Of a stretch of 64,000 bases of DNA, positions 1 to 64,000 are shown piece after piece. The position numbers and the translations under genes are program-made. The stretch is taken from contig NCGX01000011.1 of the NCBI GenBank assembly GCA_002256995.1, positions 1-64,000 on the forward strand. The letters are read 5' to 3'. Source of the stretch: Hydrogenophilales bacterium 16-64-40. Its GTDB lineage: Bacteria > Pseudomonadota > Gammaproteobacteria > Burkholderiales > Thiobacillaceae. The notes under the pieces were generated by a model. It did not search any database. It saw only the letters and a program-made list of their open reading frames with translations, and was not told where the DNA came from. Each line of letters starts with the position of its first letter. Position 1 is the first letter of the stretch.

Positions 1-157
1 GTGAAACGCGGTAACCTCCATCCGGAGCAACACCAAATAGGCAGGCGATGAAGCGGCTCGCTGAGTCTGCGGGTAGGTGGCTGGAGCCGGTCAGCAATGG
101 CCGGCCTAGAGGAATGGTTGTCCACGACAGAACCCGGCTTATCGACCGACTTTCCCA
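1..157 (+). ncRNA. rnpB: RNase P RNA (3' part, cut by window start)
   Basis: This is the 3' part of the bacterial type A RNase P RNA, the catalytic RNA that removes 5' leaders from pre-tRNAs. The window opens inside the gene at a GTGAAACG segment. The diagnostic parts are the CCGGAGCAACACCAAATAGG stretch near 22-42, GGCCTAGAGGAATGG near 103-118, and the universally conserved tail GACAGAACCCGGCTTATCG near 126-144. The 3' end is placed just before the short T-run at 159-163; the exact end is uncertain by several bases. The 5' portion lies outside the window. Confidence 0.93.
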
Positions 158-258
158 CTTTTTATGCAATTCAAATACTTAGCGCTTTTATCTAAATTAA
201 TAAGCAGAATTAGCCGCTAAGCTAAGGTTTTTCCAGAAACTTATCCACAGCCAAGAAC
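158..258. other. AT-rich spacer with a consensus DnaA box
   Basis: About 100 bases between rnpB and the terminator are conspicuously AT-rich compared with the GC-rich surroundings and hold no open reading frame. Visible elements are an inverted repeat CTTAGCG (178-184) / CGCTAAG (215-221) and a perfect DnaA-box consensus TTATCCACA at 241-249. Only one box was seen, so this is not by itself evidence for a replication origin. Confidence 0.5.
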
Positions 259-292
259 AACCCCTAAGTCCTTGAGGCATAGGGGTTTTTTT
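259..292 (+). terminator. Rho-independent terminator
   Basis: Eight-base stem AACCCCTA (259-266) pairs with TAGGGGTT (280-287) around a 13-base loop and runs into a T-tract (seven T's, 286-292). It sits downstream of rnpB and immediately upstream of the mraZ promoter, insulating the dcw operon from upstream transcription. Confidence 0.85.
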
Positions 293-304
293 GCGTCCGT
301 CGGC

Positions 305-333
305 TTGACCCCCACAAAACTATCCCCTATAGT
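305..333 (+). promoter_or_regulatory. sigma70-type promoter of the dcw operon (Pmra)
   Basis: A -35 element TTGACC (305-310) and a -10 element TATAGT (328-333) are separated by exactly 17 bases. The position directly ahead of the MraZ repeats and about 100 bases before mraZ fits the known mra promoter that drives the division and cell wall cluster in proteobacteria. The transcription start would fall near 339-341, inside the operator repeats. Confidence 0.8.
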
Positions 334-367
334 GGGTGCAGGTGGTGATTGGTGGGAGGGTGTGGGA
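333..367 (+). promoter_or_regulatory. MraZ operator: four TGGG-type repeats at 10-bp spacing
   Basis: Repeats TGGGT (333-337), TGGTG (343-347, imperfect), TGGGA (353-357) and TGGGA (363-367) recur with an exact 10-bp period. MraZ (AbrB-fold) is known to bind arrays of direct TGGGN repeats separated by 5 bases at its own promoter and to repress the dcw operon. The first repeat overlaps the last base of the -10 box, which fits repression by promoter occlusion. Confidence 0.78.
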
Positions 368-432
368 GAATGCGCCCGGCCTAACGCAGCCAAATTTGGC
401 TGAATCGACATTCAATAAACTGGGGGGAGCGC

Positions 433-879
433 ATGTTTCGGGGGGTCGCAACTGTCAATCTGGACAGCAAAAGCCGGCTTGTGGTGCCGGCGCGCTACCG
501 CGACGCCCTCCTGGTCAATGGCGGCGGGCGAGTGGTGATCACCGCCGACCCCAGCCAGTGCCTGCTGCTCTATCCCCTGCCCGAGTGGGAGCCGATCGAG
601 AAAAAGCTCAATGGGCTCTCCGACTTCAATTCCCGTACCCGCAGTCTCAAACAATTGCTCGTCGGCTATGCCCATGACATGGACATGGACAGTGCCGGCC
701 GCGTGCTGCTGCCGCCGATGCTGCGCAAGTTCGCCGAACTCGACAAGAGCGTGGTGATGGTGGGACAGGGCAGCAAGGTGGAGTTGTGGAACGAGGCGCG
801 CTGGGAGGCGCAGGTGGCCCAGGCGCTGACGTTCAGCGACGATGCGCTGCCGCCCGAGCTGGAAGGCTTTACGTTGTGA
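433..879 (+). CDS. mraZ: Transcriptional regulator MraZ
   Basis: MraZ is the first gene of the dcw cluster, a DNA-binding protein with two SpoVT/AbrB-like domains that forms a ring and autoregulates the operon. The 148-residue product has the normal family length, and the N-terminus [20 protein letters not shown] is typical, with a second copy of the same fold from about residue 75 ([15 protein letters not shown]). The start is supported by a purine-rich ribosome-binding site GGGGGGAG just upstream. The stop codon overlaps the rsmH start by one base (TGATG), suggesting translational coupling. The repeats at 333-367 are its predicted binding site. Confidence 0.97.
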
Positions 880-1811
880 TGGAGACCGCCCATGTGCCGG
901 TGCTGGCACAGGAGGCGGTGGCGGCACTGGCGATCAGGCCCGACGGTGTCTATGTCGATGCCACTTTCGGGCGCGGCGGACACAGCCGGCTGATCCTGGC
1001 GCAGCTGGGGCCGGCCGGCCGTCTGATTGCGCTGGACCGCGATCCCGACGCCATCCGCGCCGGGGCTGCCCTGCAGGACGCCCGGCTGACGCTGGTGCAA
1101 AGCCCGTTTTCGAAGCTGGGCGCGGTGCTCGACCAATTGGGCGTGACGCAGGTGGACGGAATATTGCTGGATATCGGGGTGTCGTCGCCGCAACTCGACG
1201 ACGCCACGCGCGGATTCAGCTTTCGCTTCGATGCGCCGCTCGACATGCGCATGGATCCGGGAAGCGGGCTGTCGGCGGCTGACTGGCTGGCGACAGCGGA
1301 AGAGGGAGAGATCAGTGAAGTCATCCGCACCTACGGGGAAGAGCGGTTTGCTAAATCGATTGCGCGCGCGATTGTTGCGGCACGCCAGGAAGCAGCCATC
1401 CGCAGCACCGGGCAGCTGGCGAGTCTCATCGCCGCAACGGTCAAAAAACGCGAACCGGGGCAACACCCGGCGACCCGCAGCTTTCAAGCTATACGGATTT
1501 ACATCAACCGCGAACTGGAAGAGCTGAGCGCCGTGCTGCCGCAATGCGTGGACAAACTGAAACCCGGCGGGCGGCTCGCGGTCATCAGCTTTCATTCGCT
1601 GGAAGACCGCATCACCAAGCGCTTCATGCGCGAGGAGGCTCAGGGTGAGCAGGCGCCGCGCCGCCTGCCGATTCAGGCCGCCATGCTGAAGCCGGGGCGG
1701 CTGAGGCTGGTGGGCCGCGCCCAGCGCGCGAACAGCGCCGAAGTAGCGGCCAACCCGCGGGCGCGCAGCGCCGTGCTGCGGGTGGCGGAACGCATGGACG
1801 AGGGAGCATGA
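879..1811 (+). CDS. rsmH: 16S rRNA (cytosine(1402)-N(4))-methyltransferase RsmH (MraW)
   Basis: SAM-dependent enzyme that N4-methylates C1402 of 16S rRNA in the decoding centre. The 310-residue product starts [14 protein letters not shown]; the SAM-binding motif [11 protein letters not shown] is at residues 26-36, followed by LDRDP. Further family marks are [15 protein letters not shown] and, near the C-terminus, [12 protein letters not shown]. The frame remains open upstream to 786, but the ATG at 879, overlapping the mraZ stop by one base, gives the family N-terminus and is chosen. Its 3' end overlaps ftsL by four bases. Confidence 0.97.
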
Positions 1812-2080
1812 GCCGCTTCAACGTTGTCATGGCGCTGGCGTTGGTTGTGTGTGCGCTGGCCGTCATCCAGGCGCAGCATCGCTCGCGCACTTATTTTGTG
1901 GAGCTGGAACGCCTGAAGAAAGAGGCGCGCGTATTGGACGAGCAATGGGGGCAGTTGCAACTGGAGCAGAGCACCTGGGCCAATCTGGCGCGGGTCGACA
2001 CGCTTGCGCGCACCCGGCTTGGCTTGGTCGAGCCGGCGCATGACCGCGTGCGCATCGAAACGCTGGCAGACGCGCCATGA
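1808..2080 (+). CDS. ftsL: Cell division protein FtsL
   Basis: Small bitopic protein of the FtsQLB divisome subcomplex. The 90-residue product has one membrane span at about residues 5-22, then a heptad-like region ([16 protein letters not shown], from about residue 33) expected to form the periplasmic coiled coil with FtsB, and a short C-terminal region with [10 protein letters not shown] typical of the family. Position between rsmH and ftsI and four-base ATGA overlaps on both sides support the call. Sequence conservation in FtsL is low, so context carries much of the weight. Confidence 0.93.
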
Positions 2081-3816
2081 ACTACCACTCGAGGAAACTG
2101 CTCAAGCTCAATCTCGCCCCGTGGCGCATGGCTGCGGTGGGCGGCCTGCTGCTTGCCGGGCTGGTGGTGGTGGCCGGGCGCGCGTTCTACCTGCAGGGTA
2201 TCAACACCAACTACCTGCAGGGCAAGGGCGATGCGTTGACCAACCGCAACCTCACCCTGCCCGCGCATCGCGGCCAGGTGTCCGACCGCAACGGCAAGCT
2301 GCTGGCGATCAGCACGCCGGTCGAATCCCTGTGGGCGCGTCCGGACGAGCTCAAGCTGTCCGGCGAAGCGCGTGCACAGCTGGCCAGGGTGCTCGGCGTG
2401 TCGCCGCAGGCGCTGGAGAAAACGCTGGCGCGCAAGACGCGCGGCGAATTCAGCGTGCGGCGACCGGTCACGCCGGAGCAGGCGGTCAGGATCGCCGCCA
2501 TGGGGGTGCCAGGCCTGCATCTGCGGCGCGAATTCCGCCGCTACTACCCGGCAGGCGAAGTCGCCGCGCACGTGGTCGGCTTCACCAATGTGGACGATCT
2601 CGGCCAGGAGGGCGTCGAGCGCGCCTATCAGGACTGGCTGGCCGGACGCGAGGGCAAGCGCCGGATCCAGCGCGACCGCCGCGGCAACACCATCCGCGAC
2701 CTGGCGCCGATCCGGACCGCGCAGATGGGCGGCAACCTGGCGCTGTCGCTCGATCTCAACATCCAGTATCTGGCGCACCGCGAACTGGCGGCGGCGATTG
2801 TCGCGCTCAAGGCCAAGGGCGGCAGCGTGGTGGTGCTCGACGCCAAGACCGGCGAGATTCTCGCGCTGGCCAACCAGCCGATCTTCAACCCCAACAACCG
2901 CCGCAACTACAAGCCGGGGCCGATGCGCAACCGCGCGGTGATCGACACCTTCGAGCCGGGCTCCACCATCAAGCCCTTCGTCGCGGCGGCGGTGCTGGAG
3001 CGCGGCCTGTACCGCCCGGACAGCGTGATCGACACGCCGGAAACCTGGCGCGTCGGCGCGAAGCTGGTGCGCGACACCCATCCGCATCCCCAGTTGACGG
3101 TGAGCGAAATCATCCAGAAGTCGAGCAACGTCGGCGCGGTGAAGCTGGCCATGTCGATGACGCCGCAGCAATACTGGGACGTGCTGCACCGCGCCGGCTT
3201 CGGCCAGTTGCCGGGCTCGGGCTTTCCCGGCGAGACCGCCGGGCGCCTGCGCGATGCCGCCACCTGGAAGCCGGTCGAGCACGCCACCATGGCCTACGGC
3301 TACGGTCTGTCGGTCAGCCTGCTGCAGCTGACCCGGGCCTACATGGCGTTTGCCAACGACGGCGAAGTGATGCCGCTGTCCTTTCTCAAGCGCGAGCCGC
3401 AGGAAATCGTCGGCGAGCGAGTGTTCTCCCCGGCGGTGGCGCGCAAAGTGCGCGCCATGATGGAAACCGTGACGCAGGAAGGCGGCACCGGCATGCGAAC
3501 CCGGGTGCCGGGCTATCGCGTGGCCGGCAAGACCGGCACCGCGCACAAGCTGGTCGACGGCCGCTACGCTTCCGACCTCTTTCTGTCTTCCTTCGTCGGC
3601 ATGGCGCCGGCCTCCAACCCGCGCCTCATCATCGGGGTGGTGATCGATGAGCCGTCCGGCGGGGTGTATTACGGCGGCAGCACCGCCGGCCCGGTGTTTG
3701 CGCAGGTGATGGCCGCCAGCTTGCGTCAGCTCGCGGTGCCGCCGGATGCGCCGGAAACCAAGACGCAGGTGACGCAGAACGCGCTGCCGGTGGCGCGTGC
3801 AGGCGGAGGCGCGTGA
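2077..3816 (+). CDS. ftsI: Peptidoglycan D,D-transpeptidase FtsI (PBP3)
   Basis: Septal class B penicillin-binding protein that cross-links peptidoglycan at the division site. The 579-residue product has an N-terminal membrane anchor at about residues 17-35, a pedestal region (HRGQVSDRNGKLLAIS) and a transpeptidase domain with all three catalytic motifs: STIK with the acyl-enzyme serine at residue 296, SSN in IIQKSSNVGAVK, and KTGT at residues 485-488. Length and motif order fit PBP3. It overlaps ftsL by four bases and murE by one base and is fully intact. Confidence 0.97.
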   Translation: MNYHSRKLLKLNLAPWRMAAVGGLLLAGLVVVAGRAFYLQGINTNYLQGKGDALTNRNLTLPAHRGQVSDRNGKLLAISTPVESLWARPDELKLSGEARAQLARVLGVSPQALEKTLARKTRGEFSVRRPVTPEQAVRIAAMGVPGLHLRREFRRYYPAGEVAAHVVGFTNVDDLGQEGVERAYQDWLAGREGKRRIQRDRRGNTIRDLAPIRTAQMGGNLALSLDLNIQYLAHRELAAAIVALKAKGGSVVVLDAKTGEILALANQPIFNPNNRRNYKPGPMRNRAVIDTFEPGSTIKPFVAAAVLERGLYRPDSVIDTPETWRVGAKLVRDTHPHPQLTVSEIIQKSSNVGAVKLAMSMTPQQYWDVLHRAGFGQLPGSGFPGETAGRLRDAATWKPVEHATMAYGYGLSVSLLQLTRAYMAFANDGEVMPLSFLKREPQEIVGERVFSPAVARKVRAMMETVTQEGGTGMRTRVPGYRVAGKTGTAHKLVDGRYASDLFLSSFVGMAPASNPRLIIGVVIDEPSGGVYYGGSTAGPVFAQVMAASLRQLAVPPDAPETKTQVTQNALPVARAGGGA

Positions 3817-5300
3817 TGGCGAATCCGCAGCAAGACACAAACACCCTGGCCGCGCCGCAGGCGATCCGCGAATCCGTGCCGCACATTCTGGAGCGGCTCG
3901 GCATCGCCGTCGCCGAGCTCGTCAGCGACAGCCGCCGGGCCATGCCGGGTGTGGTGTTCGCCGCCTACCCCGGAGAGGCGCGCGACGGCCGCGACTTCAT
4001 CGCGCAGGCGGTGGCGCAGCGCGTCGACGGCGTGCTGTGGGAAGCCGACCACTACCAGTGGGATCCTGCGCTCGCCATTCCCAATGCCGGGGTGACCGGG
4101 CTGAAAAACCGCATCGGCGAAATTGCCGCCCATGTCTACGGCGAGCCTTCGCGCGCGCTGCACATGGTCGGCATCACCGGCACCAATGGCAAGACCTCGG
4201 TGGCGCACTGGGTCGCGCAGACCTTCTCGCAGCTGGGGCGCAAGACCGCCGTCATCGGCACGGTCGGCAATGGCTTCCCCGGTGCGCTCACGCCGGCGCT
4301 CAACACCACGCCCGACGCCATCGAGCTGCAGCAGCGCCTGGCGCATTTCCGGCAGCAGGGCGCGACCGCGTGCGCGATGGAGGTGTCGTCGCACGGGCTG
4401 GCTCAGGGGCGGCTCAACGGCACCCAGTTCAGCGTCGCGGTGCTGACCAACCTGTCGCGCGACCATCTCGATTACCACGGCGACATGGACAGCTATGCCG
4501 CCGCCAAGGCGCGCCTGTTCAGCTGGCCGGGGCTGGAGTGGGCGGTAGTCAACCTCGACGACGCCTTTGGCAAGCAGTTGGAAGCAGAGACGAGGCTGGC
4601 GAGCGTCGCCGGCTATGGTTTCCGGCGCGGCGCCGTGGTGGGTGAAAAGCTGCGCCTGTCGCAGGCCGGCCTGCACCTCGTGGTGCGCACTGACTGGGGC
4701 ACTGCCGAAGTCGACGCGCCGCTGTTGGGCCGCTTCAACGCGGCCAACCTGCTGGCGGTGCTGGCCACCCTGCTGGTTTCCGGCGTGAAGCTGGACGATG
4801 CCTGCCAGGCGCTAACGCACATCACGCCGCCACCGGGGCGGATGCAGACCCTCGGCGGCAACGCCCATCCGCTGGTGGTGGTGGACTACGCCCACACCCC
4901 CGACGCGCTGGAAAAGGTACTCGCCACCCTGCGCGAAATCGTCAGTGGCGGGCGCCTGATCTGCGTCTTCGGCTGCGGCGGCAATCGTGACCGCGGCAAG
5001 CGCCCGCTGATGGGGCAGGCCGCAGTCGCAGGCGCCGACGAAGTCTGGATCACCAGTGACAACCCCCGCAACGAAGACCCGCGCCGCATCATCGACGACG
5101 TCCTGGCCGGCACGGGCGACAAGCCGCACGTCGAGTCGGATCGCGCACGCGCGATTTTCGAGGCCATCGGCGGCGCGCATCACGGCGACGTGGTGGTGAT
5201 CGCCGGCAAGGGCCACGAGGACTTCCAGGAAATCGCCGGCGAGCGGCAGCCGTTCTCCGACGTGGCGGTTGCCAGAAAAGCCTTGGAGGCATGGACATGA
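3816..5300 (+). CDS. murE: UDP-MurNAc-tripeptide synthetase MurE (meso-DAP adding)
   Basis: Cytoplasmic ligase adding the third residue of the peptidoglycan stem peptide. The Mur-ligase P-loop GTNGKTS starts at residue 122. A DNPR motif at about residues 415-418 marks meso-diaminopimelate rather than lysine specificity. Product is 494 residues. A GTG three bases upstream (3813) is possible, but the ATG at 3816 has better spacing to GGCGGAGGC and overlaps the ftsI stop by one base. Its end overlaps murF by four bases. Confidence 0.96.
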   Translation: MANPQQDTNTLAAPQAIRESVPHILERLGIAVAELVSDSRRAMPGVVFAAYPGEARDGRDFIAQAVAQRVDGVLWEADHYQWDPALAIPNAGVTGLKNRIGEIAAHVYGEPSRALHMVGITGTNGKTSVAHWVAQTFSQLGRKTAVIGTVGNGFPGALTPALNTTPDAIELQQRLAHFRQQGATACAMEVSSHGLAQGRLNGTQFSVAVLTNLSRDHLDYHGDMDSYAAAKARLFSWPGLEWAVVNLDDAFGKQLEAETRLASVAGYGFRRGAVVGEKLRLSQAGLHLVVRTDWGTAEVDAPLLGRFNAANLLAVLATLLVSGVKLDDACQALTHITPPPGRMQTLGGNAHPLVVVDYAHTPDALEKVLATLREIVSGGRLICVFGCGGNRDRGKRPLMGQAAVAGADEVWITSDNPRNEDPRRIIDDVLAGTGDKPHVESDRARAIFEAIGGAHHGDVVVIAGKGHEDFQEIAGERQPFSDVAVARKALEAWT

Positions 5301-6685
5301 GCATGATGCGTCTGTCAGAGGCCGCCGCCATGCTTGGCGTGCCGTTCGGCGGGGTGGATGCCGAGGTGCTGCGCGTCTCCACCGACAGCCGCACGATCCA
5401 GCCGGGCGATCTCTTCATCGCGCTGCGCGGCGAGAAATTCGACGGCGGCAGGTTCGCCGTGCAGGCGTTGGAGCGAGGCGCGGCTGGCGTGGTGCTCGAC
5501 GCCGCACAGGCGCCCGACATGACGACGGCCCTCCGCGTCGACGACACCCGCCTCGCGCTTGGCAGGCTGGCCGCCACCTGGCGCCGGCGCTTCACGATTC
5601 CGCTCGTCGCCATCACCGGCAGCAACGGCAAGACGACGGTGAAGGAAATGCTGGCGGCCATCCTGCGGGTGGAAGCGGGTTCCGACGATGCGGTGCTCGC
5701 CACCGAGGGCAACCTCAACAACGACATCGGCCTGCCGCTGATGCTGCTGCGCCTGCGCCCGACGCATCGGTTCGCGGTGCTGGAAATGGGCATGAACCAC
5801 ACGGGCGAAATCGACTACCTGACGCGGCTGGCGCGGCCGGACGTGGCGGTGGTCAACAACGCGATGACTGCGCATATCGGCTTTCTCGGATCGGTCGAGG
5901 CCATCGCGCGCGCCAAGGGCGAAATCTTCAACGGCCTGTCGGACGCCGGCATCGCCGTGTTCAACGCCGACGACGCGCACGCCGGGCTGTGGCGCGAGGC
6001 CAATGCGCGGCGCAGCGTGATCGATTTCGGCATCAGGCAACCGGCGAAAGTGCGCGGGCAATATCGCCCCGGCAGCTTCGGCTCGGCGCTGACCCTCACC
6101 CTGCCCCATGCCTGCCTCGACATCGCGCTGCAGGTGCCGGGCGAACACAATGTGATGAACGCACTCGCCGCCGCCACCGCCGCCTTCGCCCTCGACGTCA
6201 GCCTGCGCAGCATCGACGCCGGGCTGTCCGCTTTCAGCGGCGTCAAGGGCCGCCTGCAAAAAAAGCCTGCCCTGCACGGCAGCACCTTCATCGACGACAC
6301 CTACAACGCCAACCCGGATTCGGTGCAAGCCGCGCTGGCGGTGCTGGCACAGCAACCCGGCCGAAAAGTGCTGGTGCTGGGAGACATGGGGGAACTGGGC
6401 GACGACGCCGCGGCCATGCATGCGCAGATCGGCCTGGCCGCGCGCGCTGCCGGGGTCGACACGCTGCTGGCCCTGGGCGAGCTGACTCGGGAAACCGTCG
6501 GCGCATTCGGCGCGGGTGCGATGCATTTCGAGCGCATCCAGGAACTGCTCGCCGAACTCGAAAACCTACTCACGCCCGACACCACCGTATTGGTGAAAGG
6601 CTCGCGCTTCATGCAGATGGAACGCGTGGTCAACAGTTTTGTGGAATGCCCGACGGCCTCAAGGCCGGGGCACGAGGGACACTGA
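5297..6685 (+). CDS. murF: UDP-MurNAc-tripeptide:D-Ala-D-Ala ligase MurF
   Basis: Ligase that adds D-alanyl-D-alanine to the UDP-MurNAc tripeptide, the last cytoplasmic stem-peptide step. The ATP-binding loop GSNGKTT starts at about residue 108; [17 protein letters not shown] and [10 protein letters not shown] are family motifs. Another in-frame ATG lies at 5291, but it is only one base after the GGAGG (5285-5289). The ATG at 5297 has ideal seven-base spacing and forms an ATGA overlap with the murE stop, so 462 residues is preferred. The following mraY starts one base after the stop. Confidence 0.95.
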
Positions 6686-6686
6686 C

Positions 6687-7768
<1,082 letters not shown>

Positions 7769-7772
<4 letters not shown>

Positions 7773-9175
7773 ACTACGACAGCCTGAACCTTTCCGGCAA
7801 GCAGGTCCTGGTGCTCGGCCTGGGCGACACCGGCCTGTCGTGTGCGCGCTGGCTGGCGGCGCGCGGCGCCAAGGTGAGCGTGGCCGACACCCGCGCAGCA
7901 CCGCCGCACGCGGCTCGGCTGGCCGAGTGGCTGCCCGAGGTGCCCCTCTGCACCGGGCCGTTCGACAACGTCGACCTGCAGGCAACCGAAATGCTGGTGG
8001 TGAGCCCGGGCGTGCCGCTGACCGAGCCCGCGGTCGCCCGCGCCATCGCGGCGGGGATCGAAGTGGTGGGCGACGTCGAGTTGTTCGCCCGCGCCATTCG
8101 CGCACTCAATGCAAAGCGGGAGCATCCGATGCGGGTGCTCGCGATCACCGGCAGCAACGGCAAGAGCACCGTCACCGCGATGTGCGGCGACATGTGCCGC
8201 ATGGCGGGCCTCGTCACCTGCGTGGCCGGCAACATCGGCCTGCCGGTGCTGGATGCGCTGTCTGAAATCGAGCAGGGCAGCGCGCCCGCGCCGCAGGCAT
8301 GGGTGCTGGAACTGTCCAGCTTCCAGCTCGAGACGACCGCCAGCCTCAACGCCGATGCCGCCACCGTGCTCAACCTGTCGGAAGACCACATGGATCGCTA
8401 CCCCGACATGGATGCCTACGCGGCAGCCAAGGCGCGGATTTTCAGCGGTGACGGCGTGCAGGTGTTGAACCGCGACGATCCGCGCAGCCTCGCCATGGCC
8501 CGGCCCGGCCGCCGCGTCGTCAGCTTCGGCCTCGACCGCAGCCCGCGCGATGACAACTTCGGCCTGTGCGAGGATGAGTTGTGTCTCGACGGCGACATGC
8601 TGATGCCACTGTCCGCGTTGCCGGTGGCCGGGTTGCACAACGCGGCCAATGCGCTGGCGGCGCTGGCGCTGACCCGTGCGCTGGGCCTGCCGATGGAAGC
8701 GCTGTTGCGCGGGCTGCTGCATTTCAAGGGCCTGCCGCACCGGGTGGAGCAGGTTGCCGAGATCGACGGCGTGACCTGGTATGACGATTCCAAGGGCACC
8801 AACGTCGGCGCCACCGAAGCGGCGCTCTACGGCATGGGCCGCCGGAAGGCGGTGGTGATTCTGGGTGGCGACGGCAAGGGGCAGGACTTCAGTCCGCTCA
8901 AGGCTGCGGTCGAGGCCAACGCGCGCGCGGCGGTGCTGATCGGGCGCGATGCGCCGCTGATCGCCGCGGCCATCGCGGGAAGCGGGGTCGAAATCCTGCA
9001 GGCGGACAGTCTGCCGCAAGCCGTCGAGGCGGCGCAGCGTCTGGCGCAACCCGGCGACGCCGTGCTGCTGTCGCCCGCCTGTGCCAGCTTCGACATGTTC
9101 CGCAACTACATCCATCGCGCCGAAGTGTTTGTCGACGCCGTCAACCGGCTGGCGGCAGAGAGGGCGGCAGGCTGA
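7769..9175 (+). CDS. murD: UDP-MurNAc-L-Ala:D-glutamate ligase MurD
   Basis: Adds D-glutamate to UDP-MurNAc-L-alanine. The 468-residue product begins [20 protein letters not shown], with an N-terminal Rossmann-like nucleotide fold, the P-loop GSNGKST from residue 128, [10 protein letters not shown] and the [11 protein letters not shown] motif in the central and C-terminal domains. The open frame extends far upstream through mraY, but the ATG at 7769, overlapping the mraY stop by four bases, gives the family start. One-base overlap with ftsW at the 3' end. Confidence 0.97.
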
Positions 9176-10332
9176 TGCTCTACACCGCGCGCGCGCCCAA
9201 ACCCCGTGGCGAACTCGATTTCAGCCTGCTGTGGCTGGCGCTCGGCCTGCTGGCGCTCGGCCTGGTGATGGTGTATTCCGCCTCGCTTGCGATTGCCGAA
9301 GCGGCTAAATACACCGGGCACAACGGCGAATTCTATCTGCTGCGGCAAGGTCTGTTCATCACCCTCGGCGTCGGCGTCGGCGTGGCCGCCTTCCAGGTGC
9401 CGATGCGGGTGTGGCAGCAGGCTGCGCCTTTTCTGTTTCTCGCCGGCCTGCTGTTGCTGGTGGTGGTGTTGATCCCGGGCATCGGGCGCGAGGTCAACGG
9501 CAGCCGCCGCTGGATTCCGCTCGGCTTCGCCAACCTGCAGCCGTCCGAACTGATGAAGTTTCTTGCCGTGCTGTACGCCGCCGACTACACCACGCGCAAG
9601 GCCGCCTTCATGCACGACTTCAAGAAAAGCTTCATGCCGATGGCTGCGGTGATGATGCTGGCGGGCGCCCTGCTGTTGAGCGAGCCGGACTTCGGCGCCT
9701 TCGTGGTGATCATTGCGATCGCCATGGGCATTCTGTTTCTGGGTGGGCTCAACTGGAAGGTGTTTGCCGGTCTGGTCGTGGTGCTGATGATCGGGTTTGC
9801 GCTGCTGATCTTCACCTCGCCATACCGGATGCAGCGCATCCTCGGCTTCATGGACCCGTTCGCCGATCCCTACGGCAAAGGCTATCAGTTGTCGCACGCG
9901 CTGATCGCCTTCGGCCGTGGCGAATGGCTGGGCCAGGGACTCGGCGGCAGCGTCGAAAAGCTGTTCTACCTGCCCGAGGCGCACACCGACTTCCTGCTCG
10001 CTGTCATCGCCGAGGAATTCGGCTTCGTCGGCGTGGCGGTGGTGATCGGGCTGTTTGCCTGGCTCATCGTCAAGGCTTTCCTGATCGGCCATCGCGCCGC
10101 CCAGCTCGAGCGCAACTTCTGCGCGCTGGTGGCGCAGGGCATCGGCATCTGGCTCGGCGTGCAGGCGCTCATCAACATGGGGGTGAACGTCGGCCTGCTG
10201 CCGACCAAGGGGCTGACCCTGCCCTTCCTGTCGTTCGGCGGCAGCGGCATCGTCGCCAACTGCCTGGCGATTGCCGTGCTGCTGCGCATCGACTGGGAGC
10301 ATCGGCAGATGATGCGGGGGAAGACGTTCTGA
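9175..10332 (+). CDS. ftsW: Septal peptidoglycan glycosyltransferase FtsW
   Basis: SEDS-family polytopic membrane protein that polymerises lipid II at the septum together with FtsI. The 385-residue product has about ten membrane segments and the SEDS motifs [38 protein letters not shown] and, near the end, [10 protein letters not shown]. It overlaps murD and murG by one base each, so its translation is likely coupled to theirs. Confidence 0.97.
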
Positions 10333-11432
10333 TGGCCGCCGCGAACCGCACCTTGATGGTCATGGCCGGCGGCACCGGCGGCCATGTCTACCCCGCGCTC
10401 GCGGTGGCCGATGCGCTGCGCGCGCGCGGCTGGGACGTGTTCTGGCTCGGCACCAAAAACGGCCTCGAGGCCCGCGTGGTGCCGGCCGTCGGGATCGACA
10501 TGGTGTGGGTGTCGATGGGCGGCGTGCGCGGCAAGGGCCTGCTGAAGAAACTGCTGCTGCCGGCCATGCTGCTGGTCGCCTTCGGCCAGAGCCTCGCCGC
10601 CATCCTGCAGCGCCGCCCGGACGTCGTGCTGGGCATGGGCGGCTACACCGCCTTTCCCGGCGGCATGATGGCGAGCCTCTTGAACAAGCCGCTGGTCGTC
10701 CACGAGCAGAACTCGGTCGGCGGGCTCACCAACCGCGTGCTGGCCTGCCTGGCCGACCGCGTGCTGACCGCGTTCCCGCAGGCGTTCCGGGGCGAGAAGG
10801 ACAAGCCGATCCCGTGCCGCCGGGTGGCGACCGAATGGGTGGGCAATCCGGTGCGAGCCGACATCACCGCGATCACGGCAGCGGAACGCGCCGCCCGCAC
10901 GGGACCGCTGCGCCTGCTGGTGGTCGGCGGCAGCCTCGGCGCGCAGGCGCTGAACGAACGGGTGCCGCAAGCCCTGGCATTGCTGCCGGCCGACCGGCGT
11001 CCGCAGGTGGTGCATCAGTCCGGCCGCCTGCACCTTGACGCCCTGCGCGCGAACTATGCCGCCGCCGGCGTCGAGGCCGAGGTGCGCGATTACATCGAAG
11101 ACATGGCCGCCGCCTGGCGCGACTGCGACTTCGCCATCTGCCGCGCCGGCGCGATGACAGTGGCCGAACTGGCCTGCGCCGGGGTGCCTGCGGTGCTGGT
11201 GCCCTTCCCTTCCGCGGTCGACGACCACCAGACGGGCAATGCCGAATTCCTCGCCGACGCCGGCGCAGCCTGGCTGATCCAGCAGAAAGACCTGAGCGCG
11301 GAAAAGCTGGCGGCGCTGATCGGCGGACTCGACCGCGCCACGCTCGCCGCCATGTCGGACAAGGCGATGAAACTTGCGCGGCCCGATGCGACTCAACGGG
11401 TGGCAGACATTTGCGAGGCACTGGTGAAATGA
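10332..11432 (+). CDS. murG: UDP-GlcNAc:lipid I N-acetylglucosaminyltransferase MurG
   Basis: Peripheral membrane GT28 glycosyltransferase converting lipid I to lipid II. The 366-residue product has the glycine-rich loop [15 protein letters not shown] near residue 12, [24 protein letters not shown] and the C-terminal donor-binding region [18 protein letters not shown]. The ATG at 10332 overlaps the ftsW stop by one base and gives the normal N-terminus; the upstream open frame is fortuitous. It overlaps murC by four bases. Confidence 0.97.
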
Positions 11433-12820
11433 AGCACGCCGTCAAACACATCCATTTTGTCGGCATCGGCGGCGTCGGCATGAGCGGCATCGCCGAGGTG
11501 CTGCTGAACCAGGGCTACGCCGTGTCGGGCTCGGACCTCGCCGATAGCGCGGTGACGCGGCGGCTGGCCCAGCTGGGCGCGCGCATCCAGCGCGGCCACG
11601 CCGCCGAAAATATCGCCGGCGCCGACGCGATCGTCGTCTCGACCGCCGTCACCGATGACAACCCGGAAGTCGTCCGTGCCCGCGAGAACAAGATTCCCAT
11701 CGTGCCGCGCGCGCTGATGCTGGCCGAGCTGATGCGTCTGAAGCAGGGCATTGCGGTGGCCGGCACCCACGGCAAGACGACCACCACCAGCCTGGTCGCC
11801 AGCATTCTCGGCGAGGCGGGGATGGACCCGACCTATGTGATCGGTGGCAGGCTGACCGCCGCCGGCACCAACGCAAAGCTGGGGCAGGGCGATTTCCTGG
11901 TGGCCGAGGCCGACGAATCCGATGCCTCCTTCCTGTATCTGACGCCGGTGATCGCGATCGTCACCAACATCGACGCCGATCACATGGAGACCTACGGCCA
12001 TGACTTCGAACGCCTGAAGCAGGCCTTCGTCGACTTCTGCCAGCGGCTTCCCTTCTACGGCATGGCGGTGCTGTGCATCGACGACCCGCACGTGCGCGAA
12101 ATCCTGCCGGGGATCACCAAGCCGATCACCACCTACGGCTTCGACGAATCAGCCCAGGTGCGCGGGCTGAATCCGCGCTTCGAACACGGGCGGATGCATT
12201 TCGGCGTCAGGCGCGAGGGCATGGCCGACCTCGACGTGGTGCTGAACCATCCCGGCATGCACAACGTGCTGAACGCGCTCGCCGCGATCGCGGTGGCGAC
12301 CGAGGTCGACGCTCCTGACGCCGCCATCGTCAAGGCGCTGGCCGAGTTCCACGGCGTCGGCCGGCGCTTCCAGCGCTACGGCGAAATCGCGGCGAAAAAC
12401 GGCGGGCACTACTGCCTGATCGACGACTACGGCCACCATCCGGTGGAAATGGCGGCCACCCTGGCCGCCGCGCGCGGCGCCTTTCCCGGCCGCCGGCTGG
12501 TGCTGGTGTTCCAGCCGCACCGCTACACCCGCACCCGCGACTGCTTCGAGGACTTCGTCAAGGTGCTGTCGGAAACCGACATGCTAGTGCTGACCGAGGT
12601 TTACCCGGCAGGCGAGGCGCCGATCGTGGCGGCCGACGGCCGCGCACTCGCACGCGCCGTGCGGGTGACGGGCAAGGTCGAGCCGGTGTTCGTTGAAAGC
12701 GTCGCCGATGTGCCCGCCACGGTGCGCGATCTGGCGCAGGCGGACGACGTCGTGCTGGTGATGGGCGCCGGCAGCATCGGCCAGGTGGCGCCGGCCCTGG
12801 GAGACCCCCATGCGGCATGA
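11429..12820 (+). CDS. murC: UDP-N-acetylmuramate:L-alanine ligase MurC
   Basis: First Mur ligase, joining L-alanine to UDP-MurNAc. The 463-residue protein starts [20 protein letters not shown], with the dinucleotide-like N-terminal domain, the P-loop GTHGKTT from residue 112, [10 protein letters not shown] and the C-terminal DDYGHHPVE motif. The ATG at 11429 makes an ATGA overlap with the murG stop. The following murB start lies 11 bases inside the murC 3' end, the largest overlap in the cluster. Confidence 0.97.
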
Positions 12821-13784
12821 CTACCGGATGAGCGAGATGGATCTGGGCGGCGGCGCCGCGCCGGTGCTGCGCGGCCGCTTCCTCTACAACGAGCCGATGG
12901 GAAAGCACGTGACGTGGCGCGCCGGTGGCGCCGCGCAGCGCGTCTACATCCCGGCCGACCTGGATGACCTGGGCTGGCTGGTGCGTTCGGTACCGGCGCA
13001 CGAAGACATCCACGTGGTGGGGCTAGGCAGCAATCTGTTGGTGCGCGACGGCGGCGTGGCGGGGGTGGTGATCCTGCTGCACGGCGTGCTGAAAAGACTG
13101 GCGATCGAGAGCCGCACCCACGGCCTGCCCCCTGCGCCGGCGAATATCGATACGGCCCTGGTGTATGCCCAGGCGGGGGTCGTCGCGCCCAAGCTGGCGC
13201 GCTTTGCTGCCAATCACGACCTGGTCGGCGGCGAGTTCTGGGCCGGCATCCCTGGCACCGTGGGCGGCGCGATTGCGATGAATGCCGGCTGCTACGGCAG
13301 CGAAACCTGGGACAAGCTGGTGCAGGTGCAGACGCTGGATCGGCAGGGCCAGCTGAACGAGCGCCTGCCGGACGAATACGTGACCGGCTACCGCCATGTC
13401 GCGTTGCGGCACGCACGCGAGGAGTGGTTCATCGGCGGCTGGTTCCGGCTGGCCCGCGGCGACGGCGCGGCTTCGCGCGAAACGATCAAGGACCTGCTGA
13501 AAAAGCGCATCGCCACGCAGCCGCTGAACCTGCCCAACGCCGGCTCGGTGTTCCGCAACCCGCCGGGCGATTACGCCGCGCGGCTGATCGAGTCCTGCGG
13601 CCTCAAGGGCTATCGTGTCGGCGACGCGCAGGTGTCGGAGAAGCATGCCAACTTCATCGTCAATCGGGGCCAGGCCACGGCGACCGACATCGAGCGCCTG
13701 ATCGAACACATTGAAAACAGCGTGGAGGCACACACCAACGTGCGCCTGCTACGCGAAGTGCGGATTATTGGAGAGCGGCGGTGA
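12810..13784 (+). CDS. murB: UDP-N-acetylenolpyruvoylglucosamine reductase MurB
   Basis: FAD-dependent enzyme reducing UDP-GlcNAc-enolpyruvate to UDP-MurNAc. The 324-residue product shows the FAD-binding motif [30 protein letters not shown] and the catalytic serine region NAGSVFRNP, followed by [16 protein letters not shown] at about 12799 supports the ATG at 12810; another ATG at 12828 is less well placed. The compact C-terminal arrangement resembles type II MurB rather than the E. coli type, judged only from length and motif spacing. Confidence 0.96.
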
Positions 13785-14725
13785 GCCCGATGGATACAGC
13801 TTCGACAAATGCGGCGAAAAAATACGGCAAGGTCGCGGTGATGCTGGGCGGCACCTCGGCCGAGCGCCCGGTGTCGCTGAACAGCGGCGCGGCGGTGCTG
13901 GCGGCGCTGACCCGGCAAGGGGTCGATGCGCACGCCTTCGATCCGGCCAACCGCAACCTCGGCGACTTGATCAGCGGAGAATTCGATCGCGTGTTCATCG
14001 CCCTGCACGGGCGCTACGGCGAGGACGGTTGCATGCAGGGCGCGCTCGAACTGCTCGACCTCCCCTACACCGGCAGCGGCGTGATGGCGTCGGCCATCGG
14101 CATGGACAAGTGGCGCACCAAGCTGTTGTGGCGCGCCGCCGGCCTGCCAACGGCCGATTGGGCGATCCTCGACGCCGCCAGCGATTTCGCCGCGGTGGAG
14201 AAGAAGCTCGGCCTGCCGATTTTCGTCAAGCCGGCGCGCGAAGGCTCCAGCATCGGCATGAGCAAGGTGACCGAGGCCGGCACGCTTGCGGCCGCCTATG
14301 CAACCGCTGCCGAACACGACCCGCTGGTGCTGGCGGAAAAATTCATCGACGGCGCCGAATTCACCGTCGGCATCCTCGGCGACGAAGCGCTGCCGCTGAT
14401 CCGGCTCGCACCCGCGCCGGACAAGGCTTTCTACGATTTCGAAGCCAAATATATCCGCAACGACACCCAGTACCACTGCCCGGCAGGCCTGTCCGGCGAG
14501 CAGGAAATGGCGCTGCGGCAACTCGCGCTGGACGCCTTCCGCCTGGTGGGCGGGCGCGGCTGGGGGCGGGTCGACCTGATGCTCGACAGCCTCGGCAATC
14601 CCTATCTGCTGGAAGTGAACACCTCGCCCGGCATGACCGACCACAGCCTGGTGCCGATGGCCGCGCGCGTGGCCGGGCTGGATTTCGACGCCCTGTGCAT
14701 GAAGATTCTGGAGCAGACGCTGTGA
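13781..14725 (+). CDS. ddl: D-alanine--D-alanine ligase
   Basis: ATP-grasp ligase making the D-Ala-D-Ala dipeptide used by MurF. The 314-residue product has [17 protein letters not shown] at the N-terminus, the [12 protein letters not shown] segment, [12 protein letters not shown] and the Mg-binding C-terminal motif [15 protein letters not shown]. The start is a GTG at 13781 overlapping the murB stop (GTGA); an ATG at 13790 is an alternative. The first about 15 residues are not conserved. Position between murB and ftsQ is the standard ddlB location. Confidence 0.96.
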
Positions 14726-15489
14726 CCTCTCCCGAACTCGCCGCCCACCCGCTGACCCAGGTCGCCCGCGTGCTGACTTGGGGCGCGCTCGGCCTGTTGG
14801 CCTATGGCGGCGCAAGTTGGGTGATGGCGCAGCCGTGGTTTGCGCTGCGCAACATCGAGGTGAAAACCCCGGTGGCGCACGTCACCGAGGCGCAGATCCG
14901 GCTGGTGGCGGAGCGCCAGGTGCGCGGCACCTTCTTCACCGTCGATCTGGAAAACGTACGCAACAGCATGGAAAAACTGCCCTGGGTGCGCGAAGCACGC
15001 GTGGAGCGCCGCTGGCCCGACACCCTGGTGGTGTCATTGACCGAGCACGTGCCGCTGGCGCGCTGGAATGACAACGCGCTGGTCAACGAGGCGGGCGAGG
15101 TGTTCGTCGCAGCAGCGGACACGCGCCTGCCGCGGCTGTCGGGCCCCGAGGACAGCAGCGACGAGGTGGTGGCCGCCTATCGCCGCCACCACGCCGCGCT
15201 CGCCCCGCTCGGCATGGCGATCGACGAGCTGCGGCTGTCGCCGCGCCGCGCCTGGCGGCTCAAGCTCGACAACGGCATGACGCTCGCGCTCGGACGCGAG
15301 CAGACCGACGCACGCCTGACGCGCTTCGTCGCCCTCTACCCGCGCCTGTTCGGCGCGCAGGCGGCAGTGTCTGCGGATGCCCCCGCCGCCGCCCCGATGA
15401 CCCCTGTCACCGTCGACCTGCGCTATCCGGACGGCTTCGCCGTGCGGATGCCGGACGGCGTATCCCCTTTCAAATCGAGTGAAACATGA
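14722..15489 (+). CDS. ftsQ: Cell division protein FtsQ
   Basis: Bitopic divisome protein of the FtsQLB complex. The 255-residue product has a membrane span at about residues 15-33, then a POTRA domain beginning [16 protein letters not shown] and a beta domain with [24 protein letters not shown]. The start is a GTG at 14722 overlapping the ddl stop in GTGA; no in-frame ATG lies near. The last 40 residues are alanine/proline-rich and then [14 protein letters not shown], as in betaproteobacterial FtsQ. ftsA follows within ten bases. Confidence 0.95.
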
Positions 15490-15498
15490 GTGCGCAAC

Positions 15499-16734
15499 AT
15501 GAGTAAGCCAAGAGACTCCAAAAACCTGGTCGTCGGCCTCGACATCGGCACCTCCAAGATCGTCTGCATCGTTGCGGAAATCAACGACGAGGACGAACTC
15601 GAGATCATCGGCATGGGCACGAGTCCGTCGCGCGGCCTGCGCCGTGGCGTGGTGGTCAACATCGAAGCCACCGTCAATGCGATCCAGCGCGCATTGGAGG
15701 AGGCCGAGTTGATGGCCGACTGCAAGATCCGCGAGGTCTATACGGGGATTGCCGGCAGCCACATCAAGAGCTTCAACTCGCACGGCATGTTCGCCATCAA
15801 GGACAAGGAAATCAGCCAGATGGACGTCGACCGCGTGGTGGAAACCGCGCGCGCGGTCAACATCCCGACCGACCAGCAGATCCTCCACACCATCCCGCAG
15901 GAATTCATCGTCGACGGCCAGGAAGACGTGCGCGATCCGCTCGGCATGAGCGCGATGCGCCTCGAAGTGAAGGTGCACATCGTCACCGGCGCGGTGTCGG
16001 CGGCGCAGAACATCATCAAGTGCGTGCGCCGCTGCGGGCTGGAAGTGTCCGACCTGGTGCTGCAGCCGCTCGCCAGCGCGATGGCGGTGCTGACCGAGGA
16101 CGAGAAGGAATTGGGCGTCTGCCTGGTCGACATCGGCGGCGGCACCACCGACATCGCCGTGTTCACCAACGGCGCCATTCGCCACACCGCGGTGATTCCG
16201 GTGGCCGGCGACCAGGTCAACAACGATATCGCGGTGGCGCTGCGCACCCCGCCGAAAGAGGCCGAGGACATCAAGATCCGCTTCGGCTGCGCGCTGCGCC
16301 AGCTGGCCGACGCGCGCGACATGATCGAAGTGCCCGGCATCGGCGACCGTCCGTCGCGCACGCTGTCCAGGCAGACGCTGGCCGAGTTCATCGAGCCGCG
16401 CATGGAAGAGCTGTATTCGCTGGTGCAGGCCGAATTGCGCCGCAGCGGCTTCGAGGAACTGCTGTCGTCGGGCATCGTCATCACCGGCGGCTCGGCGGGG
16501 ATGCAGGGCATGGTCGAACTCGGCGAAGAGGTGTTCCACATGCCGGTGCGGATGGGGTGGCCGCGCTATGAGGGGGGCTTGTCGGACGTGATGCGCAACC
16601 CGCGCTTCGCGACCTGCATGGGCTTGCTGATGGCCGGGCTGGAGGCGCGCGGACGCGACGCGCCGAAGCTGTCCGGCAGCAGCTTCAAGGATGTGCTGGA
16701 ACGCATGAAAAGCTGGTTCAAGGGGAATTTCTGA
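15499..16734 (+). CDS. ftsA: Cell division protein FtsA
   Basis: Actin-like ATPase tethering FtsZ to the membrane. The 411-residue product begins MSKPRDSKNLVVGLDIGTSK, with the phosphate-1 motif GLDIGTSK, the phosphate-2 region LVDIGGGTTDIAVF and the adenosine motif IVITGGSAGMQGM. The C-terminal amphipathic membrane-targeting helix is present (LERMKSWFKGNF). A GTG at 15490 in the same frame is possible, but the ATG at 15499 gives the usual N-terminus. Its partner ftsZ, 132 bases downstream, is broken in this sequence. Confidence 0.97.
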   Translation: MSKPRDSKNLVVGLDIGTSKIVCIVAEINDEDELEIIGMGTSPSRGLRRGVVVNIEATVNAIQRALEEAELMADCKIREVYTGIAGSHIKSFNSHGMFAIKDKEISQMDVDRVVETARAVNIPTDQQILHTIPQEFIVDGQEDVRDPLGMSAMRLEVKVHIVTGAVSAAQNIIKCVRRCGLEVSDLVLQPLASAMAVLTEDEKELGVCLVDIGGGTTDIAVFTNGAIRHTAVIPVAGDQVNNDIAVALRTPPKEAEDIKIRFGCALRQLADARDMIEVPGIGDRPSRTLSRQTLAEFIEPRMEELYSLVQAELRRSGFEELLSSGIVITGGSAGMQGMVELGEEVFHMPVRMGWPRYEGGLSDVMRNPRFATCMGLLMAGLEARGRDAPKLSGSSFKDVLERMKSWFKGNF

Positions 16735-16866
16735 CGCCGCCCGCTGGTTTGAGCGAGCGACGTCGAAACGGGATTTGGCGGTGGTACCGGATGCAAAACA
16801 CATCGCGGCAAACACGCCAAAGGATTTGTAAGTGTGGTTTTGTTTTTAGCAAAAGAGGAGAGCAAT
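16735..16866 (+). other. ftsA-ftsZ intergenic leader
   Basis: The only gap over 100 bases within the dcw cluster. It carries a good ribosome-binding site AGAGGAGAG just before the ftsZ ATG and an AT-richer stretch (about 16825-16860) that may contribute to ftsZ leader function. No confident promoter could be assigned. Confidence 0.4.
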
Positions 16867-17900
16867 ATGTTTGAACTGATGGATGTAGACACCCAGGATG
16901 CAGTGATCAAGGTCATCGGCGTGGGCGGCTGCGGCGGCAACGCGGTCGATCACATGATCAGCTCGGGCTTGACCGGCGTGGAATTCATCGCCATCAACAC
17001 CGATGCGCAGGCCTTGAAGCGCAACCAGGCCAAGCTGCAGCTGCAGCTGGGCAATGGCGTGACCAAGGGCCTGGGCGCCGGCGCCAACCCCGACATCGGC
17101 CGCGAAGCCGCGCTGGAAGACCGCGAGCGCATCGCCGAACTGATCGACGGCGCCGACCCTTCATGTTCGAAGGCAAGCGCGTGCGCGCGGCCAACGCCGG
17201 CATCGAAGCGCTGGCGCGCCACGTCGACTCGCTGATCATCATCCCCAACGAAAAGCTGATGCAGGTGCTGGGCGACGACATCTCGATGCTCGACGCCTTC
17301 AAGGCCGCCAACGAAGTGCTGCATGGTGCCGTCGGCGGCATCGCCGAAGTCATCAACTGCCCGGGCCTGGTCAACGTCGACTTTGCCGACGTGCGCACCG
17401 TGATGTCCGAGATGGGCATGGCGATGATGGGCTCGGCACAGGCCAGCGGCGAAAACCGCGCCCGCATCGCCGCCGAACAGGCCGTCGCCAGCCCCTTGCT
17501 GGAAGACGTCAACCTCGCCGGTGCGCGCGGCGTGCTGGTCAACATCACCGCATCAAGCACCGTCAAGATGCGTGAAATCCACGAGGTGATGAACACCATC
17601 AAGGAGTTCACCGCCGAGGAAGCCACCGTCATCGTCGGCCAGGTGCTCGACGACAGCATGGAAGGCGCCCTGCGCGTCACCATGGTCGCCACCGGCCTCG
17701 GCAGCCCGATTGCCCGCCAGCAGGTTAAGCCGATGCAGATCATCCGCACCGGCACTGACGATGCGCCGATGATGATGGGCGGCAGCGACGAAGTGCCCAA
17801 CGTGATGACCAGCCGCCGCTCGCGGACCATCCAGGCGATGACCGATTCCGGCATCGACACCCTGGACATCCCGGCCTTCCTGCGCCGCCAGGCCGACTGA
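16867..17900 (+). pseudogene. ftsZ: Cell division GTPase FtsZ, disrupted by an internal frameshifting deletion
   Basis: FtsZ is the tubulin-like GTPase that forms the division ring. Codons 1-97 from ATG 16867 (strong ribosome-binding site) are normal, ending AELIDGAD at about 17157. The sequence then jumps directly to the segment encoding [14 protein letters not shown] (from 17160) in another frame, continuing normally to DTLDIPAFLRRQAD at 17900. By comparison with E. coli FtsZ, about 37 codons plus one base (near 112 bases) are missing, including the GGGTGTG GTP-binding signature. As written, translation from 16867 stops at 17235 after a 25-residue out-of-frame tail. An ATG at 17163 has no ribosome-binding site. 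The remaining halves are well conserved, including the C-terminal FtsA-binding peptide, so loss is recent or artefactual. Confidence 0.9.
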
Positions 17901-17973
17901 GCGTGGTTGTTGCCGCTTTAGCGGCTTTACAACCACGGCCTACCCCTTGCGGGTGGAGCGTGGTTGTTGCCGC
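17901..17973 (+). repeat. Inverted-repeat element copy A after ftsZ, with partial second start
   Basis: GTGGTTGT (17903-17910) pairs with ACAACCAC (17929-17936), with an inner GCCGC/GCGGC stem, giving a hairpin that may end the dcw transcript, although no T-run follows. A 40-base unit at 17915-17954 recurs at 18023-18062 with one mismatch, and the 16-base GCGTGGTTGTTGCCGC at 17901-17916 recurs at 17958-17973. Confidence 0.75.
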
Positions 17974-18022
17974 ATACGATTCCACATGGGCTTTAGCCCA
18001 TAGTGGGTCGGAGTCCTTTAGG

Positions 18023-18062
18023 GCTTTAGCGGCTTTACAACCACGGCCTGCCCCTTGCGGGT
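18023..18062 (+). repeat. Inverted-repeat element copy B (40-bp direct repeat of 17915-17954)
   Basis: Differs from the copy at 17915-17954 by a single A/G change. Its ACAACCAC (18037-18044) can pair with GTGGTTGT at 17960-17967, enclosing a further small hairpin TGGGCTTTAGCCCA near 17987-18000. The arrangement suggests a duplicated or mobile intergenic palindrome rather than coding sequence. Confidence 0.75.
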
Positions 18063-18074
18063 AGCGCGCAGGGG

Positions 18075-18133
18075 CGGGCGAGCCGTTTGCCCGGGAGTCG
18101 GCTCAGGCCGGCTCCCGGGCAAACGGCTGCCCG
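18075..18133 (+). repeat. Long perfect hairpin upstream of lpxC, possible terminator
   Basis: A 17-base perfect inverted repeat: arm 18081-18097 (AGCCGTTTGCCCGGGAG) pairs with 18112-18128. It can extend outward by five more pairs with one bulged base (18075-18079 with 18129-18133) and inward by CGGC/GCCG (18099-18102/18107-18110). The structure is very stable but lacks a T-run. It lies between ftsZ and lpxC, so it could terminate or process the dcw transcript. Confidence 0.7.
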
Positions 18134-18159
18134 TCCTTTCGACCGGTTAAAATGACGAA

Positions 18160-19074
18160 ATGATCAAGCAACGCACCCTGAAGACGCCGGTCAAGGCAAC
18201 CGGCGTCGGCCTGCATTCCGGCGTCAAGGTCGAGATGACCCTGCGCCCGGCCGGCCCCAACACCGGCATCGTGTTCCGGCGCATGGACCTCGACCCGCCG
18301 GCCGAGCTCAAGGCCGATCCCTACCTCGTCACCGACACCCGGCTGTGCTCGATGCTCGAATCCGGTCCCGCCAAGGTGTCCACCGTCGAACACCTGATGT
18401 CCGCGCTCGCCGGCCTCGGCGTCGACAACCTGCTGGTCGACCTCACCGGCCCCGAAATTCCCATCATGGACGGCTCCTCGGCGCCGTTCGTTTTCCTGCT
18501 GCAATCGGCCGGCATCGTCGAGCAGGATGCGGCGAAGCGCTACGTGCGCATCAAGCAGACGATCGAGGTGCGCGACGGCGACAAGTGGGCGCGTTTCGTC
18601 CCGCACAACGGCTTCAAGGTCGAGTTCACCATCGACTTCAAGCACCCCGTGTTCGACAAGAGCGGCAAGACCGTCAGCATCGATTTCGCCGACACCGCCT
18701 ACACCAAGGAGGTCGCGCGCGCGCGCACCTTCGGCTTCATGCACGAGGTCGAATACCTGCGCAACCAGGGCCTGGCGCTGGGCGGCTCGCTCGACAACGC
18801 CATCGTCATGGACGAATTCCGCGTGCTGAACCAGGACGGCCTGCGCTACGACGACGAGTTCGTCAAACACAAGGTGCTCGACGCCATCGGCGATCTATAC
18901 CTGCTCGGCCACCCCATCATCGGCGCCTTCGAAGCCTACAAGTCCGGCCACGCGCTCAACAACGCCCTGCTGCGCGAACTGCTGCAACACCAGGAGGCCT
19001 GGGAATACGTCAGCTTCGAGCGTGACGAGGATGTCCCCCTCGCCTTCCTGCGCCTGCACCCCCTCACCGCATGA
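18160..19074 (+). CDS. lpxC: UDP-3-O-acyl-N-acetylglucosamine deacetylase LpxC
   Basis: Zn-dependent deacetylase performing the committed step of lipid A synthesis. The 304-residue product has [20 protein letters not shown] at the N-terminus, the zinc histidine in [28 protein letters not shown] and the C-terminal zinc/catalytic motif [17 protein letters not shown]. Location immediately after ftsZ is classical. A possible -10 element TAAAAT lies just upstream, without a convincing -35. The end overlaps the following small gene in an ATGA. Confidence 0.97.
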
Positions 19075-19253
19075 TCTTCGTCCGCCTGCTGCTCGTCGCC
19101 CTGCTGATTGTGGTGGTGGCGCTCGGACTGGCGTGGCTGTTCACCGGCAATCGCAAATACCTGCGCAGCCTCGGCCGCGTGCTGCGCTTCTCTGTCGTAG
19201 TCGGCTTCGTTGTCGCACTGGTTTTTGTGGTGGAGCGGCTGGTATTGCGCTGA
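19071..19253 (+). CDS. Small two-span membrane protein
   Basis: A 60-residue protein starting [20 protein letters not shown] with two predicted membrane spans (about residues 3-23 and 38-57) separated by a basic loop ([11 protein letters not shown]). It overlaps the lpxC stop by four bases, so it is likely translated with lpxC. The function is unknown. The hydrophobic, positively charged design and the translational coupling support a real gene; a role in envelope biology is only inferred from context. Confidence 0.75.
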
Positions 19254-19332
19254 ATCCATGGCGGGGGCGCCTTCATGCAAGGCAGGGCGTTCCCCGCCTC
19301 GCCACCGCTCTCCCGGCTTACCCGGTGAACCG

Positions 19333-19360
19333 ACCCCCGCTTCGGCGGGGGTTTTTGTTT
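19333..19360 (+). terminator. Rho-independent terminator after lpxC operon
   Basis: Perfect stem ACCCCCGC (19333-19340), tetraloop TTCG, GCGGGGGT (19345-19352), followed by TTTTGTTT. It closes the lpxC-small membrane protein transcript before the mscS-family gene. Confidence 0.92.
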
Positions 19361-19397
19361 TCGGCCGCGTCCGGTATGTTCATGAAATACCTCCTAC

Positions 19398-20720
19398 GTG
19401 AAACCCGCCATGTCGCTTGCCCTGCCTGTTGAGTTCCAGACCCTGCTAGACAGTGGGCGTGCCCTGATTGGCGACCTTGGGTTCTGGTGGGAACTCGGGG
19501 TGCTGTTGCTGGCGGCGGCAGGGGCGCTGCTGGTGCACCGCACGCTGAGCCAGAGCCTGGTGGCGCGCGCGGAAGATGGCGCGGAATACACGGTCCGGCA
19601 TCTGGCGCTGAAGACCCTGCAGCGCATCCTGTTCCCCATCAGCATGCTGCTGGGGGTGCTGGCAGGGCGGGCGCTGCTGCTGCACTTCGGCTACACGGTG
19701 AATCTGCTCAATCTCGCGGTGCCCCTGCTGGTTTCGCTGGCCACGATCTGCATTTCCATCTATTTCCTGCGCAAGACCTTCCGTCCGGGGCCGGCAGTCA
19801 AGGCCTGGGAAAACCTCATCGCCACCTCGGTCTGGCTCGTCGTCGCGCTGCATCTGCTTGGCTGGCTGCCCGCCGTGCTGGAAGGCCTGGATGGCATGGC
19901 CATGAAGGTGGGCAGCAGCCGGATTTCGGCGCTTGCGACCATCAAGCTGCTGCTGGCCGTGGCCCTGCTATGGCTGCTGGCGCAGTGGCTGGGCCGCGTC
20001 ATCGAGAACCGCATCAACCGCACCGAGTTCGCCAACGCCGGCATGCAGGTGGCGCTGGTCAAGCTCAGCAAGTTCGTGCTGCTGGTGCTGGTCTTCCTGC
20101 TGGCGCTGGATGCGGTGGGGATCGATCTCACTGCGCTGACGGTGTTCGGCGGCGCGCTGGGCGTGGGCTTGGGCTTCGGTCTGCAGCGCATCGCCAGCAA
20201 CTTCATCAGCGGTTTCATCGTGCTGTTCGACCGCTCGATCCGGCCGGGCGACGTCATCACCATCGACAACAAGCTCGGCTGGGTGCAGGAACTGCACGCC
20301 CGCTACGTGGTGGTGCAGGACCGCGACGGGGTCGAGCGGCTGATTCCCAACGAGATGTTGATCACCAACGAGGTGATCAACTGGAGCTACAGCAACCGCA
20401 ACGTGCGCCTGAAGATCCCGGTCTCGATCAGCTACGACAACGATCCGGAACAGGCGCTGGCCCTGCTGGCCGAAGCCGCGCGGGCCAACCCGCGGATCCT
20501 CGCAGACCCGGTGCCCACGACCCGGCTGATGGCCTTCGGCGACAGCGGCATCGAACTGGAGCTGCGGGTGTGGATCCAGGATCCCGAGGCCGGCCTCGGG
20601 AGCGTGCGCTCGGACATCAACCTGGCGATCTGGCGCGCCTTCAAGGACGCCGGCATCGTTATTCCCTATCCCCAGCGCGACCTGCATATCCGCAGCGGGC
20701 TGGCGGCATTGATGCCATGA
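19398..20720 (+). CDS. MscS-family mechanosensitive ion channel
   Basis: Predicted inner-membrane osmotic safety channel. The 440-residue product has several hydrophobic segments in the first 250 residues, then the pore-lining helix and beta domain signature (GGALGVGLGFGLQRIASNF, FDRSIRPGDVITI), VERLIPNEMLITNEVINWSY and the alpha/beta C-terminal domain. The frame begins with GTG at 19398; an ATG at 19410 is a reasonable alternative start. It is longer than E. coli MscS (286 residues), indicating extra N-terminal spans. It is monocistronic, with a terminator upstream and a convergent cytochrome gene downstream. Confidence 0.92.
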   Translation: MKPAMSLALPVEFQTLLDSGRALIGDLGFWWELGVLLLAAAGALLVHRTLSQSLVARAEDGAEYTVRHLALKTLQRILFPISMLLGVLAGRALLLHFGYTVNLLNLAVPLLVSLATICISIYFLRKTFRPGPAVKAWENLIATSVWLVVALHLLGWLPAVLEGLDGMAMKVGSSRISALATIKLLLAVALLWLLAQWLGRVIENRINRTEFANAGMQVALVKLSKFVLLVLVFLLALDAVGIDLTALTVFGGALGVGLGFGLQRIASNFISGFIVLFDRSIRPGDVITIDNKLGWVQELHARYVVVQDRDGVERLIPNEMLITNEVINWSYSNRNVRLKIPVSISYDNDPEQALALLAEAARANPRILADPVPTTRLMAFGDSGIELELRVWIQDPEAGLGSVRSDINLAIWRAFKDAGIVIPYPQRDLHIRSGLAALMP

Positions 20721-20820
20721 TGGGGCATCGTCAGGTGGCGTGAGCCGGACGAGCGCTGCATCCGTTCTCCCGCCGGCAGAATCGGGCCCGGTCAGACAGC
20801 GCTTGATCGAAGCGTCGCCG

Positions 20821-21834
20821 CTAGTGCGAGATTGCCGGAGAAATCCCTTCCAATTGTTCTGCTGCCGGCTTGGTTTTTTCGGCAGCGGTTGCGGCTTGGG
20901 CCTGCTTTTCGAGGGCTGCCGCCAGTTCTTCAGGCGTGCGCCCATACAGACAGTTCTCATCGTGATGCTGGTCCCGCGTCTGTGCAACACTGCCTGAAAA
21001 ACGCGGATCCTGTGGGCGCTCATGACTATTCATGAACAAGGCCACATCCCAGGCTTCCTGGTCGCTCAGCGTGCCGCCGCGCCCGTAGGGCATGTTGGCC
21101 TGGATAAAGCCCGCGGCCGTGTCAACGCGATGCATGCCGGCGCCCCAGTTGAACGAATCCTTGCCCCACAAAGGCGGGAACGCATACTCGCCGCGTGCTT
21201 TGATGCCTTCGCCGTTGGCGCCATGGCATATCGCGCAATTGTTCTCGAAGACGGCTCGTCCGCGCGCAACGTCGGGTTTCTGCGCCGGTTTCGCCACCTT
21301 GAGATAACCCTGGCCGGGCATTTTGACGCCGGTTGGCGCGCCCTTGGCGAGCCAGTAATGGTAGGTCACCAGGGCGGTCATTTCCTTGCTGTCCAGGGCG
21401 GGCGGCTTGCCATTCATGCTGTAGAGGAAACAGCCCTGGATGCGGCTTTGAATGGTGTCGATCTGGCCCGTTTTTTGGCGGTATGCGGGATAGAGAACAT
21501 AGGCCGCCCATAGCGGGGCGGAATCGGCTTTGCGTCCATTGTCCAGGTGGCAGTTGGCGCAGTTCATGCCGTTGCCGACAAAATCCTTGGCGTATTGCTG
21601 GGTATTCACAAAAATATTCTTGCCCAGCAATACCGCCTCGCCGAATTCGTTTTCTGGAATGTCGCTTTCGGCCGGCGGGGCGAATTGGGCCGGGGCAACG
21701 GCAACGGGAGCGGGAGCGGGAGCGGTTGCCGCAGGCGCGGCCTCGGTGGCCGCGGGGGGCGGCGGCTTGTCACACCCGCTGACCATGCCGCCCAGGGCGA
21801 GCACACACAACAAATACCCGACGGATTGATTCAT
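20821..21834 (-). CDS. tsdA: Thiosulfate dehydrogenase TsdA, dihaem c-type cytochrome (lipoprotein)
   Basis: Predicted to oxidise two thiosulfates to tetrathionate in the periplasm. The 337-residue precursor has a lipoprotein signal (VSGC, lipid cysteine at residue 21), an alanine/proline-rich linker, then two cytochrome c domains with haem motifs CANCH (92-96) and CAICH (200-204). TsdA hallmarks are GMNCANCHLDNGR, APLWAAYVLYPAYR and the segment QGCFLYSMNG, whose Cys135 matches the unusual axial cysteine ligand known for TsdA haem 1. It is translationally coupled (ATGA) to the upstream tsdB. Lipid anchoring is predicted only from the signal sequence. Confidence 0.9.
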   Translation of the reverse strand: MNQSVGYLLCVLALGGMVSGCDKPPPPAATEAAPAATAPAPAPVAVAPAQFAPPAESDIPENEFGEAVLLGKNIFVNTQQYAKDFVGNGMNCANCHLDNGRKADSAPLWAAYVLYPAYRQKTGQIDTIQSRIQGCFLYSMNGKPPALDSKEMTALVTYHYWLAKGAPTGVKMPGQGYLKVAKPAQKPDVARGRAVFENNCAICHGANGEGIKARGEYAFPPLWGKDSFNWGAGMHRVDTAAGFIQANMPYGRGGTLSDQEAWDVALFMNSHERPQDPRFSGSVAQTRDQHHDENCLYGRTPEELAAALEKQAQAATAAEKTKPAAEQLEGISPAISH

Positions 21835-22472
21835 TTCCCTTCTCCCGGGGTGCCGATCGTCGCCAGGTAGTCGGCGACTGCACGGATTTCGTCATCGGTG
21901 AGTTTTGCCGCCACCGTCTTCATCAGCGTTTGCGGATCATTGGTCCGGGCGCCGGTTTTCCAGGCCTGCAATTGACTCACCGTATAGGCGGCGTGTTGCC
22001 CCGCGATCGGCGGGAATGCCGGCGCGACGCCGAGGCCGTCAACCGCATGGCATTTGAAACAGGGCGGCAGGTCCCGGTCCCAGGCGCCATTGATCGCCAA
22101 CTGTTTGCCGCGCGCAATGACAGCGGGATCCGCCGTGGCGGCCGCGGCTTTCGGGCGCGCCTGGCCCGCATAATGGCGCGCGCTGGATTCGATATCCTCA
22201 GCGCTCATCGCCATCGCGATGGGGCTCATGACTGGATTGGCGCGGGTGCCTGCCTTGAAGTCGGCGATTTGCTTGGCGAAATGCGCGGGCGGCAGCTGCG
22301 CCAGGACCGGGAACCCGGCCTGGGCGTTGCCGGCGCCATCCGCACCGTGGCAGCTTGCACAGGCAATCGCCGCCCCCTTGCCTTGGGTGACGATGGCAGG
22401 AGGGGCGGCCGCAGCGATTGACGTTGCCATGACGATGGTCCCCATGAACATGAGGCGGGTGATTGATCGCAT
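21831..22472 (-). CDS. tsdB: TsdB-like dihaem cytochrome c, electron acceptor of TsdA
   Basis: Periplasmic class I-type cytochrome with two haem motifs (CASCH and CFKCH), 213 residues with a signal peptide ending in IAAAAP. TsdB proteins accept electrons from TsdA and pass them to terminal oxidases; the gene order tsdB then tsdA with a four-base overlap is as described for tsdBA operons. The ATG at 22472 is preferred over longer in-frame starts because GGAG precedes it and the signal peptide begins there. A TATACT sequence on the reverse strand (22537-22532) may be the -10 element. Confidence 0.85.
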   Translation of the reverse strand: MRSITRLMFMGTIVMATSIAAAAPPAIVTQGKGAAIACASCHGADGAGNAQAGFPVLAQLPPAHFAKQIADFKAGTRANPVMSPIAMAMSAEDIESSARHYAGQARPKAAAATADPAVIARGKQLAINGAWDRDLPPCFKCHAVDGLGVAPAFPPIAGQHAAYTVSQLQAWKTGARTNDPQTLMKTVAAKLTDDEIRAVADYLATIGTPGEGK

Positions 22473-22559
22473 TTTGCGCTCCAGGAAATTCAATAGAAAG
22501 CCAGGCAGACTGGGAGGCTGGCATGCACCCCAGTATAGGCGGTGATGCAAAAGTCACCA

Positions 22560-22991
22560 TCAGTCGTGCCGGTGATGGCGCAGCAGCCGGTCCAGGGCCT
22601 CCTTCAGCGGCCCGTCTTCAATCTCCGTGTTCAGGTGCGCCAGTTCCTCAAGCGCGGCGGCCGGCAGCCCGTGTTTTTCGACCGGGTGGACGTAGCGCGC
22701 AAGCAGTTCCGGGTTGACGCTGATCCGCACCGCCGTCACCGCGATCTCGCGCTTGCCGAGGCTGGCCATCAGCGCGTCGGTCTGCTGGCGCAAGCGGCTG
22801 GCGACGGCGCCGCTGTCGCAGGCGAGGCTCAACAGGCCGTTTTCCAGCTGCATGACGCGGACGTGCCCGCCCAGCGCGGCAGGCAGGGCGCGCTCGAGCG
22901 CCGCCTGGGTGCTGAGCAGGGCGCGCGCGCGCACCGCGAGGCCGTGCGGCAGCTGGCTGGCGAGCAGGTCGGCGAGGCTGGCGGCGCTCAT
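22560..22991 (-). CDS. DciA-like DUF721 protein
   Basis: A 143-residue protein with the DUF721/DciA fold signature in the middle (VRVMQLENGLLSLACDSGAVASRLRQ region), a basic nucleic-acid-binding-type domain. DciA is the ancestral bacterial loader of the replicative helicase DnaB in species lacking DnaC. It is divergent from secA, an arrangement common in betaproteobacteria. The similarity is recognised from pattern and context, not from a search, so the helicase-loader role is an inference. Confidence 0.72.
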   Translation of the reverse strand: MSAASLADLLASQLPHGLAVRARALLSTQAALERALPAALGGHVRVMQLENGLLSLACDSGAVASRLRQQTDALMASLGKREIAVTAVRISVNPELLARYVHPVEKHGLPAAALEELAHLNTEIEDGPLKEALDRLLRHHRHD

Positions 22992-23113
22992 GGGCGTGCC
23001 ACGCGGGCGTCGCAGGAAGCCTGCGCCGCTGTCTTGACGGCGTCACGGGAAGCCCGTGCCGCTATGTTAAAATTTGATGGTTTACCGCGTTTTGCGGGCA
23101 TTTCGGATTCCTC

Positions 23114-25825
<2,712 letters not shown>

Positions 25826-25834
25826 GGAGCGATC

Positions 25835-26062
25835 ATGCCTTATTACGTTTTTCGGGTGGGAATGTTCAAGGTGCTGGAAAAGCAGGGCGAGTGGGCCACC
25901 TTCAAGGAGGCCAAGGCGCACACCAACGAACTGCGCAAGACGCTCGATCCCAAGCACGGCGACAAGTACAAGATGATTTTTGCCGAGGATGAAATCGCCG
26001 CACAGGAAGCGCTCACCGCCGAGCGCCTGCTGGAAAAAACGCTGTCCGGCGACGACTGGTAA
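25835..26062 (+). CDS. Conserved hypothetical small protein
   Basis: A 75-residue soluble, charged protein (MPYYVFRVGMFKVLEKQGEW) with no signal peptide or membrane segment. It lies nine bases after secA, with the ribosome-binding site AAGGAG (25825-25830) before its ATG, so it is probably co-transcribed with secA. Only a compact alpha/beta composition with many lysines and glutamates can be seen; no function is assigned. Confidence 0.75.
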   Translation: MPYYVFRVGMFKVLEKQGEWATFKEAKAHTNELRKTLDPKHGDKYKMIFAEDEIAAQEALTAERLLEKTLSGDDW

Positions 26063-26109
26063 GGATGGGTTGTTTAGGTATTGGCTTGAACCGGTGAAGA
26101 ACGTGGCCA

Positions 26110-26556
26110 ATGGCTGAGTACAACGAAGACGCCTACAAGCTCGCCCGCAAGGCCTACATCGAACACAGCTGCCCGTTCGAGCGGGCCTTGCTGTCGTGTT
26201 GTGTCCGCTGCGGTCGCTCACGCAAGCTCAACCTGGCCGAGCGCGAGGCCATCGCCTGCGGCGACCCGGCGGTGCGCGAGCACTGCCTGACGTTCTACCG
26301 GGCGCTGCACGACAATGCGCAGTTCGCGCTGAAGATCAATCCCGATGCGCCGTGGCCGTTCGGCAAGGAAATCCGCGCCCAGTGCGGCGGCGTGCGCGGG
26401 CTGGCGACGGCGCTGGAAGGCGCCGGCGATGACGCCACCGACGTCGCCGCCACCGTGTTGCAGGCCAACGAACACTTCGGCGGCAGCGCCCGTTACCCTT
26501 ACTCCGAAATCATGCGCGCCGTGGTGCATTACGAGCCACGCAAGCGGCGACCGTAG
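26110..26556 (+). CDS. Conserved hypothetical protein with N-terminal cysteine cluster
   Basis: A 148-residue cytoplasmic protein. The N-terminal half contains HSCPFERALLSCCVRCGRSRK and later ACGDPAVREHC, giving six cysteines and one histidine within about 50 residues, plus a further cysteine in AQCGG. Such spacing suggests metal or Fe-S binding, but no known motif was matched. It follows secA and the small protein by 47 bases and may be in the same transcript. Function unknown. Confidence 0.7.
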   Translation: MAEYNEDAYKLARKAYIEHSCPFERALLSCCVRCGRSRKLNLAEREAIACGDPAVREHCLTFYRALHDNAQFALKINPDAPWPFGKEIRAQCGGVRGLATALEGAGDDATDVAATVLQANEHFGGSARYPYSEIMRAVVHYEPRKRRP

Positions 26557-26638
26557 TGCAATCAGACTGGGCGGGGAACCCGAACGACCCTGCGGCTGTC
26601 TTTTGAACAGTCTTCCTTTTTTTGATTACACTGTCCGC

Positions 26639-27001
26639 ATGCGCACTCGCTTCCACCGATTCCTGCTGTTTCTGATGATGCTGGCCCTGCCGGTGCAGGC
26701 GTTTGCGTCTGCTGCCATGCTGGACTGCGCCTTCACGGATCAGGCTGCGGTGGCGCCGATGGTGATGGACGGCGAGACGATGGCCGGCTGCCACGAGCCG
26801 GCGCAACCGGACAGCCCGCCCGCACAACACGACTGCAAGCACTGCGCCGCGTGTGCGCTGGCGGCGGCGCTGCCGATCCCGGTCACCGATCGCGCTGCAG
26901 TCGTGCCGGCTTCAATCCATTTTCTGACCCAGCCTGTCGCATCCTTCAGCGGCTTTGTCCCCAGCGGCCCCGAGCGACCGCCTCGAGCCTTCCGCGCCTG
27001 A
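26639..27001 (+). CDS. DUF2946-like exported protein, copper-cluster associated
   Basis: A 120-residue secreted protein with a signal peptide (RFLLFLMMLALPVQAFA) and a Cys/His pair region (GCHEP, then DCKHCAACAL), similar to DUF2946 proteins that accompany copper-handling genes. The start ATG at 26639 is chosen because it begins the signal peptide; the frame is open further upstream. The cysteines and histidines are candidate metal ligands. It lies at the head of the copper cluster. Family assignment is by pattern. Confidence 0.6.
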   Translation: MRTRFHRFLLFLMMLALPVQAFASAAMLDCAFTDQAAVAPMVMDGETMAGCHEPAQPDSPPAQHDCKHCAACALAAALPIPVTDRAAVVPASIHFLTQPVASFSGFVPSGPERPPRAFRA

Positions 27002-27043
27002 ATCCCGCGCCGGCTCACGGCGCGCCCTGCTGATTGATATTGA

Positions 27044-27061
27044 AGTCAGCCGATTCTGACT
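27044..27061 (+). promoter_or_regulatory. Dyad AGTCAG-N6-CTGACT upstream of the copper operon
   Basis: Perfect six-base inverted repeat (27044-27049 and 27056-27061), with half-sites centred 12 bp apart, 34 bases ahead of the first ATG of the operon. It could be an operator or a short hairpin in the leader. No regulator gene for it is evident next to the operon. Confidence 0.35.
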
Positions 27062-27094
27062 GCGGCGTTTGCCGCGTGGTTTGCGAGGTTCATC

Positions 27095-27397
27095 ATGTTG
27101 AATGTTTTTTCCCGTCGTACGGCGCCGCCGTCGCGCGCCCGATTCCTTGGCGCGGCGGCGCTGGCATGCGCATGGCTGCTGGTGCTGCCCGCGGCGCATG
27201 CTGCCGAGGCCGAGGCCGAGCCGGCCGCCGTCACCCCTTTCAAACAGTACCAGGGCTGGCGCGACGAACCGCTGCAGGATTGGCGCCAGGCCAACGAATG
27301 GGTCGGTGAAATCGGTGGCTGGCGCACCTATTTGCGCGAATCGCAGCCTGCCGGCAACGGCGCAGACCAGGGCCACGACGGCCATCAGGGACATTGA
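27095..27397 (+). CDS. Small secreted protein, first gene of the copper operon
   Basis: A 100-residue precursor with a long basic signal peptide (cleavage near AHA-AEAE) and a short mature part containing YQGWRDEPLQDWRQANEWVGE and a His-rich tail (DQGHDGHQGH) that could bind metal. It is ten bases ahead of the TolC-family gene. Similar short genes precede TolC and multicopper oxidase genes in copper clusters, so a role in copper handling is inferred; the biochemical function is unknown. Confidence 0.65.
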   Translation: MLNVFSRRTAPPSRARFLGAAALACAWLLVLPAAHAAEAEAEPAAVTPFKQYQGWRDEPLQDWRQANEWVGEIGGWRTYLRESQPAGNGADQGHDGHQGH

Positions 27398-27406
27398 GGG
27401 GGCGCC

Positions 27407-28819
27407 ATGACCAGGACAGCTTTTACCCCACGTACGCTCTCGCTCGCCGTGCTGGCGGTCGCCCTGCTGGGCGGGTGCGCGAGCTTTTCGCCAGACGGCG
27501 GCTTCGATGCGGTTCAATCCGCCGCCCGCTCGCACCTCCAGAAGGACGTGGCGTGGGCGCGTGACGACGCCAGCCGCAGCCAGACGCAGGCGCGCATCGA
27601 CGCCCTGCTGGCGCAGCCGCTGTCAGCCGATGATGCGGTGCAAATTGCGCTCTTGAACAACCCCGGCCTGCAGGCGGCGTTCAACACGCTCGGCATTGCC
27701 GAGGCCGACCGGGTGGCGGCGGGTCGCCTGCCGAACCCGGGCTTTTCGATCGGCCGCATGACGCGCGGCAGCGAGGTGGAATGGGAGCGCAGCCTGCACC
27801 TCAATCTGGCGCGGCTGCTGACCATGCCGATGCGCATCGAGATCGAGCAGCGCCTGTTCGAACAGACCCGGCAGACGCTGGTGCTGGAGGTGCTGCGGCT
27901 GGCGGCGGAGACGCGCCGCGCCTGGGTCGCCGCCGTGGCCGCCGGGCAGACGGCACTCTATCAGCAGCAGGCGATGGAGGCGGCCGAAGCCGGTGCCGAA
28001 CTGGCGCGCCGTATGGCGCAGGTGGGCAACTGGAGCAAGTTGAAGCAGGCGCGTGAGCAGTCCTTCTACGCCGACGCCGCGCTGGCGGTGGCGCGTGCCG
28101 AGCAGGCGAAGGGGCAGGCGCGCGAGCGCCTGGTGCGGCTGATGGGCCTCGATGAGGGCGGCCGCGTGCAATTGCCCGATCGCCTGCCGGATCTGCCCGA
28201 GGCCTTGCCCCGGCTGCCGGATATCGAGCAGCAGGCGATGGACTCGCGCCTGGATTTGCAGATGGTGAAGCTGCAGACCGAGGCGCTGGCGAAGAATCTG
28301 GGCCTGACCCGCAGCACGCGCTTGATCAACGTGCTGGAGCTCGGCATCAGCAACAACAGCTCGAACCAGGAACCCGTCCAACGCGGCTACGAAATCAGCT
28401 TCGAGCTGCCGCTGTTCGACTGGGGGCAGACCCGCGTGGTGCAGGCCGAGTCGCGCTACCGCCAGGCGCTGGCGCGCGCGCGCGAAACTGCGGTCAACGC
28501 GCGCTCCGAAGTGCGCGAGGCCTATGCCATGCAGCAGGGGCAATACGCCATCGCGCGTCATCTGCGCGACGAGGTGGTGCCGCTGAAACAGCGCATCTCG
28601 GAGGAAAACCTGCTGCGCTACAACGGCATGCTGATCGGCGTGTTCGAACTGCTGGCCGATGCGCGCTCGCAGATCGCCTCGGTCAACGCCGCCATCGAGG
28701 CGCAGCGCGACTTCTGGCTGGCCGACGCCGACCTTGCGATGGCGCTGGTCGGCACGCCCGGCAAGACCGCCGTCACTTCCGTCTCATCCGCCCCCGCCGA
28801 AGCGGCAGGCGGGCACTAA
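27407..28819 (+). CDS. TolC-family outer-membrane efflux lipoprotein
   Basis: A 470-residue outer-membrane factor: a lipoprotein signal with LLGGCAS (lipid cysteine near residue 24), then long alpha-helical coiled-coil repeats typical of TolC/CusC (two structural repeats, the second starting near residue 240). LNNPGLQAAFNTLGIAEADRVAAGRLPNPGF is a typical TolC N-terminal pattern. It precedes the multicopper oxidase by 12 bases. No RND pump or membrane-fusion gene is adjacent, so its inner-membrane partner is not evident here. Confidence 0.85.
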   Translation: MTRTAFTPRTLSLAVLAVALLGGCASFSPDGGFDAVQSAARSHLQKDVAWARDDASRSQTQARIDALLAQPLSADDAVQIALLNNPGLQAAFNTLGIAEADRVAAGRLPNPGFSIGRMTRGSEVEWERSLHLNLARLLTMPMRIEIEQRLFEQTRQTLVLEVLRLAAETRRAWVAAVAAGQTALYQQQAMEAAEAGAELARRMAQVGNWSKLKQAREQSFYADAALAVARAEQAKGQARERLVRLMGLDEGGRVQLPDRLPDLPEALPRLPDIEQQAMDSRLDLQMVKLQTEALAKNLGLTRSTRLINVLELGISNNSSNQEPVQRGYEISFELPLFDWGQTRVVQAESRYRQALARARETAVNARSEVREAYAMQQGQYAIARHLRDEVVPLKQRISEENLLRYNGMLIGVFELLADARSQIASVNAAIEAQRDFWLADADLAMALVGTPGKTAVTSVSSAPAEAAGGH

Positions 28820-28831
28820 AGGACCTCCCAC

Positions 28832-30217
28832 ATGACTTCAAGACGCGATTTTTTCAAGCTGACCGGCGCGGTTGCGGCCGCCAGCGTCAGCCCGGCAGCG
28901 CTGGCGACGCTGCCGGAAATTGTCAGCATGGGCACGCCCGTCACCCAGCCGCCGCTCATCCCGCCGAACGGGCGCCCCTACAATCCGGTGGTGACGCTGA
29001 ACGGCTGGACCCTGCCGTGGCGGATGAAGGACGGGGTGAAGGAATTCCACCTGGTCGCCGAGCCGGTGGTGCGCGAAATCGCCCCCGGCATGAAAGCGCA
29101 TCTGTGGGGCTACAACGGGCAGTCGCCCGGCCCGACCATCGAGGTGGTGGAAGGCGACCGCGTGCGGATTTTCGTCACCAACCGCCTGCCCGAGCACACC
29201 ACCATCCACTGGCACGGCCAGCGCCTGCCCAACGGCATGGACGGCGTCGGCGGCCTGACGCAGCCGCACATCAAGCCGGGCAAGACCTTTGTGTATGAAT
29301 TCGTTGCGCGCCGTCCCGGCACCTTCATGTACCACCCGCACGCCGACGAGATGACGCAGATGGCGATGGGCATGATGGGATTCTGGGTGACGCACCCCAA
29401 GGGCAAACACCCGCTGATCGAGACCGTCGACCGCGATTTCTGCTTTCTGTTGAACGCCTACGACATCGATCCCGGCAGCGCCACGCCGTCGGTCAACACC
29501 ATGCTCGACTTCAACCTGTGGACCTGGAACAGCCGTGCCTTCCCCGGCATCGACAGCCTCAACGTGCGGCTGAACGACAAGGTCCGCATCCGCATCGGCA
29601 ACCTCACTATGACCAACCATCCGATGCATTTGCACGGGGTGGAATTCGAGGTGACCGGCACCGACGGCGGCCCCACCCCCAAAGGCTCGCGCTGGCCGGA
29701 GGTCACCACCGACGTTGCGGTCGGGCAGATGCGCCAGATCGAGTTCGTCGCCAGCGAGGAGGGCGACTGGGCCTTCCACTGCCACAAAAGCCACCACACC
29801 ATGAATGCGATGGGCCATGCGGCGCCGACCATGATCGGCGTCGATCACACGGGCCTCGCCGGCAAGATCAGCAAGCTCGTTCCCGACTACATGGTGATGG
29901 GTGAACGCGGCATGGCCGACATGGCGGAAATGGAAATGCCGCTGCCCGACAACACACTGCCGATGATGGGGGGCCAAGGCCAGTTCGGCGCGGTCGAAAT
30001 GGGCGGCATGTTCACCACGATGAAGGTGCGGCGCGGGCAGAAGCGCGGCGACTACTCCGATCCCGGCTGGTTCAAGCACCCGCCCGGCACCGTGGCGCGC
30101 GAAGTCAGCGAGGCGGTGGGCGAGCCGGTACGCGCGCCGCAGGCCGCCTCGCCCGAGGGCGCCCCGGGCGATATTGAAGTGACTGTACGCAAACCCACGG
30201 GCCACAGCGGCCATTGA
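28832..30217 (+). CDS. Tat-exported multicopper oxidase (copper resistance)
   Basis: A 461-residue periplasmic cuprous oxidase candidate. The N-terminus SRRDFFKLTGAVAAASVSPA is a twin-arginine signal. All four copper-binding motifs are present: HWHG, HPHADEMTQ (type 3-like), HPMHLHG and HCHKSHHTMNAMGH. A Met-rich tail (MGERGMADMAEMEMPL, MMGGQGQ) can provide extra Cu(I) sites, as in CopA/CueO-type oxidases. Location between TolC and cupredoxin genes supports detoxification of Cu(I) by oxidation in the periplasm. Confidence 0.9.
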   Translation: MTSRRDFFKLTGAVAAASVSPAALATLPEIVSMGTPVTQPPLIPPNGRPYNPVVTLNGWTLPWRMKDGVKEFHLVAEPVVREIAPGMKAHLWGYNGQSPGPTIEVVEGDRVRIFVTNRLPEHTTIHWHGQRLPNGMDGVGGLTQPHIKPGKTFVYEFVARRPGTFMYHPHADEMTQMAMGMMGFWVTHPKGKHPLIETVDRDFCFLLNAYDIDPGSATPSVNTMLDFNLWTWNSRAFPGIDSLNVRLNDKVRIRIGNLTMTNHPMHLHGVEFEVTGTDGGPTPKGSRWPEVTTDVAVGQMRQIEFVASEEGDWAFHCHKSHHTMNAMGHAAPTMIGVDHTGLAGKISKLVPDYMVMGERGMADMAEMEMPLPDNTLPMMGGQGQFGAVEMGGMFTTMKVRRGQKRGDYSDPGWFKHPPGTVAREVSEAVGEPVRAPQAASPEGAPGDIEVTVRKPTGHSGH

Positions 30218-30231
30218 ATGAAAGGAAGCAA

Positions 30232-30738
30232 ATGAAACCCTCCCTGTTGCTGATCGCCCTCTTGGCAGCGCCGCTGGCCCACGTGCCAGCCCACGCCCAC
30301 GGCGAGAAGAAACACGTTGCCGCCGCACCGGCTGCCGCCGAGCAGACCGCTTGGGGCATCGCGGGCAAGCCCGCGCAGGCCACCCGCACGGTCACCCTCG
30401 ATATGACCGACGCCATGCGCTTCACCCCCGACACGCTGACCGTTCAGGCCGGCGAAACCGTGCGATTCGTCGTCCGCAACACCGGCCGCATGCTGCACGA
30501 AATGGTCATCGGCACCCCAGACGAACTGGCGAAGCACGCCGCCATGATGGCCAAGTTTCCCACCATGGAACATGACGAGGCCTACATGGTCCATGTTGAT
30601 CCAGGCAAAACCGGCGAAATCGTCTGGCATTTCAACCGTGCCGGCAGCTTCGAATTCGCCTGCCTGATTGGCGGGCATTACGAAGCCGGCATGCGCGGCA
30701 CGGTCACCGTCACCCCGAAACAAGGAGCTGCAAAATGA
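30232..30738 (+). CDS. Periplasmic cupredoxin (CopI-like)
   Basis: A 168-residue precursor with signal peptide (LLIALLAAPLAHVPAHA) followed by a plastocyanin-like domain. The copper site is visible: His in RMLHEMVIG, then Cys in FEFACLIGGHYEAGM, with the downstream His and Met giving the type 1 set His/Cys/His/Met. An ATG at 30214 in frame exists, but GGAAG precedes the ATG at 30232. It overlaps the following CusF-like gene by four bases. Its role in copper tolerance is inferred from CopI-type proteins and the operon. Confidence 0.83.
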   Translation: MKPSLLLIALLAAPLAHVPAHAHGEKKHVAAAPAAAEQTAWGIAGKPAQATRTVTLDMTDAMRFTPDTLTVQAGETVRFVVRNTGRMLHEMVIGTPDELAKHAAMMAKFPTMEHDEAYMVHVDPGKTGEIVWHFNRAGSFEFACLIGGHYEAGMRGTVTVTPKQGAAK

Positions 30739-31046
30739 AAAGACTGATTCCCCTGCTGGCCGCGCTGGCGATCGCCACCCCGCTTCACGCCGAGCCCGTA
30801 ACCCCGCCCACCGCCCAGGCCAGCGCGATGAGCGAAGGCGTGGTGCGCAAGATCGACACGGCGAACGCCAAGATCACGCTCCGCCACGGCCCGCTCACCA
30901 ACCTCGACATGCCGCCCATGACCATGGTGTTCCGGGTGCAGCCGCCCGAGTTGCTGAGCGGCATCAAGGTGGGCGACAAGGTGAAATTCCGCGCCGAACA
31001 GGTCGACGGTGCCTTCACCGTGACGGCGATCCAGGCTGCGCCTTGA
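30735..31046 (+). CDS. CusF-like periplasmic copper-binding protein
   Basis: A 103-residue precursor with signal peptide and a single OB-fold-type CusF/CopF domain: EGVVRKIDTANAKITLRHG then LDMPPMTMVFRV. In E. coli CusF Cu(I) is held by His36, Met47 and Met49 with Trp44 over the metal; here the His and both Met of MTM are present, but the Trp position is methionine (LDMPPMTM). It overlaps the cupredoxin gene (ATGA), indicating co-translation. Likely a periplasmic copper chaperone. Confidence 0.82.
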   Translation: MKRLIPLLAALAIATPLHAEPVTPPTAQASAMSEGVVRKIDTANAKITLRHGPLTNLDMPPMTMVFRVQPPELLSGIKVGDKVKFRAEQVDGAFTVTAIQAAP

Positions 31047-31205
31047 CGCGCAGGTCAATCAGCGCTGGCATGGTCAGGCTTGTCGAATGATTATTTATTT
31101 GTCATGCGAATTCGCACCAGTTGATCATGTACTAGATTAAATCCTGCCGCAGGCGCGAAACATGCGTGCCTGCGACCTTTCAACGTGTTTACACAGGAGT
31201 GCTTG
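31047..31205 (+). other. Intergenic region with AT-rich stretch
   Basis: The 159 bases before the Gly-Met protein hold an AT-rich segment (around 31085-31145) that may contain a promoter, but no unambiguous -35/-10 pair could be assigned. No open reading frame was supported. Confidence 0.3.
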
Positions 31206-31613
31206 ATGAAAAACATTTCCCTATTCATGCTGACGCTTGCCATGTCGGCGGCGGCCTCTGCGCAGGTCCAGGATCAAGACCAGGCGCGTGATAAGGTGCA
31301 GTCTCGCGACCAGACCCAGATGCAGGATCGAGATCAGGTTTATGGCTACGAGATGATGAGCCCGCAGGAGCGTAGCGAGTATCGGGATCGCATGCGCGCA
31401 GCCAAGACCGAGCAGGAGCGAGAACAAATCCGGCTTCAACATCACAAAGAAATGCAGGAGCGCGCCAAGGCGCAGGGCAAGACGCTGCCCGACATGCCGC
31501 CTGCCGACCGCGGACCTGGCATGGGGCCGGGCGGTGGCATGGGCCCCGGCGGTGGTATGGGCCCCGGTGGCGGTATGGGCCCCGGTGGCGGCGGCATGGG
31601 GCCGGGTCGCTGA
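31206..31613 (+). CDS. Periplasmic Gln/Asp-rich protein with C-terminal Met-Gly-Pro repeats
   Basis: A 135-residue precursor: signal peptide MKNISLFMLTLAMSAAASAQ, a polar QDQDQ/RDQ region, a conserved-looking helical part (MSPQERSEYRDRMRAAKTEQ) and a tail of MGPGGG repeats. The start is the ATG at 31206, preceded by AGGAG; an upstream ATG at 31185 would spoil the signal peptide. Methionine-glycine repeats could bind copper, which fits the neighbouring cluster, but this is inference. Similar helical proteins are common in betaproteobacteria and uncharacterised. Confidence 0.7.
   Translation: MKNISLFMLTLAMSAAASAQVQDQDQARDKVQSRDQTQMQDRDQVYGYEMMSPQERSEYRDRMRAAKTEQEREQIRLQHHKEMQERAKAQGKTLPDMPPADRGPGMGPGGGMGPGGGMGPGGGMGPGGGGMGPGR
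31521..31607 (+). repeat. 18-bp tandem repeat coding MGPGGG units
   Basis: ATG codons at 31521, 31539, 31557 and 31575 recur at exact 18-base steps, followed by one 21-base step to 31596. Each unit codes Met-Gly-Pro-Gly-Gly-Gly. Such in-frame tandem repeats can change copy number by slippage. Confidence 0.85.
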
Positions 31614-31631
31614 TCAGCGCTTGCCTTAAGG

Positions 31632-33008
31632 TCAGCTTGGAATAGCGGCCTCGCCAAAGCGCAGCGTGGCCGCGAAGCCGCGGCCGCCATCCGCGCGCGG
31701 CAGCCCGTCGCCCAGTTCCAATCGGGCGTGCGACAGCGCAGCGATGCGGGCCACGATGGACAGTCCCAGCCCGCAGCCTTCGTCCTCCACCTCGCCGCGC
31801 ACGAAGCGCGCGCTCAATTGCGCGCGCAGGGCCGATGCCACGCCCGGACCATCGTCCGCAACGGTGAGTACACATGCCGATCCGTCGCGCACGAGGCGGA
31901 TTTCGATGTGTGCCCCCACCCCGGCGTAGCGTAGGGCGTTATCAACCAGATTGCGCAGCGCGATCCGCAGCCATTCCGCGTTCACCGCGACCCGACAACC
32001 GGGCGCCGCATTGACCGTCAGCGCCTGTGCCAGACGCTGGGCTTGCGGCAACAGCTCGGCGCACACGATGGCGATGATTTCAGCCGGGTCCAGCGGCTGC
32101 GGCGTGGCCTCCTGGCGGGTCGGGTCGACCCGCGCGAGCGTCAGCAATTGCTCGACCAGATGCGTCATGCGGTCGACACCGCTGATCACCTGGGTCAGCG
32201 CATGCTGCCGGCTATCGTCCGCTTGCGCGCGCAGCGCCACCTGCGCCTGAATCTTCAGGGCCGCCAGCGGTGTGCGCAGTTCGTGCGCGGCATCCGCGGT
32301 AAAGCGGCGCTCATTTTCAAAGGCTTCGGTGATGCGCCGGATCAGCGTATTGAGCGCGGCGCGCAACGGTGCGATTTCTCTCGGCAGCGGGGCCGATTCG
32401 TCGAGCGGTGCCAGCGCCTGCGCATCGAGCGCGCCGACCTGGCGCGCCACCGCGTCCACTGGCCGCAGCGCGCGGCTGACGACCCACCAGACGGCCAGCG
32501 CCATCAGCGGCAGCGCCAGCATGGCAGGCAGCAGCAGCGATAGCCCGATCTCGCGCGCCATGCGCTCACGCGCAGCGTGGGACTGGCCGACCACCACGCG
32601 GTACTCCGCGTCGTCATCCTGCGCCGTATAGAAACGCCAGCTCGCGCCCTGGTACGGGTGTTCGCTAAAGCCTGTCGTCACCGCGGTGCCGAATCCGGCG
32701 TGGCCCGGCGAGGCCACCAGACGTCGTGTTTCGCCATCCTCGCTGATCCATACCTCGAATGCGATCGGCACCGGCGTGCGTTGCGCGTGCTCGCGCAGCT
32801 CCTCGACGAAATGTTCAACTTCGCCGCCCGCCACGATCGCCAGCAGCGTCTCCCCCACCTGCGCCAACTGGCTGTCGAGCAACTCGTCCGCTTCGTGGTG
32901 GGCGCGCTGATAGACCACCAGCACGGACAGTAGCCAGATCGCCGCCACTGTGCTGGTCAGCAGCCACACCAGCCGGCGGCGCAGCGAGTAGCTGGCGGCG
33001 TCTTTCAT
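31632..33008 (-). CDS. QseC-type sensor histidine kinase
   Basis: Membrane sensor of a two-component system. The 458-residue product has an N-terminal membrane span, a periplasmic sensor domain (about residues 35-155), a second span, a HAMP-like region (RALRPVDAVARQVGAL), the HisKA phosphoacceptor H242 in DAAHELRTPLAALK and a HATPase domain (NLVDNALRYAG, DDGPGV, GCGLGLSIV). Architecture matches QseC/PmrB. The ATG at 33008 overlaps the regulator stop by four bases. Context with cytochrome genes suggests a redox or metal signal, but the ligand is unknown. Confidence 0.9.
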   Translation of the reverse strand: MKDAASYSLRRRLVWLLTSTVAAIWLLSVLVVYQRAHHEADELLDSQLAQVGETLLAIVAGGEVEHFVEELREHAQRTPVPIAFEVWISEDGETRRLVASPGHAGFGTAVTTGFSEHPYQGASWRFYTAQDDDAEYRVVVGQSHAARERMAREIGLSLLLPAMLALPLMALAVWWVVSRALRPVDAVARQVGALDAQALAPLDESAPLPREIAPLRAALNTLIRRITEAFENERRFTADAAHELRTPLAALKIQAQVALRAQADDSRQHALTQVISGVDRMTHLVEQLLTLARVDPTRQEATPQPLDPAEIIAIVCAELLPQAQRLAQALTVNAAPGCRVAVNAEWLRIALRNLVDNALRYAGVGAHIEIRLVRDGSACVLTVADDGPGVASALRAQLSARFVRGEVEDEGCGLGLSIVARIAALSHARLELGDGLPRADGGRGFAATLRFGEAAIPS

Positions 33009-33664
33009 GTCGCAGTGGCCATGTAGCCGACGCCACGCACGGTGCGGATCATTTCGTTGCCGAGCTTCTTGCGCAGGTGATGGATGTGGACTTCGAGCGC
33101 GTTGCTGTCGACCGCGTCGTTCCATGTGTAGAGCTGCTCTTCCAGCGAACGCCGCGTCAGCACCCGCTCGGCGTTTTGCAGCAGCAGATGCAGCAGGTCG
33201 AATTCGCGCGGCGTCAGTTCGACGGCTTCGCCCGCGCGCGTGACCGTGCGCGCCGCCGGGTTGAGTTCGATCTCGCCCAGCGTCAGCACCGGCTCCGGGC
33301 GGCCGTGGGCGCGGCGCACCAGCGCACGCAGGCGGGCGGCAATTTCGTCGAGATCGAAAGGCTTCAGCACGTAGTCGTCGGCGCCGAGATCGAGTCCGCG
33401 CACCTTGTCTTCCAGCTGGTCGCGCGCGGTAAGGATCAGCACCGGTGTCACGTCGTGGCGGCCGCGCAACCATTGCAGCACCGACAGGCCGTCGCGCTTC
33501 GGCAGCCCCAGGTCGAGCACCACCGCGGCAAACGATTCGGCGGACAAGGCGGCCACCGCGGCTTCGCCGTCGCGCAGCCAGTCGACCGCGTAGCCGGCCT
33601 GCGTCAGCCCGGCCTTGAGGCCGTCGCCGAGCAGGCGGTCGTCTTCAACCAGCAGGATGCGCAT
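33005..33664 (-). CDS. QseB-type OmpR-family response regulator
   Basis: A 219-residue response regulator with receiver domain (MRILLVEDD, phosphoacceptor Asp51, LTARD, LKPFDLDE) and a C-terminal OmpR/PhoB winged-helix domain (VELTPREFDLLHLL, VHIHHLRKKLG, IRTVRGVGYM). Upstream in the same operon are the dihaem cytochrome, SHP-like cytochrome and cytochrome b561. A putative PmrA/QseB-type binding site lies before the operon at 35282-35298. Confidence 0.93.
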   Translation of the reverse strand: MRILLVEDDRLLGDGLKAGLTQAGYAVDWLRDGEAAVAALSAESFAAVVLDLGLPKRDGLSVLQWLRGRHDVTPVLILTARDQLEDKVRGLDLGADDYVLKPFDLDEIAARLRALVRRAHGRPEPVLTLGEIELNPAARTVTRAGEAVELTPREFDLLHLLLQNAERVLTRRSLEEQLYTWNDAVDSNALEVHIHHLRKKLGNEMIRTVRGVGYMATAT

Positions 33665-33673
33665 CGCGTCGTT

Positions 33674-34207
33674 TCATTTGGGAATCCTGACCGTGTCCTC
33701 GTCGAATACGCCCTTTTCCGCCTGCCGGTGGCACGCCGCGCAGTTGGCGGCGGAGCCCACCGACTTGCGTGCCCAGGCGGTACGCGGCACCTCGTCGTGC
33801 TTCTTCACGAACCAGCGGGTTTCGGTGATGCGCAACGGCGCTGCCTTTGTGTCCATGCGCTGCATCACCTTGTCGCCCATCCGGCTGCGGCCGCTGTCGG
33901 CGGCATTGGCTTCGAGAAAGCGCAGGATATCAGCCTGGGTTGCCGGATCAAGGCTGGCGTTTTCGCCGAAGTGCTGCTCGAGGCCGCCCATCACGCGTCG
34001 CCACGAGGCGCGCGGCAGCAGGGCAGGAGAATAGGCCAGGTGGCAGCTGGCGCATTCCTGCTGCCAAGCCTTGTGGGTGAGGCGGGGCATCAGGTCGTCG
34101 CCGCCGCCGTCGCCGCGCGCCTCGCCACCCGACGGCAGCGAAAACGCCAACAGGCTGAGTGTGCCAACGGTTGCCAGCACGCCGATTCCGCGCAATACGT
34201 AGTTCAT
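33674..34207 (-). CDS. Dihaem cytochrome c (DHC-like)
   Basis: A 177-residue periplasmic cytochrome with an N-terminal membrane/signal segment and two haem motifs, CASCH (in QQECASCHLAYSP) and CAACH near the C-terminus. AWQQECASCHLAYSPALLP is typical of the DHC family that pairs with SHP in Rhodobacter and other proteobacteria. It sits between the SHP-like gene and the response regulator; electron transfer to SHP from cytochrome b561 through this protein is the expected route, based on the described SHP clusters. Confidence 0.82.
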   Translation of the reverse strand: MNYVLRGIGVLATVGTLSLLAFSLPSGGEARGDGGGDDLMPRLTHKAWQQECASCHLAYSPALLPRASWRRVMGGLEQHFGENASLDPATQADILRFLEANAADSGRSRMGDKVMQRMDTKAAPLRITETRWFVKKHDEVPRTAWARKSVGSAANCAACHRQAEKGVFDEDTVRIPK

Positions 34208-34217
34208 GCTGTTCTCC

Positions 34218-34619
34218 TCATTTGATCTGATTCAGCCAGGCGATGAAATCGCCCTTTTCCTGCGCGCTGCACTCGCGTCGTAGCACGTCCGTGCAGTTGC
34301 GCCGGAACCATTTCTCGACCTTGGCCGCGTCGGTGAAGCGTTGCGGGTTGGCGGACGGCGCCAGCGGCTCGATGCGCTTGCCGACGCGGGTCTGTCCCGC
34401 CTGCTTCGGATTCGCGGTGTGGCAGCTGGCGCAGCTCTGCGTGGCGCCGTTTTTTCCGGGATGCTCGGTGCGGTAGAGGACTTCGCCGCGGGTCGGCGAC
34501 AGCGCGCTCACCGCCACGCCTGCCTGCTGCGCGTAGCGCACCATCGAGCTTGCGGGCGTGTCTGCCGCCGCGTGGGCCGAAATCAGCGCCAGCCCGAACC
34601 ATGCGATTCGCTTAATCAT
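34218..34619 (-). CDS. SHP-like DUF1924 monohaem cytochrome c
   Basis: A 133-residue periplasmic protein with signal peptide and one haem site CASCH (SCASCHTANPKQAG). DUF1924 proteins include Sphaeroides Haem Protein (SHP), a high-spin cytochrome with an axial asparagine that binds oxygen or NO. The segment KWFRRNCTDVLRRECSAQEK contains the conserved Asn plus two cysteines expected to form a disulfide. It overlaps the cytochrome b561 gene by eight bases. The call as SHP is by motif pattern and gene order. Confidence 0.82.
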   Translation of the reverse strand: MIKRIAWFGLALISAHAAADTPASSMVRYAQQAGVAVSALSPTRGEVLYRTEHPGKNGATQSCASCHTANPKQAGQTRVGKRIEPLAPSANPQRFTDAAKVEKWFRRNCTDVLRRECSAQEKGDFIAWLNQIK

Positions 34620-35235
34620 GCTGCACCCCGCCTTCTGCGTTGAGATACTGCTTGCCGGTGACCATGCTCTGTGCCACGCGTTCGCCGCGCAGCTGGTGGA
34701 ACACCAGCGCTGCCATGTGCAGGCCGACGAATCCCAGCATCAGGGCGAAGCCGAATTCGTGCGGGTCTTCCATCACGTCTTCGACCCAGCCGGCGTTGCC
34801 GAGCCAGGCGACGAGCGGGCCGGTGTTGAACTCGCTGGCGGCGAGCCCCAGTCCGCTGACGACCATCAGCGCCATCACGCCGTAGGCAAACAGGTAGGCG
34901 AGGCTGGCGACGGGGTCGTGCCCGACGCGATGCGCGCTCGGCAGGCGCAGGGTCTTCAGGCTGGCCTTCCACGTCGCGGGATGCCACAGGTCGCGCCAGC
35001 GCGCGCTGGCCGGGCCGACGAGGCCCCACAGCAGGCGCGCCATCAGCGCTGCAGTCAGGCCATAGCCGGCGAGAATGTGCAGGTTCCAGATCGTGCTTTC
35101 CCAGGGGCCATCCTCGAATGCTTCGGCCAGCTGGCTGCTTGCGATGAGCGCGACGACGGACAGCGCGATGGCCCAGTGCAGGGCCCGCAGCAGCGGGTCG
35201 TATACGCGGCGGGATTGAGTATTGGAATGCGACAT
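34612..35235 (-). CDS. Cytochrome b561-type membrane protein
   Basis: A 207-residue inner-membrane dihaem b protein, first gene of the operon. About four membrane spans with haem-ligating histidines are seen in LLRALHWAIALS, NLHILAGYGL, and HMAALVFHQLRGERV near the C-terminus. It probably oxidises quinol and passes electrons to the dihaem cytochrome and SHP-like protein encoded downstream. The start has an AGGAGG just upstream on the reverse strand. Confidence 0.88.
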   Translation of the reverse strand: MSHSNTQSRRVYDPLLRALHWAIALSVVALIASSQLAEAFEDGPWESTIWNLHILAGYGLTAALMARLLWGLVGPASARWRDLWHPATWKASLKTLRLPSAHRVGHDPVASLAYLFAYGVMALMVVSGLGLAASEFNTGPLVAWLGNAGWVEDVMEDPHEFGFALMLGFVGLHMAALVFHQLRGERVAQSMVTGKQYLNAEGGVQHD

Positions 35236-35281
35236 GGTGACCTCCTTGTGGGATGCGATGAGGCCATTTTACTGACGCTTC

Positions 35282-35298
35282 CTTATCCCATCCTTAAG
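35282..35298 (-). promoter_or_regulatory. Putative QseB/PmrA-type operator
   Basis: Read on the reverse strand, CTTAAG-GATGG-GATAAG is a direct hexamer repeat with five-base spacing, matching the PmrA/QseB box layout (two CTTAAG-like half-sites, one imperfect). It lies 47-63 bases ahead of the cytochrome b561 start, in the operon that encodes the QseB-like regulator, so autoregulation is plausible. Confidence 0.45.
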
Positions 35299-35423
35299 TC
35301 ATCCGGGAGATTGACGTGCAGCAACAGGAACCACCGGCGGTGAGCGGATACGTCGCTCAAAGGGATCGAATGCGCGAAGCAGTCTTGGCTTGCATGGCTG
35401 TCCTCATCGAAGGAGACAGCTTC

Positions 35424-35531
35424 CGGCTCGCCATCGTCGTCATCGGCGGCCTGGTCAGCGCCACCCTGCTGACGCTGGTGGTGCTGCCGCTGCTTTATCG
35501 CCAATTCATTCTGAAAGGAGAACGTGCATGA
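35424..35531 (+). pseudogene. Remnant C-terminus of a heavy-metal RND efflux pump (CzcA/CusA family)
   Basis: The frame open from GTG 35316 codes 71 residues, whose last 35 (from 35424) begin RLAIVVIGGLVSATLLTLVV and continue LPLLYRQF, the highly recognisable final membrane segment of CzcA/CusA-type pumps (normally over 1000 residues). The preceding 108 bases show no RND similarity. The stop overlaps the TolC-family start by four bases, as in an intact pump/TolC operon, so this is interpreted as a decayed pump gene with its downstream partner still intact. Confidence 0.75.
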
Positions 35532-36787
35532 ATGCCGTGCACACAGTGACGCTCGCATTGGCGTTGGCGTTTTCGGCCAGTGCCCATGCCGATTATTTGC
35601 CTGATTCGGAGGCGACCGAAGCCGCCTTGTGGGCCTCGCCCATGGTGTCCCAGGCGCGCGGCGAGTTCGCTGCGCAATCGCTGAAAAGCCAGGGCCTGCA
35701 GCACGGGCACGCGGAATGGGCGGTGAGCGCGGATGTCGCCCAGCGCCGGATCCAGACCACCCCGCGCGAATCCCAGGCCGAATGGGGCGTGGCGCTGTCG
35801 CGCCCGTTGCGGCTGCCGGCGGTTGCCGCAGCCGACCGCACGCTTGCCAGCGCGCTGACGGCGCATGCCGAGGCGAATCTCGGCGAAGCCTTGCACGAAA
35901 GCGGGCGACAACTGCTGACCCTGTGGTTCGACTGGCTGAGCGAAGCCAGTCAGACGCAGATGTGGCAGGCGCAACTGAAGTTGGCCGAACAGCAGCTAGA
36001 GGGCGTGAATGCTCGGATCAGGCTCGGCGAGGCGCCGCGCGCCGAACGCGTCAACGCCGAAGCCGCGCTGGCCCAAGTCCGCCTGCAGCAGCAGCAGGCC
36101 GGCCTGCGCATGCAGCAGGCGCAGAGCCGCCTGCTGGCGCAGTTTCCCGCCCTGCCGTTGCCGCCGGATCAAGCCCTGCCGCGGCCGGTGCCGCCCGCCG
36201 GATCGGCGGATGCGTATGTCGACGCCGTTCTGGAACACAACCACGAGCTGGCGCGCGCGCGCCGTCAGGCCGACGTGCGGCAGGCCGAAGCGCGGCAGCT
36301 GGCGAAGCGGCGCAACGCCGACCCCAGTGTGGGCGTGTTCTACAAGAACGAGGTGGGTGGCGACGAGCATGTGCTGGGTCTCAACGTCGGCCTGACCCTG
36401 CCCGGCGCGGCGCGGCGTTACAACCAGCAGGCGGCCGAACAGTTGAGCAGCACTGCGCAGGATGCCGCGATGCGGCTGGAACAGCGACTGCGTCAGGAGG
36501 CGCGAGCCGATTTCGAGGCGGCGGTGACGCAGGCCGCCAACTGGCAGCAGGCCGAACGTGTCGCGCAGGCGTTGGAGGAATCAGCGCGCCTCGCCGCCCG
36601 GGCCTACAGCCTGGGGGAGGGCAGTCTCGATCAGGTGTTGCTCACACGCCGGCTGGCGCTCGATGGACGCGTGCAGGCACAGCAGGCGCAGGTCGCAGCG
36701 CTGGCGGCAGACGCCCGGCTGAAACTGGATGCGCACGCGTTATGGCCTCTGGACGTGCATGCGGACGACGCACACGCGCACCCGTAG
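35528..36787 (+). CDS. TolC/CzcC-family outer-membrane protein
   Basis: A 419-residue outer-membrane efflux protein with a signal peptide (LALALAFSASAHA) and two coiled-coil repeats rich in Ala, Gln and Arg (ARIRLGEAPRAERVNAEAAL motif in the first repeat, LAARAYSLGEGSLDQVLL in the second). It resembles CzcC-type partners of metal RND pumps. The GGAGAACGTGC stretch before ATG 35528 gives a ribosome-binding site inside the RND remnant. Because the adjacent pump is truncated and no fusion protein is present, it may be an orphan. Confidence 0.8.
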   Translation: MNAVHTVTLALALAFSASAHADYLPDSEATEAALWASPMVSQARGEFAAQSLKSQGLQHGHAEWAVSADVAQRRIQTTPRESQAEWGVALSRPLRLPAVAAADRTLASALTAHAEANLGEALHESGRQLLTLWFDWLSEASQTQMWQAQLKLAEQQLEGVNARIRLGEAPRAERVNAEAALAQVRLQQQQAGLRMQQAQSRLLAQFPALPLPPDQALPRPVPPAGSADAYVDAVLEHNHELARARRQADVRQAEARQLAKRRNADPSVGVFYKNEVGGDEHVLGLNVGLTLPGAARRYNQQAAEQLSSTAQDAAMRLEQRLRQEARADFEAAVTQAANWQQAERVAQALEESARLAARAYSLGEGSLDQVLLTRRLALDGRVQAQQAQVAALAADARLKLDAHALWPLDVHADDAHAHP

Positions 36788-36813
36788 ACGTTGCAGGGAT
36801 CCCCGCACCACGC

Positions 36814-37560
36814 TCAGGGTGTGGCGGGCGCGGGTGTTGGTGTGGCTGTGGGGGCTGACATGCTGAGGCTCATCAGCCGCGCCTCTTCCTGCATCGCCGC
36901 AATCTGCTCGGGCTTCAACTGCCACACCAGACTGTCGCGCGCCTTGGCGGCAGCATCCACGCCCTGCGCGGCGGCGAGGTTGAACCACAGGTACGCCCGC
37001 GCCTTGTCGGGCGACGTGCCGGTGCCGTAGCGGTAGAGTTCGCCCAGGCTGTATTGCGCACGGGCGTAGCCGCGCTGCGCGGGTTTTTCAATCCAGCTGA
37101 AGGCCGCCTTGTAGTCTTGCACCACGCCGCGTCCCTGCAGCAGTGCGAGGCCGTATTGATATTCCGCTTCGGCCAGCCCCTGCTTGGCGGCCAGCGCCAG
37201 CCACTTGGCGGCTTCCTTGTCGTTCTGGATGACGCCATCGCCCTCGGCGAAGCGCATGCCGAGCTGCAACTGGGCTTCGGCATCGCCCTGTTCCGCGCGG
37301 GCGTGCGGCACGTTGGCGGTTGCCTGCGCGGCGGGCATGGTTGCGTGTCGATCGAGCGCCAGCCAGGCGGTCACGCCAACCAATGCGCCGACCGCGACCA
37401 GCAGCAGCAAGGGCTTGAACGGATTGAGCACCCAGAAGCGGTGATGGCATTTGCGGCAGCGCAGCGGCTTGTGCAACAGCAAACGGCGCACGCCGTCGTG
37501 GGCATGCAGCGTTCCGCTGCGGATCTTATCGCTCCCGCATTGTGGGCAGACAAGCGACAT
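36814..37560 (-). CDS. Zinc-ribbon, membrane-anchored Sel1-repeat protein
   Basis: A 248-residue protein combining an N-terminal zinc ribbon (LVCPQCGSDKI and LRCRKCHHRFW, two CXXC pairs), one membrane span (about residues 48-67) and three to four Sel1-like tetratricopeptide repeats (AEAQLQLGMRFAEGDGV, AEAEYQYGLALLQGRGV, ARAQYSLGELYRYGTG). The C-terminus is Ala/Pro/Thr-rich. Sel1 proteins act as scaffolds for protein complexes. It lies downstream of two c5-type cytochromes on the same strand. Confidence 0.8.
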   Translation of the reverse strand: MSLVCPQCGSDKIRSGTLHAHDGVRRLLLHKPLRCRKCHHRFWVLNPFKPLLLLVAVGALVGVTAWLALDRHATMPAAQATANVPHARAEQGDAEAQLQLGMRFAEGDGVIQNDKEAAKWLALAAKQGLAEAEYQYGLALLQGRGVVQDYKAAFSWIEKPAQRGYARAQYSLGELYRYGTGTSPDKARAYLWFNLAAAQGVDAAAKARDSLVWQLKPEQIAAMQEEARLMSLSMSAPTATPTPAPATP

Positions 37561-37568
37561 GGCAGGAC

Positions 37569-38126
37569 CTAGCGCGACTGCGCGATCATGTAGTCGACTG
37601 CGGCATTGATGTCGGTATCCGACAGTGACGGGTTGCCGCCCTTGGCCGGCATCGCGCCCTTGCCGCGAATGGCCGCGGTGTAGAGCGCACCCACCCCCTG
37701 TGCCAGACGCGGGCTCCAGGCGGCCACATCGCCGATTTTCGGCGCGCCTGCCACGCCTTTGTCATGGCAGAAGGCGCACGCCTGGCGGTAGATTTTCTGG
37801 CCGTGCACGAGATCGGGGGCAGCCGCGGCCGGCGCAGTTGCAGCGGGGCTGGCTTCAACGGGTTGGACAGCAGCAGGCTTGCTGGCTGCGGGCTGAGCGG
37901 CCTTCGGTTCTGGCTGAGCCGGGATGGCGGCAGAGGGGGGGGGCTCGGCTGGCAGGGGCTCGACAACCTGGGTGGCCGGCTCGGCCGTGGCTACGGGCGC
38001 AGGTTCGACCTGTGTGGCTTCCGCCACAGGGGGCTCGGCGGCGGGTGCGGGCACGTCTTCCGACTTGCCGCAGGCAAGCAGGGATGCGGCAGACGCGATG
38101 ATCGTGAAAGCGGTGATGAACTTCAT
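37569..38126 (-). CDS. c5-type cytochrome lipoprotein with long Pro/Ala linker
   Basis: A 185-residue lipoprotein (LLACGKS, lipid cysteine about residue 19) with an Ala/Pro/Glu-rich linker of about 85 residues and a C-terminal cytochrome c5 domain: haem motif CAFCH (in IYRQACAFCHDKGVAGAPKIGD) and the methionine ligand in GKGAMPAKGGNP. The long linker would let the haem domain reach away from the membrane, suggesting an electron shuttle between membrane complexes. A gene for a related cytochrome is directly upstream. Confidence 0.85.
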   Translation of the reverse strand: MKFITAFTIIASAASLLACGKSEDVPAPAAEPPVAEATQVEPAPVATAEPATQVVEPLPAEPPPSAAIPAQPEPKAAQPAASKPAAVQPVEASPAATAPAAAAPDLVHGQKIYRQACAFCHDKGVAGAPKIGDVAAWSPRLAQGVGALYTAAIRGKGAMPAKGGNPSLSDTDINAAVDYMIAQSR

Positions 38127-38170
38127 GATGCTCCTTCAATTGGCCGCAGTGGTCTGCAGCAATGCGGACC

Positions 38171-38740
38171 TTATTTGTTTTCGACGCCTGCTGCGGGCGC
38201 GGCAGCCGCATCCGGCGTAGCAGCAGGCGCAGCAGGTGCAGCGACCGCCGGCTCCTTGAACGAGGCCCCGGCCGAGTTGGCCATGTAGACCACTGCGCGC
38301 GCCACTTCCACATCTGACAAGTCGCCGTCACCGCCACGCGGCGGCATCTGGCGGATGCCTTCGATCGCGTGCTTCACCAAGGTGTCGTAGCCCTGGCCAA
38401 GGCGGCCGCTCCAGTCCCCTTTGTTGTTGAATCGGGGTGCGCCCAGCGCACCCGAACTGTGACAGGACGAGCACACTGCATCATAGACTTCCTGCCCGGC
38501 TTTTTCGACCCGGGGAGCGTTGGCGTCAAGCGCGACCAGTTGGGCGAAAGGCTTGATGCGTGCGAGGGTCGCTTTCTGGGCGGCTTCGCTGGTGGTGTCT
38601 GCCTGCTGTTCTTCCTGGATGCCGAGCACCAGTTGCACGATCAGGAAAATCGCCAGCAGGGGCGCGAATAGCCCGGCAAGAAGGGAAATGATGACTTCCT
38701 GCGGGGTGGCTTGAGTCATCTTGGCGTGCGGATCGGCCAT
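38171..38740 (-). CDS. Membrane-anchored cytochrome c5
   Basis: A 189-residue protein with an uncleaved N-terminal membrane anchor (IISLLAGLFAPLLAIFLIVQ), a cytochrome c5 domain with CSSCH (YDAVCSSCHSSGALGAPRFN) and the Met ligand in IRQMPPRGGDGDLSD, then an Ala/Pro-rich C-terminal tail. It precedes the lipoprotein cytochrome by 44 bases. c5-type cytochromes deliver electrons to terminal oxidases or denitrification enzymes; the specific partner is not shown. Confidence 0.87.
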   Translation of the reverse strand: MADPHAKMTQATPQEVIISLLAGLFAPLLAIFLIVQLVLGIQEEQQADTTSEAAQKATLARIKPFAQLVALDANAPRVEKAGQEVYDAVCSSCHSSGALGAPRFNNKGDWSGRLGQGYDTLVKHAIEGIRQMPPRGGDGDLSDVEVARAVVYMANSAGASFKEPAVAAPAAPAATPDAAAAPAAGVENK

Positions 38741-38869
38741 GAACGTGTCCTTGAAGAAGGGGAGGATCGAAAGCGGCGATTATAAGGAAAGCAACCCCCG
38801 CAGGAAAGGGCGGCGCGACATCCGTCGGATGGACGCCACGCGGCAAACCGGCTATTCTTCATAGTCCTT

Positions 38870-38946
38870 GCGCCCGTAGCTCAGCTGGATAGAGTACTGC
38901 CCTCCGAAGGCAGGGGTCGCGCGTTCGAATCGCGCCGGACGCACCA
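38870..38946 (+). tRNA. tRNA-Arg (anticodon CCG)
   Basis: A 77-base cloverleaf including encoded CCA. Acceptor GCGCCCG pairs with CGGACGC, leaving a C4-A69 mismatch; anticodon stem CTGCC/GGCAG encloses the loop CTCCGAA with anticodon CCG (decoding CGG), and the T-arm is GCGCG-TTCGAAT-CGCGC. The D-arm TAGCTCAGCTGGATAGAG is canonical. Flanked by a divergent cytochrome gene and the DUF971 gene; no other tRNA is nearby. Confidence 0.96.
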
Positions 38947-39047
38947 GTTTCCAGGTCATAGCCGGCCTCAGCCCCTTGTCATGCAGGGGTTTAATCTCCG
39001 CGCTGCGGGTTTAAACTTTGAGCTGAAATTACTACGAGCTTTTAATC

Positions 39048-39446
39048 ATGGCTACCCCCACCCCTACCGACATCCAGCTGCATCAGGTTTCGCGCAAGCT
39101 GGAAATCACTTTTACCGATGGCGCACATTTCGAGCTGCCGTTCGAATTGCTGCGCGTGTATTCGCCGTCCGCCGAAGTGCGCGGACACGGCCCCGGCCAG
39201 GAAACGCTGCAGGTCGGCAAGGGCGAAGTGCTGATCAATGCCGCCGAGCCGGTCGGCTTGTACGGCATTAATTTCTTCTTCTCCGACGGCCACAATACCG
39301 GCATCTATTCCTGGGAATACCTGTACGAACTCGGCGTCAATCAGGCCGCGCTGTGGGACGAATATCTCAAGCGCATGAAGGCAGCGGGCGCTTCGCGCGA
39401 CCCCGGCATCGCCAAAATGTTCGAGCATCGTCCCAAGGCCAAATAA
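39048..39446 (+). CDS. DUF971 (GBBH-like) domain protein
   Basis: A 132-residue cytoplasmic protein with a single DUF971 domain, recognised from ITFTDGAHFELPFELLRVYSPSAEVRGHG and YGINFFFSDGHNTGIYSWEYL. The fold is the N-terminal domain of gamma-butyrobetaine hydroxylase. Related stand-alone proteins occur near ubiquinone and Fe-S genes; their function is poorly defined. Here it lies ten bases before the radical SAM gene, possibly co-transcribed. Confidence 0.88.
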   Translation: MATPTPTDIQLHQVSRKLEITFTDGAHFELPFELLRVYSPSAEVRGHGPGQETLQVGKGEVLINAAEPVGLYGINFFFSDGHNTGIYSWEYLYELGVNQAALWDEYLKRMKAAGASRDPGIAKMFEHRPKAK

Positions 39447-39456
39447 GCCTTTTGCC

Positions 39457-40869
39457 ATGACGGCCTGTACTGCAAAACCATGCGCGCCTTCCGGGGCGCG
39501 CGTTGTTTTGGTGAGCCCGTACGAACTGGGACGGCAGCCCTTCAATCTGGCGCAGCCGGCGGCGTGGTTCGGACGCGCCGATATTGCGGTGGCCTGCGTC
39601 GACCTGGCGCAGCAAAAACTCGATCCGGCCACGTTCGCACACGCCAAATTCGTGGCGATCTATCTGGGCATGCACACCGCCACGCGGATTGCCGCCGCGG
39701 CGTTGCCGAAAATCCGTGCCCTCGCCCCGCATGCCCGCATCGCCGCGTTCGGCCTGTACGCGCCGGTCAATGCGGCGTGGCTCAAAGGCCTCGGCGTGGA
39801 AGCGATCTTCGGCGGCGAATCGGAACCCGACCTGCTGGCCTGGGTGCAATCGGGGATCGCGCCGGCCGACACCGTGGTGCGCCGCAGCAAGATCGAATTC
39901 CTGCTGCCCGACCGGCGCGGCCTGCCCGAACTGCAGCGCTACGCCAAGCTGATCCTCGCCGACGGCACGCAGAAAACCACTGGCTTTGCCGAAGCCAGCC
40001 GCGGCTGCAAGCATCTGTGCCGCCACTGCCCGGTGGTGCCGGTGTACGAGGGCAAGTTCCGTGTCGTGCCGGTCGAGATTGTGCTGGCCGACATCGCGCA
40101 GCAGGTCGCCGTCGGCGCTGCGCACATCAGCTTCGGCGACCCCGATTTTCTCAACGGCCCGACCCATGCGCTGAAGGTTGCCGAGGCGCTGCATGCGCGT
40201 TTCCCCGATCTTTCCTGGGATGCGACGATCAAGGTCGAGCATCTGCTCAACCACGCCGAGCTGCTGCCGCGGCTCAAGCAATGCGGCCTGCTGTTCGTCG
40301 TCACCGCGGTCGAGTCGGTCGACGACACCATCCTCGACAAGCTCGCCAAGGGCCACACCCACGCAGACTTCGAGGCGGTGCTGGCGCAGTGCCGCACGCT
40401 CGGCATCGCGCTGGCGCCCACCTTCGTGCCGTTCACGCCATGGACCACGCTGGCGGGCTACCGCGAGCTGCTGGCCACGTTGCTGAAGCTCAATCTGGTC
40501 GAGGCGGTGCCGCCGGTGCAGCTGGCGATCCGGCTTTTGGTGCCGCAGGGCTCGTACCTGATGAAGCTGCCGGATTTCGCTGCGCGCGTCGGTGCGTTCG
40601 ACGAGGCCATGCTGGGCTACCCGTGGCAGGCCGACGATCCGCGCGTCGACACCCTGCAAGCGGACATCATGGCCTGGGTGATGGACGCGGAAAAAGCCGC
40701 GCTGCCGCGCGCCGAGGTGTTCGCCGGCCTCTGGGCGCGCATCCACGCCGCGCTCGGCGAAGCGGTGCCGCCGCTCGACCCGGCTCAGTTCGGCGCGTCC
40801 GTCCCGCATCATTCCGAGCCGTGGTACTGCTGCGCCGAGCCGACCGAAACCCAGCTCGCCAGTTTCTGA
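39457..40869 (+). CDS. CCAEP-tail radical SAM protein
   Basis: A 470-residue radical SAM enzyme. The N-terminal region (about 1-140) resembles the cobalamin-binding fold. The 4Fe-4S cluster motif is C184-x3-C188-x2-C191 in RGCKHLCRHCPVVPVY, followed by FGDPDFLNGP. The C-terminus carries YCCAEP (residues 457-462), the cysteine version of the CUAEP/CCAEP tail, where the second position is selenocysteine in some homologues. Both codons here are TGC, so no selenocysteine is used. An ATP-grasp gene starts eight bases after the stop. The substrate is unknown. Confidence 0.88.
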   Translation: MTACTAKPCAPSGARVVLVSPYELGRQPFNLAQPAAWFGRADIAVACVDLAQQKLDPATFAHAKFVAIYLGMHTATRIAAAALPKIRALAPHARIAAFGLYAPVNAAWLKGLGVEAIFGGESEPDLLAWVQSGIAPADTVVRRSKIEFLLPDRRGLPELQRYAKLILADGTQKTTGFAEASRGCKHLCRHCPVVPVYEGKFRVVPVEIVLADIAQQVAVGAAHISFGDPDFLNGPTHALKVAEALHARFPDLSWDATIKVEHLLNHAELLPRLKQCGLLFVVTAVESVDDTILDKLAKGHTHADFEAVLAQCRTLGIALAPTFVPFTPWTTLAGYRELLATLLKLNLVEAVPPVQLAIRLLVPQGSYLMKLPDFAARVGAFDEAMLGYPWQADDPRVDTLQADIMAWVMDAEKAALPRAEVFAGLWARIHAALGEAVPPLDPAQFGASVPHHSEPWYCCAEPTETQLASF

Positions 40870-40876
40870 CCGGATC

Positions 40877-42097
40877 ATGCCGCGCCTCCTGTTGCTGCTT
40901 CCCGCCGCGGGCTACGCCAACCAGGACTTCATCGGCGCCGCCGCACGACTGGACATCGAACTCGTCGCTTGTGCCGATTATTGCCATCGGCTTGCCCCCG
41001 GCTGGGGGCTGCCGCCGCTGATGAGCGTGCAGTTCGACCAGCCCGGGGTCGCGCTGCCGCAGGTTCTGGCCGCCTTGTCGCAGCCGGTCGATGCGGTGCT
41101 GGCTGCGGACGACCACGGGGCCATGCTGGCGGCGAAACTGCGCGAAGCGCTTGGCTTGCCGGGCAACCCGCCCGAGGCGGTAGCGGCCCTCACTGACAAG
41201 CTGCGCTTCCGTCAGCTGCAGCAGGCAAGCGGGCTGCCCCACCCCGCTTTCGCCAGCGTGGGGGCGGATGCGCCGGCGGCCGCCGTGGCGTTGGGCTTTC
41301 CGCTGGTGGTGAAGGCGCGCCGGCTGAATGCCAGCCGTGGCGTGATCCGCGCGGACGATGCCGACCAGCTGGTGCAGGCACTGAAGCAGGTGCAGCGTAT
41401 CCAGGCACGCGCGCAGCGCGACAAGGATGCCTTGCTGGTCGAGCGCTTCGTTTCCGGTGTCGAGGTCGCGCTCGACGGCGTGCTGTCCAGCGGCGCCCTG
41501 CGGGTGCTTGCCGTGTTCGACAAGCCTGACCCGCTCGACGGCCCTTATTTTGAGGAAACTCTGTTCATCACGCCGTCGCGCCTGCCGGCTGCGCCGCAGC
41601 GCGCATTCGCCGCCGCGGTCGAGCGTGCCTGCGCGGCTGCCGGCGTCACCGAAGGCGTGGTTCATGCCGAGGCGCGCGTCAACGAGGCGGGAGTATGGTT
41701 GCTCGAAATCGCGCCGCGCGGCATCGGCGGCCTGTGCGGGCGGGTGCTCGCCGCCACGCTTGGCATGGACAGCGCGGAAATCGTGCTGCGCCACGCCGTC
41801 GGCCTGCCGCTGCCGGGGCCGGCGAACGACACAGCCGCCGGCGTGATGATGATTCCGATCCCGGCCAGCGGCATTTTTCACGGCGTCGACGGCCAGGACG
41901 AAGCGCGGGCCGTGCCGGATATCACCGGCATCGAGATCACCGCGCCGCCCGGCCAGCTGGTGGCGCCGCCGCCCGAGGGCGCGGGCTACCTGGGTTTCCT
42001 CTTCAGCCGGGCCGCCACCCCGCAGCAGGCCGAGGCCGCATTGCGAACCGCGCACGCGGCGCTCGGCGTGCGCATCCAGCCGCTGGTCAAGCCATGA
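40877..42097 (+). CDS. ATP-grasp domain protein
   Basis: A 406-residue ATP-grasp enzyme with an N-terminal preATP domain, the nucleotide-binding core (GFPLVVKARRLNASRGVIRA, LLVERFVSGVEVALDGVL) and the Mg-binding segment VWLLEIAPRGIGG. It resembles carboxylate-amine ligases and carboxylases, and catalyses ATP-dependent C-N or C-O bond formation of an unidentified carboxylate. It is eight bases after the radical SAM gene and overlaps the kinase-like gene by four bases, so all three are probably expressed together. Confidence 0.85.
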   Translation: MPRLLLLLPAAGYANQDFIGAAARLDIELVACADYCHRLAPGWGLPPLMSVQFDQPGVALPQVLAALSQPVDAVLAADDHGAMLAAKLREALGLPGNPPEAVAALTDKLRFRQLQQASGLPHPAFASVGADAPAAAVALGFPLVVKARRLNASRGVIRADDADQLVQALKQVQRIQARAQRDKDALLVERFVSGVEVALDGVLSSGALRVLAVFDKPDPLDGPYFEETLFITPSRLPAAPQRAFAAAVERACAAAGVTEGVVHAEARVNEAGVWLLEIAPRGIGGLCGRVLAATLGMDSAEIVLRHAVGLPLPGPANDTAAGVMMIPIPASGIFHGVDGQDEARAVPDITGIEITAPPGQLVAPPPEGAGYLGFLFSRAATPQQAEAALRTAHAALGVRIQPLVKP

Positions 42098-42975
42098 ATG
42101 CGTTCGAGCGTGAACTCGCCACCGCCATCGGTCGTGCCACCGGCGAAGCATTCGTGCCCAGGGTCACGCGCGCCATACGCGGCGGCGACGTCAGCGAGGC
42201 GTTCACGCTTGCCGACGGCGTGCGCACGTTTTTCGTCAAAACCCAACCAGCAAGCTGGATCGAAATGTTCGAGGCGGAAGCGGCGGGGCTCGCCGAACTG
42301 GCGGCGGCGAACGCGGTGCGGGTGCCGCAGGTGATTTGCCACGGCGTCGCCGCCGGGCAGGCGTATCTGGTGCTCGAATCCCTGTCGCTGCAGCCGCACG
42401 GCGACACCGCGCAACTGGGCCGGCAGCTCGCGCAGCAGCACCGTGTCGGCGCCGCGCGGTTCGGCGGCGCGCGCGACAACTGGATCGGCGCCACGCCGCA
42501 GCCGAACGCATGGATGGACGACTGGGTCGAATTCTGGCGCGCGCGGCGGCTTGGCTTTCAATTGAAGCTGGCGGCGCAGAACGGCCACGGCGGCGCCCTG
42601 CAGCGCGACGGCGAAGCGCTGATGGCACGGCTGGACGGATTTTTCACCGGCTACCGCCCCGCACCTTCGCTGCTGCACGGCGACCTGTGGGGCGGCAACC
42701 ATGGGTTTCTGGCGGATGGATCGCCGGTGATTTTCGACCCGGCGGTGTATTTCGGCGACCGCGAATGCGATCTTGCCATGAGCGAGCTGTTCGGCGGTTT
42801 TGCGCCCCCGTTTTACGCGGCCTACCGCGAAGCCTGGCCGCTCGACGCCGGCTATGCGGTGCGCAGGACGCTCTACAACCTCTATCACATCCTCAACCAC
42901 GCCAACCTGTTCGGCGGCGGCTATGCGGCGCAGGCGCAGCGCACGCTGGCGCAGTTGCTGGCCGAGATTCGCTAG
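42094..42975 (+). CDS. Fructosamine kinase family protein
   Basis: A 293-residue aminoglycoside/fructosamine-kinase-like protein. Visible motifs are the nucleotide-binding lysine region in FFVKTQPASWIEMFEAE, the catalytic loop LLHGDLWGGNHGF and the Mg motif VIFDPAVYFGDRECDLAM. FN3K-family enzymes phosphorylate ketosamines (glycated lysines) and thereby repair glycation; bacterial homologues can act on other amines. The ATG at 42094 overlaps the ATP-grasp stop. The stop codon shares the palindrome CTAG with the convergent gene's stop. Confidence 0.88.
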   Translation: MNAFERELATAIGRATGEAFVPRVTRAIRGGDVSEAFTLADGVRTFFVKTQPASWIEMFEAEAAGLAELAAANAVRVPQVICHGVAAGQAYLVLESLSLQPHGDTAQLGRQLAQQHRVGAARFGGARDNWIGATPQPNAWMDDWVEFWRARRLGFQLKLAAQNGHGGALQRDGEALMARLDGFFTGYRPAPSLLHGDLWGGNHGFLADGSPVIFDPAVYFGDRECDLAMSELFGGFAPPFYAAYREAWPLDAGYAVRRTLYNLYHILNHANLFGGGYAAQAQRTLAQLLAEIR

Positions 42976-43727
42976 CTCGCCAGCGAGCGCAGGGTCGGCA
43001 CGGCGAGGCTGAATTCATCCGCGTGGGCAATCGCGCGTGCCAGCCGCGACGGCGCCGAGCGGCCGGTGCAGCCATGCTCGGGATCGCCGTCGAAGGCCTC
43101 AAGCAGGCCGGCAATGAGTCGCGCCCGATCGTGTGCAACGCCGGTCAGGGCGTCCTGGATGTCCATCACCTCGTTGGCCACCTGGCGTGCGAAGGCTTGA
43201 TGCTGCGCCCACAGCTGCGACACGGTGCCGCCGGTTTTCAGTCCGGCGATGTTGGTGGTGAGGATGTAGACGTTCTTTCGCACCAGTTCGAACAGCAGTT
43301 CGTCGCCGAGCGCGACTTCGCGGCATGGCAGCTCGATTGCGGTCAGCGCGCGGCACAGCAGTGCGGCACCGGGGCCGGCCACGGAGGAGGCGATCAGCGG
43401 CTTGGCGTCGGTGCCTTTTTTCTTTTCGAACCATACCGAGATCACGGTGGGGTCGGCGTAGCGGTATTTTTCCCAGTCGCGCGGCAGCAATTCGTTCTGG
43501 ATCAACGCAACATGCGGGCGCCAGGCGCCGGGCATGGCGGCCAGCACGGTGTGCAGATCGTTTTCGGCGACCGCCACCAGCACGAGTTGGGGCTCGGGAT
43601 GCGCGTGCGCGACGGTGAACAGGTCGTCGCCGCGGTTGACCGGAATCACGCTGTAGCCGGCGCGCAGCAGACCGCCGGCAAACACGCGGCCCAATTGCCC
43701 CAGCCCGATGACGACGACTTCGTTCAT
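42972..43727 (-). CDS. Ketopantoate reductase-like NAD(P)-binding protein
   Basis: A 251-residue protein with an N-terminal Rossmann motif VVVIGLGQLGRVFAGGL and a helical C-terminal part; it looks like a divergent member of the ketopantoate reductase/6-phosphogluconate dehydrogenase superfamily. The substrate is unknown. It is convergent with the kinase gene, their stop codons overlapping at 42972-42975, and is followed at distance by the ABC-F gene on the same strand. Whether it belongs to the radical SAM block is not known. Confidence 0.65.
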   Translation of the reverse strand: MNEVVVIGLGQLGRVFAGGLLRAGYSVIPVNRGDDLFTVAHAHPEPQLVLVAVAENDLHTVLAAMPGAWRPHVALIQNELLPRDWEKYRYADPTVISVWFEKKKGTDAKPLIASSVAGPGAALLCRALTAIELPCREVALGDELLFELVRKNVYILTTNIAGLKTGGTVSQLWAQHQAFARQVANEVMDIQDALTGVAHDRARLIAGLLEAFDGDPEHGCTGRSAPSRLARAIAHADEFSLAVPTLRSLAS

Positions 43728-43738
43728 TCCGCGATGCC

Positions 43739-45331
43739 TTATTCCAGGCCCTTGGAATGCAGATATTCGTCGTAATCGCCCATGTAGAACTCGACGCCTT
43801 CAGGCGTGATTTCGAGGATGCGGGTGGCGAGGCTGGAGACGAACTGGCGGTCGTGCGAGACGAAGATCAGCGTGCCCTTGAACAGGTCGAGGGCGAGGTT
43901 CAGCGACTCGATCGATTCCATGTCCATGTGGTTGGTCGGTTCATCCATCACCAGCACGTTGTGGCGGCCGAGCATCAGCTTGCCGTAGAGCATGCGGCCC
44001 TTTTCGCCGCCGGACAGCACACGCACCGACTTCTTGACGTCGTCGCCGGAGAACAGCAGGCGCCCGAGAATGCCGCGCAGCACCTGCTCGTCGTCGCCCG
44101 GCTGGGTCCACTGGTGCATCCAGTCGGTGAGGTTCAAGTCCATGTCGAAATCGCTGACGTGGTCCTGCGAGAAATAGCCGACGTTGGCGTTCTCGCTCCA
44201 GCGCACTTCGCCGAATTTGGGCGTCAACTCGCCCACCAGCAGCTTCATCAGCGTCGACTTGCCGACGCCGTTGCCGCCGATGACGGCCATTTTCTCGCCG
44301 GCTTCCAGCGAGAAGCCGAGATTGGTGAACAGCGGCGTGTTGTCGTAGCCGAACTTGAGGCTCTCGACTTCGAGCGCGCGGCGGTGCAGCGCCTTCTCGG
44401 GTTCGAAGCGGATGTAGGGGTTCTGGCGCGAGCTGGGCTTGAAGTCCTCGATCTTGATCTTGTCGATCATCTTCATGCGGCTGGTGGCCTGGCGCGCCTT
44501 CGACTTGTTGGCGGAGAAGCGGCGCACGAATTCCTGCAGTTCTGCGACCTTGTCCTTGGCCTTGGCGTTGGTGCTGGCCTGGCGCTCCTTGACCTGGGTC
44601 GAGGCTAGCATGTAGTCGTCGTAGTTGCCCGGGTAGACCTTGATGGTGCCGTAGTCGAGGTCTGCCATGTGGGTACAGACCTGATTCAGAAAGTGGCGGT
44701 CGTGCGAGATGACGATGATGGTCGCCTTGCTCTCGTTCAAGACGTTTTCCAGCCAGCGGATGGTGTTGATGTCGAGGTTGTTGGTCGGTTCGTCGAGCAG
44801 CAGGATGTCGGGGTTGGAGAACAGCGCCTGCGTCAGGAGCACGCGCAGCTTGAAGCCCGGCGCGATCTGGCTCATGGGGCCGTTGTGCTGTTCGGTGGGG
44901 ATGCCGACGCCGAGCAGCAGCTGGCCGGCGCGCGCTTCGGCGTCGTAGCCGCCCATCTCGCCGAACTTGGCTTCCAGCTCGGCGGCGTGCAGGTAGTCTT
45001 CCTCGGTCGCCTCCGGGTTCATGTAGATGGCGTCCTTTTCCTGCATCACCCGCCACATCTCGGCGTGGCCCTGCAGCACCACGTCGAGCACGCGCTGCTC
45101 CTCGTAGCCGAACTGGTCCTGGCGCAGCCACGCCATGCGCTCGCCGGGGTCGAGCGAGACGTTGCCGGCGCTCGGTTCGAGTTCGCCGGCGAGGATCTTC
45201 ATGAAGGTCGATTTGCCGCAGCCGTTGGCACCGATGAGGCCATAGCGGTTGCCGTCGCCGAACTTGACGTTGACGTTCTCGAACAGCGGTTTGGCGGCGA
45301 ATTGCAGGGTGATGCTGGAAGCGGTAAGCAC
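43739..45331 (-). CDS. ABC-F family ATPase (YbiT/Uup type)
   Basis: A 530-residue cytosolic protein with two ABC domains in tandem and no membrane segments, likely a ribosome-associated factor (YbiT-like). Walker A motifs are GANGCGKST and GGNGVGKST; Walker B regions [11 protein letters not shown] and [10 protein letters not shown]; the second signature is LSGGEKGRM. The longer open frame starts at 45415, but GTG at 45331 ([11 protein letters not shown]), with AGGA upstream, gives the 530-residue length of YbiT, so it is chosen. Confidence 0.9.
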
Positions 45332-45425
45332 GGGGGGATCCTGGAGTACGGGAAAAACGCGATATTTTAACATTGCGGCCCTGTCCGCCATGGGGCTGCC
45401 TTCGCCTGACTGCAAGTGCCCGGGG

Positions 45426-48197
45426 CTAGCCTCGCAGCGCCGGGTGGTCGGCGATCGGCCGGTCGAGATGGTAGCCCTGCGCCAGGTCGACGCCGAACCG
45501 GCGCAGCAGGGCGAGCGTTTCGCCGTCCTCGACGTATTCCGCCACCACCGATTTGCCGAGACCGAGTGCGACGCTGACCATGGCTTTTACGAATACCTGG
45601 TTGTCGCGGTCGTTGGGCAGATCGCGGATGAACAGGCCGTCGATCTTGATGGTGTCGACATGCAGGTGCTTGAGGTAGGCGAAGGAGGCGAAGCCGACGC
45701 CGAAGTCGTCGAGGCAGACGCCGCAGCCGAGCTGGCGCAGCGCTTCGATCATGCGCTGGGCGTCGAGCAGATCGGACACCGCGGCGGTTTCGGTGATTTC
45801 GACGATCAGCCGCCTGGGGTTGATGCCGCTCTCGCGCAGTGCATTGCTGATGAACTGCGGCAGGCCGGGCTCGGACAGCGAACGTCCCGACAGGTTGACC
45901 GCGATGGCGGGAACGGCCGGGCATTCGGCCAGTCTGCGCAGCACGTCGCCGATCACCCAGCGGTCGATGTCGAGGATGCGGCTGTTCCTTTCGGCCTGCT
46001 GGATGAATAACGCCGGCAGGATGAGCTGGCCGGGATGGTGCTCGTCGTCCATGCGCACCAGCGCTTCCAGATGCGACAGGCTGCCGTCTTCCGTCCGGTA
46101 TACGCCCTGGAAGTGCAGCTGGAGCAGGCTCTTGTCGAGCGCGTTGCTGATGCGCTCGCCCCACGACAGGCGGCTGCGCATTTCGCTGTCGGCCGCGTTG
46201 TCCGCGCGATACACGCGCCAGGTGTTCTTGCCGGCATCCTTGGCCTGGTACATGGCGAGGTCGGCGCGCGCCACCAGGTCGTCGGCATCGGCGGCATGCG
46301 CCGGATAATAGGCGATGCCGAGGCTGGTGGTCAGCCGCAGCTTGTGCCCTTCGAAGTGGAAGGGGATCTGGCTGATCGTACGCAGCACGCGATCGGCCAG
46401 CACCTCCGCTTCGTTGCCCTGCACCGCCGGCAGCAGGATGGCGAACTCGTCGCCACCCAGGCGCGCCAGCACTTCGTCGCGCCGCACCAGCGCCCCGATT
46501 TCGCCGGCCACCCGGATCAGCAGGGCATCGCCGGCGCGGTGGCCGTAGCTGTCGTTGATGGTCTTGAATTCGTCGAGGTCGAAGAACATCACCGCGCACT
46601 GCGTCTGCCGGCGGTCGGTTTCCAGCATGGTGCGCGCCAGTTCCTGCTGGAAGCGGTGGCGGTTATACAGCCCGGTGAGCGCGTCGCGCTCGGCTAGATA
46701 CACCAACTGGTCGGCCGTCTGGCGTTCGCGGGTGACGTCTTCGTAAATCCACAAGTGGCCGATGAAGCGGCCTTCGCGGTCGCGCACCGGGTAATCGAGC
46801 TCGGTGATGATGCGTCCGTCGGTCATCTGGATTTCAAAGTTGTCGGACAAGTCAGGCTTTTTCAGCACCGACAGCAGGTGGCGCGAAAAGTGATCGGGCT
46901 GCACCAGCGTCGAGGCGGACTGGGCCAGCACCTCATGCACCGGCAGGCCGATGAGTTCGGCCTGCGGATCGATCATCCACATGCGGCTGAAGGCGGGGTT
47001 GTGGTAGATCACGCGGCCGTCGGCGGCGACGAACAGGATGCCCAGGTTCATCGCCGACAGCAGCGACACCAGCCGTGCGCGTTCCTGCTCGGTTTCTTCC
47101 AGATACCGGCTTTGCAGGCTTTCCGCCGTGCGCAGTTCGTTGATGGCGGTGCGCAGATTGGCCTCGGTCGCCTTGAGGTCGTCGATGCTGTGGATGCTGG
47201 CGCGGATGCCCTGGTACACCCCGCTGTAATCGTGAATCGGCTGCCAGTTCACCGACGCCCAGAAATGGCCGCCTTCCTTGCGGCACACCCGCAGGGTGTA
47301 CCCCTGGCCGGAGGTGCCGCGCAGGGCCTGACGCAGCTGGAACTCGGCGGCGGTGCGGTCTTCCAGGTGGATGACGTCGTTCGGGAAATTCATCTTTCCC
47401 ACGCATTCGTCGACGCTGTAGCCGAGCATGCGCTCGACCGAGGGGTTGATCCACAAGAGCTTGCCCTGGGGCGACAGCCAGAACTCGAGGTCGTGGGTGT
47501 AATCGGCGATGGCATGAAAACGCGCTTCATTTTCGTGCGCGCGCTCGACGTTGAAGCGGACGGATTCGGCCATGCGGTTGAAGGTGTCGACCAGCTGGCC
47601 GATCTCGTCTTCCCCGTCGCCCGTCAGTTTGACGTCCAGGTCGCCCTGCGCCATGCGCTTGCTGGCGCGGGTCAGCGCGACGAATCGACGAACCACCGCA
47701 CCGGCCGACAGGGCCAGCAGGATGCCGGTCAGCAACAGGGCGATCGCGGCAATGACCAGGCTTTGCTGGAGGTAGCGGGCACGTGCCTCGCGTATGAAAT
47801 CGCCCGAGAGGACCAGGCCCACTTCCCCGTAGCGCTGGCCGGCCAGTTCAATCGGCTGCACCCGGCGGAAGTCGGTCGCATCGCCGCCGCCGCCGGCCTG
47901 GTACACGGCGCGGTCGTTGCGGTCGCGGACCTCGATCATTTCCAGCCCGCCGTCGTGCTGCAGCGTCTCGACGATGTCGCGCACGCTGGCGTCATCCTGC
48001 TGCATCAGGGGCGCAAGCAGGGCCGCGCCCAGGGTTTTCGCGATTTCCGTCACGCGCTGTTCGGCCTGTTGTTGCAGCGATCGGGTGGTGAGATGCACCC
48101 CGTTTGCAATGAGAAAGCTCAGCATCACCGCTTCCACCGCCAGCGCGGCGAGGGTGAGCTTGTAGCGCAGCGAGAGCCGGCCCAGCCACGCCTTCAT
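45426..48197 (-). CDS. Sensor PAS-GGDEF-EAL protein (c-di-GMP metabolism)
   Basis: A 923-residue inner-membrane signalling protein: N-terminal span, periplasmic sensor domain (about residues 35-150), second span near 155-175, HAMP-like segment, two PAS domains, GGDEF (GGDEF at 581-585) and EAL (EAL at 711-713). The diguanylate cyclase site GGDEF and phosphodiesterase motifs (EAL, DDFGVG, KIDG, AEYVE) are intact, so it may be bifunctional. It overlaps the upstream PhnD-like gene by four bases, suggesting the binding protein feeds this sensor. The fold change of c-di-GMP cannot be predicted. Confidence 0.92.
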
Positions 48198-49138
48198 CGG
48201 GGCGCCCGCAGCATGTCCTGCACCTGCAAGGCGTAGGGACGGAAGGCGCTCAGCTCGTGGCCGTCCACCTCGGCGAAGCCACCGAAACCGCCACGCAGCA
48301 TGAAAGCCTGTCCCTCGGGCGTGGCGGCAAAATCCAGCAGCGTGCGGCGCACAGCCTGTGCCTCGGCGTCACGCAGGCGCGGATGGGTGAGGTACGTCAG
48401 GCTGGACAAAGGCGGGGTCTCGGCGAGCACGCGCACTTGCTGGCGTAACTCGGGGGGCATCAGTCTGTAGGTTGGCAGCCCCAGCATGGCAGCGTCCGTG
48501 CGCCCGTTGATGACCTGCATCGCGGCGTTGAGGTGGGTGCCGGCATCCGTTGTCTGGTAATCGATGTTGCGCCTGAGCCCATGCGCGGCCAGTTCGGCGT
48601 GAAGGGCCAATGTCACCACGGCGAGGGGATCGGCGGCGGCGATGGTGCGGCCGCGCAGCGCGTCAAGCGAATCAAGCGAATCAAGCGGCGAATCGGACTT
48701 GACCACCAGCAGGCCGCGCACGGGCTGGACATATTTCAGCAGCGGCCGGTAGCCGGCATCCTGCCGTGCCAGCCAAGCCAGGTGCGGGGCGGTCAGCAGG
48801 ATGTCGTATTCGCCCTGGCGGGTGCGTTCGACAAAGGTTTTGAAGTCGCGCGCCGTGTAGATGACGACCTGCCGCCGCAAATGCTTTTCCAGCACGTCGG
48901 CAAGCGGGCGGTAAGTCTCGACGGTCTGCCTTGCCGTCAAATGGGGAAAAATCCCGAATGTCAGCGGTTTGTCCGCGCCGAAAGCGGGCTGGATGCCCGC
49001 GATCAGCAGCCAGACCCAAACCAGCAGGCGGGCGGGCGGGCAGGACTGCCCATCCGCCCGCCGTTCATTGCCGGCAGGATGCATGAGCGCATGCAGGATG
49101 CGACGGGGCAGACCTGGCCACTGGGCAAATGAACGCAA
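48194..49138 (-). CDS. PhnD-like periplasmic substrate-binding protein
   Basis: A 314-residue protein with an N-terminal signal/anchor (LLVWVWLLIAGIQPAFGA) and a phosphonate/phosphite-type binding fold: LTFGIFPHLTARQTVETYRPL and DILLTAPHLAWLARQDAGYRP are typical PhnD-family segments. There is no ABC permease nearby; instead its stop overlaps the start of the GGDEF-EAL sensor, so it probably acts as the receptor part of a signalling pair. It contains an SLDSLDSLD tandem repeat. A downstream ATG (48-57 bases in) could be the true start, since the first residues are not hydrophobic. Confidence 0.8.
   Translation of the reverse strand: MRSFAQWPGLPRRILHALMHPAGNERRADGQSCPPARLLVWVWLLIAGIQPAFGADKPLTFGIFPHLTARQTVETYRPLADVLEKHLRRQVVIYTARDFKTFVERTRQGEYDILLTAPHLAWLARQDAGYRPLLKYVQPVRGLLVVKSDSPLDSLDSLDALRGRTIAAADPLAVVTLALHAELAAHGLRRNIDYQTTDAGTHLNAAMQVINGRTDAAMLGLPTYRLMPPELRQQVRVLAETPPLSSLTYLTHPRLRDAEAQAVRRTLLDFAATPEGQAFMLRGGFGGFAEVDGHELSAFRPYALQVQDMLRAPR
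48663..48687 (-). repeat. 9-bp in-frame tandem repeat
   Basis: TCAAGCGAA occurs twice consecutively (48663-48671, 48672-48680) and a third, partial copy follows, coding Ser-Leu-Asp repeats on the reverse strand inside the PhnD-like gene. Confidence 0.8.
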
Positions 49139-49153
49139 GGTTTCTTTCCTTGT

Positions 49154-50482
49154 TTACAGCGACTTTTGCAGAACCTTGGATTTTCGCATGTAGTTGTAGA
49201 GCGCCTGTTTGCTTTTGGGCAGGTGGTTGGGGCTGCTGTCGACGAAGCCGCGTTCCTCGAACCAGTGTTCGGAGCGGGTCGTCAGGACGAACAGGTTTTT
49301 GAAGCCGGCCTTTTTGCCCTTTTTCTCGGCTTCTGCCAGCAGCAGGTCGCCAAAGCCACGTCCACGGAACTCTTTCGAGACTGCCAGGCAGGCAAGTTCG
49401 GCCGCATGTTCCTCGGGGAAGGGATAAAGCGCGGCGCAGCCGGCGATGACGCCGTCGGATTCGAGCACCAGGAAGCGGTCGATCTCCATTTCCAGCAACT
49501 CGCGCGAGCGCCTCACCAGGATGCCCTCGCGCTCCAGCGGTTCGATCAGGCCGAGGATGCCGCCGACGTCGTCGATGGTGGCGGGGCGCAGGGTCTCCAA
49601 CGGCGCCGGGGTGACGAGCGTGCCGACGCCTTCACGGGTGAACAGTTCGGACAGCAGCGCGCCGTCACGGTGGCGGCTGATCAGGTGGGCGCGCTTGACG
49701 CCACCGGTGCAGGCGGTGATCGCGCACGGCAGGTAATAGGCGACGTCCTCCGGCAGCTTCTTCGCCTTGCTCTGCCCCGCTTTTTCGAGCACCTGTCGCG
49801 CCTCATTGACGGTGAGGGCGTTGTGGATGGTGCGGCCCTTGTCCGGCACCCCTTCGGTGTTCATCAGGAAGATCAGCTTGTCGGCCGCCAGTTCGACCGC
49901 GGCCTGGGTTGCCACGTCTTCCAGGCTGAGGTTGAAGATCTCGCCGGTCGGCGAATAGCCGATCGGCGAGAGCAGCACGATGTCGTGCTGGTCCAGCCGT
50001 CTGCGAATGGCGGCGGCGGCGATCTTGCGCACCTCGCCAGTGTGCAGCAGGTCGACGCCGTCGCGCACGCCCAGCGGCTGCGCGGTAACGAAATTGCCCG
50101 AGGCCACCCGGATGTCGGCCCCCGCCATCGGCGTGTTGGCCAGCCCCAGCGACAGCAGCGCCTCGATCTCCACCCGCACCGTGCCGGCGGCTTCCTTGAC
50201 GCACGCCAGCGCCCGGTCGTCGGTGACGCGCAGGCCGTTCACATAGCGGATCGCGGTGCCGTTTTCGGTCAGCCGCGCCTCCACCTGCGGCCGCACCCCG
50301 TGCACCAGCACCAGCCGCACGCCCAGGCTGCTCAGCAGGTTGACGTCATGTGCCAACTGCACGAAGCCGCCGTCGGCCACCAATTCGCCGCCGAAGGCGA
50401 TGACGAAAGTCTTGCCGCGGAAGCCGTGGATGTACGGCGCGGCAGAGCGGAACCAGTGGACGAAATCGGTAGTGTCTTTCAA
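49154..50482 (-). CDS. argA: Amino-acid N-acetyltransferase (N-acetylglutamate synthase)
   Basis: First enzyme of arginine biosynthesis, acetylating glutamate. The 442-residue product has an amino acid kinase-like N-terminal domain (LLSSLGVRLVLVHGVRPQVE) that normally holds arginine feedback inhibition, and a C-terminal GNAT acetyltransferase domain (CLAVSKEFRGRGFGDLLLAE, FVLTTRSEHWFEERGF). No in-frame ATG/GTG suits the family N-terminus; TTG at 50482 (read as M-KDTTDFVHW) gives the length of E. coli ArgA (443), so a TTG start is assigned with moderate certainty. Confidence 0.9.
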   Translation of the reverse strand: MKDTTDFVHWFRSAAPYIHGFRGKTFVIAFGGELVADGGFVQLAHDVNLLSSLGVRLVLVHGVRPQVEARLTENGTAIRYVNGLRVTDDRALACVKEAAGTVRVEIEALLSLGLANTPMAGADIRVASGNFVTAQPLGVRDGVDLLHTGEVRKIAAAAIRRRLDQHDIVLLSPIGYSPTGEIFNLSLEDVATQAAVELAADKLIFLMNTEGVPDKGRTIHNALTVNEARQVLEKAGQSKAKKLPEDVAYYLPCAITACTGGVKRAHLISRHRDGALLSELFTREGVGTLVTPAPLETLRPATIDDVGGILGLIEPLEREGILVRRSRELLEMEIDRFLVLESDGVIAGCAALYPFPEEHAAELACLAVSKEFRGRGFGDLLLAEAEKKGKKAGFKNLFVLTTRSEHWFEERGFVDSSPNHLPKSKQALYNYMRKSKVLQKSL

Positions 50483-50544
50483 CGGATTTGCCTGAACAGG
50501 ATTGGAGACGCGAAGGATACCGAAAAACCCCCGGCGGACTGCAC

Positions 50545-51273
50545 CTAGAAATCGCCCCACAGGGTTTGCATCGCCGCCAGCGCCGCCAGCGCGGCGGTCT
50601 CGGTGCGCAGTACGCGCGGCCCCAGCCGCACCGGGATGGCGCCCGTCGTGTGCAGCGCAGCGATCTCGTCGGCCTCGAAGCCGCCTTCGGGGCCGGCCAC
50701 CAGCCAATCCTGTCCTTCTGGCTGCTGCAGGTCGGCCAGTCGCGCTTCGGCCAGCGGCGACAGGAACAGCAGCCGTCCGCCCGGTCGCTGCCCGAGCCAG
50801 TGTGCCAGCGGCAGCGGCGGCGCCACCACAGGCACCTGGTTGCGGCCACACTGCTCGCAGGCGCTCGCCACCACGCCCTGCCAGTGAGCGACGCGACGGT
50901 CGGCGCGCTCGCCCGTGAGTTTCACCACGCTGCGTCTGGCGGCGATCGGCTGGATCGCCGCCACCCCGAGTTCGACCGCCTTCTGCAGCGTGTAGTCCAT
51001 GCGCTCGCCGCTGGAAATCCCCTGCGCCAGCATCACGCGCAGGCGCGATTCGCGCTCGAGGGCGGCAAACTCGGTGACGCCGACCGCAACCTCGTCTTTG
51101 TTGATTCGCTCGATGCGCGCGGCGAATTCGCCGCCCCGCCCGTTGAACAGGATGATCGTATCGTCCACCGCCAGCCGCAGCGCGCGCGCGGCGTGACGCG
51201 CCGGACCGGGCGGCAGGCTGAAACGGGCGCCTGGGGCGAGCGGCTGATCGAGATAAAAACGCGGTGCGGACAT
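50545..51273 (-). CDS. rsmE: 16S rRNA (uracil(1498)-N(3))-methyltransferase RsmE
   Basis: SPOUT-class methyltransferase of U1498 in 16S rRNA. The 242-residue product shows the family N-terminus MSAPRFYLDQPL, QGISSGERMDYTLQKAVELGV, the SAM/knot motif GPEGGFEADEI and the C-terminal RLGPRVLRTETAALAAL. It lies divergent from the thioredoxin-like gene and 62 bases upstream of argA. No anomalies. Confidence 0.96.
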   Translation of the reverse strand: MSAPRFYLDQPLAPGARFSLPPGPARHAARALRLAVDDTIILFNGRGGEFAARIERINKDEVAVGVTEFAALERESRLRVMLAQGISSGERMDYTLQKAVELGVAAIQPIAARRSVVKLTGERADRRVAHWQGVVASACEQCGRNQVPVVAPPLPLAHWLGQRPGGRLLFLSPLAEARLADLQQPEGQDWLVAGPEGGFEADEIAALHTTGAIPVRLGPRVLRTETAALAALAAMQTLWGDF

Positions 51274-51317
51274 ATTGCTATTATGCCGGGATTGACCCCG
51301 AATTCTTGGAGCGCGCC

Positions 51318-51875
51318 ATGGTTTCCCTGACCACCCCCGTATGTGATTTTGGCTGGAAAGCCCCCGATTTCAGCCTGCCGGGCGTCGACGGAAAACGGTG
51401 GACGCTGGCCGACGCGATGGGGCCGAACGGCCTGCTGGTGATGTTCGTCTGCAACCACTGCCCCTATGTGAAGGCGATCCGGACCCGGCTGGTGCGCGAT
51501 CTGGCCGAGCTCAAACAACACGGCATTCACGCCATCGCCATCATGTCGAACGACCCGACCGACTACGAGGAGGACTCGTTCGACAACATGAAACTGGTGG
51601 CGACGGAATTCGACTTCCCCTTTCCGTACGTGATCGACGAAACGCAGGCGGTGGCAAAAGCCTACGGCGCGGTATGCACGCCGGACTTCTTCGGCTTCAA
51701 CCGGAATTTCGAATTGCAGTACCGTGGCCGCTTCGACGAATCGCGCAAGGACACCGCGCCCGAGGGCGTGCGCCGCGACCTGTTCGAGGCGATGAAGGAC
51801 ATTGCGGCCACCGGCCGCGGCCCTGCGGAACAGATCCCCAGCATGGGCTGTTCGATCAAGTGGAAGGAGGCATGA
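51318..51875 (+). CDS. Thioredoxin-fold peroxiredoxin/AhpC-TSA family protein
   Basis: A 185-residue cytoplasmic protein with a thioredoxin fold and the motif CNHCPYVKAI, a CXXC redox pair typical of a widespread thioredoxin-like (AhpC-TSA related) family. It begins MVSLTTPVCDFGWKAPDFSL at 51318, after GGAG; the frame is open upstream, but this is the expected start. The conserved DPTDYEEDSFDNM and GRFDESRKDTAP segments are consistent with the family. Specific substrate unknown. It is followed closely by a methyltransferase. Confidence 0.85.
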   Translation: MVSLTTPVCDFGWKAPDFSLPGVDGKRWTLADAMGPNGLLVMFVCNHCPYVKAIRTRLVRDLAELKQHGIHAIAIMSNDPTDYEEDSFDNMKLVATEFDFPFPYVIDETQAVAKAYGAVCTPDFFGFNRNFELQYRGRFDESRKDTAPEGVRRDLFEAMKDIAATGRGPAEQIPSMGCSIKWKEA

Positions 51876-51876
51876 C

Positions 51877-52491
51877 ATGGTCGACCGCCGGCAGCATTGG
51901 GAAGCCGTTTACCGCAGCAAGGCAGCCGGTGATGTCAGCTGGTTCCAGCCGCATGCCGCGTCGTCGCTGCGCCTGATCGAGGGCTGTGCGGACAGGGAGG
52001 CGCACATCATCGACGTCGGCGGCGGCAACTCGGTACTGGTGGACGACCTGGCGGACGCCGGCTACCGGAATTTGAGTGTGCTCGATCTCGCCGAGTCGGC
52101 GCTGGCGGCCAGCCGCGCGCGGCTCGGCGAACGCGCACAGTCGGTGCAGTGGATCGCAGGCGACATCACCCGGGTCGAGTTGCCGGTCGCGCGCTATGAC
52201 GTCTGGCATGACCGCGCGGTATTCCATTTCCTGACCGACCCGGCCGATCGCGCGCACTATGTCGAACAGGTGTTGACGAGCGTGAAGCCCGGCGGACATG
52301 TCATCATCGCCGCTTTCGGCCCCGGCGGGCCGCTGCAATGCTCGGGGCTCGACGTCATGCGCTACGCGCCCGACGCGCTGCATGCCGAGTTTGGCGCGCC
52401 TTTCCGGCTGTTGCGGTACGAAACCGAAATCCACCACACCCCCTCGGGACAGGAGCAGGAATTTGTTTATTGTTATTGCCGGCGCACCTGA
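51877..52491 (+). CDS. Class I SAM-dependent methyltransferase
   Basis: A 204-residue protein with the SAM motif IIDVGGGNSVLVDDL, then VLDLAESALAASRARL and the segment PARYDVWHDRAVFHF-like (WHDRAVFHFLTDPADR). It looks like a thiopurine/small-molecule methyltransferase type of unknown substrate. GGAGG lies before ATG 51877. It is one base after the thioredoxin gene and two bases before the inositol-phosphatase gene. Confidence 0.85.
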   Translation: MVDRRQHWEAVYRSKAAGDVSWFQPHAASSLRLIEGCADREAHIIDVGGGNSVLVDDLADAGYRNLSVLDLAESALAASRARLGERAQSVQWIAGDITRVELPVARYDVWHDRAVFHFLTDPADRAHYVEQVLTSVKPGGHVIIAAFGPGGPLQCSGLDVMRYAPDALHAEFGAPFRLLRYETEIHHTPSGQEQEFVYCYCRRT

Positions 52492-52493
52492 TC

Positions 52494-53276
52494 ATGCTTG
52501 AAGACGTCGAGGCAATCGTTCGCGAAATCGCGCAGCGCGAGGTCACGCCGCGCTTTCTCAAGGTGAAGCACAGCCACAAGCCGGACGGCAGCCTGTTTAC
52601 CGAAGCGGACTCCGAGACGCAGGCCGCGCTGGAGGCAGCGCTGCCAAGGATCCGCGACGTGCCGGTGCTGGGCGAGGAGATGACCGAGCAGCGGCAGCAC
52701 GACGCCTGGGATGCCGGCCGCGATGGCCTGTGGTGCGTCGATCCGATCGACGGTACCTCCAACTTTGTCGCCGGCGTGCCGTATTTCGCCGTGTCGGTGG
52801 CGTATCTCTACAAGGGCGAGCGCCAGTTGGGCGTGGTGTACGACCCCATTGCCGACGAGATGTTCAGCGCCGAGCGCGGCCGCGGCGCGCATCTGAACGG
52901 CGAGCCGCTGCCCTTGCGGGCGCCCGTCGCCGAACTGCGCCGCGCACTCGCCGGGGTCGAGATGAAGCGCATCGACCGCGCGCTCGCCGGACGCCTCGCG
53001 GCATGGCCGCCGTATGCCTCGCAGCGCAATTTCGGCGCCTCCACGCTGGACTGGTGCTACACCGCCGCCGGGCGTTTCGACATCTATGTGCATGGCGGGC
53101 AGAAGCTGTGGGATTACGCCGCCGGCGCGCTGATCCTGGAAGAGGCGGGCGGGCGGCTGTCCAGCCTGTCGGGCAACTTCGATATCGCCAATATCTGGGA
53201 GCGGTCGGTGGTGGCCTCGGCCAGCCCCGAGCTGTTCGAGCTGTGGCGCGACTGGCTGAAAGCGGCCGGCGCATAA
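52494..53276 (+). CDS. Inositol monophosphatase family protein
   Basis: A 260-residue Mg-dependent phosphatase. Active-site motifs are [10 protein letters not shown] (with the first metal glutamate region near GEEMTE), [15 protein letters not shown] and the C-terminal [17 protein letters not shown]. Family members hydrolyse inositol phosphate, 3'-phosphoadenosine 5'-phosphate or fructose 1,6-bisphosphate. A Calvin-cycle role is tempting given the tkt-gap-pgk block downstream, but cannot be told from sequence. The start ATG at 52494 follows the methyltransferase stop by two bases. Confidence 0.88.
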
Positions 53277-53511
53277 GCCAGGCCATCGGGCAAATAAAAA
53301 GATTTTAGAGCGCGATCCTGCGTGGGCGCCCGAGCTGTGCGCGCTAACTTGTTGTTGCGGCGATTCATTTCTCGGCTTTTGCCCCGGCTTGCGGAAGCCG
53401 GGCCTGCTAGCGGATAATCAAGGTTTTTGCATATTCTGCCCAAGCTGCCGCTGCACGGCTTTCGCGGGCGGGATTTGCGAATGCTTTTTTTACTTAGCTG
53501 AAGGGAACGCA
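53277..53511 (+). other. tkt upstream region with hairpin and possible promoter
   Basis: The 235 bases before tkt contain a hairpin CCCGGCTT (53383-53390) / AAGCCGGG (53395-53402) and a plausible -10 element GATAAT (53413-53418) with a weak -35 TTGCGG at 53389-53394 (spacing 18). It also holds the ribosome-binding site GAAGGGAA. A CbbR-type operator could not be identified by eye. Confidence 0.4.
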
Positions 53512-55497
53512 ATGCCTACCCGTAACGACCTGGCCAATGCCATCCGCGCGCTTGCGATGGATGCTGTCGAAAAAGCCAAATCCGGCCACCCCGGCGCCCC
53601 CATGGGCATGGCGGAAATCGCTGAAACGCTGTGGAATCACCACCTGCGCCACAACCCCACCAACCCCAAGTGGGCGGACCGCGACCGCTTCGTGCTGTCG
53701 AACGGCCACGGCTCGATGCTGCTCTACGCATTGCTGCACCTGACCGGCTACGATCTGTCGATAGACGACATCAAGCAGTTCCGCCAGCTGCACTCCAAGA
53801 CCCCCGGTCACCCCGAATACGGCTACGCGCCCGGCATCGAGACCACTACTGGCCCGCTCGGCCAGGGCATCACCAACGCCGTCGGCATGGCGATGGCGGA
53901 AAAGGTCCTCGCCGCCGAATTCAACAAGCCCGACCACACCATCGTCGACCACCACACCTACGCGTTCCTGGGCGACGGCTGCATGATGGAAGGCATTTCT
54001 CACGAGTCGTGCGCGCTGGCCGGCACCTGGAAGCTCGGCAAGCTGATCGCCTTCTGGGACGACAACGGCATCTCGATCGACGGCCACATCGAACACTGGT
54101 ACACCGACGACACCGCCAAGCGCTTTGAAGCCTACGGCTGGCACGTCATCCCCAATGTCGACGGCCACGACGTCGTTGCGCTGGAAGCCGCGATCCAGTC
54201 CGCCAAGGCCGAAACCGGCAGGCCTACCCTGGTCTGCTGCAAGACCATCATCGGCAAAGGCTCGCCCAACAAGGCCGGCACCCACGACGTGCACGGCGCC
54301 GCGCTGGGCCACGACGAAGTCCTGGCGACCCGCAAGAACATGGGCTGGGACCACGACGCCTTTGAAGTCCCCGCCGACATCTACGCCGGCTGGGATGCCA
54401 AGACCAAGGGCCAGGGGCTGGAAACGCTGTGGAACAACAAGTTCGCCGAATACAAGGCAGCCTACCCGGCCGAAGCCGCCGAATTCGAACGCCGCATGAA
54501 GGGCGAACTGCCTGCCAACTGGAAGGCGCACGTCGCCGAGAAACTGGCGGCGATCAACACCAAGGGCGAAACCGTCGCCACCCGCAAGGCCTCGCAAATT
54601 GCGATCAACGCGCTCGCGTCCGCGCTGCCCGAGTTCCTCGGCGGTTCGGCCGACCTCACCGGTTCCAACCTGACCAACTGGGAAGGCTGTCATCCGGTGC
54701 GCCACGGCAACCCCGGCAACTACATCAGCTACGGCGTGCGTGAGTTCGGCATGGCCGCGATCATGAACGGCATGGCGCTGCACGGCGGCCTGCTGCCCTT
54801 CGGCGGCACCTTCCTGATGTTCTCGGAATACTCGCGCAACGCCATCCGCATGGCCGCGCTGATGAAGCAGCGCGTGATTCATGTGTTCACGCACGACTCC
54901 ATCGGCCTCGGCGAAGACGGCCCGACCCACCAGCCGGTCGAGCAGACCGCCACCCTGCGCATGATTCCGAACATCGATGTCTGGCGTCCGTGCGACACGG
55001 TGGAAACGCTGGTCGGCTGGGCGCATTCGGTCGAGCGCACCGACGGCCCCACCTGCCACATCCTGTCCCGCCAGAACCTGCCGTTCATGGCACGCGATGC
55101 CGCCACCCTGGCCAACATCGCCAAGGGCGGTTATGTGCTGAAAGACGCCGCCGCTGCCAAGGCGATCATCATCGCCACCGGCTCCGAAGTCGAACTGGCG
55201 ATGAAGGCGCAGGAAGCGCTGGCCGCAGAAGGTATCGCCGTGCGCGTGGTGTCGATGCCGTCGACCAACACCTTCGACCGTCAGGACGCCGCCTACAAGG
55301 CCAGCGTGCTGCCGAAGGGCCTGCCGCGCGTTGCGGTGGAAGCCGGGGTCACCGACTTCTGGCGCAAGTACGTGGGCCTGGAAGGCGCCGTGATCGGCAT
55401 CGACAGCTTCGGCGAATCCGCGCCCGCGCCGGCGCTGTACAAGCACTTCGGCATCACCACCGAGGCCGTCGTGGCTGCGGTCAAGGGCGTTCTGTAA
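53512..55497 (+). CDS. tkt: Transketolase
   Basis: TPP-dependent transketolase of the Calvin cycle and pentose phosphate pathway. The 661-residue product has the N-terminal TPP-binding domain ([46 protein letters not shown]), a central Pyr domain with [19 protein letters not shown] and [17 protein letters not shown], and a C-terminal domain. The ATG at 53512 follows a good ribosome-binding site. It leads a tkt-gap-pgk-pyk-fba block, as expected in CO2-fixing Thiobacillus-like organisms. Confidence 0.97.
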
Positions 55498-56625
<1,128 letters not shown>

Positions 56626-56771
56626 GGGGCTAGGGGCCAGGATTCAGGGGTCAGGGATCCAAAGCGCGGGCACGCCCGCACCTTCCCTGATCCCTGAAAT
56701 GTGAGCCTTAAGGCCTGGCGCGGCTAACCCCCGCGCCAACCCTTAAACCTTACTTCCAGGAGAAACAAACC
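56626..56771 (+). repeat. Palindromic intergenic element between gap and pgk
   Basis: Arms TTCAGGGGTCAG (56643-56654) and CTGATCCCTGAA (56687-56698) pair with one mismatch around GCGGGC-AC-GCCCGC (56666-56671, 56674-56679). The GGGGCTAGGGGCCAGG start resembles the element after tkt. Same architecture, different arm sequence. Confidence 0.7.
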
Positions 56772-57971
56772 ATGGCATTCATTCGCGTCACCGATCTCGA
56801 TCTTGCAGGCAAGCGCGTGTTCATCCGCGCCGACATGAACGTCCCGGTCAAGGACGGCAAGGTCACGTCCGACGCCCGCATCACCGCGTCGATGCGCACC
56901 ATCGAGCACTGCCTCAACGCGGGTGCCAAGGTGATGGTCACCTCGCACCTCGGCCGTCCCACCGAAGGCGAATTCAAGGAAGCCGATTCGCTGAAGCCGG
57001 TGGTCGACGTGATTGCGCAAAAGATGGGCAAGAACATTCGCCTGATCCGCGAATGGGTCAATGGCGGGTTTGACGTCGCCGACGGCGAACTGGTGGTGCT
57101 GGAAAACTGCCGCGTCAATCCGGGCGAAAAGAAGAACGTCGACGAGACCGCCAAGAAATATGCGGCGTTGTGCGACGTCTTCGTGATGGACGCCTTCGGC
57201 ACCGCACATCGCGCCGAAGCCTCGACCCACGGCATCGCCAAGTTCGCACCTGTCGCCTGCGCCGGCATCCTCTTGACCGAAGAACTCGAGGCGCTGGAAA
57301 AAGCGCTGGCCAACCCGGCGCGACCGATGGTCGCCATCGTCGGCGGCTCCAAGGTGTCGACCAAGCTGACCGTGCTGGAAGCGCTGTCCGAGAAGTGCGA
57401 GCAGCTGGTGGTGGGCGGCGGCATCGCCAACACTTTCCTCAAGGCCACCGGCCATAACGTCGGCAAGTCCTTGTGCGAGGATGACCTGGTGCCGACCGCC
57501 CAGGCGCTGATCGAGAAAATGACGGCGCGCGGCGCGACCATTCCGATCGCGGTCGACGTGGTGGTCAGCAATGAATCGCTGTTTGGCCCGGACGGCAATC
57601 CCAATGCCCCCGCCGTGCTGAAGGATGCGGGCGGCGTGGCCGACGACGAGATGATTTACGACATCGGCCCGAAAAGCGCGCAGGAAGTGGCCGACATCAT
57701 CATGAAGGCCGGCACCGTGTTGTGGAACGGCCCGGTCGGCGTGTTCGAGTTCGACCAGTTTGGCGAAGGCACCAAGACCATCGCCATGGCGATCGCCAAC
57801 ACCGACGCCTTCACCCTGGCCGGCGGCGGCGACACCATCGCCGCGATCCAGAAGTACGGCATCTATGACAAGGTGAGCTACATTTCCACCGCCGGCGGCG
57901 CTTTCCTCGAATACCTGGAAGGCAAGGTACTTCCCGCTGTGGCGATTCTGGAGGAACGCGCGAAGGGCTGA
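56772..57971 (+). CDS. pgk: Phosphoglycerate kinase
   Basis: ATP-dependent conversion of 3-phosphoglycerate to 1,3-bisphosphoglycerate in the Calvin cycle. The 399-residue product begins [20 protein letters not shown] and shows the substrate-binding segments [20 protein letters not shown] and GGSKVSTKL, and the nucleotide loop [10 protein letters not shown] near the C-terminus. The protein is intact. A 11-bp stem hairpin overlaps its stop codon (57959-57981). Confidence 0.97.
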
Positions 57972-57981
57972 GCCCTTCGCG
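57959..57981 (+). terminator. Hairpin at the end of pgk
   Basis: CGCGAAGGGCT (57959-57969) pairs perfectly with AGCCCTTCGCG (57971-57981), spanning the pgk stop codon. There is no T-run, so it may be an attenuator or processing element rather than a true terminator. Confidence 0.45.
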
Positions 57982-58088
57982 GGTGAGGCGCAAGAGAGGA
58001 AACGGGCGCAAGCCTGACGCCTCACCCCTAACGCCATGCGCCTTGCCCTTCCACCCCCCTCACTCCTCACGCCTCACCCATATAAATA
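57981..58088 (+). repeat. Palindromic intergenic element between pgk and pyk
   Basis: GGGTGAGGCG (57981-57990) pairs with CGCCTCACCC (58018-58027); a second CGCCTCACCC copy follows near 58070-58080 just ahead of pyk. It is of the same general kind as the elements beside gap, but with different arm sequences. Confidence 0.65.
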
Positions 58089-59522
58089 ATGATTCGCAGA
58101 ACCAAAATCGTCGCCACCCTCGGCCCCGCCTGTTCCGATGCCAAAACCCTGGATCGGATGATGGAAGCCGGCCTGGATGTGGTGCGTCTCAACTTTTCCC
58201 ACGGCGTGGCGCAAGACCATATCGACCGCGCCGAGCTGGTGCGCTCACTAGCCCGTGCACGCGGCCGCGCGGTCGGCGTGCTGGTCGACCTGCAGGGCCC
58301 GAAAATCCGCATCGGCAAATTCAAGGACAGCAAGATCACGCTGGCCAATGGCGACACCTTCGTTCTCGACGCCGCCTGCACCCTGGGCGACCAGACCCGG
58401 GTCGGTCTCGACTACAAGGAATTGCCGAATGATGTGACGCGCGGCGTGACCCTGCTGCTCGACGACGGCCGCCTCGAATTCTGGGTCGAGGAAGTCCGCG
58501 GCACCGAAATCATCTGCAAGGTGGTGCAAGGTGGCGTGCTGTCCAACAACAAGGGCATCAACCGCAAGGGGGGCGGGCTGTCGGCCGCTGCCCTGACCGA
58601 AAAGGACATCGAGGACATCAAGACTGCCGTGGCGCTGAATGCGGATTACCTGGCGGTGTCGTTCCCGCGCTCCGGCGCCGACATGCGCCAGGCGCGTGAA
58701 CTGCTGCGCGCGGCCGGCGGCAAGTGCCAGCTGATCGCCAAGATCGAGCGCACCGAAGCGATCGAAAACCTGGAAGAAATTCTCGATGCTTCCGACGCCA
58801 TCATGGTGGCGCGCGGCGACCTCGGGGTGGAAGTCGGCGACGCTGCGGTGCCCGCGCTGCAGAAGCGCATGATCCGCATGGCGATCGAGCGCAACAAGGT
58901 TGTCATCACGGCCACGCAGATGATGGAGTCGATGATTTCCAGCCCGATTCCCACCCGCGCCGAAGTCTCCGACGTCGCCAACGCGGTGCTCGACGGCACC
59001 GATGCGGTGATGCTGTCGGCCGAAACGGCCGCGGGCCTGTTCCCGGTCGAGGCGGTACAGGCGATGGACCGAGTCTGCCTGGAAGCCGAAAAGGAATCCG
59101 AAACCGTCTTTTCCGGCGCGCGCCTCGATCACAGCTTCTTGCGCCCGGATGAAGCGATCGCGATGTCGGCGGTGTTCACTTCGGTGCATCTCAACATCAA
59201 GGCGATTGCCGCGCTCACCGAGTCAGGCAACACCTGCCTGTGGATGAGCCGCCTGTCCACCCGCGTGCCGATTTATGCCTTGACACCCGAAGTTCAAACC
59301 CGTAGAAAAGTGACTCTTTTCCGCGGCGTCTACCCGATCAACCTGAAAACGGCCAGCAAGGATCGCGATGCCCTGCTGGCGGAAGCCGAGGAAGAACTGC
59401 GTCGTCGTGGCGCGGTGCGCGACGGCGACCTGATTCTGCTGACGATCGGCGAGCCGATCGGTCAGTCGGGCGGCACCAACACCATGAAAATCGTCCGCGT
59501 GGGCGATTCCAGAAAACCCTGA
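58089..59522 (+). CDS. pyk: Pyruvate kinase
   Basis: Converts phosphoenolpyruvate and ADP to pyruvate and ATP. The 477-residue product begins MIRRTKIVATLGPACSDAKT and contains the barrel motifs LNFSHG, VDLQGPKIRIG, and MVARGDLGVEVG, with the substrate-binding segment VITATQMMESMI. The start lacks a strong ribosome-binding site. It lies in the Calvin/glycolytic block between pgk and fba. Confidence 0.96.
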   Translation: MIRRTKIVATLGPACSDAKTLDRMMEAGLDVVRLNFSHGVAQDHIDRAELVRSLARARGRAVGVLVDLQGPKIRIGKFKDSKITLANGDTFVLDAACTLGDQTRVGLDYKELPNDVTRGVTLLLDDGRLEFWVEEVRGTEIICKVVQGGVLSNNKGINRKGGGLSAAALTEKDIEDIKTAVALNADYLAVSFPRSGADMRQARELLRAAGGKCQLIAKIERTEAIENLEEILDASDAIMVARGDLGVEVGDAAVPALQKRMIRMAIERNKVVITATQMMESMISSPIPTRAEVSDVANAVLDGTDAVMLSAETAAGLFPVEAVQAMDRVCLEAEKESETVFSGARLDHSFLRPDEAIAMSAVFTSVHLNIKAIAALTESGNTCLWMSRLSTRVPIYALTPEVQTRRKVTLFRGVYPINLKTASKDRDALLAEAEEELRRRGAVRDGDLILLTIGEPIGQSGGTNTMKIVRVGDSRKP

Positions 59523-59571
59523 TTTTGCAAAGAAGTAGCTTGCTGCATATTTTTTAACCTAGGAGACTGCA

Positions 59572-60639
59572 ATGGCACTGATTTCCCTTCGTCAACTGCT
59601 CGACCATGCCGCTGAAAATGGCTATGGCTTGCCCGCGTTCAACGTCAACAACATGGAGCAGGTTCAGGCCATCATGCAGGCCGCCGCCGCCGTGGATTCT
59701 CCGGTGATCCTGCAGGGCTCCGCCGGCGCCCGCTCCTATGCCGGCGAACCTTTCCTGCGCCACCTGATCCTGGCCGCGATCGAAATGTATCCGCATATTC
59801 CGGTCTGCATGCACCAGGACCATGGCGCATCGCCCAGCATCTGCTTCCGCTCGATCCAGTCGGGCTTCTCGTCCGTGATGATGGACGGCTCCCTGGGCAC
59901 CGACGGCAAGACCCCGTCCACCTACGAATACAACGTGGAAACCACGGCCAAGGTGTCCGAACTGGCGCACGCCTGCGGCGTGTCGGTCGAGGGCGAACTG
60001 GGCTGTCTGGGTTCCCTCGAGTCCGGCATGGCCGGTGAAGAAGACGGCCACGGCGCCGAAGGCAAGCTGTCGCACGACCAGCTGCTGACCGACCCCGACG
60101 AGGCTGCCGACTTCGTGTCCAAGACCCGCGTGGACGCGCTGGCAATCGCCATCGGCACCTCACACGGCGCCTACAAGTTCACCCAGAAGCCCACCGGCCA
60201 GGTGCTGCGCATCGACCGTGTGAAGGAAATCCACGCCCGCATCCCCAACGTGCACCTGGTCATGCACGGCTCCTCTTCGGTGCCGGAAGAATGGCTTGAA
60301 ATCATCAACAATTATGGCGGCGACATGGGCCAGACCTACGGCGTGCCGGTCAGCGAAATCGTCGAAGGCATCAAGAACGGCGTGCGCAAGGTCAACATCG
60401 ACACCGACCTGCGCATGGCGTCCACCGGTGCCATCCGCAAGCACCTTGCGGAAAACAAGTCCAACTTCGATCCGCGCAAATTCCTCAAGGAAGCCACCAA
60501 GGGCATGAGCGACATTTGCCGGAACCGCTACGAAGCTTTCGGCGCAGCAGGCCAGGCGAGCAAGATCAGGAAGGTCTTCAGCCTGGAGGACATGCAGAAG
60601 CGCTACGACAAGGGCGAGCTGGATCCCAAGGTCAACTGA
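59572..60639 (+). CDS. fba: Class II fructose-bisphosphate aldolase
   Basis: Zn-dependent aldolase of the Calvin cycle and glycolysis (CbbA type). The 355-residue product has [15 protein letters not shown] at the N-terminus, the zinc-binding [10 protein letters not shown] segment near residue 80, [10 protein letters not shown], and [15 protein letters not shown]. An AGGAG precedes ATG 59572, and a T-rich stretch lies between pyk and the gene. A terminator-like hairpin follows. Confidence 0.97.
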
Positions 60640-60654
60640 TCGAAGGGCTAGGCT

Positions 60655-60684
60655 AAAAGGGGACGTTACGGCGCCCCCTTTTTA
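60655..60684 (+). terminator. Rho-independent terminator after fba
   Basis: AAAAGGGG (60655-60662) pairs with CCCCTTTT (60675-60682), ending in a T-run. It separates fba from the downstream cytochrome. Confidence 0.8.
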
Positions 60685-60711
60685 ATGGCCATCATCTGTA
60701 CTCTGGGAGGC

Positions 60712-60740
60712 TGGACGGATGCCAGACTGCACCATATAAT
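60712..60740 (+). promoter_or_regulatory. Promoter of the small cytochrome c gene
   Basis: A perfect -10 element TATAAT (60735-60740) with a 17-base spacer to TGGACG (60712-60717, 4 of 6 match to TTGACA). Transcription would start about 30 bases before the ATG at 60779. Confidence 0.75.
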
Positions 60741-60778
60741 TAAAAAGGATGTTTTTATCTTTTTCTTGGAGACGTGTC

Positions 60779-61081
60779 ATGAAGACTTATGCCGCCCTGA
60801 TCGCCTTGGTTCTTCCGCTGTTCACAACGCCGGCACACGCCAGTCCGGAGCTCGCTGCCAATAGCAAATGCATGACCTGCCACCAGGTCGACAAGAAGGT
60901 ACTCGGTCCGTCCTTCAAGGAGATTTCAGCCAAGTACAAGGGCGACAAAACTGCCGAGGCGATGCTGACCGAAAATATGCTGAAAGGCGCCAAGGGCAAG
61001 TGGGGCAAGATCCCGATGCCGCCGCAAAAGATTGCCCCGGTGGATGCGCAAAAATTGTCGAAGTGGATTCTGACGCTTTAA
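60779..61081 (+). CDS. Small class I cytochrome c (c551/c552-like)
   Basis: A 100-residue periplasmic monohaem cytochrome with a signal peptide (MKTYAALIALVLPLFTTPAHA), haem motif CMTCH (SKCMTCHQVDKKVLGPSFKE) and the Met axial ligand in KIPMPPQK. Size and sequence fit the c551/c552 family, which carries electrons to nitrite reductase or oxidases. GGAG precedes ATG 60779; the upstream open frame from 60749 is not used because the signal peptide begins here. It has its own promoter. Confidence 0.9.
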   Translation: MKTYAALIALVLPLFTTPAHASPELAANSKCMTCHQVDKKVLGPSFKEISAKYKGDKTAEAMLTENMLKGAKGKWGKIPMPPQKIAPVDAQKLSKWILTL

Positions 61082-61083
61082 AC

Positions 61084-61113
61084 GCCGGTCCCGGCCGCAT
61101 GCGCGGGACCGGC
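61084..61113. terminator. Hairpin between convergent genes
   Basis: GCCGGTCCCG (61084-61093) pairs perfectly with CGGGACCGGC (61104-61113), ten base pairs around a ten-base loop, between the cytochrome and the convergent rep gene. No T-run is present, but the position suits a bidirectional terminator. Confidence 0.55.
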
Positions 61114-61124
61114 GAGGCTGAATC

Positions 61125-63107
61125 TTAGCCGAGCATCGCCTTGAGGGCGGCCAGACGATCGCTGCCGTTGGCTTTGGCGGCCGCGTCGGTGGGTTTCTCG
61201 GGCTGACGCACGTCGTCGCCGAGTTCGTCGATGAAGCGTGATGGGTCGCAGGCGACCGATTCGCGCGCACGCTTGCGGCGCGAGCAGTAGGACAGCGTGA
61301 GTGAGCGTTTCGCACGGGTGACGCCGACGTACATCAGGCGGCGCTCCTCTTCCAGGCGACCTTCGTCGACCGCGTCGCGGTGCGGCAGGATGTTCTCTTC
61401 CACGCCGACCAGAAACACATGGCCGAATTCGAGCCCCTTGGCAGCGTGCAGCGTCGACAGCCGCACCGCGTCGGGCTCGGCCTCCTCGCGACCTTCCAGC
61501 AGGGTGATCAGCGCGATGGTCTGGGTCAGCTGCAGCAAGTTCTTGTCATCCTCCTCGCCCTTCTTGGCGATCCAGGCGGCAAATTCGAGCACGTTGTTCC
61601 ACTTGTTCTGGGCCGCGCGCGTGTCGTCCTGGTCGAATATATAAATCTCGTAGTCGATGGATTTGAGCAGATCGTTCAGCACTTCGCCCGCCGGTTCGCG
61701 GGTGACCCGTTCCTCGAAGCGGTTGATGAAGTTGCTGAACTCAAGCAGCGGCGCCAGCTGGCGCTCGCCGATCTGCGCGACTGCGGCGGCGGAAAACACC
61801 GCCTCGAACAGGCTCACATGCAGGGTGGCGGCGACCTGGCCGAGCTTTTCCAGCGTCGCCGTGCCGATGCCGCGCTTGGGCGTGGTGACCGCGCGGATGA
61901 AGGCCGGGTCGTCGTCGCTGTTGGCGATCAGGCGCAGGTAGGCGATCACATCCTTGATTTCGGCGCGGTCGAAAAACGACTGCCCGCCAGACAGCTGATA
62001 CGGCACTTTCTCGTTGCGCAGCGCCTTTTCGAACACGCGCGCCTGATAGTTGCCGCGATACAGGATGGCGTAGTCGCGCCATTCGGTGCGGTGCTGGAAC
62101 TTGTGCGACAACAGGCGCATCACCACCGACTCGGCTTCGTGCTCGTCGTCGCGCGTCGGCATCACCTGGATGGCGTCGCCCAGGCCGAGGTCGCTCCACA
62201 GGCGTTTTTCGAACAGCTTGGGGTTGTTGGCGATCAGGCTGTTGGCGGCCTTCAGGATGCGGATGGTCGAACGGTAGTTCTGCTCCAGCTTGACCAGATG
62301 TAGATGCGGATAGTCCTCGCGCAGCTGCCGCAGGTTGTCGGCCGAGGCGCCGCGCCAGCCGTAGATCGCCTGGTCGTCGTCGCCGACCGCGGTGAACGCC
62401 GCGCGCACGCCGGTGAGCTTCTGCAGCAGCCGGTATTGCGCGATGTTGGTGTCCTGGTATTCGTCAACCAGGATGTGGCGCAGCCGGTTCTGCCACTTCT
62501 CGCGCAGCTCGTGGTGGGTGTCCAGCAGTTCGGCGGGCAGGCGGATCAGGTCGTCGAAATCCACCGCCTGATACGCGCGCAGCGTCGCATCGTAGCGGTC
62601 GTAGATCTTGGCGTAGACATGCGCGTTGTCGTCCTCGGCGGTGGCGAGGGCGGCGGCCGGAGACTTCAGCTCGTTCTTCCACAGCGAGATGCGGCTCACC
62701 GCGCGGCGGATTTCCTGCTTGTCGGTGGTCTTGATGATGTCCGAGATGATGCCGGCGGCGTCGGCCGAGTCGAGGATGGAAAACGCCGGCTTCAGTTCGG
62801 CGAACTTCGCGTCCTCGCGCAGCATGCGCAAGCCCATCGAGTGGAAGGTGGTGACGATCAGTCCCTTGGTGTTCACCCCCTGCGTCAGCTTGGCGGCGCG
62901 CTCCTGCATCTCGCGCGCGGCCTTGTTGGTGAAGGTGATGGCGGCGATCGAGCTGGGCTTGTAGCCGCATTCGCCGATCAGGTAGGCGATCTTGTGGGTG
63001 ATCACGCGCGTCTTGCCCGAGCCGGCGCCGGCCAGCACCAGCAGGGGGCCGTCGAGGTACTTCGCCGCTTCGCTCTGCGGCGGGTTCAATGCGGCAACCA
63101 GACTCAT
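61125..63107 (-). CDS. rep: ATP-dependent DNA helicase Rep (UvrD/Rep family)
   Basis: Superfamily 1 3'-5' helicase that helps replication forks past obstacles. The 660-residue protein contains the Walker A motif AGAGSGKT (residues 26-33), TFTNKAAREM, DEYQDTN (Walker B), GDDDQAIYGWRGA, and the C-terminal helicase motifs LSTLHAAKGLEFGHVFLVG and VGVTRAKRSL. The frame is open further upstream, but the ATG at 63107 gives the family N-terminus MSLVAALNPPQ. Its start overlaps the stop of the upstream glutaredoxin-like gene by four bases. Confidence 0.95.
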   Translation of the reverse strand: MSLVAALNPPQSEAAKYLDGPLLVLAGAGSGKTRVITHKIAYLIGECGYKPSSIAAITFTNKAAREMQERAAKLTQGVNTKGLIVTTFHSMGLRMLREDAKFAELKPAFSILDSADAAGIISDIIKTTDKQEIRRAVSRISLWKNELKSPAAALATAEDDNAHVYAKIYDRYDATLRAYQAVDFDDLIRLPAELLDTHHELREKWQNRLRHILVDEYQDTNIAQYRLLQKLTGVRAAFTAVGDDDQAIYGWRGASADNLRQLREDYPHLHLVKLEQNYRSTIRILKAANSLIANNPKLFEKRLWSDLGLGDAIQVMPTRDDEHEAESVVMRLLSHKFQHRTEWRDYAILYRGNYQARVFEKALRNEKVPYQLSGGQSFFDRAEIKDVIAYLRLIANSDDDPAFIRAVTTPKRGIGTATLEKLGQVAATLHVSLFEAVFSAAAVAQIGERQLAPLLEFSNFINRFEERVTREPAGEVLNDLLKSIDYEIYIFDQDDTRAAQNKWNNVLEFAAWIAKKGEEDDKNLLQLTQTIALITLLEGREEAEPDAVRLSTLHAAKGLEFGHVFLVGVEENILPHRDAVDEGRLEEERRLMYVGVTRAKRSLTLSYCSRRKRARESVACDPSRFIDELGDDVRQPEKPTDAAAKANGSDRLAALKAMLG

Positions 63108-63505
63108 GCGGCAGGCGTGTCGCCGAATTCGCGGTCGAGATACGCGATGACGGCATTCGAGTCGTAGAGCCAGGTTTGCTCGCCGTTGGCGTCGGTGATC
63201 CGCAGGCAGGGCACCTGCGGCTTGCCGCCGCCGGCAATCAGGGCGGCGCGGTGGGCCGGCTCGTTTTTCGCGTCGCAGGTTTCGATCTTGAGCGACAGCC
63301 GCCGGATGGTGCGTCGGGTCTTCAGGCAGAACGGGCAGGTGGGGAAATGGTATAGCGCGAGATGCTGCGTGCGCGCGTCGATGGCCTGCTGCTCGGCGGG
63401 CGGTCGCACGATGCCCTTGGGGCGGATGAGGCGGTCGCCCAGCAGCACAAACGGACCGAGCACGACGCGCACGGTTTTGAAAAACATTCGGATAGCGGGT
63501 TTCAT
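63104..63505 (-). CDS. Glutathione S-transferase N-terminal/glutaredoxin-like protein
   Basis: A 133-residue protein with a hydrophobic N-terminal segment (about 8-25) and a thioredoxin-fold GST-N domain: LYHFPTCPFCLKTRRTIRRL contains the CPFC redox pair, and LYDSNAVIAYLDREFG is the GST-N glutathione-binding end. There is no GST C-terminal domain, so it is glutaredoxin-like, possibly membrane attached. It overlaps rep by four bases (ATGA) and is likely co-expressed with it. Confidence 0.8.
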   Translation of the reverse strand: MKPAIRMFFKTVRVVLGPFVLLGDRLIRPKGIVRPPAEQQAIDARTQHLALYHFPTCPFCLKTRRTIRRLSLKIETCDAKNEPAHRAALIAGGGKPQVPCLRITDANGEQTWLYDSNAVIAYLDREFGDTPAA

Positions 63506-63580
63506 GAGGGGGTGTCACGTGGGGTTCAGGCGGGAGCGCTATGATGCGGGCAACACAGCACACGACGACCCGTATTTTAT

Positions 63581-64000
63581 ATGCCTACCTATGCCATTGG
63601 CGATCTTCAGGGATGCCAGGATTCCCTGCTGCGCCTGCTCGATGAGATTCGTTTCGACCCGGCGGCCGACCGGCTGTGGCTTGTCGGCGATCTGGTCAAC
63701 CGCGGGCCGGATTCGCTGGCGGTGCTGCGCTTTGTCAAAAGCCTGGGCAATGCCGCCATCAGCGTGCTCGGCAATCACGATCTGCACCTGCTGGCGCTGG
63801 CCGAGGGGTTTGGCCGCGCGCACAAGGGCGATACGCTCGACGCCATCCTGAATGCCCCCGACTGCGACGAACTGCTGGCCTGGCTGCGCCGGCAGAAACT
63901 GGCCTGGTGCGAGGGGGATTGGCTGATGGTGCATGCGGGCGTGCTGCCGGACTGGACGCCCGAGGACACGATGCAGCGGGCGGCGGAAGCCGAGGCGATG
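63581..64000 (+). CDS. apaH: Bis(5'-nucleosyl)-tetraphosphatase, symmetrical (ApaH), 5' part
   Basis: Metallophosphatase hydrolysing Ap4A to ADP. The first 140 codons are visible and run off the window end. The metal-binding motifs are present: [21 protein letters not shown] and GNHDLHLLA, then [11 protein letters not shown]. The ATG at 63581 begins the family N-terminus [11 protein letters not shown]. It is divergent from the glutaredoxin-like gene. Confidence 0.94.

Follow-up and report, generated by a model that had tools for sequence, protein, structure and literature searches.

A 112-base gap in the ftsZ gene of a Thiobacillus-type genome, most likely a local assembly error

The cell-division gene ftsZ is essential, and the copy in the window (the whole stretch of 64,000 bases analysed here) is broken. 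Does the organism itself carry this lesion, or did the lesion arise when the genome was assembled? The window corresponds to bases 1-64000 of contig C18 in the organism's own genome assembly (G000). This contig is 145,684 bases long and contains no N, and its first 20 kb are identical to those of the window, ftsZ junction included. The gene consists of two arms and the junction between them:

16867..17157, + strand: left arm of ftsZ, 97 codons ending in ...LIDGAD, with the glycine-rich GVGGCGGNA; matches Pfam PF00091, positions 2-107 of 190
17157..17158, + strand: junction at which 112 bases of the relatives are absent, as placed by alignment with relatives; one shared C leaves a one-base ambiguity
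17160..17900, + strand: right arm of ftsZ in another frame, FMFEGKRV...DIPAFLRRQAD and a stop; matches Pfam PF12327

The source organism is a Thiobacillus-type bacterium. Its nearest named relative is Thiobacillus denitrificans strain RG (L002), with 98% protein identity over the right arm, and the match figures of genome G002 equal those of L002. A 16S gene was found neither in G000 nor in G002, whose record title reads as an isolate, in a search whose control matched 9 of 14 genomes, so that the missing 16S gene is uninformative.

A reading made from the window's sequence alone had proposed that roughly 112 bases are missing from ftsZ, with loss of the GGGTGTG segment and a shift of frame. 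Comparison with relatives confirmed each of these points. A gap of 112 bases lies at 17157/17158 against all six of the longer syntenic stretches (G002, G011, G024, G032, G016 and G020). When the window was aligned with eight Thiobacillus-type relatives, it was the only gapped sequence, with a single gap of 112 bases. These eight were drawn from ten loci with at least 86% protein identity; the other two, L005 and L007, were left out because their contigs start less than 6 kb upstream. Across the genus, a 741-base ftsZ query crossed the junction unbroken in 47 of 56 genomes, G000 being counted among the 56. The other nine comprise G000, broken at the junction, G003, in which a contig starts there, and seven genomes without such a match.

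The GGGTGTG loop is the nucleotide-binding signature of the tubulin family. It is present in L002 and gone from the window gene, and the same 112-base loss shifts the frame. The corresponding bases of L002 encode MLFITAGMGGGTGTGAAPVV...VVTK, with one base left over. Consistent with this, the Pfam Tubulin profile (PF00091) matches the left arm only and ends at position 107 of 190, leaving the GTPase domain incomplete, while FtsZ_C (PF12327) matches the right arm at 104.2 bits over positions 1-94 of 95. No single open reading frame covers both FtsZ domains, the frames differing on either side of 17157/17158; within the right arm, an ATG-initiated open reading frame starts at 17163. The intact FtsZ of L002 aligns end to end, absent part included, with the solved FtsZ chain 9isk_A. 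Set beside such a canonical bacterial FtsZ, neither arm of the window gene is unusual; the assembled copy departs from it by the missing GGGTGTG loop and the broken frame.

Both arms were also said to be well conserved, and codon comparison with L002 bears this out. Across the 97 codons of the left arm, 8 differences are synonymous and none is non-synonymous; the right arm, 247 codons with its stop, has 25 synonymous differences against 4 non-synonymous ones, and no internal stop. Together this gives 33 synonymous and 4 non-synonymous differences over 344 codons and no further lesion, a pattern that points to strong purifying selection on both arms. A decaying pseudogene was considered and rejected, since the arms show neither relaxed constraint nor additional lesions relative to L002. 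A real frameshift would put the right arm out of frame with the ftsZ start, yet this arm is constrained like a working gene; the lesion must therefore be extremely recent, if the organism has it at all. Had it been old, the right arm would have been free to drift, and so the low non-synonymous count speaks for an error of assembly.

The proposal that the neighbouring genes are intact, and decay not general, held at the level of reading frames supported by relatives. From 235 open reading frame matches in relatives, 52 relative-supported reading frames were defined in the window, antisense frames included, and for 49 of the 52 some relative gave a coverage of 85% or more. Below this value were ftsZ itself, an antisense frame at about 50.5 kb lying over two intact genes, and a variable region at about 38.2 kb. 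Thus, in about 64 kb of syntenic sequence, no gene other than ftsZ was found to be clearly broken. In the variable region (37569-38764), small open reading frames with CxxCH motifs read as cytochrome c-like. Their arrangement varies among relatives, and G032 is the sole relative that aligns across the region in one piece.

A systematic loss of 100-160 bases along the contig was also considered. Several gaps were seen against G002 alone, and the ftsZ gap alone recurs in all six relatives, leading us to reject this explanation. When five further relatives were compared, most of the other gaps against G002 proved to be segments that are extra in G002 or variable between relatives. Two larger gaps remain, one of about 600 bases at 50.53 kb against five of six relatives (not G011), and one of about 490-520 bases at 42.97 kb against four of six (G011, G024, G016 and G020). 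Small separate genes fill the 50.53 kb gap in the five relatives examined and the 42.97 kb gap in the two examined, and no cut gene was seen at the edges of the 50.5 kb gap. Both places therefore look like ordinary differences in gene content.

At about 50.5 kb, five of the six relatives (not G011) carry a secreted-looking protein of about 140-150 residues that is absent from the window, and at about 42.97 kb a lipoprotein-like protein of about 160 residues, also absent from the window, is present in G024 and G016. Contig C13 of G002 carries extra segments of about 100 bases at about 14.3-14.4 kb and about 18.8-18.9 kb of the reverse-complemented stretch, possibly small intergenic repeats. Against the five other relatives, the 14.3 kb segment counts as an insertion in three comparisons and the 18.8 kb segment in all five. 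The intergenic stretch 3' of ftsZ (17901-18065), ahead of the gene starting at 18160, holds a 25-base repeat twice. When as many as 2 mismatches are allowed, this repeat occurs in 2-11 copies in each of nine genus genomes searched, the organism's own included, and in none of four genomes from other genera. It looks like a genus-specific REP-like element.

Assembly quality outside the window was assessed on the contig part carrying rpoB and on a 40 kb stretch carrying the atp genes. Open reading frames supported by at least one other relative were considered, and only matches above 60% identity could be flagged as partial. The rpoB part held 73 open reading frames with relative support and a hit, eight of them flagged. 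Six of these run off the contig end, and the remaining two, at about 12.7 kb on the strand opposite the rpoB match, were taken for antisense open reading frames. None of the 91 such frames in the atp stretch was flagged. No broken conserved gene was identified in either sequence, and errors of this kind are not frequent in the G000 assembly, whose good quality elsewhere counts against an assembly error in ftsZ.

The position of the junction within the gene was compared with exact-word sharing between ftsZ copies. Of 57 rows, the 42 genus-like copies with 84% identity or more to the reference were used, and words of 31 bases were scored at 1114 positions. A fraction of 0.475 of the pairs share the 31-mer that begins at the left breakpoint, compared with a mean of 0.063, and this word stands at percentile 0.996; the gene maximum, 0.541, begins four bases upstream. 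At the right breakpoint, the 31-mer starting there stands at percentile 0.916 and the 31-mer ending there at percentile 0.138. In this test of sequence shared across the genus, the left edge sits at the sharing maximum of the gene and the right edge does not. The lack of a comparable peak on the right counts against the simplest version of an assembly mechanism.

A further contig end falls at the same place. Contig C40 of G003 starts on query base 324, the very base that ends the left arm in G000, and its first 600 bases are identical to L007 (NCIF01000104.1, titled as a MAG of Hydrogenophilales bacterium). This coincidence is a single case and supports the assembly reading with moderate weight. 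Judged by cut FtsZ_C matches at contig starts, contigs of G007 and G019 begin elsewhere inside ftsZ.

Three causes had been put forward from the sequence alone: an assembly or cloning deletion, a mixed-population artefact, and a real lesion that a second ftsZ makes up for. The left breakpoint at a shared stretch, the constrained arms and the intact neighbours together fit the first two, and the compensating copy found no support. Our preferred explanation, which we hold to be very likely, is that the missing 112 bases were lost through a local error when short reads, most likely from a mixed community, were assembled. Words shared between the genomes of a mixture make graph assemblers lose their way. 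Here, the contig path would have been broken at, or joined across, an ftsZ stretch that hardly differs between related Thiobacillus species, and whatever lay between the two path ends would have dropped out, leaving the 112-base gap. We infer that short reads from a mixture were the input, that a step of the assembler failed and that G000 is metagenome-derived. At this locus, the ftsZ of the organism itself is very probably intact.

Local assembly errors are a known fault of metagenome-assembled genomes, and uncurated genomes propagate incorrect protein-coding sequences, according to Chen et al. 2020 (PMC7111523). The ftsZ gap resembles the errors described there in being a localised wrong consensus that makes a protein-coding gene incorrect within an otherwise good contig. 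It differs in that errors there are defined by a lack of read support, whereas the gap is judged here from the assembled sequence. Mise and Iwasaki 2022 (PMC9723686) trace the absence of ribosomal protein genes from metagenome-assembled genomes to binning and not to assembly; this is a different problem and lends no support to the assembly mechanism proposed here. A literature search turned up no paper that joins Thiobacillus, ftsZ and metagenome-assembled.

An unlikely explanation, and the one among the alternatives that survives best, is a real and recent deletion, carried by some of the cells sampled (or by dying cells or a sub-line of a culture) and picked up by the assembler consensus, while the gene is intact in most cells. 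The clean junction, with a one-base overlap as in end-joining deletions, the absence of further decay in either arm and a contig free of N would all agree with such an event. However, a cell null for ftsZ should not multiply enough to dominate the consensus, and a random deletion does not need a left breakpoint on a stretch shared between species.

The second ftsZ proposed as compensation did not turn up in G000 (3,098,963 bases in 68 contigs; completeness 100, contamination 2.97). A search of this assembly gave one Tubulin and one FtsZ_C match, both from the window gene. Nor was a copy of the missing segment found in G000 among the 40 of 94 first-look candidates that were scored, the best match reaching 35.6 bits (E 0.0066) over 19 or 29 bases. 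Short matches of this sort do not support a move of the segment elsewhere in the assembly. None of the 56 genus genomes has two FtsZ_C matches. A second Tubulin match occurs in two of the 35 same-genus relatives searched, in G018 as a short frame and in G004 below the cut-off. The one in G018 (contig C381, 58-534) is a second, more distant ftsZ copy with 72% DNA identity, possibly a contamination of that assembly.

It is thus highly improbable that a living lineage has fixed the lesion and makes up for it with a second ftsZ outside the assembly (for example on an unassembled plasmid). An assembly in 68 contigs may well be missing sequence, but the completeness rating, the single pair of domain matches, the lack of a doubled FtsZ_C throughout the genus and the persisting constraint on the right arm all stand against it.

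We give equally little credence to the idea that a strong hairpin in the GC-rich GGGTGTG region made the sequencing drop out, so that the assembler skipped this part. The missing region is indeed GC-rich in relatives, but the corresponding L002 strand folds at −32.8 kcal/mol compared with a shuffle mean of −30.6 kcal/mol (z −0.77), with 40 of 200 shuffles at least as good, and the many genus genomes counted above were assembled straight through it. That the lesion is real and fixed, so that a free-living Thiobacillus-like lineage grows without a GTP-binding FtsZ and divides without FtsZ or by an unassembled replacement, is the most far-fetched reading of all.

A real lesion would put in doubt that FtsZ is essential in a free-living betaproteobacterium, but no result here points that way. 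The 112-base lesion is most likely not a real feature of the organism. The gap sits where related species share sequence. As a caution, a completeness rating of 100% does not guarantee a working copy of every essential gene, since a single small gap that nothing marks can remove one.
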